Source of the DNA: Cylicocyclus nassatus
Taxonomy: Eukaryota; Nematoda; Chromadorea; Rhabditida; Strongylidae
DNA length: 64,000 nucleotides
Assembly (NCBI GenBank): GCA_958299035.1
Contig: CATQJL010000112.1
Coordinates: 9,462,880 to 9,526,879, forward strand
Direction: 5' to 3'
A model generated the notes under the pieces. The model ran no database searches, was not told the origin of the DNA, and was given only the letters and a program-made list of their open reading frames with translations. Position 1 is the stretch's first letter; each line of letters opens with the position of its first letter. Both the position numbers and the translations under genes were made by a program. Positions 1-64,000 of the stretch are shown here, in pieces.

Positions 1-545
1 GTTGAGGATTCGAAACTATTTGGGGCCGCATGCATTGACAACCCCACGGGGGGGGGGGGAGTAATCGCAGCTCAACAGAAAGCTTCATATCCTGAAGCTC
101 CGAAATTCGGATTTCATGCTGTCTAACTACCCTTAAGTATTCACCATCTTTCACTATGAAAATATTAAACAGGAGCGAGAAGCTTCGCCGCGTTTTCCAG
201 CTTTTTGCATGATCCCCTGATATTCCCGGCCCGCCGTCCTTTCTCCGAAATCAATTCCTTTTTTCGAAGGTAACGAAAAGCTTCCGAAGCTGTGCAGATC
301 ATCTAACTTAACGCCCGGGATCATCAGTGGATTCAAAAGCTGGAAAATGCGGCTAAAGGAGCAAAGCTCCTTTAGCCGCATTTTCCAGTTAAAAGAGCTT
401 CGTTCCTTTTCAATATGTTCATAGTGAAGTAGGATTACCGGATAGGTAGACAACGTAAAATCCAGATGAGAGCTTTAGGACACGAGCCTTTCTTTTGAGC
501 TGCGATTACCTTTCAGTGGGAATGTTAGTGCATGCGGTCCTTGGT
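1..545. repeat. Foldback repeat, family FB1 (copy 1)
   Basis: The two halves are inverted copies of each other. The stretch near 20-130 (GCATGC, then a GATCGCAGCTCA-like block) returns inverted at 470-540, and the block at 150-240 returns inverted at 320-440, with a GCTCCTTTAGC-type hairpin at the centre (about 350-382). A related copy is at 40,531-41,225. The left end may lie before the window. No coding signal was seen. Confidence 0.7.
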
Positions 546-594
546 CAGTGCGATGATCCTATCGCCAAACCTCTAGACCACACCCTTTAATATA

Positions 595-1293
595 TTAGGT
601 TGTCCCGGAAGTTGTCGCACCATTTTCAAGAATTCATAACTTCTAATTATTCTAACCGATTTGACTGCTTCTACCTTTGTATGAAAAAGTAAGTCATGCA
701 ATGACATCTTAGCTGCTTGCTAATGTTCATCTGTTGCATAGGTAGGAGTGATAGAAGAAAACCGGTCAAAATTTGAATTTATTATGTAGGGTCATAAAAA
801 TCGGAAACTTGCAACAAAAATCGAAGCAGTCAGTATTATAGGTTCTTTCACCAGTTTTTTCTAACTGTGCAAAGTTTGTGCCGATTGGCGTCTCTATGAA
901 AAGTTATGATTTCCCTGAAAAATGCCAAAATAAATCAAATTTGCCCTTTTGTATTGCTTGCTCGAAAATCATAACTTTTCATAAAGACGCTCAATCGACG
1001 TAAACTTTGCACTGTTAAAAAGAGCTGGTAAAAGAACCTACAATACCGACTGCTCCGATTTTTGCTATAGGTTTCAGATTTTTTATGACTATACAAAGAA
1101 AATTCAAATTTTGATCAATTTTTTTCTATCGCTCCTATCTATGCAATAATTGAACATTAGCAAGCAGCTAAGATGTCTTTATAAAGTGCATGACTTACTC
1201 TTTCATACAAAAATAAAAGCAGTCAAATCGGTTCGAAAAACCAGATGTTATGAATTTTTGAAAATGGTGCGACGAACTTTCGGGACAACCTAA
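595..1293. mobile_element. Mariner-type foldback MITE with TA duplication
   Basis: The ends are TTAGGTTGTCCCGGAAGTTG and its near-perfect inverted match (GACAACCTAA at 1284-1293). TA flanks both sides (593-594 and 1294-1295). The whole 699 bp folds on itself; for example the 640-790 region returns inverted around 1100-1250. No transposase frame is present, so it would need a transposase in trans. Confidence 0.85.
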
Positions 1294-1919
1294 TAGAATT
1301 GCTTTTCCTTGATGCATTAGATGCATTAACACAAAGCATGTCAAAACATGTTATGTGATAGCCGCACTGATTTTCAAATTTATCGAGAAGCGGTGGTTTA
1401 TCGCACGGATTGGACCTTTGCGCAGCCGAAAGCTTCAAACAGATAGAGAAAGCGGATAGCATTTGCAACAGAAAGAATTGACTATTTTCTGCGCAGAGCA
1501 AACCCTCTGGACAACGTCTGGCCTTAAGATATGATTCTGGCTCAATTACCGTATGTCGACCGCATCCCTGCTAGATGGCACCACCGCGTAAAGGATTTTG
1601 TAGACATGCGGTCAGCGCGCCAAAAGCACCGGACCAAATTTTAAGCTTTTATTTCATCCCATTCATGAAATACCTACCGTAATTACTCCAAGTGACACTG
1701 TACGTAATAGACTGTCCGGAATCTGGGCCCCAATAGCCCTAGTGTACCAAGTTTCAGTGATTCTGTCATGTTGGCCCACCTAACATAAACTACAATAACA
1801 TCGCCAGCTGTCACAGCAGTAGAGAATACCATGTTTGTGATAGTGCACCGAATAACCCCATCGGCCTAAGTCTTGGCCAATTTCGTGATTTTCTACTGTC
1901 TACCGTAAACTTACTCATG

Positions 1920-2489
1920 CTCAGATAATCGCCGGCGCAGGCGGTCTGCAAACACGCGCTTTTCTGCAAGCGGTTAGCAAAAGTTTGGGGCGTGGCCAAA
2001 CTTTCAGCGAGCGGTACTTCCGTGTCCTGCCAGCGGGCAGCAATACAAAATTTCCTGTAAGCGCACGTCAAATAATCTCTTTCAGCGAGCGCGGGCCAAA
2101 CTTTCAATAGGCGCTCGGACTCTTTTTACGCAGTTTCGGGCGTACGCCGAGCTACGGTAACACTCTACATAACAGATGTGTTATTGATGGATCATTTTTC
2201 CGAGGGGTACTTTCTCCCAGCGGAAGGTACCTACAGGCTGTGGGGTCCTTCACAGAGGACCGTGCGGCCCCTCAACAACTTTCATTCTGCGGAAAGTCCG
2301 CGAGAATGCGGCTACTGCGCCGCAACCTATACACAGAAAAACCGCGATAGTTCTCCGAGCATTAGTCTAAAATTTTACCAAAATTCTTCCACATATCTGC
2401 AAGCGGACCGCAAGAAATCAGCGAACTATTTTTCCGGTGCCCGCCTGCCCATAAATCGCTTGACTGCCTGCCCCCGGCGATTATCTTAG
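1920..2489. mobile_element. MITE R3 (copy 1)
   Basis: Terminal inverted repeats are CTCAGATAATCGCCGG on the left and its inverted equivalent CGGCGATTATCTTAG on the right, 570 bp in total. A diverged copy with the same ends is at 7,963-8,449. The R2 copy at 43.4 kb lacks this segment, so it was inserted into R2 copy A. Superfamily not assigned, because no clear target duplication was found. Confidence 0.7.
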
Positions 2490-3113
2490 TGGGATGGATC
2501 ACGGGGGGTGAATAACCCGCTATACGATCCCATGCTGAAAAAAATGAATACCCTATTCGTGTCCACGGCGCCTCTTAGCCAAAACTTCACAAAATTTTGA
2601 AATTTTATAAACAACAGCGCACCACGATACCATCACGCTTGCTGAAATTACGAGCAGATGTACTCCAGTGGGATTTTTAGCTGCCCCTCTTCTTTAATGA
2701 ACTATTTCTCCTTTCGTGACCAAGCTCAGAAGTTCTTCACTAGAGAGTGGAACGATTTCGGGCGGTCACTTAATTGCCAAATTCGGAGTTATCGCAGAGC
2801 TCAGTTCCGCGGTTGGCGGCAGTGCTTCTTCAGAACGATATGGGCGATGTTTCCCTGCTAGGAACCGGTCACGGGGTATCCTGCCTTATCATCGCTTTTC
2901 ACATTTGGTCTAATCAAGCACCTATTAAGGGGGTCAAGGTGCGCATCAGCTTAGAGATAGCTTAGAGTTACAAGTGTGGATTTCGACAGGTTTACTACAG
3001 ATCCTAAACTTTGTTTTTTTAGCATCTATTTACAGAAATCGTCCTTAAAATGATGTAAATCTAATTTACCCACACCTAGTCTTCACTGTTTTGCTTCATG
3101 AGCATTATTTCAG

Positions 3114-3303
3114 ATTCTGTCCGTATGGCTACGATTGCATCCAGGGCGATCGCGTAGCACACTGCTGTGGGCCTATTCCCAACTTCAAGGAGAAATCCTA
3201 CGAGGGGGATGATAACACTATCGTTGATGGTTCTTACCTGCACAAAAATTACAGATTAGTTCAGCAAAGGCTAAATCGCCGTACATTCAGATACCGCAGC
3301 TAA
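3114..3303 (+). CDS. Terminal exon of a Kunitz/lustrin-domain paralogue (5' part not seen)
   Basis: The exon follows a good acceptor (ATTATTTCAG) and encodes a cysteine block FCPYGYDCIQGDRVAHCCG. This is nearly the same as the last exon of the complete gene downstream (FCPNEYTCVQGKRLAHCC, from 6056). The reading phase at the acceptor is also the same (one base finishing a lysine codon in the paralogue). Here the frame runs on for about 45 more residues, basic and arginine-rich at the end, before a TAA stop. The equivalents of exons 1-4 are not visible upstream; that space is repeat DNA. It is either a gene broken by insertions or one with a very long intron. This is a tandem duplication of the next gene. 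Confidence 0.6.
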
Positions 3304-5292
3304 CTTTGAGTATAATTATGAATTATTGAGTTTAACAGGAAAGATATGCAGTCATTATCATTTATTGTTATTATCACTAACAAATGCGATAGGTTTATGG
3401 TTAATCCATTTTTAACCTGTTAGATGCAAATGCAGATTTCATCCATATTGCGCTTAATTTTCTCACGTGCAAACACGGGGGCGTTCGGGGTAGAAGCTGT
3501 TGCAGTCTTTCTAAATTTTGTATTTTCAGACATTTAGTTAAACCTCCACTAAAAATTTGCAAGAACGTGTACGCAAATGGCCCTTAATTATGCGCAATTT
3601 GGGCAACGAAACATCAGATTATGTTTTTAAATAGGCAAATTTTGACATTCGTCCTATAATTTTATGCTTTCAAATAATATCTTCATGACATTAATTTAAA
3701 GTGAAAACATCTTGGAAATATAACAATGTGCACTTCTTGATTTGTTTGCTGGGACTTTCTTAGTATTTGAAAGTACAAGGTCAACGCGCACCAGAATGAC
3801 CTTGTATCTACGCAGCGCAAGTTTGCTCACTAAACTTTTCAGTGGCTTTTTTGCGCACGGTAAACAACTGCTTAAGATTCATTTTTGACAGTACACTCAA
3901 CAACTAGTGTACTGACCGAGCGTGCTATTCTTCGTACCATTCCCAACCCTCGCACCATTTTATTGACTCAGACATCTGAATGAACTCGTTTTTCATGTGT
4001 CTCATTTATTGTCAAATCGTCCTATGCTGCTTTTATACATAAATCATTGATGAATGGCTTTTTTGGAAGATCTTTACATAAACTGTTCTACTGTTTACTA
4101 TCGAATGACCACAATCGAATCTTCAAGTTCGACTTACAGTAAATCTTGTTATCATGATATCGTTGCTTGAAATGGTTCCTTCATCAAGATCGTTGTTATT
4201 TTTCTTTGCTGATGTCGGCCAACTTGAATTCTCTGTGAGTGGGAAGCAGTTGAGGTTCACCCTCCCAAATATATTATTATGCATAGAACAGGCGTGAAGT
4301 TGACTGGAAAGCAAAAAGGATGACTGCCTAAGGATTCAGCCCACCTAAGACTTTCCATTGTATGGGCGTGTCGCTACCTGGATTTAGTACAAACCCGCAT
4401 AACTGCAGAAAAGGCGCAAGTCTATTGGTTATGGCAATGCATCCATTCTTCGTGCTCAAGAATTCTTACACGAGATCAACGCCTTGTAGTGTCTTGCGCC
4501 CTGCGAACCTTGTCTCTCGTGACGGGACTGACACCGGAATATCAAATTATGTACCATAGTGTTGCAGCTTCCCATGAATGTGCTGGGGCGCTAAAGGTTT
4601 TGACTCGCTCAGCCCATCTAAGTGTTCCTTGATCCTAGTGCATAGTACCCTTCCTGCCTTTGCATTGTATTCATGCTCGGACAATCTACCAGGTTGTCCC
4701 ATAAGTTCCGTCCGTTTTGAATTTCAACCGCAATAAGTCATACTTCTTCTTATTTCTAAAAGGTTGCAGAATGCCGCCCGATAGAGCAAAGCAAGCTCTA
4801 CAAAATGGCGTTCTCTTTATTGCACTAGCTTTGATACACCTCGAGTTTCAAGCCAAAAACTAAAAAATTGAACTGCTCGAAAAATCGAGAGAAAATCGTG
4901 ACTGCGTCCAAAAAATCATACAAATTCTAAATTGCTCAGTATACACTGTAAACTTAAGACATTTACATACGCCGCTCGCGTATCTTTTCCTCGCATTAGA
5001 AATTGAGAAAACGAAGATTTTCATGCTTTTGCCAAAATACTACTAGCCAGTAGTAGTACAAATACAAAATCCCAAAGCTACACAAGCTCTAGTTTTCGGA
5101 AAATAACAAATTTAGCTTTTTCCGGGCCTGGTATGATAAAATTATAGCAATCCTGATAAAAGCTAAACTGTTTCAAGTTTCAAGCAGTCAGAGTCAGCAG
5201 AAATCTACTACTATAAAGGAAAAGAAAATATATTGTGTTTAAGATCGCAATACATCTCGAGCCATAATTTCTAACGATGACGATCATTTTAG
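3304..5292. other. AT-rich intergenic stretch, no gene seen
   Basis: No convincing exon chain on either strand. The short frames at 4123-4559 have no splice context or recognisable motif. A single mariner-type end (CCAGGTTGTCCCATAAGTTC) starts at 4689 after TA, but no partner end was found before 5290, so it is probably a truncated element. The end of this stretch should hold the promoter and outron of the Kunitz gene at 5293. Confidence 0.6.
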
Positions 5293-6119
5293 ATGTTTGT
5301 TGTCGCTCTGATACTGTCATTGGTCTGCCTTTCCGTGCTGCAGCCAAAGGAATCTGATGAGAGAATTCATTCATGCGCCGAACTTTTGGATCGCGGAAAC
5401 TCGAACTGCACTGTCCCAAAAGCTGGTTTGCGGGTTAGATACTTTCTTACTAACCGAAGAAAGAGCGGGACACCAGCGCTGATTCGAAAGTTTGAAAGGA
5501 GTGCATGTATCATGTACTGTCTGATTTTAGTGGTACTATGACAGTGAATTAGACGATTGCTTCGAGTACTACTTTGAGGGTTGCGACGGAGGAAATAACA
5601 CCTTCTTTGACTACAGATCATGTCGGCGGACCTGCATACCGGGTGAGCTGCCACAGATGAAATTTGCTGTGATGTAATGATCCTATTTTACAGCTGACAG
5701 AAGTAGATGTGGTGGAAATGCGAAGGCTACTAGTACATGCGAGAGACTCAATACCACATGTCCAGAAGGAAGTGAATGTAATGTGAGTCCTATGGGGTCA
5801 GGGATCTGCTGCGATAATGAAAACGAAGGTTAGGATTTTATGCAGACTGTAAGATACCTTTGAAAGTGTAGGTTATAGTATATTTACGTTAACTTTGAGC
5901 ACTGTGGAAAGAAGAGAAAAACCCAAAGTGTGAGAATGGAACCCTGTTCAAGACAATGGAGTGGTATGGCGAATCAACTCGATTCGGAAGGAGTTGCTCA
6001 CATAAGTATGTTCGCGTACACAGTTGAATAGCAAAGTATCCTCGCATATCTACAGATTCTGTCCGAACGAGTATACTTGCGTCCAAGGAAAACGCTTAGC
6101 TCATTGTTGCAGTATCTAG
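5293..6119 (+). CDS. Secreted Kunitz plus lustrin-type cysteine-rich protein (five exons)
   Basis: Exons read 5293-5433, 5531-5642, 5694-5828, 5900-6005 (or from 5912, same phase) and 6056-6119. They join in phase to 558 nt, about 185 residues. The ATG directly follows TTTTAG, typical of a trans-splice acceptor. The protein starts with a signal peptide (MFVVALILSLVCLSVLQ). One Kunitz/BPTI domain (about residues 28-85) is split between exons 1 and 2, joining GLR to WYYDSELDDCFEYYFEGC, with a last pair RSCRRTC. Exon 3 (CGGNAKATSTC...ICC) and exons 4-5 (PKCENGT...CPNEYTC...HCC) look like two lustrin-type cysteine repeats, an architecture common in nematode secreted proteins. Kunitz domains usually inhibit serine proteases; the target here is unknown. 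An AATAAA signal lies at 6163-6168. The related exon at 3114 points to a tandem family. Confidence 0.85.
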
Positions 6120-6162
6120 AAATCTTGTAAAACCTAGTTGAAGCGCCTATGTTTAGGAATGA

Positions 6163-6168
6163 AATAAA
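6163..6168 (+). promoter_or_regulatory. Polyadenylation signal AATAAA
   Basis: Perfect AATAAA 44 bases after the stop codon of the Kunitz gene, the expected spacing for a worm 3' end. Confidence 0.6.
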
Positions 6169-6420
6169 GAAGTTAAATTATGCAATTCTTTTCTGCGATA
6201 AAAAACTAGGCAAAACTCTCCCTCCGACTCATCAGACAACTGGTTAATAATCTATAAATAATAATAAACCATAGGAGAAGCTGAATATTGTGAAGTCATT
6301 TGTTACTCGATATGCTTATCGCACACCGCTACTTAACAACTTGGAGGATTGGAGCCTTCTCACTGCCAGTATCTCCCCCTGTTTTTTTATCCCTTTGATT
6401 TGATTCGCCATGTATTATTA

Positions 6421-7285
6421 GGGTGAACGGTAAAATGGGGTAGCCTGATTTTTGTTACAAGATTTTTTATTTCAGTCAAGAACAAGCAGGCTGCAACTCT
6501 AACGTCGCTTGCATAACCGAGCTTCCTATTATTCTGGTAACGCTTTAACGCTCCTCTCCCAAAACTCTGCGCGTGGCGCCGTATAGAACTCGAACATGGC
6601 TTTTTGAACATCTCTCTTACTTGCGCTGCTACACCGTAAAGTCATAAAGCAATTGACATATCTTTTAAAAAAGCTTTTTATGCTCTTTTAAACAGTACAT
6701 TAAACATATAGGATTTCCTTTTGATTCTGGATAAACAAAAAGCAAAATACTTGAAAAGTCGCGATTTTTGGCGCAATAAAAATCAAAAAATCATGTTTCA
6801 TCCTATCTTCAGAGGACAGATAAAATTTGAGATAAACTGCATGTGGATGGGTAGAGCATAAAGAGCTCTATCAGATGGTAGCCATATAGCGTGCGTTCAC
6901 TTGCTAAGAAGCAAATAACATGTACTTCGCTCCGGGAAATGCTAATGACCATATCTCCTGACTTCAAGCGTTGCGGCCAGCAAGCATCGTGGGTTTGGTG
7001 ACTGTACCTCCACCCATTGTAGCAATGTCATTTTGGATGGTCTCACATGTTTCACTGCGCAGATATTACTCACATTTTATGATTTCTCGAAGTGACTGAC
7101 AGTGATTTCTCGAAGTGATTTCAGCAATTATAAAAACTATTGAGTACGTTGATGACCTTATGTAGGTGTTATCTGAGAGAGTAGAATACATTCTAATATC
7201 TGTCAAAATTGGAAAGTTTAATTACTTCTCTTTCTTGAGAAATTCACAGTTATTCTCTAGGTGCCGCATTTTTTACCGTTCACCC
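6421..7285. mobile_element. Mariner/Tc1-type MITE with TA duplication
   Basis: The ends are GGGTGAACGGTAAAA on the left and TTTTACCGTTCACCC on the right, a perfect 15-bp inverted repeat. TA lies at 6419-6420 and 7286-7287. It is 865 bp long, with no transposase frame. Short reading frames inside it are not credible genes. Confidence 0.75.
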
Positions 7286-7638
7286 TATTATTTAGTAGTG
7301 TTTCCACAACTTATAGGGCTACGTAAGGTTTTGCTGAGGAGTTTTGGTAAGAATTCGTCGATCGCCGTCGAGCGTCCAGAACTGCAAGAATAAAGAAGCT
7401 GAGAGTGACAAAAGCGATTGAAACAAACGAAGGAATCAACATCTTGAGACTATCACGTGTTTGTCGTATTTTAAGCTACCCAAAAAACTTGTTGTTGTCG
7501 GTTGTCTGGTTCTCAGTTATCAAAAGGTTGTCTAAAAACCTTAGCAGTAGCTACATGTCCTCCTTTGTAACAAGTGCCGACGGTGAGGGTACGTTCGACC
7601 TTAAGCAAGAAAAACGATCGAAAAGCGGTGAAACTTAC

Positions 7639-7862
7639 GCTTTGGGGCGTAGTCCTCCACCTGTTTTGAATTCCTGCTCTGCAGCAGAGTACGGCCGCCA
7701 CTGTTGGCGACTCTGCATCTCAGCTGGGGACCGTCCAGCATCAATGCTAACGCTTGTTTTCGCCGTTTTCGCGCCTTCTAATGCGATGGATTCAGCGTTG
7801 CGGATCACCTTCGATAAGCGGATTTCTCGAAAATCGAGTTCTTGCAACGACTCTGACACTGC
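7639..7862 (-). CDS. Candidate internal exon, unknown protein
   Basis: On the minus strand a frame of about 74 codons runs from an acceptor-like CTTAAAG (just above 7862) to a strong donor GTAAGT (just below 7639). It has a balanced composition (ESLQELDFREIRLSKVIRN, then SIDAGRSPAEMQSRQQW). A short possible last exon (AQPFDN then stop) follows TTTTTAG near 7535. The longer plus-strand frame over the same bases looks like its shadow. I recognise no family. It is next to MITE R3, so it may be a gene remnant. Confidence 0.35.
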
Positions 7863-7962
7863 CTTTAAGTTTCAACGCATGCACGTGTGGTCTAACTCTT
7901 TATGCTGCCTGTTAGCATGTACCACATCAAGTTGTCTTCGTACTTTAATTCTTGTCCGCGCA

Positions 7963-8449
7963 CTTAGACAATCGCGGGGCAGGCGGACCGCAAACTCGCG
8001 CTTTTCTGCAGGCGGTCAGCAAAAGTTTGGGGCGTTGCCAAACCTTCAGCGAGCGGTACTTCTTTTAAAGTCGCATATTCTGCCAGCGGGCAGCAGTAAA
8101 GAATTTTCTGCAAGCGTTCGTCAAATAATTTCTTTCAGCGAGCGCTGCCAAACTTTCAGCAGCTCTGACTCTTCTTACGCGGTTTTGGGTGTACGCCGAG
8201 CAAAGACAACACTCTTCATAACAGAGGTGTCATCGATGGCTCAACTGCCGAGTTTGAGCTACTCTCTTTCAGCGGTGCGGCCACTGCGCCGCAACTAATC
8301 CGTGAAGACCGCGTTCTTCGAACATTCCTCCAAATTCTCGTTAACATTCGTCCAAATATCTGCAAGCGAATCGCAGGAAATCAGCGAACTATTTTTCCGG
8401 TGCCCGCACCCATAAATTCCATGGCCCCTGCCCATGGCGGTTATCTGAG
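7963..8449. mobile_element. MITE R3 (copy 2)
   Basis: Diverged copy of the element at 1920-2489. The left end is CTTAGACAATCGCGGGGCAG and the right end GCGGTTATCTGAG. Internal blocks are shared (GCGCTTTTCTGCA, GCAAAAGTTTGGGGCG, AGCGAGCGGTACTTC, TACGCCGAGC). Confidence 0.7.
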
Positions 8450-8829
8450 CAATCCTTGTCTATGTGTTTGTTGTCTATGTAATTTGTTTAAGAATCCCCG
8501 TTCAATTTTCCGCCACCTCGAATTGTTGAATATTTCATGTCTAGTTCCGTTGTGCTTTTTTATTAGGTTGTTCCATAAGTTCGTAGCAGGGCCCGGCACG
8601 AGTCCGTTTCCAGGGTTTTTAAAAACGAAGTCCCCCCTGACTTTCGAGAATTTTACGAAGTCCCCTTTGACCCTTGCCTATCCCCCCCCCCGCCCTCGCC
8701 ATCATAGTCTGGATCAACAAGCGCATGACATACATTTCCAAAGGATCTTTAAGTATTTCCATGACGCCTTTTGACTCCAACAAACCATTGTTGACCATTC
8801 TCATACAGACCTGAGATTGGAAAATTAAA

Positions 8830-10859
8830 TTGAAAAAAATTGAAAAATCCAGCGAAAATCAAGGCTCCGATGGAATATATTAGGTCATTCCGAAAGTAAT
8901 TTCGCTTTTTTCAAACGGGCGCCACATCTGACGGAACAAAGGTTTCTAAGAGAACTTGGTAGCATTCGAAACAGCATTTCATTCTCTTTCTAATGGTTAT
9001 GGAATTGTTGCAAGATAGTCAATGAGCTTTCAAAAAATACCAAAATCTGCGACCTATGCTTTTTGAGATAGCCAAGTTTCACAATTTTTTAAAACTTTCA
9101 TATCAATTGTCAGAAGAAGTTCAAGTGACGATTCGATAGAGCAAACTTCATAGAATACAGTGCAACTTTTTTCTCTTTTCCACAGCTTGTCATACATTTT
9201 TAACAGAATTTTAACTGATGCTACCCATTTCCATACTTGGACAGCTAAATCCTAGTAGAACATCAAACCTTGAGCAGCTTGGGTGTCATTCGATGCAGCT
9301 TTTTCTCCTCTTTCTAATGGGTATTTTTTGTTTCCGATTCGTTTAGTTTCCGGAGATAAAATTATCATAACTCATTTTTTAAGGAGCCTCAGGCTGTACC
9401 CGAAAAACTCGAAATTTGGTATTTCGAACCCGTAAACCCTCACTTGCTTTGTAAAATTAATGCTAACTCATAGTACCATCTTGGTAGTTTCAAATTCCGA
9501 AAAATTATGATGTTTGATGCGATTGTGGTTGAAGTGGGCCTGCCAAAATTTGATGGTTCTGCTAAAAAAATCTATTAAAAAATTGAGGCGAGCACGAGAA
9601 AGGGAAAAAGTAGCGCTGTATTCTATAAGCTTTACTCTATCGAATCTTTACTTGAACTCCTTCTGAGGATTGATATGAAAGGTTCAAAAAATCGTGAAAC
9701 TTGACCATCTCAAAAAGCATGGGTCGCAGATTTCGATTATTTTCTGAAAGCTCATTGACTGTTCTGCAATAATTTTACAACCATTAGAAAGAGAATGAAA
9801 TGCTGCATCGAATGCTACCAAAAACTCTTAAGCTTCTTTGTTCCATCAGATGTGGCGCCCGTTTGAAAAAAAGCGAAATTACTTTCGGAATGACCTAATA
9901 CTATAGAAGACTTCCGGCGGATGGTCTTCCAAGAAGGATGTCCACACATTGTCAATTCAACAAAGGTATCCCTGGCCTGAATTCCCCTAACAGGCTTCAC
10001 CTAACCAAATTTCAGATTACTGAGATGGTAAAGTAAAAAGTATGCAGTATTGGCCATTGCAAGAGCTGGTCAGTATCAAAGTTCGGAAAAATGTTTGTCA
10101 AAACTAAAAAGGTAGTAAATATCAGATCTTAGGCCTGAAAATGTGAACATTCCCTAATTCGAGCTCTATATTAAGGTATGATATACAAGGTAGAAGTCTT
10201 ACCTAATGATTGCTCTATTCATAGAAGTGAAGGTCGGCATGCTAATCAAAAATTGCAAATACAATATCATCCAGATGATTCAAGGTACTCCATATGAACA
10301 GCTGGCCAGATCGTGGCCTACCTATGAGCGGTCGCCATGTGCTTCGTTTGATTCTTCAAGTTAGAGTAAGCATGACCACGCAAAAGCTGCCTTATCGAAC
10401 CTTCAGAATCTAAAGCAGCTCAGACGGTAGAAGTTTTTGCTTTTCAGGGTGACAAATTGGACAACGGCCCTATAGTGATGCTTGCTCGGCTGGAGTAGGC
10501 AGAACTGGCACAGTCATTATGATTGACATCATTCTAAGGAAATTATTTAGCTGCAAGGAAGTCGATGTAAGCATGAAAAGAGAGGAAACGTCAATTGTAA
10601 AAGATTTATATTTTGAATTCAGATAGTAGAGGGTAATCATTACCCTTCGTAACCAACGCGCATCCTGCACCCAGCTCGAGGGTCAATATGCTTTCGTTAT
10701 ACTTAGCGTTCTTGGTTATATAAAGGTGAGTACCGAATGCATTTCATCCGTGATTCCGTTTGTACACTTTTTTTGCAGATCAAATGTCCAAAGTACAAGG
10801 AACGAGTAAACAAGTACATCGAAGATTTCCGAACTACGATTCCTGTTGCACAGTCTTGA
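8830..10859 (+). pseudogene. Captured protein tyrosine phosphatase, frameshifted and split by a MITE
   Basis: Pieces of a classical PTP domain occur in order. Exon 1 (about 8830-8879 plus 9901-9965) gives APMEYTIEDFRRMVFQE. Exon 10,016-10,068 has the QYWP motif. Exon 10,225-10,365 has the WPD loop (WPDRGLP). Exon 10,448-10,566 holds the catalytic P-loop CSAGVGRTG. Exon 10,623-10,725 has LRNQRASC and EGQYAF. The last exon, 10,779-10,859, is followed by AATAAA at 10,922. Single-base indels break the frame near 10,026, before the WPD loop, between 10,481 and 10,482 (the P-loop VMHCS becomes out of frame) and near 10,627. Exon 1 is cut by the foldback element at 8880. With at least four indels plus the insertion, I call it a pseudogene. 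PTPs are a very large family in nematodes, so a source gene is plausible. Confidence 0.7.
8880..9898. mobile_element. Mariner-type foldback MITE inside the PTP exon
   Basis: The ends are TTAGGTCATTCCGAAAGTAA and its inverse (GGAATGACCTAA at 9887-9898), with TA at 8878-8879 and 9899-9900. The arms pair over several hundred bases, including GGGCGCCACATCTGA and AAGAGAATGAAATGCTGCAT. Removing it and one TA rejoins a continuous phosphatase reading frame (GAATAT|ACTATAG), so it landed in coding sequence. Confidence 0.85.
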
Positions 10860-10921
10860 TAACCTTATGAAAGACAGATAATTCAAATTCAAGCCAAACA
10901 GTTGAACGATGAAATGATGAC

Positions 10922-10927
10922 AATAAA
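10922..10927 (+). promoter_or_regulatory. Polyadenylation signal of the captured PTP
   Basis: AATAAA 62 bases past the phosphatase stop codon. It indicates that the 3' end of the source gene was taken along too. Confidence 0.5.
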
Positions 10928-11485
10928 TTAAAGTCTCGAGGCCATGTGTATTGTTGCGTTAGTTGCGCACGATAGACAAATTTAACAAACATTTTCAATG
11001 GCATGACAAATTTTTACCTCCTCTAAACAAAAAACATCTGAGTAAATCGTAAACGTAGCAATTCATCAACAAGTAATAGCGTGCACAGATCATAAAGTAT
11101 TACACGTACAAACAAAGCTTACTTACATGATTGTAAAGCTGATTTTTATTTGTTCCGTCCTCATTTCGTTATGCCATGTTGAGAAGACCCACATATTGCG
11201 AGTGTTCGTAGTGCGTAGCGTAAGCAACCAGAGTTTTGCAGAATTAAGCTCTGGTCCGCGCTCTTCTAGGTAGCGGACAAAAAGCAAGTCGTGGAAATCC
11301 TAAATATCTTCATATTGGTAAAAAAAACCGAGAGCTTGTTGCTTTAGTGACTGCAAAAAGATCTGTGATCGTGATTGCTATCACATCCACCTCAATACAG
11401 TTTTACACCGATGATTCTTCTCGAGGTTATCAACTCATATCACTGTTGAAACTAAAAAAGATGAAGCATGATACGCAGAAAAAAA

Positions 11486-12011
11486 TTAATCAAGATCAGA
11501 GAAGTTTTTAACGCTGTTCGTTTCAGGGGCAGAACCATAACACAAAAAGCAGTCAAATCGCAAATTTTTCTTCAGCCAAACATTCTGATAAGACGAAGTT
11601 GAAAAACTATGATACAATGTTTTGAACGTCAGCATGTTGCAGTAAAGTTTGAAGCAAACAATTAGACAAGTGAAACGCCAAGTGTACAGATTCCCTGCTT
11701 TACACAAAGCCATAAATTCATTATGTAGAGTCACTTACTGGATCGATGTATATGCCACTGCTTGCATAAACCTCAGCAGGGACATCTTCATCGCGTTCTT
11801 TGGCTGCAGGAGCTACATAGAACTCTTCTACTCGAAAACCATCTAAAAGGACAGGTATGGTGCATCCTGAAAAAAACAGAGCTAAAACTATCGAATACAT
11901 TCGAAACTCACATTCTCTTTGAACCTCAACGCTTTCAACCAAATCAAGATGGAAGCACAGGCGCTCGTCTCCTTTGGCGATCTCGACTGTGAAGGGTGGC
12001 ACTGCTACCAC
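11486..12011 (-). pseudogene. Captured p32/C1QBP (MAM33)-like gene fragment
   Basis: Minus-strand exon 11,912 to about 12,011 encodes VPPFTVEIAKGDERLCFHLD. Exon 11,739-11,842 encodes GFRVEEFYVAPAAKERDED and VYASSGIYIDP, then a GTAAGT donor. The intron between them (11,843-11,911) ends CCTTTTAG and joins E-Y-G-F in phase. These match the central beta-sheet and the tyrosine/serine-rich turn of mitochondrial p32 proteins, which form doughnut-shaped trimers in the matrix. A weak C-terminal match (KTLYHSFSTSSYQN, about 11,540-11,615) lacks a clear acceptor. The N-terminal half and mitochondrial presequence were not found. It lies antisense to its neighbours inside the hAT-like element, so I treat it as a captured fragment. 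Confidence in the family is moderate. Confidence 0.55.
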
Positions 12012-12549
12012 AAGAACGGACTAAGGAAACACTTAATGTTTGTGGCAAAGCGATCAAGCGGTCAAAATTTCGCTCAAAGCTGGAATATGGCAATAACGCG
12101 TAAAATGGCGGTGGAGCGCGATATCTAACAAGGCGATTTTCGGTAAAAAAAAGATGATAAAAAACGACGGACAGGGGATGGTATGAAAACGTTTCTATGC
12201 TCAGGGATAGATTTTCGACAGGGGCATCCATCCATGCTAACAAGATCCGAAACTTATGTGAAACGATGAAAATATATGCTCCAGACGATCTCAGATCGTC
12301 TGGTGGCCGTCTGGAGACGATCTAATTTTGGAAAAGGTATTACTTCACATAAGTTTTCAAATCTTTTTACATAATTCTTCCGCAAATAATTTTCTATACG
12401 TATAGTTCAATTTTGGTGTCATATAATTCTGTGTGCGCTGTAAACAAGCGATTTGTTTATTTTAACCTTGCTTTCAAATCGCGCGCACTTTTCGCCATAC
12501 ACGATAGAGCATGTCAATCGTGTGATAGCCTGTCCGAAAAGCTTGTTTT

Positions 12550-13472
12550 CGTTTGGATGTCGTTTATTCTTGACATAGAGGAGAAAGTGAAGGAATTATC
12601 ATATCTTATAATGACTGGCTATGGGTGCTTATGTTTTTTGTATTGTGTCTGTCTGAAACAAATCTGCAAATTGCAATTTGAAGACTTGAGACTATGGTCT
12701 ATCCTGGATCCCAGCCTTAACGTGGCTTTCTTTTTGGAGTACTCCTTAATGCTTTCAAATGAGGACTTTTAGATGTTGGAGTTGGATAGTGGAGAGTTAG
12801 CGATGATCAAGCTGGTGACATCTACGGAAGTGCCTCAAAGATTTGAAAGATCTTGGGTTTAGTGACTTAGAGGTAATTTCTTGTTCATTTTCATTGCTCC
12901 TGTTTGTTGCATGAATTTTTTGGTGCTTTCATCACTACTCACGTTTTTCATCGAGTTTTCCTTGTGTAATGTGTATTCGGTCTGTTTAGGTTTCAAAGCC
13001 AATTAAACCATTCCTGGAAACGAGCGTGTCAGATCCTCAATTGGCAAGCATCCAGATCCACGAGCAAACTTCCGTAAGACTACTAATTTTCCTAGAAACT
13101 GAGTTGATCTCTCGATCACTTACTGCACCATAAATGTTTCTCTCAAATTCTTGTTTAGGAATGCCATCTCAGGAGCGACTCCCTCTATATTCGTTTGAGG
13201 GTTGCTACGCTACTAGATGAAGTGGTAGCTTTGCTTGAAGAGTCAGCAGAGATTCTGAAGTCTTTAAGAGGAGGGCATGTAGATGACACGACTTTGACAG
13301 AATTCAAGTGAGACGTTTAGTGCCGTATCTTTGTGTACTGCTCACTCATACCTTTTCCAGTGCGAAGCTGTTGGCTGTTTGCGAAGAGAGTCTGCAATAT
13401 TATCGAGGATCTTGGTGGTATAGAAAGAGCAAAGAAAAGATCGCTGAACTTGTTGAGAGGGTCAGTGGATGA
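12550..13472 (+). CDS. Captured coiled-coil protein gene, function unknown
   Basis: The last three exons are clean and in phase: 12,990-13,073, 13,159-13,307 and 13,361-13,472 (TGA at 13,470). They follow an exon ending 12,872 (KDLKDLGFSDLE). A likely first exon begins near 12,559 (MSFILDIEEKVKELSYLI). The protein is helical and acidic, with heptad-like LLDEVVALLEESAEILKSL and a final SWWYRKSKEKIAELVERV. The exon around 12,775-12,872 needs a frame change to link 5' and 3' parts, so it may be broken there. The overall pattern is faintly like dynactin subunit 3 (p22/24), but I cannot confirm that. It lies inside the hAT-like element, same strand as the PTP piece. Confidence 0.45.
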
Positions 13473-14676
13473 AAACCTAAAAATCTTGGAAAAGATTTTG
13501 AAATTTTCCAGATTTGGTCTTTTGGTCCAGGCAGAGCCAAAGCTAACATTCTCATAAATGGAATATCTAACTTATAGACCTATATGGGACAGCAGTGAGT
13601 GACTTGCTATTCAATTTCCACCCTCCTCAAGCTTTTCAGAATCCGAGCTGGACATGTGCAAAAATTTTTTTCCGGGGCTTTGCCCCGGACCCCACAAAAA
13701 CGATGTCCCCTTTGCTTTTTGCTCCAAAAACGAAGTCCAGCCTGCTTCTAGACGATCTGTGCCGGGCCCTGGTTCGTAGCTTTTCTTTCTTGTCCTCGTT
13801 CCTCTGAAAGGCGGTTGCTTTGCGGAGATGCGCATATCGTTCAAAAGAGTTATATGAACTTTACAATGAACCTACTGGTTTCGATGAAAGACTAACAAGC
13901 TAAGGCTATTCAGGACGAAGGCGCAGAAGCAGCATCACTTGAACGGACGCAAACTCGGCGCGCACGTATCTTCTTCGTTGTAAACCCTGCGCTTCATGCG
14001 CTCTGCGGCTGATAAAGCCGCGTTCGCGCCCAAAAGTATTGCGCCTTTGTCAAGCAGTAGCTCATATAATGCTTCAGTTTCCAAACGTGGAATTTTCAAA
14101 CGACAAAAAGAAGTTTTCGACATCTGCTTGTTTTTTCTTACAAAAAAAAGTGTTTTTACAGGGACTTCTTTGCCGAGTAATAGGTAATGGGTAATGAGTA
14201 TAAAATGGCGCTTTTTCGTCAATGTGAGACAAAAAGGATGAGATTGCAGGACTGGCAGGAGGTTCTGTGTTAATAATTACTGGACAAGAACAAAACGGTC
14301 GATCATACCGCACGCAACCCAAATGCACCGTTAGAACGAATCCCACTGCGAAAATGACCTCAAGAAACAGGCTCAGTGAACTTTCTGCATGACTCCATAC
14401 GGCAAATGTCGTCAAAACTATCTTGCGATTTAACGGGGAGGTATATTGGTATTATCCCCAGACCTCGCCCAGCCACATGGTCTTTTGTATGGCTCTCCTA
14501 CAAAATAAATGAAATATGCCTGTTCCGGCTGAGTTTTAGAGAAACGATGTTGAAAATCTGACGGAAGGGGGCAGAAGGTTGCGCGCAGCAGCGAAGATTA
14601 CATTATCGACTGAAATTGACAAAACCTTGTCATTTCGCTGGTTTATGAAAACGCTACGAGCTTATGAATGACCTAA

Positions 14677-15764
14677 TACTTCTAATTTGTTCCGACATGT
14701 GCTTGATTAGTTAACTCTCGTGTCGAGTAACCCATATAGTTATTAAATGCATTCGTACACTCTCCCCCATCGCTTCGTGAAAACTCACCGATATCTATGA
14801 GCGATTCATAGCACGCTCGATTAGAGAGACGCACGCAGACTTACATCTCTCTAATCGAACGCACTTTCGTTTCTTTTACCGTCTGCTGTCCCTCCCATGC
14901 AAGAACTATTTTGGCCGGACGCAACGGCGCCCAATCTTTGCCTGCCATGAATCGTGTGTAGATCTCTGAGATTTTCTACAGGCACCCAGAATTGCATGGG
15001 CACAAACTTTGTAAGAGACTGTCTGTATCTGACATGGCGTCCCGCGGAAAATATTCTTTTAGTTAGCAAAGGGGCAAACAAATTCCACATCATTGTTGGC
15101 TGTTAATGCGCTTTAATTGACTTCCTTTTTGATCCCCTAATCGTTCAACATTTACTAACATATTTATTTTGTTTCACTTCCGACTTGTGTGACCCGAATC
15201 CACTTCTTAGGTCTTTGAACGCTTCCATAGTTATCAGATGCTTAGTCGGCAGTTCATCCCAAGTAACAAGCGAAAGTTCTCCGCAGGTTCCAATGACTTA
15301 GATAAATGTAAGAGTAATGGTTTGTTATAATGTCAGTCAAACCACGATAGAAATATGCAAATGAGATTGAAGGAAACAAGATTGAACGCATTCTGTAGGT
15401 AGGATCGTCGAGTACACTATCATACAAGTTGTTGAACAAGCCCGAACATGTTCTCTCACAAGTTCGATGGTGAATTTTTTAAAATGCATTAAGACACAAC
15501 CATGAACTTGTCGATGAGACAACGCAAAGCGTCCCCGAATATCTTACAGACATAATATAAATGTTAGAATAACGAGCTGATGAAAGAAATGATAATCAAT
15601 AAAAACAAACAAAATAAATCAATAATTCTAGGACCTATAAACTGAAATGTTATATTAAGTATATATCATACTAGTTTGCTTGTTCTTGTAAACATTAGAA
15701 AAATAGCCTGTCTAGAACGAAGAAACAGTGATCAAAATGATTTGACTGCTGCTTTGAACTCTAT
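14677..15764. other. Intergenic, no gene seen
   Basis: No supported exon. A small hairpin (GATTAGAGAGA near 14,819 pairing with TCTCTCTAATC near 14,849) is the only structure noted. The minus-strand frame at 14,851-15,093 has no splice context or known motif. Confidence 0.5.
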
Positions 15765-16971
15765 AGGGTGTCACAAAAGTATGTATACACTGTTCGATCT
15801 TTAGTGACTCTCTTGCTTTGATGCCATTCGGCAAACTCTGGTACCATTTCGTAGAGCGAGGTTCAACTTAGAATTACAGTATGGAACGGATTACCGACTG
15901 CTCTCCAACACTGTAGGATTACGGTACGAAATTCAAGGAGAGATTTGAGCCATTGGAGGCCTTATTTTGCCCCAAAAAGCTGACCAAACAAAGTGGAAAC
16001 TCTTACACAAGCTAACTGAAGTCGCTGAAACCAAATATGGACTTTGCATTTTACGCGATGCTTCCTTCATTACTTATGCCAGGTAAATCGCCACAGCGGT
16101 CCTTTCAATGCTCCGTGAGACTGTGATTACACCATCTGAGAAGCTTTGCAGACTCCCAAAAAGATGAGTAATGAAATCAGAACGCATGAAATCCCTTAGG
16201 GTGGCGCAGGAGGAACCAAAAGGTTGCCGCCTGTGCCTGCAGGAGATAATGAAGAGCGCGAGCGCTGTGGAGAATATTTTGGCAAGAATCCAAGAAAACC
16301 TGGCAAGGACCTTTAGGAACAAATGTTCATAACTTTGCCTGGAGATGAACTTGAAAAATTTGAAAGACGGATTTGTGATGCAGATTAAAAGGCGCATTCA
16401 CTGAGTAAGTGAAAATAGGGAATTGTAGTAGTAAGGAAAGTCAAATCTCTAATAGAAACTTTTTGTTTTATGAATTTTGAAGTTTCAAAATGTAGACCGG
16501 TATTTACATCCAAAATTCATTCCTTTTTCGTTGATGAAGGAATAGTTTGCGTTTTGATTCAATAAACCAAAGCGATCAAAATGTCATAAAAAACATGTTG
16601 AGGCTTTTGTCAAGATGCAATATGCAGCTTGTCTCGTTACTTCAGACCTATTCCGATTCGAAATTTTGACATTAGAAATCTCATAGGATTTGCCATTGAG
16701 ACTATTTCGGTAACCCTTTCAAAGCTGTAAAATTAGTAAAAGTTCATTACATAGAAGTAGTTAACCTTATTTCCTGATTACAAACACTACCTACTTCCTC
16801 AACTTCAAATCCAGAAGTTCCACTAAAAAATCACTTAAGATCTTTCACACAACATGGACTTGAAATTCACTATCTTTTAATGGTAAATTTTGAAGCCTCA
16901 GTTTTTGGTAAGAATAGAACTCGAGTAGCGAGACAATTGGCTATCTAGCCGGTAGGCGTATTATTTAAAAA

Positions 16972-18614
<1,643 letters not shown>

Positions 18615-19065
18615 TACACATTTCAATACTGATTGCAAAACTGTCCTTCGTATCCTTGAAAGTTAATTCCAAGAAGAGTTATGGGATTGTTTCTAATAGA
18701 TGTCCTCGCCAACTTTTCCTGGATCCCCGCCAATATGTTCTCCACAGCACTCGCGCTCTTAATTATCTCCTACGGCTACAGGCGGCAGCCCTTTAGTCCC
18801 TCCTGCACCGCATCCGATCACTCATGCACAACTTCTCAGAATTATTGGAAAAACTTTCTGAAACAAGACTAATTCACAATGACGCTGTAAGTCGAAAGTT
18901 TCTACCGTAATCCTACAGTAATGAAAAGCGATGGGTGGTCTGCTCTACACTGTAAATCTAATTTGGAGCCAGCACTGCAAAATGGCACCTGAAGGCAGGC
19001 AGAAGATTTCTTGGGAAAAAAGATATTAACGATCAAACAGTGTATACATATTTGTGGGACCCCTG

Positions 19066-20353
19066 TGTATATAACTCAAAGTCTGTGAGAATGTTGGTTA
19101 GGTTGTTAGTGCGTTATAGAAACGCCAGCCGTTGAACTGATTCAGCTGAAACTTCGCACACGCATGTTTTCACCCCGGCGGTGGTTTAAGGCTACGCGCT
19201 TCGATTCGCTGGGCCCTTTTGACGATTTATTGATTTGTTTACTAAATTCAAGGAGAAAGCGTACACTATCGAGTCCTTTTCCCAAGTTAAGTAGGCAGGG
19301 GCGGTAAAGATCATTTGCACTTTGTGAGAAGGATGCAGTGCCACGAAGCCAGGCGGCTGGAAAAAGACATTTTCGCTTCGGGAACGCCGCTGCAGGATTG
19401 AAGCAGCTTGAATTACGGCAGGCAAGGAAGATGGTGTAAGTCATTGAACTATGCACACCAAGTATTATTGTGTTGGAAATATTTGTAATACTGTCCAGTT
19501 TGAACTACCTCCAGGCTGGACGGGGTAGCCGGCTAGTACTATATATGCCCGATTTACCGGTAGATTATTGAACAGCCTTCGCAAAGCCCCAACAAAAATC
19601 CACAAGATCGAAGTGAAATGAAGATTGGAAATGGCAATGCCTTTCAGAAGGCGGATGATTAGATGCTGACTATTTAATGGACATATTTACCAGTGCGTCA
19701 CCTATGCTTCGCGGGGCTCACATTGGCCATTACGGAACGTATCAGGAGACTCATATTGTGGTAACGGCTCCGTCATTTTTCATCAAGTGACCGCTAATAT
19801 TCCAAACAAATTTGAAGCTCCCCTGTCGTGCTACTCTCACATACTTCGAAGCAGTGTAAATCGTCCCTCGTTGAATTTTTTTTTAACGGATGAACTTTAC
19901 ACAACAGCAAACTAAGCGGCTTAATCTAAGTCGTGATTACTGTAATAATGGTTGATGCGCATTTGACGAATTAGAGTTCAGAGTGTTGAGTAACTGCTTC
20001 GGCTGCTTTAGTCTAACAAATTCACACTTGTGCTGATTCTAAGAATACATGGTCTTGAATGCCGTGGTACCAAAACATATGTGGGTGGGTTGAAGTAGCC
20101 CCCATGAAAGCTTCTAAGTTTGTAACGCTCAATTACGAATAAACAGAATGAGAATAAGTACTTTATAAAAAAATGTACAAATAATGATGTAAAGCAAACT
20201 GAGAACATAAATAATAATAATCTTCAAACCGAAAATGGAATGATTCTATCAATTAGAGGATGGCAAAATGTTGCTTTAAGGTCTTCTCTCATAGGAAACT
20301 TTTGATTTAGAACTTTAACCATTATGAGAAAGGGTGTCCGTATTTTTAATGCT
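19066..20353. other. Intergenic, with a fourth Helitron-type 3' end
   Basis: No exon supported. At 19,690-19,730 a degraded copy of the Helitron 3' terminus appears in inverted orientation (CCAGTGCGTCACC, hairpin, then CTCACATTGG), again with CTGG followed by T. The body to its right does not match the other three copies, so it may be a different subfamily sharing the terminus. Confidence 0.5.
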
Positions 20354-23300
20354 TCATCGGCCGGCATAGTGATTGCTTGTTTGGCCGAGTTTGCTCAAAA
20401 GCATGTAGATATATGCAGCCTGCAAATCACACTTACAAAATTGTGCTATGCTTGAAATCACGAGTACAGTACCTGAGGACTCCGTATTGTCAGCTGATGT
20501 CTGTAAGCTCTGGCAAAGATTTCCAGGAAGGGTTTACCGGTCTCGTAGGTCCACTTCAACTCACGATGGTCGTACGATATGACGAGCGCCATAGATTTCG
20601 AATTGATTAAGTGCAAGCCATAGTCGTTCACACCGCAATAAGCCCGTAAGTGAGACACATGCGGCTGAAAAACTATGTAATAATGCTGACGTAGATAAGA
20701 GGTTACTAAATATACACAAATCATTTCGTTGAAATGAGAGTTTCTCTTAGCTGTTTTTCATAGCCTTCAAAATAACCATGCTAATCGGCTCCATTTTGAT
20801 GAGTAAAGCCTCGGCGCTTGAGAAGACAAGTAAACACTTAACGTGATGAAAAAAGACAAGAACGATCAAGATAAATGCTTCTTTGTTGTTGAAATTTTTA
20901 GTGTCAGTAATGTTTTGTGCATGCTAACAAAATTCTTCGGTAGAAGTATTGATTGTATTAATTTGACGTTTCGAGTTCGTCGTCTTTGCTTAGAGTGCGA
21001 GCGCTATCATTAGAAAGGCATGTGCGTCAACCGAGTTTTTCAGAGTTGACATGGCACCTAAAGCTATGCATTTTATTCCTGATTGATGAATTCACCAATT
21101 TTAGTTTTGTTCGATTGTTGGTGATAGAATACAATACAAGTAACTTGTAAGATAGCAAGTAAGAATTACCTGTGACATGTAAACTTCGGATAAGAAAAAT
21201 GTTGAGCCGTAGGTTCGAAATTGGCGACAGCAGGAAAGGAACTCATGCTGGAGGTGAGTGACGTTCCTTGATTTGACGTCCTGAAAAATTTTTGATACAA
21301 AATTGCTGGAGTGTTCGATACGTGCTAGAATTTTTATCTCTTTCTATTTTTATCCCAATTTTTGTCTGCTCATTGCGCGGTTAGTCTATAAGACTTGTTC
21401 AAAAAAATGATCCTCTTCGTTTTCCAAATTCACAGAATTATTTGACAGCTAGAACGGCAATGCTTATACAAGGTCTATCAACTGCAGTGTCGGAATTACC
21501 AGCATCTCCTCTTCCGCGCTGCCGCTTAGTCTGAACTGTGCACCTCTTTCGCGAACATGCTCTCTGATCACTTTCCACCGCGAGCGTGAGAGAGGCGGAG
21601 TCGCATTCAATTGGATATGATGAATGAGCATGTTCGCGGAAAGGAAGAGGTGGAAAGTCTCGCGCGGGAGTGGAGATGCTGGTGCACCCGACACCGCAAT
21701 TGATAAGCCCTGTACCTTGCTTTCAGTGCAGCTGTAAAAAAGCCAGCAAACGATTATGGCAGTACATCAAATCACTGAAGTCCCATAAAATCTCTGCTTT
21801 TTATTTTTGCCATTTCAGTTCGCGTGCAGCTATGCAACACTCGTTTTGGCCTCATTATTGAGACCACTTCGAATAAGTTTTCTCCGTTATAAATGGATGT
21901 GCGCAAGCTTTGTCGACTCCAAATGCTTTTCTTGAACCTAATAGAATGAGTGTCGACATCAACATTACTAGCGCAGAATTATCTTAGCTTATGGAATGTG
22001 ATATAAATTAGTAGCATTTTCTCGAAAACTCTCACTTTTATTAACATCACAGCCATAGGCAACGTTTTCACTACAACTATCCAAAAGCATAAATCAAAAT
22101 TACCCTCGCCGTAGCGGCGATTAATAGCTGCGACACTCGTTCCCTTGCTGATAATCTCTCAAATTAGGAAAAGATAGTCTCTCGTTTGGTATTTTGCCAC
22201 CCCAAAAACTTTTCACTCAATTTTCGTTTGAAAGTGTAGAAAAAAATACCCCCTAGTGATCTTTCATACACTAGTGCATAATGCTTCATTCTGAGTTCGA
22301 TCATCAGTATTTAGCAATAGGTAAGCAATATTCAAAGCAAAGGCGGTATGAATAACTCTTACCTTTAATGCCTTGCTAACTTTGCTCCGCAGCTCTGAAC
22401 CCTTCTCCTTCGAGGAAATTAGATAAGAGGGGAAGATGCGACTAAGGTCAAGTTTGTCGCTGAAAGAATTTGTTTCAAAGCAAGGTTGTTTAAGAAAAAT
22501 GGCGTAACTTGGCTTCTTCATTTCAATGATAATTACGCCTTCACAAATTTCAAAGGCTTCACAAATGTCAGCTGTTTTTTTTTCAACTTTTTTTGGGTTG
22601 CTATAAATATTGAGTTGTAAAGGAAGTTTGGTCAGTGCTTCTTTTAATTACCAAAATTGAATGCGATGCAAGGAGCTGGTTTTGAATGTGTATCTATAGC
22701 TTCTAACACGGAACGTTAAACTAATAAGAACTACTTTGAAAAGGAGAGTGATGCATTGCGGCAGGTCTGTGGAAAGGCACATTTTTCAGATTATGGACGT
22801 GCAAAATCTACAGAAGCTTGATTTAAAAATCTTTACTAAGCTTTTCGTATGGCCAGATGAAGCGACATCCGACTGGTGTTTGCTCCAATACCTGGTCCTT
22901 TTTGCAGGCAGGAAATAGTTTATTGAACACAGAAATCGAGCTCTCAACCTATTTTGAAACGCAGTTAGAGTGCTTGGATAACAGCATTTATGACACACCT
23001 AATCAGAGTCTAAAGTCTAAAGTCAGTACACATGAACAAAATATCGTTGATTGACACTTGAGATGAAGATATAGATAAAACAAATTAGCTCTACTTCTAC
23101 CAGCTTACAACCTAATATTCACATGCAGAAAGACCCTCTCTTCGTATGATGCTTTGTGCGACTTTCCACCATGGTTATCGTCTCAACGTGGCATGGGAAT
23201 AACGGTGGATGGTAAGTTATGATATGCAACTAAGTGAGTAGTCTGGCAGGGTTTCCTAAGCAATGTTTTGTGCTGCTTTTCCAATATTCAACTTCGTCGG

Positions 23301-26300
23301 ATTTCTAGCTAACAGCGGACTCGGTCAGTCCTCTCGTTTGTCTGTCTGAGAACTGCTGGAGGTCACATTCCACATTCCAGGATCCAGGATTGCCCTGTGG
23401 AGAGCCAGAGCATAACCTAATAGGCCTCCTCTGACTGGAAAATTCAATTAACTTTTTATCAAGGATAGAAAAAAACTCTGAAAGATGGATCCTTTATAGT
23501 GGAAACATGGTACTTTTCCTTATCCGGACCCAATTTTTTAAGAGAAAGACATTGCTTTTATCCCTGCGCCATATTTTCTCCCAGCTTCACAGGAAGCAAT
23601 GTCAACCATCTGCCACGTGTTAAAAAAATTTGACATGTCATCTACGTGTTTAGCAGGTTTCACCAAAAATTCTTGTTACCCTACCTAGCGATGTAAGTTC
23701 AATCTGTTTTCTAGTTAATCTTTTTACCTCATTTCGATCAAACAGTTTCAAAGTGGACAATGTCATAATAAAATGACATAATATCATCGATGAACAGATT
23801 AGACTTGCTCAAGATAGAGAAGTGCGCTAGGATTCGGCCATTTGAAGGGCTAAATAAGCAGCGACAAGGTCCTTCAAGCTGTTATTTATAGTTTCTTCTG
23901 CTAAATTCGCATGGCGAAAAGGATTGAAGAGAAGTACATTTTTGAATCATTGCTGAAAGCAGCAAGATGTTCTAGAAAGAGCTCATGATTGTTTTGCCCT
24001 TATGTAAAAAAACAGTTGAGCACTTTGAAATAATCATAATTTCTCTTTTATCTCACCGAAAATAATTTCGAAAAAACATGTCAAGATGGACCAAAACGTG
24101 TCAATTTTTCGTGACACGTGGCAAGGAGGCAGTCCTCGAAGATTCTATGAAGAATTATTCTTAGGCGGACGTATATTATGAGAGCTTTTCTATGAAATGG
24201 GTCCGGATAACGGAAAAGTACCGAAACAGAATTCAGTGGAAACAAGACCGATGCGGTTTCTAGAATCGCCGCTTAGATCGGAAAAAAGGCCACGTCTTGG
24301 ACGAGTCGCCTGACAGATTGCCTTTTGCTCTGCACCTGTAACACCGAGACAGACTCCTCACAAGCCAACCTCCACGTTCATTTTGACGCTGCAGAGTACA
24401 CCAAACAGCAATTGATTTGCAGGGAACAAAGCTAGGAAAAAGAACATGCGACATCTGAGTAATGGAGATTTCATTCCTCTTGGTGAGGAAGTTCCAGCAA
24501 GAAATGCAGGTCCTGATCAGATCTGCACCCATCTATCGTCCATCTCATCTATTTTTACAATTCCCTCACCTCATTTGCCCATCTTACATTCATTTCTTTC
24601 ACATCAGAAGTCCTACAGCATCATCAGCCTTTCCCCATCATCAGAGCTGACGAACATGAATAGGATGCTTCCTACGAAGAAGGAGGTTCCGCAATGAGAA
24701 CCTATGAGTTTTGTGGGTAGTTCAACGCAAGAGTTAGAATGCTAGAAAGGAAATAAGATCGAGAAGCTCTGGTATGAGCTCTAGAACAAAAGCGAGAATC
24801 TTCACTTCAAGCTTCTCGCCATCGCAATTTTTTATAAACTTCCTCATGGAAGAACGACACCTGCGTAGGAGTCGCTGGACCGAATGACTCAAGCAGCTTG
24901 ATCCCTTCCCACCAACCAAATGATGCTCGAATTTTTAGCAGAATCTTCCATCCTACAAGCGATGACTCCGACCATCGCCTTTTTGAAAACCATGATTTGG
25001 TGGAAAACTGCAGAAAAAAAGATCTCATAGCGCCGCAAGAACGAAAAGTTTTTGACGGTCACAGGCTGGAGAGTTCATACCAAGTTGTACTTGGCCCATC
25101 GAGAAGAACCCAACGTAAAACTCGTCCTGATCTCAAAAATTGCGAGTCAAAGAAAAGTTTGCCTCAGCGACTCTTGTGAGCTATTGGTATTTAGGCAAAC
25201 GCTATAATAGTCCGTAGGTCCCTTTGAAATTATCTAAGGGTTTTCGGGTTTTCGCGTAATTGCTATTCATAATTGATCAAGACTAATAAGTCCGGGAAAT
25301 GACAAAGACATGGAAGCCAATCTGCCCGGCTGTGTCTTTGATTGCTTTCAGAAGATTTCAACTTTATCGCTCTTGAATGACTTACTCTCGGAAGCTCCAG
25401 GCTCACAGCCGAAAGTAGTGATGCTTCAATGGTATGAACAAAAGCAGTCAAGCAAGAGCAAATGGTTTTGTGCTTATTCGCAAGACACACTTACTCATAT
25501 TGATATTACAGGGTGTCCCAAAAGTCTTGTAACCTAATTTTGCACTGCTTTAACTCAACAATCACTAATGATTTTGATCTCAAATTTACAACACAGAATC
25601 CTCCAATCATTATTCGTACTACATCCTTGGGGGTAAAAAATGATCTTCATGTTTGACTGAAAAAAATAAAATTATCAAACCATTTCTACCTCAAAACGCA
25701 AAAAGCTATTTCCTAAAAGTTTGAAATTTATTCCGCTACTGGAAAAATTTGGCACACCGCGGTGCAAATTCGTATTCACAATATAGAGGAGGCTTTGCAC
25801 TACTATCACTATAATGGCTGCATTTGTAAATCTATTTTGTCAAGAGAGGCGAGAAAATACCTGAAAATTTTCAATGCGTGCCACTGCAACTATGCCTTTG
25901 AAACTAGTTTCAAATCTGTAGAATTGCAGCAGTAACTGAGTTTGGAGTAGTCCTCTTCGCATGTTTTCTAGATAGGAATCCAATGCAACACGGATGACGA
26001 ACTTGGTTTTGAAACATATTGTAACGATTTTCTGTTTTCATTTTCCAAAGTGTCCAAAACTCCACCATGAGATCTACGCGTGCCTGCATTCAAATTTCCG
26101 TAATTTTAACCATAAAACTCATAAATTTTTCTAATCATGGTGTGATGTAGCTGAAAGCTTGCTCTATCATACAGCACATTTTCTAAGCGATAGGATTTAT
26201 TTTCATGAAAAATTGGGACAAAATTGATGATGACTGCGTGCGTGCCTCGGCAGTGGTAATCGCCAACAGTTTGAAGGTTTCCGTTATCAAGGAAAGATGC

Positions 26301-29300
26301 TACCACGAAATTCGAATGCTGTGATGTATTTGCTACTTTTTGAATAATATGCACACCAAATTTTATATCCCTATGTTGTTCCGTTCTGTTTTTATCAGAA
26401 AAAATACTAGGCTACAAGACTTTTGGGACACCCTGTACACCTTACTAATGACCCTGATGACTAGCTCTAAAAAGCAATTTGTGAATCCATCGAATTGAAA
26501 ATAAAATTGTTGCTAATTTGAGTTGGATTTTATCTTGTTTTGGTTCTTCCTGTTTGCACACGCTATTTTATATGATAAGCAAAATGACAATCAAAGCGCA
26601 CCTCTTCGTTACGTTCCCGTAGAGTATTTTTGTTGAAACCGCTGCCAAGTATATGATGTCCTCCTCATTGCAAGGATAATATCCGTTAAGAAAATTCTGG
26701 CGTGCTTCCTCGTACAGCAACGTCATGCCAAACTCGTCGCTTTTAGCCTAAAATTTAGTAGATTGTGCACAGTTAAGCGAATTACTAAATGATTTGGAAT
26801 CTGCCATACCCGTTGAGCAAAAAGAATTTTGGTGCTTTTCCGTTATCCGAACTTTTTTTTCGAAGAAAATTGCTTTTCTTCTACCATATTTGGCGTTGAC
26901 TTCACAGGAAAGAGTGTCCACTCCCTGCCACGTGTCAAAAAGTTGAGACTTCCTCTACAAGTCTCACTTACAAAAGTTCGTCAGCTTACCAACGTAGTTT
27001 GTATCTATTTTTCAATCAAAAATATACCAATTTCTGATTCAACAATCTCAAGAATGAAGATCAAAATTATGAGCATGTCATACTGCCTTCGCTATAAATA
27101 TTAGATTTGCACAGAACAGAGAAGTGCACTAGAACTACATCATCTGAGCGTTAAAGCAAGCGGAAGTGAGGTACTACAAGCTATCATTAATAATCTTTTT
27201 TGGTTCTGTTCGCAAGGCGGGAACTGTTTGAAGAGGGTAATAATTTTGAACCATTGTCGGTCGAGATTTCTAATAAACGTTTTAGATTGTTCTGCTTCTC
27301 AAGAAACATCCGAACACCTTTACCTCACCGGAAATATAAAACATGTCAAATTGAACGAGAACATGTAGGCTGACTGTTGACTTTGTTCTTGACACGATAG
27401 TCCTTGTAGGATAAAGCACATATTTCATAAGCATTCTTATGAAAAATGGTTCCGGATGACGGGAATATACGAAAATTCTTTTGTGCTTCTCCCTGGGCGC
27501 TGAATCTACACGTAGTGGTGGACCAAGGTGCAGTGAGACGAATCCTTCCTCCTCCTCCCCGCCGACCCGAATTTCGGAGAATTGCCTTCGCAACTTTTTA
27601 ACATTTCCACTTAAAATCGGAATGATAAAAAAAAGGCAGATTAGTCTTATGTAAGGAGATTTTCGGGCAAAATGGAATTTGGAAGCGTGCGAAAAGTATG
27701 GGAAGCTTGACGCACTTTTTTATAGGGCGTGGTAATGCCGCTCCCGAAACCTGCATCCATGTCCCCAAAAATCTCTTACAAATGCAGAAAAACAACTATG
27801 AATTTTGCCTATTCCCCATTCTGCAAAATCATGGCTTCTTACTCGATGCCCACAGAAGACTCCGCAATATCTCAAAGAACAGTCCATCCACCCTGCCATG
27901 AAACGACTCACAAATATACAATTAAATACTACACAATCCACTTGTTATCAATGAGCTGAGCTCTTGTTTTGTGGTTATATTTATTTTAGAAAGTATGCTT
28001 TGCGCGCCAGTTTCTCAGTATCGCGGAGGATGATAACAAAGATAATTTCAACGAATTGGCGAGCGCCGCGAAAAGCTGCATCGTCTCGGCTGGTGCACGC
28101 AAGTATCATTTTAAGTGATTCACATTTCTTTTCATATCTCATCAAAACATTCTTCATACTCATATATAAGCCATCGGTAGGGTATGATCACATTTTCTCA
28201 CATTTTGTTCGTTCACTTTTGCATTCTCTTTACTACTGATTTTTCATGAAATAAGAGGTTGAAAGACAAGTATAAATAAAAGTATTGTAGAGAGAAAATA
28301 ACAGGTATTGTCGCAATTTATTTTTGTTCTGATTTGCATACAATGCTTTTTGCCATTATTCCTGCCATTATTAGTTTTGCATTGACAATCATTTGTTATG
28401 TATTAGTTTGTAGTTACACGTGTTAATTTACTTATTTATATTTATCTTTTTCAAGTAAATACGGTTTAATTACCCAAGTTTGAGTTGAAGTACATTGCAA
28501 CCACATACAAGCCCGCGTGGCACGAGTACAAGTTAATAAGTCTCTTGGCATTAGAAGTCTTATTGTTCTGCATATCATTCGAGCCTCAACTAAACACCCT
28601 TAGGAGAATTTGGCAGCAAGCAGATAGTAAGACCTCCTATCAAGTCAATGCCCATGCCCAAGCCGCGGCCCAAATGTCGCTTCGGAAGCGAGAATATCGC
28701 TCACTAATAATGAAAAAGCACGAGAACCCCTGGGCGGCACCGTCCATCCAGAAATGCCACCCTTCCGTGCTCGCTCGTTCAATCACCGTTCGGAGAGCCA
28801 ACTTCACGGGGTTTCTGATCTAGCCATCATATATACAGTGCTAGCCATAATTATGAAGCCACTCTAGAAATCGTCGTAATTTTCGTTCTTGTCAATGAAT
28901 CTGTCTGAAACTTTAATGTCTTGCGCGAATGTCAATCTACCATGACCCCTCAAAACGGCTTCCAATCTTGTTGAGTTTGAACGGAGAACAACGAAAAAAT
29001 CTGAAAAGGCCCTTAATGAAAGTTGGACAGAATTTTAAAGCCACCTGATTCTTCTAATCATTATCGCATTCTTGACTCTCAAATTTTGTACAATTATACC
29101 AAAATATGAAACATTTGCAACACCTACGGCTTGTCCTCCTACTCAAGTAGAAGCAATCATTGCATTTTTTGCATTTAAAGTAAATCTGCTTCAACAAACC
29201 GAGTTCAGCACTTTGTGGACATTGCAAACAGAGTTTTGTGGAGTAAAAGCGTGACAACCCTATGGTGAGGTTGGAGTCTTTCCGTTAACGTCAGCGATTA

Positions 29301-32300
29301 CGCAGAGTTTATGGAAGCGCTCCTCACCTCATCTATCGAAAATGCTCAATAGATTTTATGACTATCATCATAACTTATAATAACGGGCTAAGGGTTGTTT
29401 ACGTTTGTCTGTGTGTGTGTGTGTGAATCTCTGTCTGTCACGAAATTCGTAGAGCGAGTTCCAGTAAAGGTCTTGAGCTAGAATTTTGGTAGTAGCACCC
29501 TATCAGCATTTAGGTAAAATATGCAAAATCTCAAGCTCATTCGATAATTGGAACCTGTGAAATTGTGCGCCAAACGGATCCACGCGGCATTTCGCGCGCC
29601 AAAGTGGGCCTGTAATTTGACTTTTTTTAAAGTCATGGTTTCGTTCAGCAAGTAATTCCGGAAACCATGAACTCTAGCCCAAAGAGTGAGCAAAAAGTTG
29701 ACTTCACGCAAGATTGGCGCCAAAAAAGGAATAATTGCGTAGATGGTCGATTTGTCAAGGTTTTACCTGGGAATGTGAGAAAATTTTTGCGCAGAAAACT
29801 CACGGTTGTCATCATCTTTATGGCGACTATCAAGCCATTATAACTCCAGTAACTGATTCAGAATCGCATTTAATCTTTTGGAGAATATCTTCTAACCCTC
29901 ACAGTCACCGATGTTACATGAAAAAGCTTTTAGAATGAGTAGTTGTTTACATTTCATTCGTGATGAATCGCGAGGTAAGTTTTAAGGCCATCAGGACTAC
30001 GAGAAAGGCATGTGGATAGTAGAGCCAGTGCGAGCCTCTGCGAAGCAGAGGTGACGCACTGGTTTGAAATAAACAAGAGCTTGAAAACTTCTCAAAGCAG
30101 CTGTTTGTTGAAGCAGATTTACTGAAGCTTTTGAAAGCAAAAATGCAGTGATCGCTTTTACTTGAGTAGGATGACAGGCCGCAGGTGTTGCAAATGTTTC
30201 ATATTTTAGGATGTAATTGTACAAAAAATTTGAGAGTCAACGAATGCGATAGGGATTAGAAAAACCAGGCGGCTTTATAAATTTGTCCAGCTTTCATTAA
30301 GGGATTTTCCAAATTTTTTCGTTTTTCTCCGTTTAAACTCAACAAGACTGGAAGCCGTTTTGAGCGGTCATGGTAGGTTGACATGCGCATAATACAGCAA
30401 ATTTCAGACTGATTCATTGACAAAAACAAAAATTACGACGATTTCTAGAGTGGCTTTATAATTATGGCCAGCACTGTACACGATCCTTAGTTTACATCAG
30501 ACTTCGTGTAATATGTTCAAGCTGATGTGCGGCCGCACTACAGTTTTTCATGAGCGGTCAAGCTCCATCTTTATTGGTGGTGAGATAATGTAGGTTTTAA
30601 AGTGTTTGATCGGCACAACTATAAAGTAAAATGCGAAATGGATTTAAGATTTTATTGGAAAACTAGGGGAACAGAGAAGTCTGTCTTCCTATACGCCTCT
30701 AGACGATTTGCGGAGGATTTGCATGGTTACTCCTTGAGACATCAACAATACTCTAAGACCAAGTTACTTTGCATTGGAAGCATGTGACAAGCACCCCACT
30801 TGTTGAGACATTCTTATATGGGGGGGGGGGGGTAGTAACAATAATAGCTTCGTTTTTGAGTGTAGCTACTGTCATTAAAATATTGAGATGTTTCGTGTTT
30901 TATTCGCCCAAGCTTAGGCTGCGATAACGCCTCGTAAGCTTAGACCCCAACAAATCGTCACAAAGTCCCTGTTTTTTTTTCCGTTTTCTAGTTACACTTT
31001 TGCCATCTATAAGGTCTTTGCATTGCCCAGATATCTCTCCAAAGAGAAGGAACGACTTGGTTATTTTTCGATTTTCTTTTGATTCTCATTATTTTCACAG
31101 AACAGCAGTTATCTTCGTACAACACCCAATATGGGGTGGGAACTTGCATTACCTTCAACCAGTAAGGCATTTTGTTGCAAAAGAAGGTTGATGAAGCACC
31201 TGCAGTTCTGCGGCAAGCGTAGCGTGTGCGCTGCGCCTCATCACCAATCGCGGCTTCTCCGTCGAGTTCATCTGGTCCGTCCATTTGTCAACTTTAGCAC
31301 GCCATTTTTTCACGTTGAGATGAGCTAACGGTTTGTGATCGGGCTTTAGCTGGAGACCTGCAGAAGGCGTCTCCACTTCTATTAGAATGTGAATAAGCTG
31401 AACTACTTACTCAAACTCTCTGAGCACACCCACAACGCAAACAGTTTTAGCATGCTTGGGCCGATCTTTATCTCTTGCCCAATTTCTGCCAAAATGGAAC
31501 TAGCCGTAGTTTCTATGCCGTCTCTCAGCTGCACCATAACGTTCCCAGCAGATAGGAAATCAACCTAGATTGTATGATGAAGACGAGTATTTGTTTATAA
31601 GAATATACCTGTATTTTTTCAATTTTCTTCCAATTCATCAGCAGCTTTGCCACATCTTGCCATGCTTTCTTAGGCACGTCTTTGCACAAGTCTACAGCAC
31701 GATTTCCATCTCGATTTCGCAGATTCTGCAACCCATTACTTTATAACTGACCAGGGTGACCCACAATGTAGCCAAATGATTGCTTGTCAGGCTTCGGCCA
31801 AGTCAACCTACATCAGGATATCTTCTATTTACCGACTGTAATTATACCAGGGTGAGTCAAAAGTGATGAAAACTTTTCCACTCTGAAGTTTGATTCTTGA
31901 TAAATAAAGGGCTAAGAGGGATTTTTCTTTGAAATAGTAATGAGACTATGGTGAGTGATGGTTTTGATCCATCTTTCACTTGATTCTTGGATTTCTGCAC
32001 TTTATAAGTCTATGACTTCAAGGAAGAACATTGGATGAGAAATCGACACAGTGCTATAAAACTCTTGAACTTTGAGTTTACGAGCGGTGTGCCGTCAAGT
32101 ATCTTACAACAAATTTACAGTGTACACAACCCTCAAAGTTTAACCAGACGCAAAATATGGCTTTTTGGCTCTTCCTTGTTTCACCAGTGAATGCGACCTT
32201 TAATTTCAGATGGTCACGGTTTTCCTATTCAGCATTGCGGAAGTATAGGCGCCGTAAAACCTAATTGCCCGCGCTGTGCCTTGAACGCCAGCGTAAGCGA

Positions 32301-35300
32301 GCGGTCGTCGCAAACTAATGTCGGCGTTCACTATATCCCAAGAAATCTTTCTTCAACTTACATGTTGTTCTCGTCAATGCAAGATATATCTTGACGAAAG
32401 CTCCCTTCAAAAGTTCAAAAAAAAATGTGTGGAAAGGGTGCGCGCTCAGTGTCGCTCGCAAAAAGTAGCGCTTCGATACCAAACGATTCCAGTCGCGCCG
32501 CGCGTTGGTGTACAAAGCGATGCGTGGGCAATTGGATTTTGCGGCGCCTGTACACCCATTTTTTGTCACAAATCACAAACTCTCGAATAATAAGAAAATT
32601 ATTGGGAATCTGCAAGAAGTTTCTGCAAACCTCAATTCTTCAATGAGTCCGTCCTTCACTTAGTTCGTGTGGAACAGTTTTGCTGCTTTTGCTCATTTCC
32701 TAATCTTGTTTAAGTTTGAACCACATTGAAGGATACAAACCAAGCTCAGCCGACAACTTGCATGTGGTTTTAGTAGGGTTCCAGTTACCGAAGAGGACTG
32801 CAGAATTTACAGTTAATTGTTTGCCGGTACGTAAGTCGTTTTCCAGGCTGGGTTTCCTTAATCAGAGTTGGGATTCCACCTATAGCTTCTTCGCAAACGT
32901 ATTTTCGACTCATATTTCGGCAATTGTTGAGTCCACGCCTTGTCAGAATTAGGGAAGTGGCTTACAACATTTTCGATGTTCATTTCATGACGCTAACCTG
33001 TTTAGTATCATATATAGTGCGAACATTATCCGTCCCTAGGGAAGCTCCATCTTTGAAAATGATGTAAGACAAATGGCCCGTAGTAAAGCTGCCTCATTCG
33101 GTCTCAACTGAGGAAAGCTTCAGTTAAGGCTTCGACGAATCAACTGCCTCATTTGAGTCATTAATTGATGATTTCAACCATCCACATTGATATGATTGAG
33201 TACGCCACGTTCATGCAAGTATACAGGTTAAATCCCGTTCGCCAAACATTCACATCTTTGTGATTGGTACTAGCGTCGGAGATTGTGGCCGCACTTGTTA
33301 AATCTTGTCGAAGATCGTCAGCCTGCATTGTGGCTTCTCACTCAATATGTTCAACATGTTGAACTGACAAGTATGGTAAGTTAGATACTCAAAAGTAGCT
33401 TACGGAAATTCTCTCTAAACCTCATTAGCACACTAATTCGGGAGATCTTCACTCGGATCATCTCCGATGACTCGGCAGGGAGATGCCCCTGCCGAACTTG
33501 ACCTAAGGCTCACATGTCAGGTGACGCTGCATTATTATAGCAAAGTGGGCGGTCGTCATTTCACCTGATGGGACCTCACATAAGGGCGTCAGGGAATATC
33601 ATCTCCTGACCAAGCTTTACTACGTGCTAATCTCAGGTCAAACGCATCTTACTTGGTATAAATAGACTTGCGGGAAGTTTTCACTACTTTTGTCTCACCC
33701 TAGTACTATATCCGATCTGCAATCACTGTCGCATGTTCACAGAAGCTCTTCCGAGTATGGAAACCTACGGTGTCAACTCCGGGATGACTAAGCAATAGTT
33801 CTACCAAAAAGGCATTTCCATTGAGCGCGGCAAAGTGAAGTGCGGTTGCTCCACCTTTGTTCTGCACATTTACCTGAAAAGATATTTGCATTTTTATTTG
33901 AAGTTGGATCTACGGTAGTTTGTTCAAAAAAGTTACTGACATTAGCGTTCCCGTTGTTCAATAGCGCTCTCATCGCATCTAAGTGTTCATAAAAAGCTGC
34001 ATAATGAAGCGGTGTCCAGGAATCACGATCGGCTTGATTCACATCATAACCAAGAGCTATTAGTGACCTAAAAGAATAAAATTCTCTCTAACGTTTTGCT
34101 GACGTACGTGAAATGACGTCGTGACGAATTCTGTCCTCACTCTATTGTCGCCGCGTCTCCCACATAGGCAGCGCGATGCAATGGATAATTTCTTGACCAA
34201 TCATCTGATGAGATTGAGGTCCCAGATGAAGTTCTTATTGTGCGTTTAGCCGAAGCAATAAAATAGTTGGAGCCCTGTTCATTTAGTGAATAAGTACGTT
34301 CAATTAATTGTTGGAATATCGCAAACCTCATCGTCATCACCAAGCCCCAATCCACTATCGAATAATGGATTCATCACGAATGTATTGTACTTGTCGTAAG
34401 TAATCATTTCGACTCGACACAAATTTCCGTAGCGCACTTTTTCATCAAGATCCACTGATGATGAAACACTGCGTACACTACTAGACACATTCCTGCAATT
34501 CTACATTTGCTCCAAGCTTTGAAAGTTGCCAAGAAGTACCTGACGCATCCTTCGATTTCATTACCCACATAGGCTGGATTATGGCAACATCGGATCACTC
34601 GACTTTTGGCACATGGCTTCAAAAACAAGGATGATAGAAAGTACGCGTTGACCTTCTGTGAGTAACCCAGCCATCTAAAATGAGCGAAGATACTCTTTCG
34701 CCCGTCTTTTAAAGCTGCGTCTAGGTTGCGAAAGCCAGCCTCTCCAGCATTGTTTCAGCGCATTGCCGGAACTGTGCCCCTGGAAATCGTTCAGCGCTAC
34801 GATCTATCGTGGTTCCGGCATTGCGCTGGCACGACGCGAAGCCACCACAGGTACAACTTTGGACGCATCCTACGAGCTGCTTACTCCTCAATTCGCAGTA
34901 TCATATGTCTCGTCTGTGTATCAAAATCTTCAGGCGTTTGTATGCACATGTTCACCAGTTTAGCTAGATTCTCCAAGCGACCGTACCGATAAGAAACACG
35001 GTCTAAACAGATTCTTGCAACATCATTTCGAACACTTGACGTGAATAACCTTTGGTTTGCATTGGCGCACACATGAGAATCGTCCCTGGAATAGCCGACG
35101 AGCCATTCTTGTCTTCCCATAATGGTATAGGAACTGTTCGGCGAAAATTTGTTCTGGAAGAAAAGGCATAAATAATTTTATGGAACACACAGTAAATTGA
35201 GAGCTACCCGGTTTTTAGAAGCAGTTCTCCGAGAACGCAGTCAATCAAACTGGCCGAAAGGTTTTTGATATGGAATGAAGGAAGCTTGATGACCGTGCCT

Positions 35301-36855
35301 CTAACACGATGACCACCCACTGTTGTTCGTTTCTTCACTGGATAAGGCTGCAAAAGTAAAAGATGCATTGCGAATTACAGAGGGTCCCAAAAGTGCATCA
35401 AACATGCGGTCGCTAATTACATTCTTTGTTTAAACAAATTTTGCGATATTTCAGAATCTTCAAGTCCCCGGAGCATAGTGGGCGGTGGGCAGGAGTTTGA
35501 TAACGCACACGTGTGGCGGTTGATAGTGAGAGTGTACGAAGATAGCGCTCACGATGGAGCTTTAACAAGTTGTTTGATGTATTCGATGTCCGCAATGCTC
35601 CGCCCGTTATGCTTCTGGGGTCGCATATTGCCAGTTGGTTCAGATCCTAAAACGCTCGTCATTTCGGATTGTGTTGAAGTTATGACGCAGCAATCATCGA
35701 TATATCAGCATTACCGTAATCTTGGACTTGCAAGTACGAAAGCGCTTCATTGATATCCTCTGAGAATTCGTCATGAATAAGAAAATGAATTTCTCGCAAT
35801 CACGACTGATCTCATGTCAATGCTACCATTATGCGAGCTCACATCCCCCCGTAATATACATTCCCATGTTATTCGCTTACTTCAAACTCAGTTGCATCCG
35901 TCACGCTTGTGCCGGATGCTGGTCTTATGGTGGACTGATGGTTGAGTGTCTCTCTTCATTTTTCAGTGCGTTGAACCACCAAAAGGTTTTGGACGGGTAG
36001 GACTTGATAGGATCAGGACGGCGGTATGGTGAAAACAGATACATATGCTACAATCTATTTCAGATTCCTGACGAATGCAAATTGTTCGATATGTTAAGTC
36101 AATAAAAGTTTCACCAATCAACCCGGCTTCAGCATAAGAAACGATAAAACGATTGTACCTAGGTTCAGAGAAGAAAATAGAAGGAAATCGTCAGGGCGCT
36201 TTTTCGAAACACTGATGCCCATCATTATAAAGTAAGTTTTAACTCAGTTTAGGCGGAAATTGGACTGGCGAGAGTCCGCTTCGCAACGATTCGCGCCGCT
36301 TTGCAGTCTGCGTCTCTTCATTCTGATCTATCTCGCTGAGCCACGGTTCGGACGCGCTGCTCCATTTGGAATTTTTCGCCGGGCCGTTCCGGGTTGAAAA
36401 ATACTGTAGCTGAGTGATCAAAATTTAAGAATTTGCTACTATGAATAGTTTGCATAGAGAGAGTCATTCGGAGAGCTAATTACTAATATCTGTCCATTTT
36501 CTGCAATAACAACGCCTTATTGTAGCGTTGCTACCGAACACTGTTTATGAATAGAATTGATGCTGAAAAAAAGATGCTGCAATCTTGTACTCGTTAATGC
36601 TGTATCATGCATTAATCGTGAGTCAGCGGATGGCCTCAAAATGTGCAATTTGCCAATTGCACAGCATTCATATCACCCATAAACCATGTTTGTCGTCTAC
36701 AGTAATGTTACCTGTGCATCTTTATAATTAGGTACATCAGAGCTTGTAGATGGTTCATCCAAGATTACCAGGTCATAGGCATGTGGAGACAGTAAGTTTT
36801 GATCTATTACAGCAGTCTGCCGTAATTCTACTATGGCAACTGACACGTCTGACAT
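20354..36855 (-). CDS. kri-1: KRIT1/CCM1 orthologue (kri-1), 16 exons, one frameshift in exon 3
   Basis: Minus-strand exons: 36712-36855, 35208-35347, 34885-35153, 34540-34674, 34327-34492, 34141-34274, 33941-34067, 33769-33873, 31609-31725, 31411-31564, 31200-31357, 26602-26747, 22363-22459, 21170-21280, 20473-20664, 20354-20419. They total 2,261 nt; adding one base gives 753 residues, near the family size (human KRIT1 736). Domains in order: Nudix-like N-terminus; NPAY motif (HNPAYVG) and a second NP motif (MNPLF); ankyrin repeats (NYPLHRAAYVGD, WTPLHYAAFYEHLDAMRALL, ATALHFAALNGN); FERM F1-F3 (LSLQLKPDHKPLAHL; EEARQNFLNGYY; FRTYGSTFF; GVNDYGLHLI). The ATG lies two bases after a TTGCAG acceptor, suggesting trans-splicing. 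KRIT1 is a scaffold for Rap1/ICAP1-type partners; worm KRI-1 acts in lifespan and apoptosis signalling. Exon 3 lacks one base in a T run near 35,017; phase either side is otherwise perfect. Introns are full of transposons. Confidence 0.93.
21464..21700. repeat. Short inverted-repeat element in a kri-1 intron
   Basis: GCGAACATGCTCTCTGATCA (21,549-21,568) returns inverted near 21,626 (GAGCATGTTCGCGGAAA), with flanking AAGGTCTATCAACTGCAGTGTCGG and CCGACACCGCAATTGATAAGC also pairing. A related sequence (CGTGAGCATGCTCTCTGATCA) occurs at 47,571-47,592, so it is dispersed. Lies between kri-1 exons 21,280 and 22,363. Confidence 0.55.
23509..24222. mobile_element. Pogo-like foldback MITE (copy 1) in a kri-1 intron
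   Basis: The ends are GGTACTTTTCCTTATCCGGA and the inverse TCCGGATAACGGAAAAGTACC; the family end is GGTACTTTTCCGTTATCCGG. It shares internal blocks (CACAGGAA, TGCCACGTGT, then a TTGACA/TTGAGA stretch) with the copy at 26,830-27,474. The GTTATCCG-type end resembles pogo/Tigger elements by memory only. No transposase. Confidence 0.65.
24223..25508. other. Intronic stretch of kri-1, no exon assigned
   Basis: Lies between kri-1 exons 26,602 and 22,459. The overlapping frames at 24,734-25,179 on both strands look compositionally coding, and a minus-strand product would be Trp/Lys-rich (RRWSESSLVGWKILLKI). No splice chain or known family supports it. It might be a small nested gene or an old repeat. 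Confidence 0.35.
25509..26435. mobile_element. Mariner-type element in a kri-1 intron
   Basis: The ends are CAGGGTGTCCCAAAAGTCTTG and the exact inverse (CAAGACTTTTGGGACACCCTG) with TA at 25,507-25,508 and 26,436-26,437. It is 927 bp. Unlike its neighbours it is not an overall foldback. No intact transposase (no D..D motif) is visible, so it is a deletion derivative or MITE. Confidence 0.85.
26830..27474. mobile_element. Pogo-like foldback MITE (copy 2)
   Basis: The ends are GGTGCTTTTCCGTTATCCGAA and the inverse near 27,450-27,472 (TTCCGGATGACGGGAATATAC). It shares the CACAGGAAAGAGTGTCCA and TGCCACGTGTCAAAAAG interior with copy 1. It lies in the kri-1 intron between exons 26,747 and 31,200. 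Confidence 0.6.
28590..28825. repeat. Decayed relative of the TTAA-flanked element at 50,443
   Basis: Shared blocks include CCTATCAAG, TCAATGCCCATGCCCAAG / AATGCCCAAGTCGCGGC, AAATGTCGCTTCGGAAGCGA and AATCACCGTTCGGAGAGCC. The ends are lost. It sits in a kri-1 intron. Confidence 0.6.
28836..30476. mobile_element. Tc1-type foldback element with nested Helitron
   Basis: The ends are CAGTGCTAGCCATAATTATG and the inverse CATAATTATGGCCAGCACTG type (30,457-30,476), with TA at 28,834-28,835 and 30,477-30,478. The arms pair over about 400 bp (GGCTTCCAATCTTGTTGAG with its inverse near 30,330; CAAATCTGCTTCAACA-type block near 29,195 with one near 30,110). The loop holds the Helitron at 29,368-30,062. 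It lies in a kri-1 intron. Confidence 0.85.
29368..30062 (+). mobile_element. Non-autonomous Helitron, copy 2 (unexpanded)
   Basis: Starts TCATAACTTATAATAACGGG after an A. It has a short GTCT/GT microsatellite at about 29,403-29,437 followed by CACGAAATTCG. It ends with the hairpin CCTCTGC-GAA-GCAGAGG and TGACGCACTGG, then T. It is 695 bp. The same A^T insertion rule holds as for copies 1 and 3. Confidence 0.85.
31847..33704. mobile_element. Mariner-type element filling a kri-1 intron
   Basis: The left end is CCAGGGTGAGTCAAAAGTGA after TA (31,845-31,846); the right end is its inverse (AGTTTTCACTACTTTTGTCT, then CACCCTAG) before TA at 33,705-33,706. It is 1,858 bp. It lies in the 2,043-bp intron between kri-1 exons 33,769 and 31,725, leaving only about 185 bp of host intron. 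Inside, 32,240-32,275 pairs with 32,525-32,560 (GCCGTAAAACCTAATTGCCC type), a second nested inverted repeat. Confidence 0.8.
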
Positions 36856-37670
36856 TTCTGCAATAAAAAAACTTGATTGTTTAACGAGCTACTGTATAGA
36901 TACACTTTCTATTTCTACAGATTGATAAGCATAAAGAGATAGAGATACTGACATTCCGTATCAGAGATATCGTCACTTGTCGATTCTAGATCATGGCACA
37001 TGCTCAAGGAGATTCGGACGGAGAAAATACGATACCAGGCAGGAGCTCAGAGTATGATTTTCTCGATCACGAATAAATTATATGAGCTACCGCTTGCGCA
37101 AGGGTTCCATTCAGGACTTTCAAGTTTTTCACATGGGAAACCCAAGTACTCAAATTTGCCTGGACCTTTACCTTTGAAAGTGGTTTCGAAAATAGATGTG
37201 TTTGTAAATTCGTCTTAGAGCTGATTCTACAATAAAATTTCCCCGAAAGAGAATATGACAGTGATTCCATTCGTTAACAGCTCCTACTTTTATGAGCAGA
37301 TATACTATTGAACGTGCAATTAATGACTGGAAGATAATAACAAACACAAACAATGCGACACAAAACCTGCTCCTTTCAAGGAATTTCCTGTCTCAGAAAA
37401 ATATAAGCAAGCGGAGACGACATGTATAACTCAATGTACATTCCCGACTAAGATCATTTTCCTCAAGCTGATTTGATAAAAGCGATAAAAAAGAAGAGTG
37501 GGAAGGAAAGGTCTTATGACTCTACTGTCAACGAAATGTGACGAGCTACAGAAGCTAAACAACACGATCGAGACGTCACCTTGACAAAGCTTTACAACTG
37601 GTATATTGTTTTTACTTCGTATTGTGAGAGCAGTGTGTTGGGTATCATAGAAGTCTTTAGTTATGAACAA
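36856..37670. other. kri-1 upstream region
   Basis: Contains the TTTATTGCAG trans-splice acceptor immediately above the kri-1 start. No further exon was found. Promoter elements could not be recognised by eye. Confidence 0.4.
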
Positions 37671-37679
37671 TTAAAATAC

Positions 37680-38580
37680 CAAAAAAAGAAGAACGAGCAG
37701 AAATTTGAAGTGTGTAAAATTCGTCATGAGTCTCGCTGCCACGACAGCTTCATCTATTTTGTGAGCTTCGCAAATATCGATTAGAGTGATAAGAGCGGTG
37801 ACCACACCCAACAAAGCAAACAATGTGCCTGGCAAGAAGTGTCTCTCGCATCTTACTGCGGATTTTTCGCACTTACCAGGGGAGGACCAGAGTCGAAATC
37901 GGCTTTCCACATGAAATTGATATCAATCCAAAGAGCATCAAACACTGATTCCAAAACTGTCGCTGTTTTTTGCCAAGTGCTTCTAGACTGAGTGATGAAT
38001 GCTTCTTGGAACGAAAAATGAAAGCAATATTTAGGCAAAACCATTGTTACGGTTTTTCCAGCGCTAAAATAAGGAAGTGAAGTACGAGTATATTAGACAA
38101 AGATATTTCATGCATAAAGTGCTCTGATATACTAAGCCACTTGCGCAAGCTTGAACGGATTCGTTCCAGTAACGCCAATTTTGAGCCAAAAAAAACGCTC
38201 ATAACTCAGCGTTTAAAGGCGCTTGGCAGAAAACAAAGGCAATCTTAAAACCAACATTTGGTGCCCTTCAGATTGGTACATGATTTATGGGGGAAGCTGA
38301 TCTCGGGTCCTTCCCAGTTTAGTGATACCTCAATATAGCAGCTTAGAAAAAATGAATTATAACGCTCCGATGTGAACCATCTATAAAACGTTCGTACTAT
38401 CTCCTGTTCCTTACTAGAATAATTCGAGAAGAGGCATGAAGCAGTAAGAACAATAAATAAAACACAGGCACCTCGCTCACCGCCAATTCCTGTAGCACGC
38501 CACTGAATGAGTTCCGACTCGTACTGGCCAAGACCCCAAAGGGCCTGGCAGAGGCTAGCTTCTATAGCTTGCAAAATCGA
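37680..38580 (-). CDS. Candidate exons of an unknown gene upstream of kri-1
   Basis: Three minus-strand stretches look coding. Near 38,485-38,580: ALWGLGQYESELIQWRATGIG, with a GTGAGC donor. About 37,877-38,010: STWQKTATVLESVFDALWID and INFMWKADFDSGPPL, ending at a GTAAGT donor. About 37,700-37,830: LFALLGVVTALITLIDICEA (a possible membrane segment), then HKIDEAVVAARLMTNF. The acceptors are not convincing and I could not fix one consistent chain. The order and strand would make it an upstream neighbour of kri-1. No family recognised. Confidence 0.35.
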
Positions 38581-40530
38581 TGTCGAGTCCGCTTAAACGC
38601 TTTTAGAATACTATTTACATCATTCTAAGGCTTTTACATGCACTTCAAAGGATACAGTCTGGAATTCAAAAAAAAAGCAACGAACCCTTGGATGCTCGAC
38701 TACGAGCTAAGTTAAAGATCGAAATTGAAAGAAAAGGATTGCTCATAACACATGGGTTGTTTTGAGTTACGTTATCTAAGGCAGTACTCTGAATTAGCCT
38801 TTCCCCTAAAAGATAGATCTTTGGACGAAGAAAAAGTCGTACCAAAAAAGTTCAAAAATTCCCCAACTTTTTGATATTTGCGCGAGACCGCTCTTCTGAA
38901 TAAGGCCCGCATGGACGTACATCCTCGCTGAGGAGGGGTCTCTATCCTCAGGATAACGATATCTCTTCCCTGTACCCAAAGCGGGGATGGTGTGATTGCG
39001 GTAGTTGCATCTACCTCAGGCTACCACAAAACTCTCCAGAAAAGTTATTTTCGGTCAAATCTTGTGTACCGGGATGGCTTTTGGGACAAAAGGTACAAAA
39101 TTTAAAAGAGTTCTGATTCCGCGTGTCTATGTCCCTTTCTCCCTTTCATCCCTCTCATATATCCCTCTCTCCTTTGCTCTCTCTTCTTTTCCCTATTACT
39201 GTTTTCGAAGGTACTCAGTACTTGCTGACAGTTAGTAATAACGTTGATTTTTGCATTACTTCAAGTCTATTTAGCAGTTCGCTATAAGTTCCTCGCAATT
39301 ATGTTATTCCGATGTACTTTCCCACAAAAGATTTCGTGAGTGTGCAGCACTTTGTAGTTTCCGGGGGTTTCTCAACGTTTGTCAGTCACGCCTCTGAAGT
39401 ATACTTCTTTCGCTGCATCAAATTCAGTATTTGATTTCAGAGGTATCGATCGATCAAACCCCATTGGAGATCCCTTTCCCTCCCTCACTCGAACCTCGTA
39501 TGCACGAATGTAACTCAACAATGCGCGGGGGGGGGCGACATTCCCTACGATGGAGGGGGGTTCGATGGTACAGATCATGCCAGAGAAGCGAATGTTCTGG
39601 TTTCAGTCAGTTATTACAAGGCATTACGTTCAATTTGACGAAAGAGTTTCCTTGAAAGCCGGTTCCTCTCCCAGCGGCCTGTATTGCAAATTTGCCTCTC
39701 TCTTATGTATTCGCTTCTCGCGAAGAAACCCTAGCATTTATCTGCTAACTTTGATTATTTGTAAGAGTTTCTAATCATTTACGAGATTTGTGCGTTTTAC
39801 ATATAACATGACAGTTTTACTCATATAGGCTGATCAAATATACTATAACTATCATATTATATCATATATTGTCTTTATCTTGTTAACTTAATGAGGATGC
39901 TTTCAAGAAAAAAAAAACTAAAAATTAGCAAATTTGCCTATTTCTGAGGAGAGATTCTTTGGGTAGTGATCTCCTCCCCAGCGTTCACTTCGTACATAGC
40001 GTGGATGGCCGCTGGTCATTACCTTGGGTAATGGACGATAATTGCTTATAGCTACAGCCTTCATGGAAAGCTGGCACAATTTGCAGCTCCCCCCCCCTTT
40101 TTTTTGGCACTATACTACCAATTCCCGCACTGACATCTTAACTACTACACATTGTCGAACATCTTTACGCTGAACTGGGGAGCATGGGCCAAAGTGAGTA
40201 GCATTCATGACAACAGCAGAATATAGTGGGCGTGAAAAATATCATTTTCGGTGCGTTAGTGCAGTCAACAGACGCGCATATCGAAACGCCTGATTATTGC
40301 GATGACGGAATGAAGGTGAATAGCTTGTCAAAAGATGAAAAAAGAGAAATAATAACTAAGAAAAGCGGAAGCGAACTGATTTCCTCGCTCGATCCCCACT
40401 GTGCATGAAGGGGTTCTCTTCCCCTAGTCCCAGGGATCCCTTCGCCGATAATGTCTGTGTGCATACGGAGGTTCGCGTGGGGAGGGTAGGGAAGCTCCAG
40501 TGTGGATCATTTCGATAGTAAGGGCCCATG
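38581..40530. other. Intergenic, nothing recognised
   Basis: Low-complexity runs (for example the CTCTC-rich 39,130-39,200, and G or C runs near 39,528 and 40,088). Short frames lack splice context. No element ends with matching duplications were found. Confidence 0.5.
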
Positions 40531-41225
40531 CATTAACATCCGCGCTAGGAAGTGGATCGCAGCTCAAAAAAAGCTTCATTTCCTACAGGTCCAGATATCT
40601 GGATTTTAGGCTGTCTCCCTATCCAAAAGTATTCCTACTATCCTCCACTATGAACTAGTGAACAGCACCGAGGAGCTGTACAAACCGCATTTTTAGGCTT
40701 ATCGTATGATCCCGGCGGCCGACCGTCTTTTCTTCAACGTCATTTTTCCTTCTTCGAAGTTGACGAGAACCTTACAAAGTTGTACTGATTGATTGATTCA
40801 ACAGTGCTAAGCATGCTCCTAATAAGAACAAATGAGTTTTTTGGAAAATCGATTTTTTCGATGAACCCTTTGACTTATGGTCTATCGCAAATTTCATAAC
40901 TATACATCAATTGTTCTTATCAGCATCAGCTTAGATAATCAACTTTGAAGGTTTTCTTAGCTTCGAAGAAAGAAATATGATTTTGAAGAAAAGACGGTTG
41001 GCAGCCGGGGATCATCAGGGGATAACATAAAAACATAAAAAATGCGGCTTGTACAGCTTCTCGCTCGTGTTCAATATGTTCATAGTGAAAGATAATAGGG
41101 ATACTTACGATAGGTAGACAGCGTGAAATCTATAAGTTCGGAGCTTTGAAATATGAACTTTCTGTTGAGCTGCAGTCCCCTTCCGGTAGAAGGGTTAACG
41201 CATGCGGCTTTGAAACGCCACCCAT
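40531..41225. repeat. Foldback repeat, family FB1 (copy 2)
   Basis: Counterpart of 1-545: GCATGCATTAACA-type start, GATCGCAGCTCA, CACTATGAA, then the inverse order (TTCATAGTGAAAGAT near 41,080 and TGAGCTGCAG near 41,167; CGCATGCGG near 41,202). The centre differs (a pair of AAAATCGATTTT-type palindromes). Confidence 0.65.
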
Positions 41226-42530
41226 ACCCGCGGGAATTTACGTGCATACGGGCCTAATGGTGGCCTGGAGCAAGTAGATGTGTTACTTCAGACATTTCCG
41301 GGATTTCTACATAACGCTGCTCACAGGAATATTATATACATGTAAACTTTGATGTTATACGAAGCCAGTTGTTTATCAGCACTACTTTTGATCCAGGCTC
41401 ATGAAAGAAGACATTGGAACATATTAGTTGTGTAAATGGCAACATGCACAAAGTGCATCTCATGTTCAACAAGTTCTATAATACGTCTTGGTTTTTTACC
41501 CCAGAAACGATTCCCGGCTTGATCCAAGTGGTAAACCGGGAAGGTAAGCCCTGATCCTAAGCCGATGCCTTGCTTAAAATGCTGCAATGGGGTGGGAGCC
41601 CATTTGGACGCCGCTGATCTAAGAAGTTGCTCCTGTTAGACACCTATACTGAATTAAATGTGCGCCGATAGTGATGCAGTGCTCGGTGAATTTATACGAA
41701 CTAGTAAATTTAAGGGTTTGATGCCCTTGTGATGCCAACGATACGCGTAGAAATAGCGGGCGCAAAACTTGCAAAAATGCATTCAAAATGGCCATTTTCA
41801 CATTAACGTCGACATAAAATGCAGGACAGTATTTTTTGCGCAGCGATATCAGCGCTGCAGGGACATTGTAACAAGCGGTCAAACCGCTAGAGTGTAGTCA
41901 AGCTACAAGGTTACAAATCGATAGTCTTCAATCGATAGTCAGTTAATGTGAGACAGGAATTCCTAGGGGAGACGGTCGAATGGCGCCTATTGATCGGCTG
42001 TCTCTAATCAAAAAATGCGGAGAAAAAGTGCAAATGAATTTTTTATTTCCTTTCGATTCCAACTATGTGATCCTCCACTACACTTCCTGACATGTGGACA
42101 AGCTTTTAGCGTCTAAAAAGCTTTGCTTTCATGGAGTATGAGTTCAGTCCAGCAATGGAGCCCGCCGCAACGCGCGCCTTTCGACATACACCCAATTCCT
42201 AGTGCCCTGCCTACTCTTTCGAGTTCTCGAACACTAACTCCGTAAGTTACCTGCGATACGCATGGCAATTCTCTGTTCAGTTTTTTTTATTTTTTTCTAA
42301 ATCATAAACCAGCGTCTGTTGATAGGCCATATAATAAGAAACTAAAGCCCAATACAAGGTTGCGAATATGTATGCTTTTAGTGAACAGAAGTTTTGAGAC
42401 AAGCTACGCTTTTGAGTGCGATTTGGAATAAAACACACAGGGTTCCATTTGCCTTACCACTCCCGCTGGACCACTGTAAAAATGCCTCAATGCACGCTTA
42501 CATTCATTTCTTTAAGTGAAACAACATCAG
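41226..42530. other. No gene assigned
   Basis: A minus-strand frame at 41,399-41,587 (DQAGNRFWGKKPRRIIELVE) is slightly like the C-terminal part of Tc1-type transposases, but too weak to call. The rest has no supported exon. Confidence 0.4.
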
Positions 42531-42727
42531 GGTCGGTAGTAATCTGCTCGAAACTCCGAGTTTGAAGCTCCGCGTTAACTCAGAGATAACTCTGAGTTCC
42601 GTTTTTGAAACTCTGAGTTACGCTTATTGAAACTCTGAGTTCCGTTCGTACTTCCGAATTCCAACTCTCAAGCTCGGAGTTTCGCTTTGAGGAGCTGTTA
42701 AGCACTTTGCTGCAAAAGCGACGTTAA

Positions 42728-42797
42728 AGTAGGGACTCGAACCTGTATGGTCTAGCGTAAAGACCCTATCACTAAACCGCTAGACCATGACACACCC
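42728..42797 (-). other. tRNA-like pol III promoter remnant inside R2
   Basis: On the minus strand TGGTCTAGCGG fits the A-box consensus. GGTTCGAGTCC is a perfect B box about 44 bases later, and GGTCT-TTACGCT-AGACC could be an anticodon stem-loop (ACG). The T stem pairs poorly, so this is not a good tRNA gene. A partial copy (A box only) occurs at 550-590 in R2 copy A. It suggests a tRNA-derived, SINE-like component. Confidence 0.4.
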
Positions 42798-43751
42798 ATG
42801 AACCTCGAAATTGCTTTGCCATAATGTACTCACTCATTCCATTAACACCTAGCAGGTCAAAACAAGTTATACCAAAGCCTCACTCATTTCCATTTCTATC
42901 GGGCAGTGATGGTTTATCAAGAGGATTGGTCTTTTGCGCAGCTGAAAGCTTCAAACAATAGAGAAAGCGGATGGCATACGCAATGATAAGAATTGAATAT
43001 TAGGATTTGCGCACAGAACAAATCCTCTGGGCAAAGTTTGCCCTTCCATGATTTCGTCTTACTTACCGTATACCTACCGTAACCGTTTCATATGTCACCA
43101 GTGTATGTAGAGATAGATTGTCCGTAATCTATCCCGAATAACTCCAGTGTACCAAATTTCGGCTGATTCCGCCGCTTTAATTCATCTACCGTAAACCTAC
43201 CGTAACCCCGTCAGATGACACTGCAGTATAATATACATGTCATATTCGTTATCGGCGCCCCGAATAACCCCAGTGTACCAAGTTTCGATCAGTTTCGTGA
43301 TTTTCTCCCATCTACCGTAAACCTATCGTAACACCTCTACATGACCCCATAGTGAAAAATGGATACCATATGCGTGACCAGCGCACCGAATAACCCCCTG
43401 GGCCAACTTTTTACAAAATTTCAAAATTTTGTAAAGCACTGCGCACCACGATACCCCCATCATGCCTGCTTAAAATACGAGCAAAATGTACCCCGGAAGA
43501 CTTTTTAGCTGCCCCTCTTCTTTTGCGCGCTATTTCTCTTTCTCTGACCAAACTCAGAGTTATCGCAGACACTAGTTGCGCGTTTGGTGGCGCTGTTTCT
43601 TGTGCAGGACGATTTGGACAATGTTGCGCTACTAGGAATAAACTACGTGTTAAGGAGAATCCTGCCATATCATCGCTTTCCGGATTTGATCTGTTCAAAC
43701 ACCTGTTAAAGGGGTCAAAAAGTTGCGCGTTAGCTCAGAGATAACTCAGAG

Positions 43752-44073
43752 CAGGGCCTGGCACCAGCTGGCACGGGGCAAGCTGGATATCGTTTTTGGG
43801 GCAAAAAGCAAAGGGGGTTTCGTTTTTGTGGGCGAAGACATACGCAAAATTGGCGGCGACGACCTTTTTTTTTTTTTTTTTTTTTTTTAGTCGACGTTTC
43901 GTTTTTTGGGGGATTTTGGGGATTTTTTTAGGATTTTAGGGGGGATATCGTTGAGGATCAAAGGGGACTTCGTAAAATTTCCCAAAAGTCAAGGGGGACT
44001 TCGTAAAAATTGGCAAATTTCAAAGGGGACTTCGTTTTCAAAATTCCCTGGTGCCAGCTCGTGCCGAGCCCTG
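43752..44073. mobile_element. 322-bp hAT-like MITE, same family as the 5.2-kb element
   Basis: The ends are CAGGGCCTGGCAC and GTGCCGAGCCCTG with a perfect 8-bp duplication ACTCAGAG (43,744-43,751 and 44,074-44,081). The left subterminal region (GGGGCAAAAAGCAAAGGGGG) matches the inverted right side of 8,587-13,771. The right one (repeated AAGGGGACTTCGT units) matches its inverted left side. A poly-T run is in the middle. Confidence 0.9.
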
Positions 44074-44720
44074 ACTCAGAGTTAACTCTGAGTTATAACT
44101 CTGAGTTTCGATAGGTTTACTACCGACCCAGATGTCTTCATTTTCGCTTGATTCTTCCTACTTGACATTTCACTTTCAGTGCAATGTGACTGACTCTTTC
44201 TAACGTCGAGATGTGTTGGTGGCCGATAAAACTGATCTGATAAAACGCAAAAACCTTTATGCTACTAGAAGAGAATTATATTGGGAGACTAGGATACGGG
44301 CTTCGGAGCGAAAACGGCAATCGTCTCAATGGGCTTTCCTTCGCCGCACTACTTTTCCAAGGAAATTCCTTCATGAAGAGAGAATATCACCGGTGGAAAT
44401 AGGAATCGCCCAACGGAACGACTCATGCTGAGATCGACCACAAACTTCCCAGCCAATGGTGGAATTTGCTCGATGTCTCAACTACCTTGTGAAATTCCGA
44501 GGTGAACAAGTTCGAATGTGAGGCTTCAGTAGACTTGGGCCACAATCCTTCAAAAAGTCAGCTGCCTGAGCTTTTCAATCCTTTTACCTAACTCAGTTGA
44601 CTTGATTAGTGCAGGACTGATATGTGTCCTAAGTGCAAACACGGTTCTTGCCACAATATCTAATCCATACTCTTCTCCAGGAAAAAATATGGGTTTTGGA
44701 ACAGTCTGATGGAATATCAT

Positions 44721-45427
44721 CTTAGGCCTAAGGCATACCTCACGCGATTCGGCCGAATCGCCACTTTTACGCGACTTGGCGATTTGCCAGATTTCTACAG
44801 ATTTATCGTGCGCGCTTCTCGAACGCATAGGCGGGTAGCTTGTTTAAGTTGTTGTAAATAGAGAAGGTTCTGACCAAAGGAAGCGCACTAAGACGAATGA
44901 CAACGAGTCGCTGTTACGCCAAATCGCGTAGCGACCGGAATCGCGGTCTTAGGCCTTAAGGGCCGGGCATACTTCACGCGATTGCAGTCGCGACGCGATT
45001 TGGCAATATTCCAACTGTTTATAGCTCGCTGTAAACACCTTTCAAATGTAGAGAAGATAGGGCATTTTATCAAGCCATGTAAGTTATACACACTATGCAT
45101 GTGCAGTTTGCTAGTGTTGAATCTGAAGAATTCTGGCGAATTGCCAAATCGCGTCGCGACTGAAATCGCCTGAAGTATGCCCGGCCCCTTAGGCGTGGGA
45201 GTACCTCACGCGATTTCAGTCGCCACGCGTCTGGCAATTTGGCGAACGTCTTCAAATCCAATACTGGCAAACCCCAAAAGCGCAGCATGTATAACTTTTG
45301 TAAGTTTATAAAATGCCCTGTCTTCCTCCGTACATTCAGAACAACTCCTTACGATAAGTTATGAACAGTTGTAGTATAGCCAAATCGCTCGCGACTGAAA
45401 TCGCGTGAGGTATGCCCAGGGCCTTAT
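44721..45427. repeat. Three adjacent foldback MITEs
   Basis: About 44,721-44,958, 44,953-45,193 and 45,190-45,427. Each begins with a GGCATACCTCACGCGATT-like arm (the first and third best) and ends with its inverse (AATCGC, then GAGGTATGCCC). The inner part of the arms is CGCGACGCGATTTGGCAA. They lie almost end to end. A degraded relative is near 55,300-55,350. Confidence 0.75.
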
Positions 45428-45568
45428 GGACTAAAACATGCGAAGAATGAAGAAAGAAACGCAAGAATTTAGATCCTTATTTCTTTCCATTAAGCACAGT
45501 AGGAGTTTAGCGGCACTACCGTTGCGCTGCTGTTATCGCTGCGAGTGCTGTGTCAATGATGTTATGAC

Positions 45569-46672
45569 CAGGGTTGAGCGTGGGGTCAGGCGCGCCCGAC
45601 CTGGGGGGGTCGTACTGGGGTAAGACAGAGGGGGGGGGGGTCGTGATTAGGAATCGAATTCGTTCGATTGAGGAGATACTACGATTAAGGTGAAGAAGAA
45701 AAGCGCTAGTTTAGTGGATATCGCGACCTCACTAGTACTGAAGGAATGAACGGTCTCAAACAGCATACTGATTGATTCCACAATCGAAGTTTCGGCCAAA
45801 ACTCAAATCTTCATCTTCTACCTTGACATATTATAAATTCATCAAGGAAGCTTGCTGTGTGAAATGGGTATCATTTCCGAGCACGTCAGATTACCTCTAT
45901 GAGCCCTACAAACCATTATTTACTGCATTATCTAATGTTTCTCAACGACTAAAAAGCGTGATTTTCAAACATGATTAACTTGTTTTCAAAAAAAGTCAAT
46001 TTTTTTGTACTCGTAACAAAGTATTGTTCCCTACTAGTCTAATCTAAAAATCGCGCTTTGTATCGCTTGCAAATAGTGCAGTAAGAAATAATGCCAAAAT
46101 TCCGACCGGCGCGTTTTTCGCCATGACTGCTTCAACTTCACGGATTACCACAAGGCCGAAACAAGTCGAATACTGTGGAATCTTCGAGGGTTGTGCTAGC
46201 GATTCACATAAAACTTGAATAAAAAAGCTTTTTCAATGATAAAGTTAATCGGGTCAGGCGCAACCCCACAAAAGGTCAGGCCGCCTGAGCTTTTGAGGGG
46301 TTGCGCCTGACCCGATTAACTTGTTTTCAAAATCTAAAAATCGCTCCATTTCTGCTATGAGTATTGAACTCAAAGCCTCTTCTTGCAATACTGCAAATTT
46401 GGAGCCAAACAATACACCCCTGTGGGAATTATAGCTCTAAAAGTTGGGCTATCCAAAATCCAAAACTTGCCGTCAAGTTGCGTGTGCTGTGCAATCGCAG
46501 AAAGTCGACCTACAGACCTCCAAAAAACAAGAACCTCCCAAAAACGGCTGATCTCTTCGGATTATCACAGCCTGAGGTCCTGGAGGTGAAGCAGGGGGGT
46601 CGTTTAGGGGCTTTCACTGGGGGGGGGGGGTCGTTTTGGAAAGACTTGTGCCTGACCTCTTGCTCAACCCTG
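45569..46672. mobile_element. hAT-like element with 8-bp duplication GTTATGAC
   Basis: The ends are CAGGGTTGAGCGTGGGGTCA and the inverse (ACCTCTTGCTCAACCCTG ending 46,672). The duplication GTTATGAC is perfect (45,561-45,568 and 46,673-46,680). It is 1,104 bp. Subterminal G runs (GGGGGTCGT) occur on both sides. The plus-strand frame starting 46,364 runs out through the right end and is not a transposase. Confidence 0.85.
46244..46320. repeat. Perfect hairpin, 24-bp arms
   Basis: GTTAATCGGGTCAGGCGCAA plus CCCC at 46,244-46,267 is exactly inverted at 46,297-46,320. The 29-base loop contains GGTCAGGCCGCCTGAGC, a further partial palindrome. It lies inside the hAT-like element and shares GGTCAGGCG with that element's end. 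Confidence 0.8.
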
Positions 46673-46688
46673 GTTATGACTGACAGTA

Positions 46689-46821
46689 AAGTCTCATATT
46701 TTTCAGTGGATTCTAGTGGTTTCCATCTTTTTGGCGGCGGTGATAGCAGTAAGAGCAGTAGTAGTAACAGCAGTAATAGCGGTTGCAACAGTGACAATGA
46801 TGGCAGTTTATTGTACGGTTA
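46689..46821 (+). CDS. Serine/asparagine-rich open frame next to the hAT-like element
   Basis: The frame reads on from the element into host sequence (FHLFGGGDSSKSSSS, then SNSGCNSDNDGSLLYG and stop). If the element and one duplication are removed, it joins in frame to the sequence before 45,568 (CCVNDVMT). The repeated AGTAGTAAC-like codons are microsatellite-like, so this may be simple-sequence expansion, not a real exon. Confidence 0.25.
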
Positions 46822-47173
46822 AATCCTGAGAGGATTTGGAAGTTATAAGAGAAAGTAGTTATCTTTCAGGTAGGTGTCAGGTAAAAGGTCGCATGTCGAA
46901 TTGTGTGCTTTACCCCAGGCTTGTTTCTGCTGAGAAGCAATAGAAGAACAAGTTTAAGCTTGTCAATCATAATTGTGCAAAGCTCGATCAACGATTCTTT
47001 TCTTCTCCTAATAAACGATAGTTCATTTCGTACTTCCAACAATGGTGGACGCTTCTTTTGAGGATTTGTGGTTTGAATTTGCTGAAGAGCCAATACTTCC
47101 GTGGTCGGAGACGGCAATACCAGGTATGGGCGGAGTAACATTTGTCAGTCATTGAAACTAGATTGAAGTGAAT

Positions 47174-48265
47174 ATGCTTCTATCCGTCTTAATTGTGACT
47201 GGGTTACTTTACGCTCTGATAAGAAAAAATGAGCAGATCGAGGAGGAGGAAGAAGTCAGGGTAAGGCCATCTTCTATTTTTGTCGACTTACGGAATAAAC
47301 GCAAGTTTGTCTCAAGCGCGCTCGTAAGGTAATAGCTGTGAGCCTGGCGCTTGGGAATTGCTACCCGTTTCTTCGGGCCACTTAAAAAATGACAAATGCC
47401 CGAATAAGCGAGCGGAGTCACTTTAAATTGAATCGGATATTGATCGAATAATCGAAAAGAACGTTGATGTGAAGAGGGTATCAATCTAAAAAACCTAACC
47501 TTCTATCATTAGTGATGGCGGCCTGCGGGAATGATCCCGCGCGACCGTGTCCTAGACTCTGCATCTCTTTCGTGAGCATGCTCTCTGATCATTTGCCCAT
47601 ACTTGGGAGCGCGGAAGACGAGTGCAATCGCTAGCTAAGCCTGGGAACATGATTAGAGAGCAAGTCTACAAAAGAGACACAGAGCCCAGGCGAGGGCGCC
47701 CAAATCGAGCCGCACGAGCCCCCATCACTCCTAATGACACAGAGGATCCATTTGAATGTACTCGACTATTCAATACTTTCCAAACTATAGATATTTGCAC
47801 ATCTTTTCACTATTGAGCATCCCATTCCTTAAGTGATCCATTGCATTATGTTAAACCTAACTGAATGCTCACTTGCGTATCCAAATAAAACATTGTATGA
47901 AATTTGAGATTCGATTACTGCAAAGTTGCGAGTCTGAACAATCCTACGAACAACCAACATTGAACCTCAAACATATTCGATAATTTGTTTAACAAAGAAT
48001 TTCGAATATAATCTATCGTGGAGATAATAGACGAGCACACGATATCACGGCCGGGACTGAGGCCTCTTGCGATAATTGATGTCAGGCAATGTGATTTCCA
48101 ACATGAAAAAGTAGTGCTTTTTAGGTGTTTGAGAGTTTGAAGAAAATGAAGTGGCACCTAGAGGAAGAGATTCTAGAGGAAGCAAAAAAACTCTCCCGAG
48201 AAGAAGATCTCCAACGTCAAAAGAAAAGCAGAAGCAAGTCTAAGTCCAAGTCCAGCCAACGTTAG
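47174..48265 (+). CDS. Small single-pass membrane protein (two exons, 75 residues)
   Basis: Exon 47,174-47,260 (donor AGG|GTAAGG) and exon 48,125-48,265 (acceptor TTTTTAG) join in phase with a TAG stop. The protein starts with one hydrophobic helix (LLSVLIVTGLLYALI), then an acidic patch (EQIEEEEEV), a helical region (KKMKWHLEEEILEEAKKL) and a basic tail (KKSRSKSKSKSSQR). The layout suggests a type III membrane protein with a charged cytosolic tail. I do not recognise the family. An upstream frame at 47,042-47,122 (MVDASFEDLWFEFAEEP) could be an extra 5' exon, but it is in no obvious splice relation. The intron contains a GAGCATGCTCTCTGATCA dispersed repeat. Confidence 0.55.
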
Positions 48266-48886
48266 AAGAAAAGCAAAAGCCATGAGAAAAAGTAGAAAGA
48301 TATTTGCATGTGATAAATCAATTAGATTTGACTGGCGATGTGCATAAAATGGTTAATATACGTACAGGCAATTTTTTTTTTATAAGAATGAGCTATAACA
48401 TAAATGTCCATGTCGCAGAAATCTGAACCATTCTTGCGGCCGCTCTATGCACCTCGTCCCACAGTCACTCGAAGGCGGCTTTCAGGTCAGTCACGAGGGA
48501 ACGCAATCGGAAACTGATTTTGAGTTTCTAACTAAGACACCGCCCGAGCGGCAGCGCATGTGGTGCACTCGCCGTCAAGATATCCACGCCTAACCCAGAC
48601 CGCGTACCGTACTTGGTAAACGACTTGCCTTGGTCTGCATGCTATGGGGTGTGGAGCCACCGCTCTCGTGATGTTTTCAGTCCTTTCCGCGTGAAGTGCA
48701 ATTCTGTTTGATACGGAGGAGACAAGTGATCGAACGTTGCCTTCGTTTAGTTACCTATTTTTGCTCTATCATTGCAATTGTTCTCGCTAACAAAAAAGGC
48801 TGTGTTCGTACATGTGGCGCACTCCTGCGGCAAGAAATATGGGGAAATGCAAATGTTTGTGGATCAGTCCTACCTGCAAAGTATCT

Positions 48887-49081
48887 CTCACGTATCGTGC
48901 ATCCCCCAGAATTGTTCCCATATGAACCATCAACTTGTATGCCTTTCGATCGTTTTAACACGTTAATCCAGCAAATTTAAGGTGCTTATTTAAACTTACA
49001 TGTTAAAACGATCGAAAGATAGCCACGTTGACGGAATATGGGAACAATTCTGGGAGATGCACCATATGCGAGAGAGCTGCA
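48887..49081. repeat. Inverted repeat with about 75-bp arms
   Basis: 48,887-48,962 (CAGAATTGTTCCCATATGAA, then CGATCGTTTTAACA) pairs with 48,999-49,081 (TGTTAAAACGATCGAAAG, then ATATGGGAACAATTCTGG). The loop is about 36 bases. No terminal duplication was recognised. Confidence 0.75.
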
Positions 49082-49192
49082 CTAGAATGCACTTTGAGAT
49101 AAGACGACCTAGAATATTTTTGAAGCGAACCAAAGTAAACCTGCACGGCGATTGTTGTCCTTTCATACACATTTTAGTTGTTTATTTGATTA

Positions 49193-50099
49193 CCAGTGCG
49201 TCACCTCTGCTTCGCAGAGGCTCGCACTGGCTCTACTATCTAGGCCCTACAGTCTGCCCCAACCCTAACCAGGCCAAAATCGACATGGCGGGAGTCCGCG
49301 CCGCGAGGGTTTCGCGCCACATCTGCGGCTAGCTAGTCTGCTCTCTCCTCGATCTCTTCACTCTCTGCACAGGGCGCGTATGCAGCGCAATCCGCAATGC
49401 GCTCCGAGCGCGCAAATTCAGCCGACGGTTCGGCCTGATCCCGATTGGGGCAGACTGTACTCATTCTCGCATAATGATGGCATTGGTACTCACCGAGCGA
49501 TGCCGACTATCACGAACAAAATATAAACAACTACTCATTCTGAAAGCTTTTTTATGTGAAATCGGTGATTTCGCGTGGATGAGACTTTTTGCAGGAAAAC
49601 AAACGCAAATTTTTATAGGTTTTTGATTTTCCCATGGTCTCGGCACTTGCAATAAAAACAGCAGTCACTGTGAGCTTCATCTTTGTGCAAAAATCTCGTC
49701 AAATGCTCTGGTAAAACCTTGGCAAGTTGACCATTTAAGCAACTATTACTTTTTGGCGCCGTTTTTGTAAAGTAATGAACTTTTGATCACTTTCTTGGGC
49801 CTAAGTTCATGGCTTGCACATTTACTTGGCAAAAACATCCATGACTCTACAAAAAGTGGAATTACGGACCCAATTTTGCGGCCCAAATGCAAAGTGAATC
49901 CGTTTGACACGCAGTTTCTGAGGGATCCACTCAACGAATCTGCTCGTGCTTTTGCGTGTTGGATTTTCATGCGGGTAGCATGCGCTAAGCAAAATTTGAG
50001 CCCAGGAGGTTGGCTGGAACTCGCGCTATGAATTTCGTGACAGACAGACATTCACACACAAAAACACGTAAACACCCTTAGCGCGTTATTATAGTAGGA
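49193..50099 (-). mobile_element. Non-autonomous Helitron, copy 3, carrying a MITE
   Basis: On the minus strand it starts TCCTACTATAATAACG after an A. It has a short mixed tract (GTGTGTGAATGTCTGTCTGTC) and ends with the CCTCTGC-GAA-GCAGAGG hairpin and CTGG, followed by T. Without the 208-bp insertion and its TA it is 697 bp, almost the same as copy 2. Confidence 0.85.
49250..49457. mobile_element. 208-bp MITE with TA duplication inside Helitron copy 3
   Basis: CAGTCTGCCCCAA at the left and TTGGGGCAGACTG at the right, with TA at 49,248-49,249 and 49,458-49,459. The Helitron copy at 17,020 shows the empty site (CTAGGCCCTACTCATTCTCG), which proves insertion and TA duplication. Confidence 0.92.
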
Positions 50100-50442
50100 T
50101 TTATTCAAAGATACATCGGGTAAATGATGTACCACCTCACAAATGAGATTTTAGAGAGACAAATAGATTATGCAAAAAGGTATGAAGTGGCAGTAATAAC
50201 TCTAATTTTGTCTCACTTTCGCATTGCATCCAGGTAACAAATCTTATAGAATTCTGGCATACAATCTTGGGAAGAAATAGACAAAGCTCTTCAACGGCTG
50301 CTGATAAAAGCCATAAATGACGATGGCTGAAAGTGTAACTATTGACAGAGAAAGATGCTGGGTGCAATTGACGGTTGCATGTAAATAATGATAGGGTAAG
50401 AATTTTGGGTGGTGTTACGAATTGGAATTCAGACCAGTTTAA

Positions 50443-50792
50443 AGGCACCGTCCACCCTAAATTGGGGTAGCTTTTGGCAGCATATGATATTGGGACCCCC
50501 TATCAAGCCAATGCCCAAGTCGCGGCGCAAAATGTCGCTTCGGAAGCGAGAAAATCGTTCCGAAATAACGAAGATGCCCGAGGACCCTATTCCATGCCCG
50601 CCCCTCCCCATCCATGCCCGCCGATTTGTGCGCGCCCATCCAATCACCGTTCCGGAAAGCCGCCTGTGGGTTCTCCAAAACGGGAATTGTCGAGGTTTAG
50701 CGGATTCTCGACTTCATATTCGGATTCAGGGACCTGGGAAGGCCCTAAAACGGCATAAACCTGGAAGTCTAGAATCTGGGTGGATGGTGCCT
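50443..50792. mobile_element. TTAA-flanked MITE (piggyBac-like)
   Basis: AGGCACCGTCCACCC at the left and GGGTGGATGGTGCCT at the right, flanked by TTAA on each side (50,439-50,442 and 50,793-50,796). It is 350 bp. The plus-strand frame across it is not a transposase. A decayed relative lies at about 28,590-28,825. Confidence 0.75.
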
Positions 50793-50989
50793 TTAAGTAG
50801 CTTACACATTATCACGAGCTTCGAGTACATGCATCATAAAGCAGAAACAGTACATATCGCTCTCAAAATAACGAAGTGTTACGGAGCTTGTAACAAGACA
50901 GTCTCGAGTGGTACATCAGCAGTCTTCTGTCGATCCCTCCATCGGACCATCCATTGATTCATTCATCCATATGCATACTCAGTGACGTA

Positions 50990-51905
50990 CCCAGGATTTC
51001 GGCTCGAGGTGGGGGCGACAAGAAAAAATTTTCCGATGAAGGCGTGGCGTCAGCTACGCACTCCAAAAATTTTTTTTGGTATACTTGCTAAAAGTTTCGC
51101 GGGCTTAAAACCCCAAAATTCCAGAAAAAGGGGGCGTGGCGTTAGCCGCGCCCCCGAAAAAATCTATATATATATATATATATAAAGCAGAAAATTTGTA
51201 TGTTTGGCACATTTCCCACAGTCATAAAGAAGAGCGGTGAATAGAAAGCGAGCCCAAGACGAATCTGAATTAAAAGGAGGATTTCGCTACCTGAGAGGTC
51301 AAGCACAATGGACTGGCTCCAAACGGGTGGAACCCGGGATGCCAGCTCGTTTTTTTATAAGGCTAAAATGAATTTTTTAAAAATTTTAGAAAAATATTTT
51401 AATTATTTACAAGTGCAGACAAGTCATTTGCACAATTTTATAACCCATGTGAATAACATTCAAAAATTTCGCGATCTGTTCTCGCGGGGGGGGGGGGGGG
51501 AGGAGGAGCCCCCCCCCCACCCTCCCTTGGTACGCCAATGGCTTACATACATACCAGTGGTGGTCACTGATTTCGTCTGGAGGCGACAAAAAAATTTATC
51601 CGTGGCGCTAGCAACGCATATGAAAAGGGTTTTGAGATGTTTTCCAAAATTCTGACGGGTTCATGACCCGAGAATTTTAGAAAGAGGGCATGGCTGCAGC
51701 CATGCCCCGAATAAATTTTATAAGGCTAACTTGATATTGGGAAATTTTTGAATATTATTCTCATTATTTGCAAGTATAAACAAGTCGCTTACATTCTCAT
51801 GGCTCATAAGGATATGTAGTGTAAATATGGCAAATTCCGGACACACTCTCAGATGAGGGGGGGGGGGAGCCTCGATCCGCCACTGATACAGACATGCATA
51901 CTTAC
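50990..51905. repeat. Low-complexity repeat tract
   Basis: Diverged tandem units built on GGGGGCGACAAGAAAAAATT / GGCGTGGCGTTAGC / CATGCCCCGAATAAATTTTA (about 51,000-51,150, 51,575-51,720 and 51,850-51,890). Also a (TA)n run at 51,164-51,184 and a GGGGGG...CCCCCC stretch at 51,486-51,531. No gene seen. Confidence 0.5.
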
Positions 51906-52117
51906 ATACACATGTCAGTTGAGTACTCCATGCACTCCGAATTTGAGCAGTGAGTTGCAGGCGCAAATGTAAAGGACTCAAACATTACGTACCTCATGGA
52001 GCTTCCCTACTGGGGTTGATTTGAGGATGACTATCGGGTCAGTCTTACATTGTTTATTTTCTACTGCAGTTTCGAAGTTTGCAGTAATCACTTTGGAGCT
52101 TCTGCGCCTTTTCTAGC

Positions 52118-52560
52118 GTCCCCAGATGTTCACATCAGCTCTTGGCAGTGCCAGGTTGTCCATGCGCCCAGCAGCAAGATCCTGTAAATATCACATTATT
52201 TGGAGAACATCTTAAAAACAAACCCGCTATTTCTTTTACTGGAACTTGTCCTTGCATTGATCCCGGAGGTTTGCTGATCGTCTCATGGAGATACTCCTTT
52301 TGCCTTCCATCTTTTCCTTCATCCACTAAATACATGACGCCCATCTTTTCTTCCTCATCGCTATTAACAGCGTCGTTCACAGTCACCGTGGCTACGGTCT
52401 CTGTACTTTCGGCGGGGTAAACGGTATACCGTTTACCCCGCCTCAGCCGTGTAAATCTCGCGCGTAAAATTCCTCTTGTTTTCCAGTAAAAGCTTTCTGA
52501 GGTTGCACCAGAAGGGATTAATGTTGATTGAACTACCTGATGGAGCATAAGCGGCTGCAA
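52118..52560 (-). CDS. Candidate 3' exons of an unknown acidic protein
   Basis: A minus-strand frame of 141 codons ends at 52,135. Its likely exon part (about 52,213-52,500) is SDEEEKMGVMYLVDEGKDGR, then KEYLHETISKPPG, with a donor at ATAGCGG|GTTTG. A possible terminal exon starts after TTTACAG at 52,181 and can read DLAAGRMDNLALPRADVNIW to a TAG in one phase, or run to a TGA in the phase-consistent one. The segment FYWKTRG also appears in a frame at about 30,650, perhaps a shared repeat. A 32-bp palindrome lies within the exon. Family unknown. Confidence 0.35.
52411..52442. repeat. Perfect 32-bp palindrome
   Basis: GGCGGGGTAAACGGTA followed directly by its exact inverse TACCGTTTACCCCGCC, with no loop. 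It lies inside the candidate minus-strand exon, in frame (about RRGKRYTVYPA). Confidence 0.9.
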
Positions 52561-53152
52561 GGATGTGTAGACAACTTATGCTGCTCTTTACGTCCATCAT
52601 ACAATCGCAAGTGTAGGCTTGAAAACACGCTTGATAGTTACCATAGAGTCAATGGTTGTGCAGCTTGAATAAGAAAAAACCCAGATAAATGAATGGACTT
52701 GATATGCATATGACTTTTTTGTCTCAAGAAAAATTCGCACAGTATGCCGTTTCATTGTTTTCTATCCTCCAAAGTCCAGAAGCAGCATATCACGGCGTTG
52801 CTGATGCTTCTCGACAGCGAGCTTGTTTACTTGATGCTATCACAGTCTATATCGTCCTTCTCCCACTCTTCTTGCAGTCTGATAGGTTTTACATGTAAGA
52901 AAACAGATAACAACATTATGAAGTAGAAGGCATCACTTTTCTAGTCACCTGGCTGGGAATGTGTGCGAGTGCACAAAAATTTGGAATCCCGGATGAGCTC
53001 CGCGGGCATGCCGGTGCCGTGCCGCACACAAAGGCAGACGCCTATAAAATAACGCTGGCGTTTATTTTTTTTTCGTGTTTTGATCGTACTTCTTTTGTTT
53101 CTAACCATCCTTAGCGGCAATTTATCTTTGATTTGATGCCTCACGGACGTCG

Positions 53153-53747
53153 TACATCGCCGAAAAAAGGCCAAAAGCGCTCAAAAAACCCCAAAAAAGC
53201 CTAAAGCGCCCGAATACAGCCCAAAAACCCCAAAAGCGCTAGAAAGAGAACATCGTTGATAACATCGTTGCCGTTGAGGAAGCGCTCAATATCTTACGCA
53301 GGAATTCGAGATGCAGACACTTGCTTTGAATTTCAGAACCATCAGGTACCAACCATGCTTGTGAGCACTTGGCATCAGTAGGAAAAAGAAGTTTGAACTA
53401 GACAAAGAGCTGGAGAGGACGAATCAGATAACCACGAACAATACAAAGACATATTAGTTCGGCTCCATGAAAAGCTAAGATACCATGCAGTTTTCAAGAA
53501 ACTGCAGTTGCTAATTGTAAGTTACATCAAACTCTGTTTGATCCGGCTTGAAACTTCTGGATTCTGACATTTTTTTGACTTGCAGACGACGGAAAATCAA
53601 GCAAACAGGCTCGGTCGCGAAATCAACACGCATGCTCTAGCGCCAAAACTTGCGCGCAAAAGGAGTCGATCCGGCTTTTTCCAGAATTTTGGGCTTTTAT
53701 GGGCTTTTGAGGGGGGGCCTTTGGGCTTTTTTCGGCGAAATATGACG
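53153..53747. repeat. Foldback element with GGCTTTT-rich arms
   Basis: Left arm CGCCGAAAAAAGGCCAAAAG, then AAAGCGC units; right arm GGGCTTTTATGGGCTTTTGA, then TTTGGGCTTTTTTCGGCG. Outer ends ATCGCCGAAAAAAG and CTTTTTTCGGCGA pair. The loop includes a TTGACTTGCAG acceptor-like site at 53,575, but no exon is clear. Confidence 0.65.
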
Positions 53748-54392
53748 GATCCCTTAGGAGCTATCCTTTACTTTCAGAAAAGTGAGAACTGTGGAGTCAA
53801 AGGGATGGAGTTGTCAGTGCGTCTGTCTCTGCATTGCGAGCACTTTTATCCGTAACTACATAGTAGAGTAGTTCCTAAATATTAAATGTAACTGATAGTC
53901 CCTAAGTAAGTCTTATTTTGAACTTACTATTACGGCGTCTGACAAGAAATGAAGCATAATTATTGATGTTAATGAAATGAAACCTAGAAGTCAAACGTAC
54001 GACTTGTCTGAGGACTACTCTACGCAGTTATGAACAAGAGATAGGCACACTTGCAACTAAATCCCGTACGGCTGCTTGTTGGGAAACGGAACTTATCTAC
54101 CCAGCAAAGACTTGCCGCAACGTAATTATAGAGTTCATGAACTGCCAACAACGTTCTTAGCACCCAAATTGTCCATGATTTTACCGAGATTTCAACTCAA
54201 AGTTCAGATGCGATATTTGGCCAATTGGGATGAAAATTGGTACATATATAGGGATTTCCTATCATGATTTTTCCGAATATGTTAGTGATTTTTCTCGAAA
54301 TCTCAAAATTTCACATGAAATGTTTTTTCCATATATTTCACTGCTTGAAAAGATTTAATCAAGGGTTTTAGTTATGTTGGTCCCATTGCTAT

Positions 54393-55952
54393 TATACTTG
54401 GGTCCGAATCGAATAGAAATTCGATCATTCGAATAAAACATTCGAATATATTCGTATTCGAAATTCGATATTCGGAGTTCTTCCATTTTCGAATAATATT
54501 CGAAACTCGAATAATCAAAAAACAGGGTTTCGAATAAAATTCGAAAACTCGAATAATCAAAAAACGAGGTTTCGAATATTATTCGAAAACTCGAATAATC
54601 AAAAAACGAGGTTTCGAATATTATTCGAAAACTCGAATAATCAAAAAACGGGGTTTCGAATAGATTTTATTCGAATGTTTTATTCGAATGTACTCTGTAT
54701 TCAGATTATTCGACTTTGTTGCAGAGCCAAATGCTGAGTATCAAGCTCACTTCGTCCGCGTTTTTTTTCGCAAAACTCGGTAATGCATCTTTTGCAACCG
54801 GTACACCTTTGAACTGTATGGAGAGTCGCATTCTTCCGAGTGCTTGCGACAGTAAAAAAATCATATGTGGATTTTAATTGATGCTTTTTCGATCAATGAG
54901 ATTGTTCGCACTGCTACTGGCACCAAATCAGCAAAAAAGATATCAAATTTAAGCTCATGTTCTGAGTTCATACTGAATTGAAATGGCTGTTCTTCTTTCT
55001 TTGCATTGCTCATGCTTGGTACGCAAAGCCCACACTAATGAGCACTCTTGTTCGCATAAATTATTGCAAAACTGCCTATTCTTACCTTGGAGTTTTTTGC
55101 GAATTGGTGTATATTGCGTAAAGGACATCGCAGTTGTAGTGCAGGATTAGACGGTTTAGATCGCCGTACGCGATTTGCTAGTTACGAGATGTCTTCAGAT
55201 GTAATGGCAGCTTACCACAATTGTTTAGCGTGTACAACATACTAAAAAGATAAATGCCCTGCATTCTGCACTTTCAAAATAGGTTTTGGACATTTGAGTG
55301 TTGCCATACCACGTCGCACTGAAATGCCTGCAGTATGCCCGGAAATAAAGTTAATTCTGGTGTACATCAGTCTCTTTCAGACCATATGAAGAAGAATCTT
55401 TTGGGCACAGCATAAAAATTTATATCGACTGCTTTTTTAGATCGCCCAATAATGGGTAAAATATGACTTTTTGTTGATGTATAGACTAGTTGCCGACCGA
55501 CTTTATCGACTTTTGGAAAATCTTGAGCTGCGGGGCTGGGAGTTGGTACAAAGGGGTAAGTGAGGGTGCTGATTGAAACCGAAATCTATTTTATTGATTT
55601 CAGCAATTTTTGGAAAATTTTGAGCTAGGAGTTGGTATAGAGGATACTAGGGGGGGGGGGGGCTGATTATGATTGGATCGGCTTTAGCCAGATATGTCGG
55701 CATGTTTGAGATGTGATTGCTTTAGTTATTCGATAAATCATTCGAATATTTATTCGAAATTCGACTTCCAATGTTCGAATATATTCGATATTTATTCATT
55801 CGATATTTTTGATTTTCCGTATTTATTCGAAATTCATTCATTCGATATTTTTGATTTTCCGAATTTATTCGATATTCGTTTATTCGAAATTTTTTTCGAA
55901 TTTATTCGATATTCATTCATTCGATGAAAAATTTTCGAATTACCCAAGTATA
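54393..55952. mobile_element. Foldback element with ATTCGAAT-palindrome arms and 8-bp duplication
   Basis: TATACTTGGGT at the left and ACCCAAGTATA at the right, flanked by ATTGCTAT on both sides (54,385-54,392 and 55,953-55,960). It is 1,560 bp. The arms (54,400-54,720 and 55,720-55,940) are built of ATTCGAA/TTCGAAT units that can fold in many ways. The 8-bp duplication suggests hAT or a related superfamily. The interior is mostly anonymous and holds a degraded CGCGATTT-type MITE remnant. No transposase. Confidence 0.85.
54505..54665. repeat. Tandem repeat, 42-bp unit, about 3.8 copies
   Basis: Units start ACTCGAATAATCAAAAAAC at 54,505, 54,547, 54,589 and 54,631, a spacing of exactly 42. Units 2-4 are nearly identical, so expansion is recent. 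Each unit contains the palindrome TTCGAATATTATTCGAA. Confidence 0.95.
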
Positions 55953-57465
55953 ATTGCTATTTTAAATTTGAAAGTTAAAAACATGAGTTTTCACATTTTC
56001 AATTCTGAATTTTGAATTAAATAAAAATTTACCTTGGAGGTTTTAGTTCTTGAGAAAACCAACAGCATAAGCGGCCACGCCATTAGAGAAACCCCTAAAC
56101 ATCAATTCCCACCTCAATCAGCCGAAAATCACTACTGAACTTTGGGTTCAAAATTTCAATGAGGTGTCGTTTCGCGTATTATAAGATGAGAGCAAGCTAC
56201 TGTGTGAAAATTAGCTCCCTTACGGTCCAAACTAGGTGCTAATTAGCTTACTGACAGTTCATGACCTCTATAACTAAGCAGAGGCAAATCTTTGGGTAGA
56301 GAAGTTCCCTCACCCCATTTGCCACGAAACTTGTCAAGGAGGCGGGATTAGCGTACATTAGCCCTTTTTCCGCTTTTTCCGAAGCGATTTTCTCGCTTCA
56401 AAATTCACCTATTTCAATCAGACTTGTACTGTTGCATCAATCAGGAGCCTTATTCCCGCACTGCCAAAATCTCATCCCCTCCCCCAAGCTGACCTGGACA
56501 ATGCCTTTAAGGCAACTACTCAATGAAGAATAGCAGCTGTGGGAGGTTTGGAAAAAAACGAAAAAAATTAGAAAAAACTTTGCTTCAATTTAAATTGTGT
56601 ACGCTCCTGTGTACAACTACAGCACAGACGGGCCCGCTGGCCTCGTCCGGGACTTTTAATTTCTGTGCACTCGCACGTGGCCAGGTAACAAGAGAAATGA
56701 TCTACTTCTACGTCGACTATATCATGATTCCTTTCCTCGCCGTTTTGTACAATCGGAGTCAAGCTACACGAGGCTGTCAATTCTGACATTTAAATTTGTA
56801 CCTGTGCTTCGCTATTCTGAACTTAATTCTAGGCTAACCTTTCTCTGAAAATTTTGCGTTTCTCAGACGAAAAGTCTTGAAAAATATCTGGAGTGTACTA
56901 CTTCGTCATACAATTAAAGAAAGCTGCAGATGACCAAGACTTTCTGGAATCATTCTCAATTCAAATCATTTTTAACTGAAGGGTTTGCATTTACCTAATA
57001 AAATCATGATTCGATAAAAAATTGAACAAAAAATAAGAACACTCACGATTTGCATTGGCTATGCTAAATTAGCTCCAGTGAATTTTATTACACGATAAGG
57101 GAAAAAATGCATTAATCACTACTTATCGTCCTGCACAATCTGAATAAGTCAAACTCAAAAAGAATTAATCACCGATAGGGGAACTAAAGGTTAAAGGTTG
57201 CAAAAATTGAAATTAAAGTGATCGCTTAAATAATTTCTATTAATTTCTCAATTAAAACTTGTGTCGATTCTCAGTCCCAACTTAGAGTTTGCCAACAATA
57301 CTAAACCGATATTCATCGATTACGAAAAGTAGCCCATGTCTTCCACCCTGCCCCGAATTCTATGTGTGCGGAGTATGTTCTGAATCGTTTATAGACTAAT
57401 TCTTCTATCTTAAACATATACAAACATACGTACATACACGCAAATGGACATGCTTATGCATCTTA
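55953..57465. other. Intergenic, nothing recognised
   Basis: AT-rich sequence downstream of mrps-15. The overlapping frames at 56,523-56,789 have no splice support or motif. Confidence 0.5.
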
Positions 57466-60400
57466 CTACTGCTTGACCAAGTCTGGCTTGGGGTGGTAGA
57501 AAAGAGCAGAATGCATTACGACTTCAGAAAGGTTTCCTATAAGTGATGGCTGGTATTCTCCCACAACATCGGTAGCTTTGCCTTCCAGTACTAATAAACC
57601 ATGTAAGCGTTGTTCTACCTAAAAACAGCTTCGCAAATCATCCTCGTATTTGCGTTGATGGTGCTCACCATAAGACATAATGAACTACTGTGAGATTCAG
57701 CCAGTACAAACTGTATCACTCATTTATGTACCTGTTGTTGCTCTTTCTTCAGCTCTTGTCTTCTCTTTTCCATCTCCTCCATTTTTTGCTTCCTTTCTTC
57801 AACGTAAAGCTGATGTAGATTCTCTAATCGCCTTTCCTTCTCCTGTTCAACACGAGCTTTCAGTTGAGCTTCAGCCCAAGCCTAGAAAAAAGGGATTCGC
57901 TGTCTGGACTTCTGAACTACATCATACCTTTCGCGTTTTGACGTGCTCTGGCTGCTTCTGCACATGGTAGGCGATTTTTAACTGACTTATAACATTTTGG
58001 AAAGCCTCTTCATTCCGAGCTCTAAAATAATACATGAGTTCTATATCCCACAAACGCGTTATTCATTAGCTACCTCAATAGACGAAGAGCTTTTCTCCTC
58101 GCATTGATCACTAACCATATTCTGTGTGTCAACCAGGTTGGCTTCTAAAATAAAGTAACGCATTTGTAGCCATAAAAGATTGAGAATTTGGTGAGCGCAA
58201 ATCGACAGATTTCATTAAGAGTACAAGCTCTTCGAGATTGAAATCAGTAACATGCGCCAACAGAAGCTATACTCATTACTATGATCGCAGAATGTGCATG
58301 ACGAAAACTCAATAATGAAATCATGATTGCATCATGCAATGTATAGGGCTATGACAGATTGTTTGTTCTTTCTCTCAACATCAATATTGAATCATTAGAT
58401 GCTAGCTATTCAACATTCAAAGCGTTGAAAAGTACCGAAATGATTTGCGTTTGCCGCTCAAGCCTTTACAAAATTTGGACTGCGCTACCGCAGCAAAACC
58501 AGCTGTCGCAATCTAGCAAAGCCCTATTTATCATTCAAAAACATACTTCTCTTATAAGCCCCATGGAAACGTTCTCAAAACTGAACGGACACATTGAATG
58601 AATGAAAATATGCATCTGACCTTTGTAGTCTGCTTCGAGATGTCATTCACAAGCAAGGACCAATGCCGGATCAGCGCAGTCATCCATGCGACTATAAATA
58701 AAATTTTTATACCATGCTTACGATGCGGCACGCTTAAAAATGAGAGGAGGGCAATATCCTGACATCGGATAGGAATTACAATGGGGAAGAGTCTGGGGAA
58801 GGAACACGTAAGGAACACGAATAAACTTGGAATGCTAGTTTCAAAGTAGTTAGTCAATACTTCGCTCTAACATTCTGTCAACAAGTTGCCAAATTTGATG
58901 CTCGAAAAAACCCCCACAAGGAACTTTCCCCGAAAATTTTTTATGCCTCATACGTTCAACTCGGTCAGTCCGATTGAAAATAATAGTTGATCTGCAGAAG
59001 CGGCTAGGTAGCACCACGCAAGGATTCAGAAATGAGATTCTCTGTATTTATGGTCACATAATGAGCTCAATAAGCTGCTGAAAATAGCTTACAAGGAACA
59101 TTTGCAGAATATATGGATGGATGTGGGATCCATATACTAGGCTGTTGCATAAGTTCTGTCCGATTTGAATTTTTGAGTTTAAAATGTCATAACTTCTTTC
59201 AGAGTCAACTTTTTTCCAAGGTCTTAGTTTCTATGTGTTGAGCAGTCCCTTGGCTAAAAAATGCATATTGAGATCTGCGCAAATCTTTGTTAAGGAAGAA
59301 CCAAGAATGCAAAAACTTCGCAGCGTTTTTCTTCGAATCTGTCTTTTTTGACATGGTAACGCTCCCTTATGAAAATTGATAGGCATCTTTTCTAATAATG
59401 GATGGATAGAGAAATTTTCGTAGATTATTATGCAACATAAAAGAGCCCATAGGGTTTGCGCTGCCGAGAGATTTTCTTGACCGAACAAAAAATTAGCCAC
59501 TTTTTGACCTCCCTTCAGCACATGTGTGCATGCCTATTTATGAACTACGAACGTTTTACAACTGACGTGAGCGCCGAAAAGGAATTGGTGGATGGGCCCT
59601 GTTAGCTCTTGCTTTGCCCTAGCACCTCCAACTTTGAGCTTGTCGATTACTTCTATTCGCAGAAAGTTATTGCTTGTAAAACATCTATACCAATGATTTA
59701 TGTTCGAGGATAAATTTCACTAGCAAGACGTATTCTTCATGGGACCGAACTTCTGCATATACTAGCATTCCATACCTTTATTCCGAAGCCAATGAAAGAA
59801 CCTGACTTGAAGGGCGCATTGTGGAGATATCCTCGCAAGGGCATATTTCTAGGGATAGAACGTACCTCGGCCACTTAGAGATTTTAGGCCTGTGATCTCC
59901 GTACACTAAGAATTTTATTGAATTCTGGTATGCTTTAGAAAGCGCAAGGAAAGCACTTTTCAATGATACCAACCGTATCGAATTAGAGATGAAATTCTCT
60001 TAGAACAGCTGCTTCAAACATGAGGCAAAAAAATCGGACAGAACTTATGCAACAGCCTAGTAGAATCAACTGTTACGGCTGCTCCAACGCTCAGTTAGAG
60101 CGGCGCTGAGTATAAGCACATTTGACAGGAAATTTAATGCACAGAGTGCTAGGCATTTAACAACCGCCTATATGAGGATATAAAGATTCTGTTCCAGTTA
60201 CGCGATCAGTTTTTCGACCCAAAACTACAGAGGCGTTCAAGAGATATCAAAGACAGATGCAATCAATGTTCCCCAAAAGGTTAAGGCAAATTTTTTTCTA
60301 ACTGCCCAAGTCTCGCTGCATAAGTTTTAGCTCGGACACTCTGGGTCTTTCAATTTCTCGCCATACTTCGTCTGCGCATAATCCAAATTGAAAGCAAACA

Positions 60401-61600
60401 ACTAGCGTTAATGACCAACTTACTTTTCATTTCCAGGCTGGCTTCATCTAGTGAATGTTGATTCACTTTGCCAATCAGTTGAGCTTTCCATTCACTCGAC
60501 ATGTCCCTTCTGGTGCCGAATCCGATACTAAAAGCAATCTCTCTTGTATCGCTTTGGTGAACCACAGTCAAAAAGACAGTCGTCAATTACGTAAAGCAGC
60601 TGTATATCGACGTATATTAGGGGGAGGGAGGGGGCCGACGCCGCAATTCGACTAACCATTACAAAAGCCACTATCCCTGGCGCAACGTTACTAGTAGCAA
60701 GAGTCATGTACCTGCCCCCACACCCAGCACAAATCTCTAACGCCAAAGCGAGGCACAAAATTTGAAAAAACTCCAATAAAATATTCCACTTCAGGCCTCG
60801 GAAGGCTGCCGAATAAACTTGAAAAGAAACCTGTATATCTTCTTGACACTTTCTGGAGCATCCTTCAGGATGTCAAGGTCTCTGTACTGAAAACGAGGTT
60901 TTGAAAGATCCAAGTCGGGCAAGCCAAACTTTTGCTGGTCCGCCACCTAAACATGAAGCAAGACATCTTCAAATTATAACTCAAGGAAAGTATTACCAAA
61001 TTATCAGCGGCTTTCAGTCCCAGATCTCGTTCCGACCCAATTTTTTCGTAGTAGAGTTTTCCAAGGGCATCAATGTAGTTGTCATCTTGAATTTATTTTT
61101 TAACAAGAGCCGAATAACAACCGTTACTGGATAGATCCTCACATCATCTCGTCAAACATGAATAGTTTAAATGGTCACAGCGTAGGTATAGTCGATTCGT
61201 TGACCGCACGGACTGACATCACTGGGGAGTACGCGCCGCGAGGTAAAAGGCTTGCCCCAATACACAAATTCGCCATTGTACAAGTCGTGCTCCTGCAACA
61301 TTTCAGCCGCGCCACGCGTGGTCCTCAGCGCTTGAGCAGTCCGTGCGATCGAATCGACGATAAGAACTTTGTCTGCGTTGGTTTCCAGAAACGAGGAAGA
61401 AAACGGTATCAATTTTGAGTAGTAATAATGAAAAAAAGCGGAAAATTTTTACCTAGGGGTAATTCCCTCGCTGCTTTTTCGAAGTAGTCCGGGTCCTGTT
61501 TCGCAGGGTCAGTCACTTTCTTATGAATATTGAAGAAGGTGGTTCGTCCACGACAAGAAGCTACCGAGGTATGCAATGCGCGACGTACAACTGGGATCAT
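57466..61600 (-). CDS. mrps-15: Mitochondrial ribosomal protein uS15m (MRPS15), nine exons
   Basis: Minus-strand exons 61453-61600, 60997-61085, 60831-60946, 60424-60527, 58621-58691, 58074-58144, 57928-58021, 57732-57881 and 57466-57618 join without a break to 996 nt (331 residues). The start ATG follows a CTTTTTGCAG acceptor by 15 bases, suggesting trans-splicing. It begins MIPVVRRALHTSVASCRGR, a typical mitochondrial presequence. The S15 core runs from about residue 118 (WKAQLIGKVNQHSLDEASLE) through LTHRIWLVINARRKALRLL to AFQNVISQLKIAYHV. A long charged tail follows (ERRLENLHQLYVEERKQKME), longer than in mammals. It acts in the small mitoribosomal subunit, where S15 binds 12S rRNA. Exon 4-5 intron carries a mariner-type element. 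A phase-neutral possible extra exon lies at 61,205-61,372. Confidence 0.88.
59137..60060. mobile_element. Mariner-type element in an mrps-15 intron
   Basis: CTAGGCTGTTGCATAAGTTC at the left and GAACTTATGCAACAGCCTAG at the right, perfect over 20 bp, with TA at 59,135-59,136 and 60,061-60,062. It is 924 bp. No intact transposase. It lies between mrps-15 exons 60,424 and 58,691. Confidence 0.88.
61205..61372 (-). CDS. Possible in-frame cassette exon of mrps-15
   Basis: 168 nt between an acceptor-like CCAACGCAG and a donor G|GTCAAC. Both exon junction phases equal that of the flanking intron, so inclusion adds 56 codons without a shift (KVLIVDSIARTAQALRTTRG, then EMLQEHDLYNGEFVYWGKPF). The sequence has no stop and looks protein-like. 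Both sites are weaker than the direct 61,453-to-61,085 splice. It may be a real constitutive exon, an alternative one, or a chance frame. Confidence 0.4.
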
Positions 61601-62066
61601 CTCCCACCGAAATATCTGCAAAAAGAGACATTGACGGCTATATAATCAAGACAAAAGTTCATACACTATCCTATAATATTATTAGGCTATTCTTCCTCAT
61701 CATACTTACATCTACAAACCTATTGAGTGCAGGCTACAAACTTTCTTATTAAGTAGTTTGATCTTTCGAGAAACCAGCGCTTTATTTCTCATCATTTATT
61801 TTATAGCAAGACACGCTTGTTAAAATCACGTTCTGCCTCTCAATTTCATGCAGATGTATTAACATTCCCAAGATATATTCGTAAATACCGACTGTTCCAA
61901 ACTCCCTGTTCTTTACTGCTTTTTAGATTGTTCACAGTGATTTAATACCCGACGGTTGATGTTCCTACAGTAAAGATACTTGCTCGAAAAATGCCAACCC
62001 TGCAGCCCGACGTCACTTACCGGGCGCTCACTTTCTCCCTCTCCAAACCCTAAATGACACCATAGA
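61601..62066. other. Region between divergent genes
   Basis: Sits between the minus-strand mrps-15 start and the plus-strand frame at 62,067, so it may contain a shared promoter. No motif was recognised. Confidence 0.35.
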
Positions 62067-62605
62067 ATGTCACCATCTATATTATCAGAACTCGCCGGAA
62101 TCTTATCATGGAAGATGTCATTCGAAGATTCTGACACCTATCCAGAATGGAAAAAATTTGACGAAAACCTTACGAAAATACATAGCACAAAGTTACCAGA
62201 AATTATGCTTCTTTATTCAGTACCCACTCAAGAAATCATTGAAGCTGAAGGAAATAAGGAAGTTACAGGTTTTGAAGATGCTGATAGAAGTCTTCATAAG
62301 CAAACGACCATCCGTTACATCAGCTTGTGTAGCAAACTTAAGTGGTGCAATACTAGTAAACAGCTCGAAAGAACTACGCATACTATTGAAATCATGCTGA
62401 AGTGCAGTACAGATCGTAAAATGACTGATACAAAAAACAGCTGAACATTCCAAAAGGCAGCGTTCAAGCTAACTCTCGACTTTCCATCAAGTACAGCTTT
62501 ACAAATACAAGAAAGCTTACCCGGACGAAGTCGCAAAATTTATACAACAACAAGGGGAAACACGTGCTCTACCGCCACAGTCAGAGATTACTGTTAGAAA
62601 CAGCT
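62067..62605 (+). CDS. Candidate gene of unknown function, possibly degraded
   Basis: A 125-codon frame from ATG at 62,067 (SFEDSDTYPEWKKFDENLTK, then LHKQTTIRYISLCSKLKW) to TGA at 62,442. Beyond it two other frames also look coding: AAFKLTLDFPSSTALQIQ around 62,460-62,515 and KAYPDEVAKFIQQQGETRAL around 62,510-62,570. That pattern suggests a protein frame broken by small indels, or unrecognised short introns. I cannot name the family. Confidence 0.35.
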
Positions 62606-63893
62606 AACCTTAAAGGTAACCAATAAGAGAATGTATGCCTAATTCAGTTGCTTGTCTTTACGACTTCATAAACTCAAACATAATTGAGAATTTAAAGTTA
62701 CCCGTGATTTTTTGCGGACTGGTAAAAAAAAGAGATTTTGCTAAGCACGGTTAGATAGTACCGAAAAATGACAAATATTCGGAAAAATGGAGGCATTTAA
62801 TTTCGGTGATGGGTATTGATCCCCTCAAGCGTACCATAGCTCCCTCCCACTCATGCGCTAAGTCACGAAAATGAGCTTCAAAAATTTAACATCCCGCCCA
62901 TCCGTTAATAGACGTCAATAATGGGCTTCTGAAACGCATTTTCAGAATTTACTGCATGAACTGACAGATAGGATTTCAGTTACGGTGCATCTGGATCACT
63001 CACTACGTAAAACTACCAAAAACCGAAAAGGTGCATGCTACTGCCTCTAAGACAGAGGACACGCAGTTCAATGAGATGAAAATGTTCAATGGCCTTTTTG
63101 GATCCACTTGGTGTAATTTACGCCATATTTCACCATGTTCACATTGAGCAGTTATTACAGCCTCTTGCGATTACTATATGACCAAGCCTATGCAGAACAA
63201 AGAAATTTCCTTGCGAAGAAGAAGATTATGGCCTCATAAGCAGGAACAAGCAAAGTTTATAGAAAACATACAATAATTTTGTTCTGTAGACGGCAAGATA
63301 CCTGTAAAGAAATTCTGTTATAGTATAAATACATCTTTATCTTACAAATAATGAGAACTCTTCAAAAAGTATAGGAGTGTATAAAACAATCGCAGATTCA
63401 CAGGGGGCGAATATATCATTCCAAAATGTTATCGCAGCTTGTTACGCTCAGTAAGTACTATGATCCGCAATATGTTTACCAAAGCCGCGATGAACTAAAA
63501 AATTGTAAATAGAGGAGCAATAATCCGTTGCAAAGATGATATGAATTCCGAGCGTTCTAAGAATGTTGAGGCTTACAAAAGGAAAAAGAACCACAGAACG
63601 AATAGCAAGGCACCTCATCTGACCATTTTTCACAACTGTGAACCATCTCCAACAACACATGGCAACTTTGATGTGTCGAGCTTAGGGATATGGTCATTTG
63701 CAAAAGAAATAGTTACGAATAGTTCTAGAAAGGTGATCAAGTGAAACTAAATGTACTTGCACAATCTACAAGTGAATTTAACAGAAACTGCGCTGCTGTT
63801 ATTGCGTGTAGTGAATAAACAAGAAGCATCAACGATCAACGAAACAAAAAAATTGAAGACTAAATGATATGGGCATGCACCACCAGTGAAGGA
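62606..63893. other. Intergenic, nothing recognised
   Basis: AT-rich, with no supported exon or element ends on either strand. Confidence 0.5.
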
Positions 63894-64000
63894 TCACATA
63901 TTTTCATACTGATCGATGCGACGCTTGGTGTTTCCACCCCGGATCTGACGCAGAGTCTTGTACTTGTCGCGACCAGCCCGCTTATTCTCCATATGTAGAA
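63894..64000 (-). CDS. C-terminal exon of an unidentified basic protein (runs off the window)
   Basis: The minus-strand frame is open from the window edge to a TGA at 63,894-63,896 and encodes [20 protein letters not shown], then [10 protein letters not shown]. The GC-richer, evenly used codons stand out from the AT-rich surroundings, and the sequence has the look of a strongly conserved tail. The rest of the gene is to the right. I could not identify it. Confidence 0.6.

Follow-up and report, generated by a model that had tools for sequence, protein, structure and literature searches.

Gene-fragment capture by the DNA transposons of worms has already been described in the case of Turmoil-1 (PMC2572040). 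In the part of the animal Pack-TIR survey that is drawn on here, hAT is the commonest superfamily (208 of 370), the worm reference genome holds four Pack-TIRs, and multicopy Pack-TIRs are rare in animals, with four in 100 genomes; as described there, the method required one best parental match of 80-120% length, a single-parent rule which multi-donor elements would presumably have failed (PMC8277862). The window considered here, the whole 64,000-nucleotide stretch of Cylicocyclus nassatus DNA that was analysed, contains an element which, judged from its sequence, is a multi-donor, multicopy Pack-hAT, with host DNA between the ends of one element, donors without linked TIRs, and introns retained. 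We consider it very probable that this is a non-autonomous hAT element which captured pieces of four host genes at the DNA level in at least three events, and that the composite was then mobilised by a hAT transposase in trans. Its outline is as follows.

8587-13771: hAT-like non-autonomous element, a single unit with 13-bp TIRs and a perfect 8-bp TSD
8579-8586, no strand: left TSD GTTCGTAG, the same as 13772-13779
8587-8599, plus strand: left TIR CAGGGCCCGGCAC, 13/13 against the right end
8880-9898, no strand: 1-kb palindromic element, a later insertion at TA that contributes 1,019 bp to the 5.2-kb length
13759-13771, minus strand: right TIR, 13/13 against the left TIR
13772-13779, no strand: right TSD GTTCGTAG, the same as 8579-8586

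The original prediction of a 5.2-kb transposon with exact 13-bp inverted ends and a perfect 8-bp duplication is borne out in its ends and boundaries, but part of that length is the palindromic insertion, which is bordered by TA at 8878-8879 and 9899-9900, has perfect 34-bp outer arms (TA included) and is presumably mariner-like. A scan of the window for CAG, TAG or CAA starts with a spacing of 100-12000 bp, identical 8-bp TSDs and TIRs matching in 10/13 positions or more gave three pairs (8587-13771, a 322-bp element and 45569-46672), and the same scan with any termini, serving as control, gave 14, among which two besides 8587-13771 match at 13/13 (44995-45152 and 54435-54681). Because the control yields such pairs, termini and TSD are not decisive by themselves, and it is further copies that decide. 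An Rfam search gave 0 matches.

Three more end-to-end copies are present on other contigs, at C316 (L054 and L057), at C223:14.27 Mb (L055) and at C1:19.39 Mb (L056), each with both ends, the left TIR CAGGGCCCGGCAC, the same cargo and its own perfect TSD. The TSDs of the four complete copies, of which the window copy lies on C112, are all distinct, perfect and 8 bp long (GTTCGTAG, TCCCTAGG, TGCAGGCA and ATCAGGAG). Each of the four copies whose two ends were read has a perfect 8-bp TSD and a short 13-bp CAG...CTG TIR, in agreement with a hAT assignment, CAGGG being a usual hAT terminus. Since the same two ends bound three further copies with TSDs of their own, the notion of two unrelated insertions is rejected, as the original prediction had argued in treating the ends as those of one element. 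Pairwise distances among the four are 0.001-0.022 substitutions per site and were not taken from MAFFT identities, which inserts distort; the palindromic insertion is present in L054 and absent from L055 and L056. The flanks of the window copy (approximately 300 and 280 bp) have no match at L055 or L056 and share with L054 a single inverted stretch of 131 bp at 76%, so that the four copies do not represent one duplicated region. Taken together, the four different TSDs of the copies on C112, C316, C223 and C1 indicate that the composite transposed after capture. The block of cargo that carries the PTP and p32 genes occurs at no fewer than six loci (40 of 932 candidates scored), two of which (C326:0.79 Mb and C1:26.1 Mb) are represented by search matches, ends and TSDs having been read at the other four. 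The mobilising transposase would be one of the hAT transposases of the genome, where a profile search gave 16 places with a hAT dimerisation domain above the Pfam cut-off, none linked to the ends of this element. No autonomous element bearing exactly these ends was found, and by eye no transposase-like ORF is seen in the relatives L051 or L052.

Between its ends the element is modular, with cargo set into a transposon backbone.

8587-8690, plus strand: left-end module of the transposon, bearing ACGAAGTCCCC subterminal repeats, about 80% identical to the 322-bp element's right end and about 78% to an 845-bp relative
8696-8826, minus strand: captured CNOT3/Not3 exon fragment, 87% to C223:58597133-58597264
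9899-12009, no strand: captured PTP-p32 block, to which about 30 bp at about 8850-8879, before the palindromic insertion, also belong
9905-10859, plus strand: PTP catalytic-domain exons through the stop codon, frameshifted, with a Pfam Y_phosphatase match
10480-10483, plus strand: PTP HC(X5)R motif, here shortened by a 1-nt deletion in four copies but not in the donor
11165-12009, minus strand: p32/C1QBP (MAM33) 3' exons and introns, matching the MAM33 profile
12007-12571, no strand: backbone separating the two large cargo blocks, delimited by backbone-only genomic matches
12572-13648, plus strand: captured EFL1 block with introns, with donor homology over 12645-13656
13649-13771, plus strand: right-end transposon module, 90-92% to the right ends of L052 and L051 and about 80% to the 322-bp element
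43752-44073, plus strand: 322-bp MITE whose ends are related to those of the 5.2-kb element but which belongs to a subfamily of its own, TSD ACTCAGAG

The asymmetric subterminal resemblance to the 322-bp element that was originally noted is real: the left 85 bp of the 5.2-kb element match its right end with a score of 78 (best of 200 shuffles 21) and the right 81 bp match its left end with a score of 80 (shuffles 23), while the crossed pairs of ends score no better than shuffles. The further proposal that the 322-bp copy is the cargo-free form is rejected, because the ends of the two are about 80% alike as against about 99.5% among the MITEs themselves. Within the MITE subfamily, 39 of 40 scored genomic matches, counting its own, span the full length at 96-100%, and 28 copies that were read differ on average by 0.5% and carry a perfect TSD in 27 cases (its own included); these 28 are drawn from the top 40, by score, of 4253 candidates, a choice that favours similar copies, so that 'young' describes this subset. 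Near-identity of ends within the subfamily thus does not extend to the 5.2-kb element. A nearer candidate for the cargo-free state is the 845-bp relative (L051:9046-9890), which is flanked by a TSD and has internal backbone sequence and both ends in common with the window element. The backbone joins the right end directly, without EFL1, in the relatives L051 and L052, and EFL1 is missing from this junction in three partial relatives as well as in the 845-bp relative. Thirty backbone-only places (cargo carriers and donor excluded) were obtained from 40 scored of 932 candidates, and none starts before window position 12007 (query base 2107) with ten starting exactly there; the donor match of the PTP-p32 block stops at 12009, which makes the edge of the cargo a sharp one.

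Four host genes, located at three donor loci on two contigs (C223 and C112), supplied the cargo, and open exons are present at all three loci. PTP and p32 form a single contiguous donor segment of approximately 2.1 kb (C223:52154898-52156913, at 52.15 Mb) at 78-80% identity, the only backbone-free match among 40 scored of 932, in which the 3' halves of the two genes lie tail to tail. The EFL1 cargo consists of pieces of six exons over about 1.1 kb and is about 80% identical to C112:77900291-77901238 (77.9 Mb), and the donor of the CNOT3 fragment (C223, 58.6 Mb) reads as an open Not3-protein exon. The TIR is absent from the PTP-p32 donor stretch (5001 bp, allowing up to 2 mismatches) and from those of EFL1 (1701 bp, up to 3) and CNOT3 (901 bp, up to 3). 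A donor within 100 kb is rejected, since neither the window nor 200 kb of flanking sequence holds a match to the pieces of cargo. At 78-87% identity to the cargo the donors rank as the best matches that contain no transposon parts, as distinct from proven source alleles. Intron sequence of the cargo aligns to the donors, and its retention points to capture at the DNA level and rules out an origin as retro-copies. The captures would comprise the CNOT3 exon, the 2.1-kb convergent PTP/p32 segment and the 1.1-kb EFL1 piece, and may have arisen through template switching while DNA at the element was being repaired or replicated.

The original prediction of a gene-shuffling hAT-like element with intron-bearing cargo therefore stands, on the strength of the three further complete copies with TSDs of their own and of the three TIR-free donor stretches. 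It counted three host genes and listed the cargo incompletely, missing the CNOT3 exon and the common locus of PTP and p32. PTP and p32 are confirmed on exon pieces joined by hand, which match Pfam Y_phosphatase at 7.2e-18 to 1e-16 and MAM33 at 2.7e-9 (7.7e-15 for the donor). The joined p32 peptides include a few intron-derived residues, the assumed start of exon 2 lacks a preceding AG and the end of exon 3 was placed by the stop codon; by eye, a TTTTCAG acceptor lies slightly further into exon 2. The last p32 exon alone matches MAM33 at 7.7e-4, a two-exon open frame alone has no Pfam match, and a PDB search with the joined pieces returned three unrelated matches (best E 0.17). The third gene, labelled a coiled-coil gene, is in fact EFL1 (PF25118, 3.7e-23); in the PDB two designed coiled-coil proteins (1.3e-4 and 6.7e-4) score just ahead of the EFL1 chain 5anb_K (7.4e-4), which may explain the label.

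The order in which the modules were acquired does not follow a simple clock. Cargo and donors diverge by 22-23% outside exons and by 12-16% within them, one of seven donor PTP exons, read by eye in the alignment, being counted as non-exon in the PTP-p32 figure; lower divergence in exons is expected if the donor stays constrained. The EFL1 block is found at 17 loci, eleven of them without a PTP-p32 match (40 of 932 PTP-p32 candidates scored), and the CNOT3 fragment is present at each of the six PTP-p32 loci and at one locus of the EFL1-only kind. Two of the eleven EFL1-only loci were read (L059 over 2,521 bp and L061 over 551 bp), and another, C305:26.58 Mb, has no backbone match and is the least certain in state. 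In EFL1, L059 differs from the four-copy group by 13% in exons and by 7-8% outside them, an exon excess that plain neutral drift would not explain. Capture of EFL1 first is not upheld, since the divergence figures do not fit it simply. They give some standing to the possibility that separate Packs took EFL1/CNOT3 and PTP-p32 and that the parts were joined by recombination, the loci without PTP-p32 being sister modules or losses. This would be a variant of the main explanation and does not exclude it. Divergence from the donors is equal outside exons in both large blocks, yet L059 stands close to the group, so that the clock would place the capture of PTP-p32 before the split of L059, and its absence from L059 and apparently from ten other EFL1 loci would mean loss or exchange; L059 also holds 754 bp left of window position 12007 without a match to the window element. 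However, the clock is crude (approximately 350 non-exon sites, one EFL1-only copy and exon edges set by the analyst), and sequential capture of EFL1 with CNOT3 followed by PTP-p32 needs fewer events. Assembly by recombination is thus a serious possibility, which we hold tentatively.

On the explanation preferred here, that of capture followed by mobilisation in trans, the cargo would have no protein function. That selection maintains it because it makes a working chimeric protein or a regulatory RNA is very doubtful: splice sites and the poly(A) signal are partly preserved and the composite persists at six or more loci, but the four read copies, compared with the donors, have several defects in common, namely frameshifts in PTP (among them one that falls in the catalytic motif, where the donor frame is open), the loss of 10 nt close to where the last p32 exon ends, seen in the donor alignment, and a short deletion within one EFL1 exon, and L056 has lost 297 bp of PTP. 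A compound transposon, in which two related elements flanked and moved one segment of neighbouring genes whole, is most improbable, for although PTP and p32 adjoin in one donor and a compound element of the Ds-like type has been described from maize (PMC3260210), it is contradicted by donors at three separate places (C223:52.15 Mb, C223:58.6 Mb and C112:77.9 Mb) and by a backbone that splits EFL1 from PTP-p32 and occurs in relatives without one or the other.

Among animals, the element would be an uncommonly clear example of a transposon that shuffles parts of four host genes and spreads them as a package, with donors, cargo-free relatives, part-cargo relatives and several full copies all in one assembly. 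As these are found together, the acquisition of host DNA by cut-and-paste transposons becomes directly testable from junctions and copy phylogeny, and with it the question of whether capture proceeds by gap filling or by template switching with transposition, and in one step or many. It is conceivable, although we would not yet favour it, that a long-lived hAT lineage gains and trades CNOT3, EFL1 and PTP-p32 modules, as a Pack-hAT family repeatedly re-dispersing multi-gene chimeras and possibly giving rise to small RNAs that target the donor genes.

Among described systems, plant Pack-MULE/Pack-TYPE elements are likewise non-autonomous DNA transposons that capture and shuffle coding DNA, in plants (PMC8903248). 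The maize Ds2/Ds-like hAT elements are non-autonomous and have captured exons and introns from other chromosomes, but these are plant elements with a fragment of one gene each, and the portion of that account used here describes no amplified multi-donor composite (PMC3260210). Like the present element, Turmoil-1 of C. elegans is a nematode DNA transposon with captured gene pieces; its own are degenerate, come from two unrelated genes and in one case include an intron. As far as its account is used here, it is a Harbinger element with pieces of 131-205 bp inside long ITRs and one full-length copy, whereas the window element is hAT-like, with short TIRs and pieces of up to 2.1 kb from four genes (PMC2572040). 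The animal Pack-TIRs are likewise TIR elements with a TSD that carry host DNA, with hAT as the commonest carrier; in the portion of the survey cited, four of them were multicopy and the method asked for a single best parental match, in contrast to the three donor loci, four genes and at least six composite loci found here (PMC8277862).

The large element at 8587-13771 is bounded by perfect inverted ends (TIRs) of 13 bp and by a perfect 8-bp duplication (TSD), which bears out the original prediction. Its subterminal regions are asymmetric and, as was also proposed, match the 322-bp element at 43752-44073, the identity being ~80% and the orientation reversed; the left region scores 78 against the right end of the small element (shuffle maximum 21) and the right region scores 80 against its left end (shuffle maximum 23). 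Two features within the large element alter its description:

8696-8826, minus strand: fourth cargo piece, whose best genomic match outside the elements is to Not3/CNOT3 exons
8880-9898: palindromic element of 1 kb, a later insertion

The palindromic element, which we take to be mariner-like, reduces the element proper to ~4.2 kb since it was inserted later. Elsewhere in the window, positions 17500-18600 hold a (CA)n dinucleotide repeat of ~1 kb with several open frames.

The element, with both ends and pieces of four host genes, has inserted at no fewer than four sites. A search for further copies detects the protein tyrosine phosphatase (PTP)-p32 cargo at at least six loci (40 of 932 candidates scored), namely the window, C316:10.48, C223:14.27, C1:19.39, C326:0.79 and C1:26.15-26.17 Mb. 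Three of the five loci beyond the window (those on C316, C223 and at C1:19.39 Mb) were read end to end, and each has both TIRs and its own perfect TSD (TCCCTAGG, TGCAGGCA and ATCAGGAG). Their flanks differ from those of the window, with the exception of an inverted 131-bp stretch (76%) near the C316 copy, for which the left flank was compared. The four full copies are separated by 0.001-0.022 substitutions per site, and the palindromic insertion is present in the C316 copy and absent from the C223 and C1 copies. The C316 copy is also interrupted near window position 12187 by 1.1 kb of inserted sequence that has inverted ends starting GGCGCTATTCCGCT and an apparent AACGTTTC duplication. In the C1:19.39 Mb copy another insertion, of 0.8 kb, lies near window position 12075, and its inverted ends are long (ACAAGGGAAGTTCACTTAGTCGAAGTGGCGATTT). 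In the search rows, ~18 kb of inserted DNA seems to split one PTP-p32 element at C1:26142065-26168133.

Of the three genes predicted as cargo, PTP (Y_phosphatase, 1e-16 in Pfam) and p32/C1QBP stand, the latter through its joined exon pieces (MAM33, 2.7e-9); the last p32 exon by itself reaches 7.7e-4, below the cut-off, and an open frame spanning two exons has no Pfam match. The supposed coiled-coil gene is instead EFL1 (PF25118, 3.7e-23). In the PDB this piece matches 5anb_K at 752-838 with E 7.4e-4, and an extra collinear match at 685 is insignificant alone. The annotation of this chain is elongation factor Tu GTP-binding domain-containing protein 1 (EFL1); two designed coiled-coil proteins rank slightly ahead of it. 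The count of three was too low, given the piece at 8696-8826, which has no Pfam match alone; the two exons of its best non-element match, spliced by eye, score 5.8e-12 for PF04065 and 6.1e-9 against a PDB CNOT3 chain.

The best donor loci for the four pieces lie at C223:52.15, C112:77.9 and C223:58.6 Mb:

C223:52154898-52156913: PTP-p32 donor, matching window 9897-11308 at 80% and 11455-12009 at 78%
C112:77900291-77901238: EFL1 donor, ~80% to window 12680-13600 by BLAST, frame open
C223:58597133-58597264: CNOT3 donor, 87% identity

The first matches the PTP-p32 block and no other part of the element. TIRs are absent from 5,001 bp at this locus (up to 2 mismatches), and from 1,701 bp at the EFL1 donor and 901 bp at the CNOT3 donor (up to 3 mismatches each). 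The window outside the element and 100 kb on each side contain no cargo matches. In the PTP-p32 donor the two genes lie tail to tail with open frames and an intact catalytic HCSAGVGRTG, with one PTP exon out of the seven and a p32 acceptor read by eye only; two of the three predicted genes were therefore captured as one piece.

The captured copies are damaged. Compared with the donor, a single base is missing from the PTP catalytic motif in each of the four read copies, which have further PTP indels in common. Also common to the four are a 10-nt deletion close to the 3' end of the last p32 exon and a small deletion in an EFL1 exon, where the lesion in L059, an element with EFL1 only, differs. 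An additional 1-nt p32 deletion is confined to the window and C316 copies, and the C1:19.39 Mb copy has lost 297 bp of PTP. Non-exon sites diverge from the donors by 22-23% in the PTP-p32 and EFL1 blocks alike, and exons by 12-13% and 15-16%, respectively, a pattern consistent with constraint on the donor and drift in the captured copy. At odds with this pattern, the EFL1 exons of L059 differ from the window group by 13% and the non-exon sites by 7-8%.

With all 26 candidates scored, the EFL1 block is present at the six PTP-p32 loci and at eleven without a PTP-p32 row, 17 in total, and at 10 of these eleven it adjoins a match to the transposon backbone between the large blocks. At C316:87.088-87.136 Mb the search rows place three EFL1-only loci less than 50 kb apart and in both orientations, possibly a local duplication. 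The CNOT3 block is found at the six PTP-p32 loci, the EFL1-only locus C1:39.38 Mb and the donor (8 of 8 candidates scored). A left end was found neither in 551 bp read at C1:39.38 Mb nor in L059, where 754 bp to the left of the backbone were covered. Sequential capture of the pieces is the simplest reading. A serious rival is that EFL1-only elements lost PTP-p32, or that halves were exchanged between elements, because L059, only 7-8% from the window group at non-exon EFL1 sites, is closer than would be expected from the age of the PTP-p32 capture (22-23% from its donor).

Relatives without EFL1 also exist. The complete one retains a portion of the internal backbone along with both ends, at 68-78% identity to the large element:

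L051:9046-9890: complete relative of 845 bp, TSD TTAGTGGA

L051 and L052 also hold three partial relatives, whose right end is 90-92% identical and lies within ~20-40 bp of a match to window 12551-12571 and leftwards; no left end was found in them. The 322-bp element, predicted to be the cargo-free form, is rather a sister subfamily, as its ends and those of the large element share only ~80% identity. The MITE family that includes it is large, with 4253 first-look candidates genome-wide, and 39 of the 40 best-scoring matches, its own copy included, are full-length. The 28 read, own copy included (window 43752-44073, L001-L008 and L010-L029), are a recently amplified set among these 40: 27 have a perfect 8-bp TSD and the remaining one 7/8, and their mean pairwise mismatch is 0.54%, a figure that favours similar copies since the best-scoring ones were read. 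A third hAT-like element of a different family lies at 45569-46672 (TIR CAGGGTTGAGC, perfect 8-bp TSD GTTATGAC).

A hAT transposase would move the element in trans; hAT dimerisation domains exceed the cut-off at 16 places in the genome, none tied to the ends of the element. Each acquisition may have come from a template switch to a distant gene as the element underwent repair or replication, and a route of this kind is described by the FoSTeST model (PMC8277862). The same source reports 370 Pack-TIRs in 100 animal genomes, of which 208 are hAT, four are from the worm genome and four are multicopy. In C. elegans, Turmoil-1 holds fragments of two genes (PMC2572040), and maize Ds elements are hAT transposons with gene fragments (PMC3260210). 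Among the matches listed from non-subscription literature, there is no nematode Pack-hAT that unites several donors in one amplified element, and the present element therefore adds to the known gene-capturing transposons.
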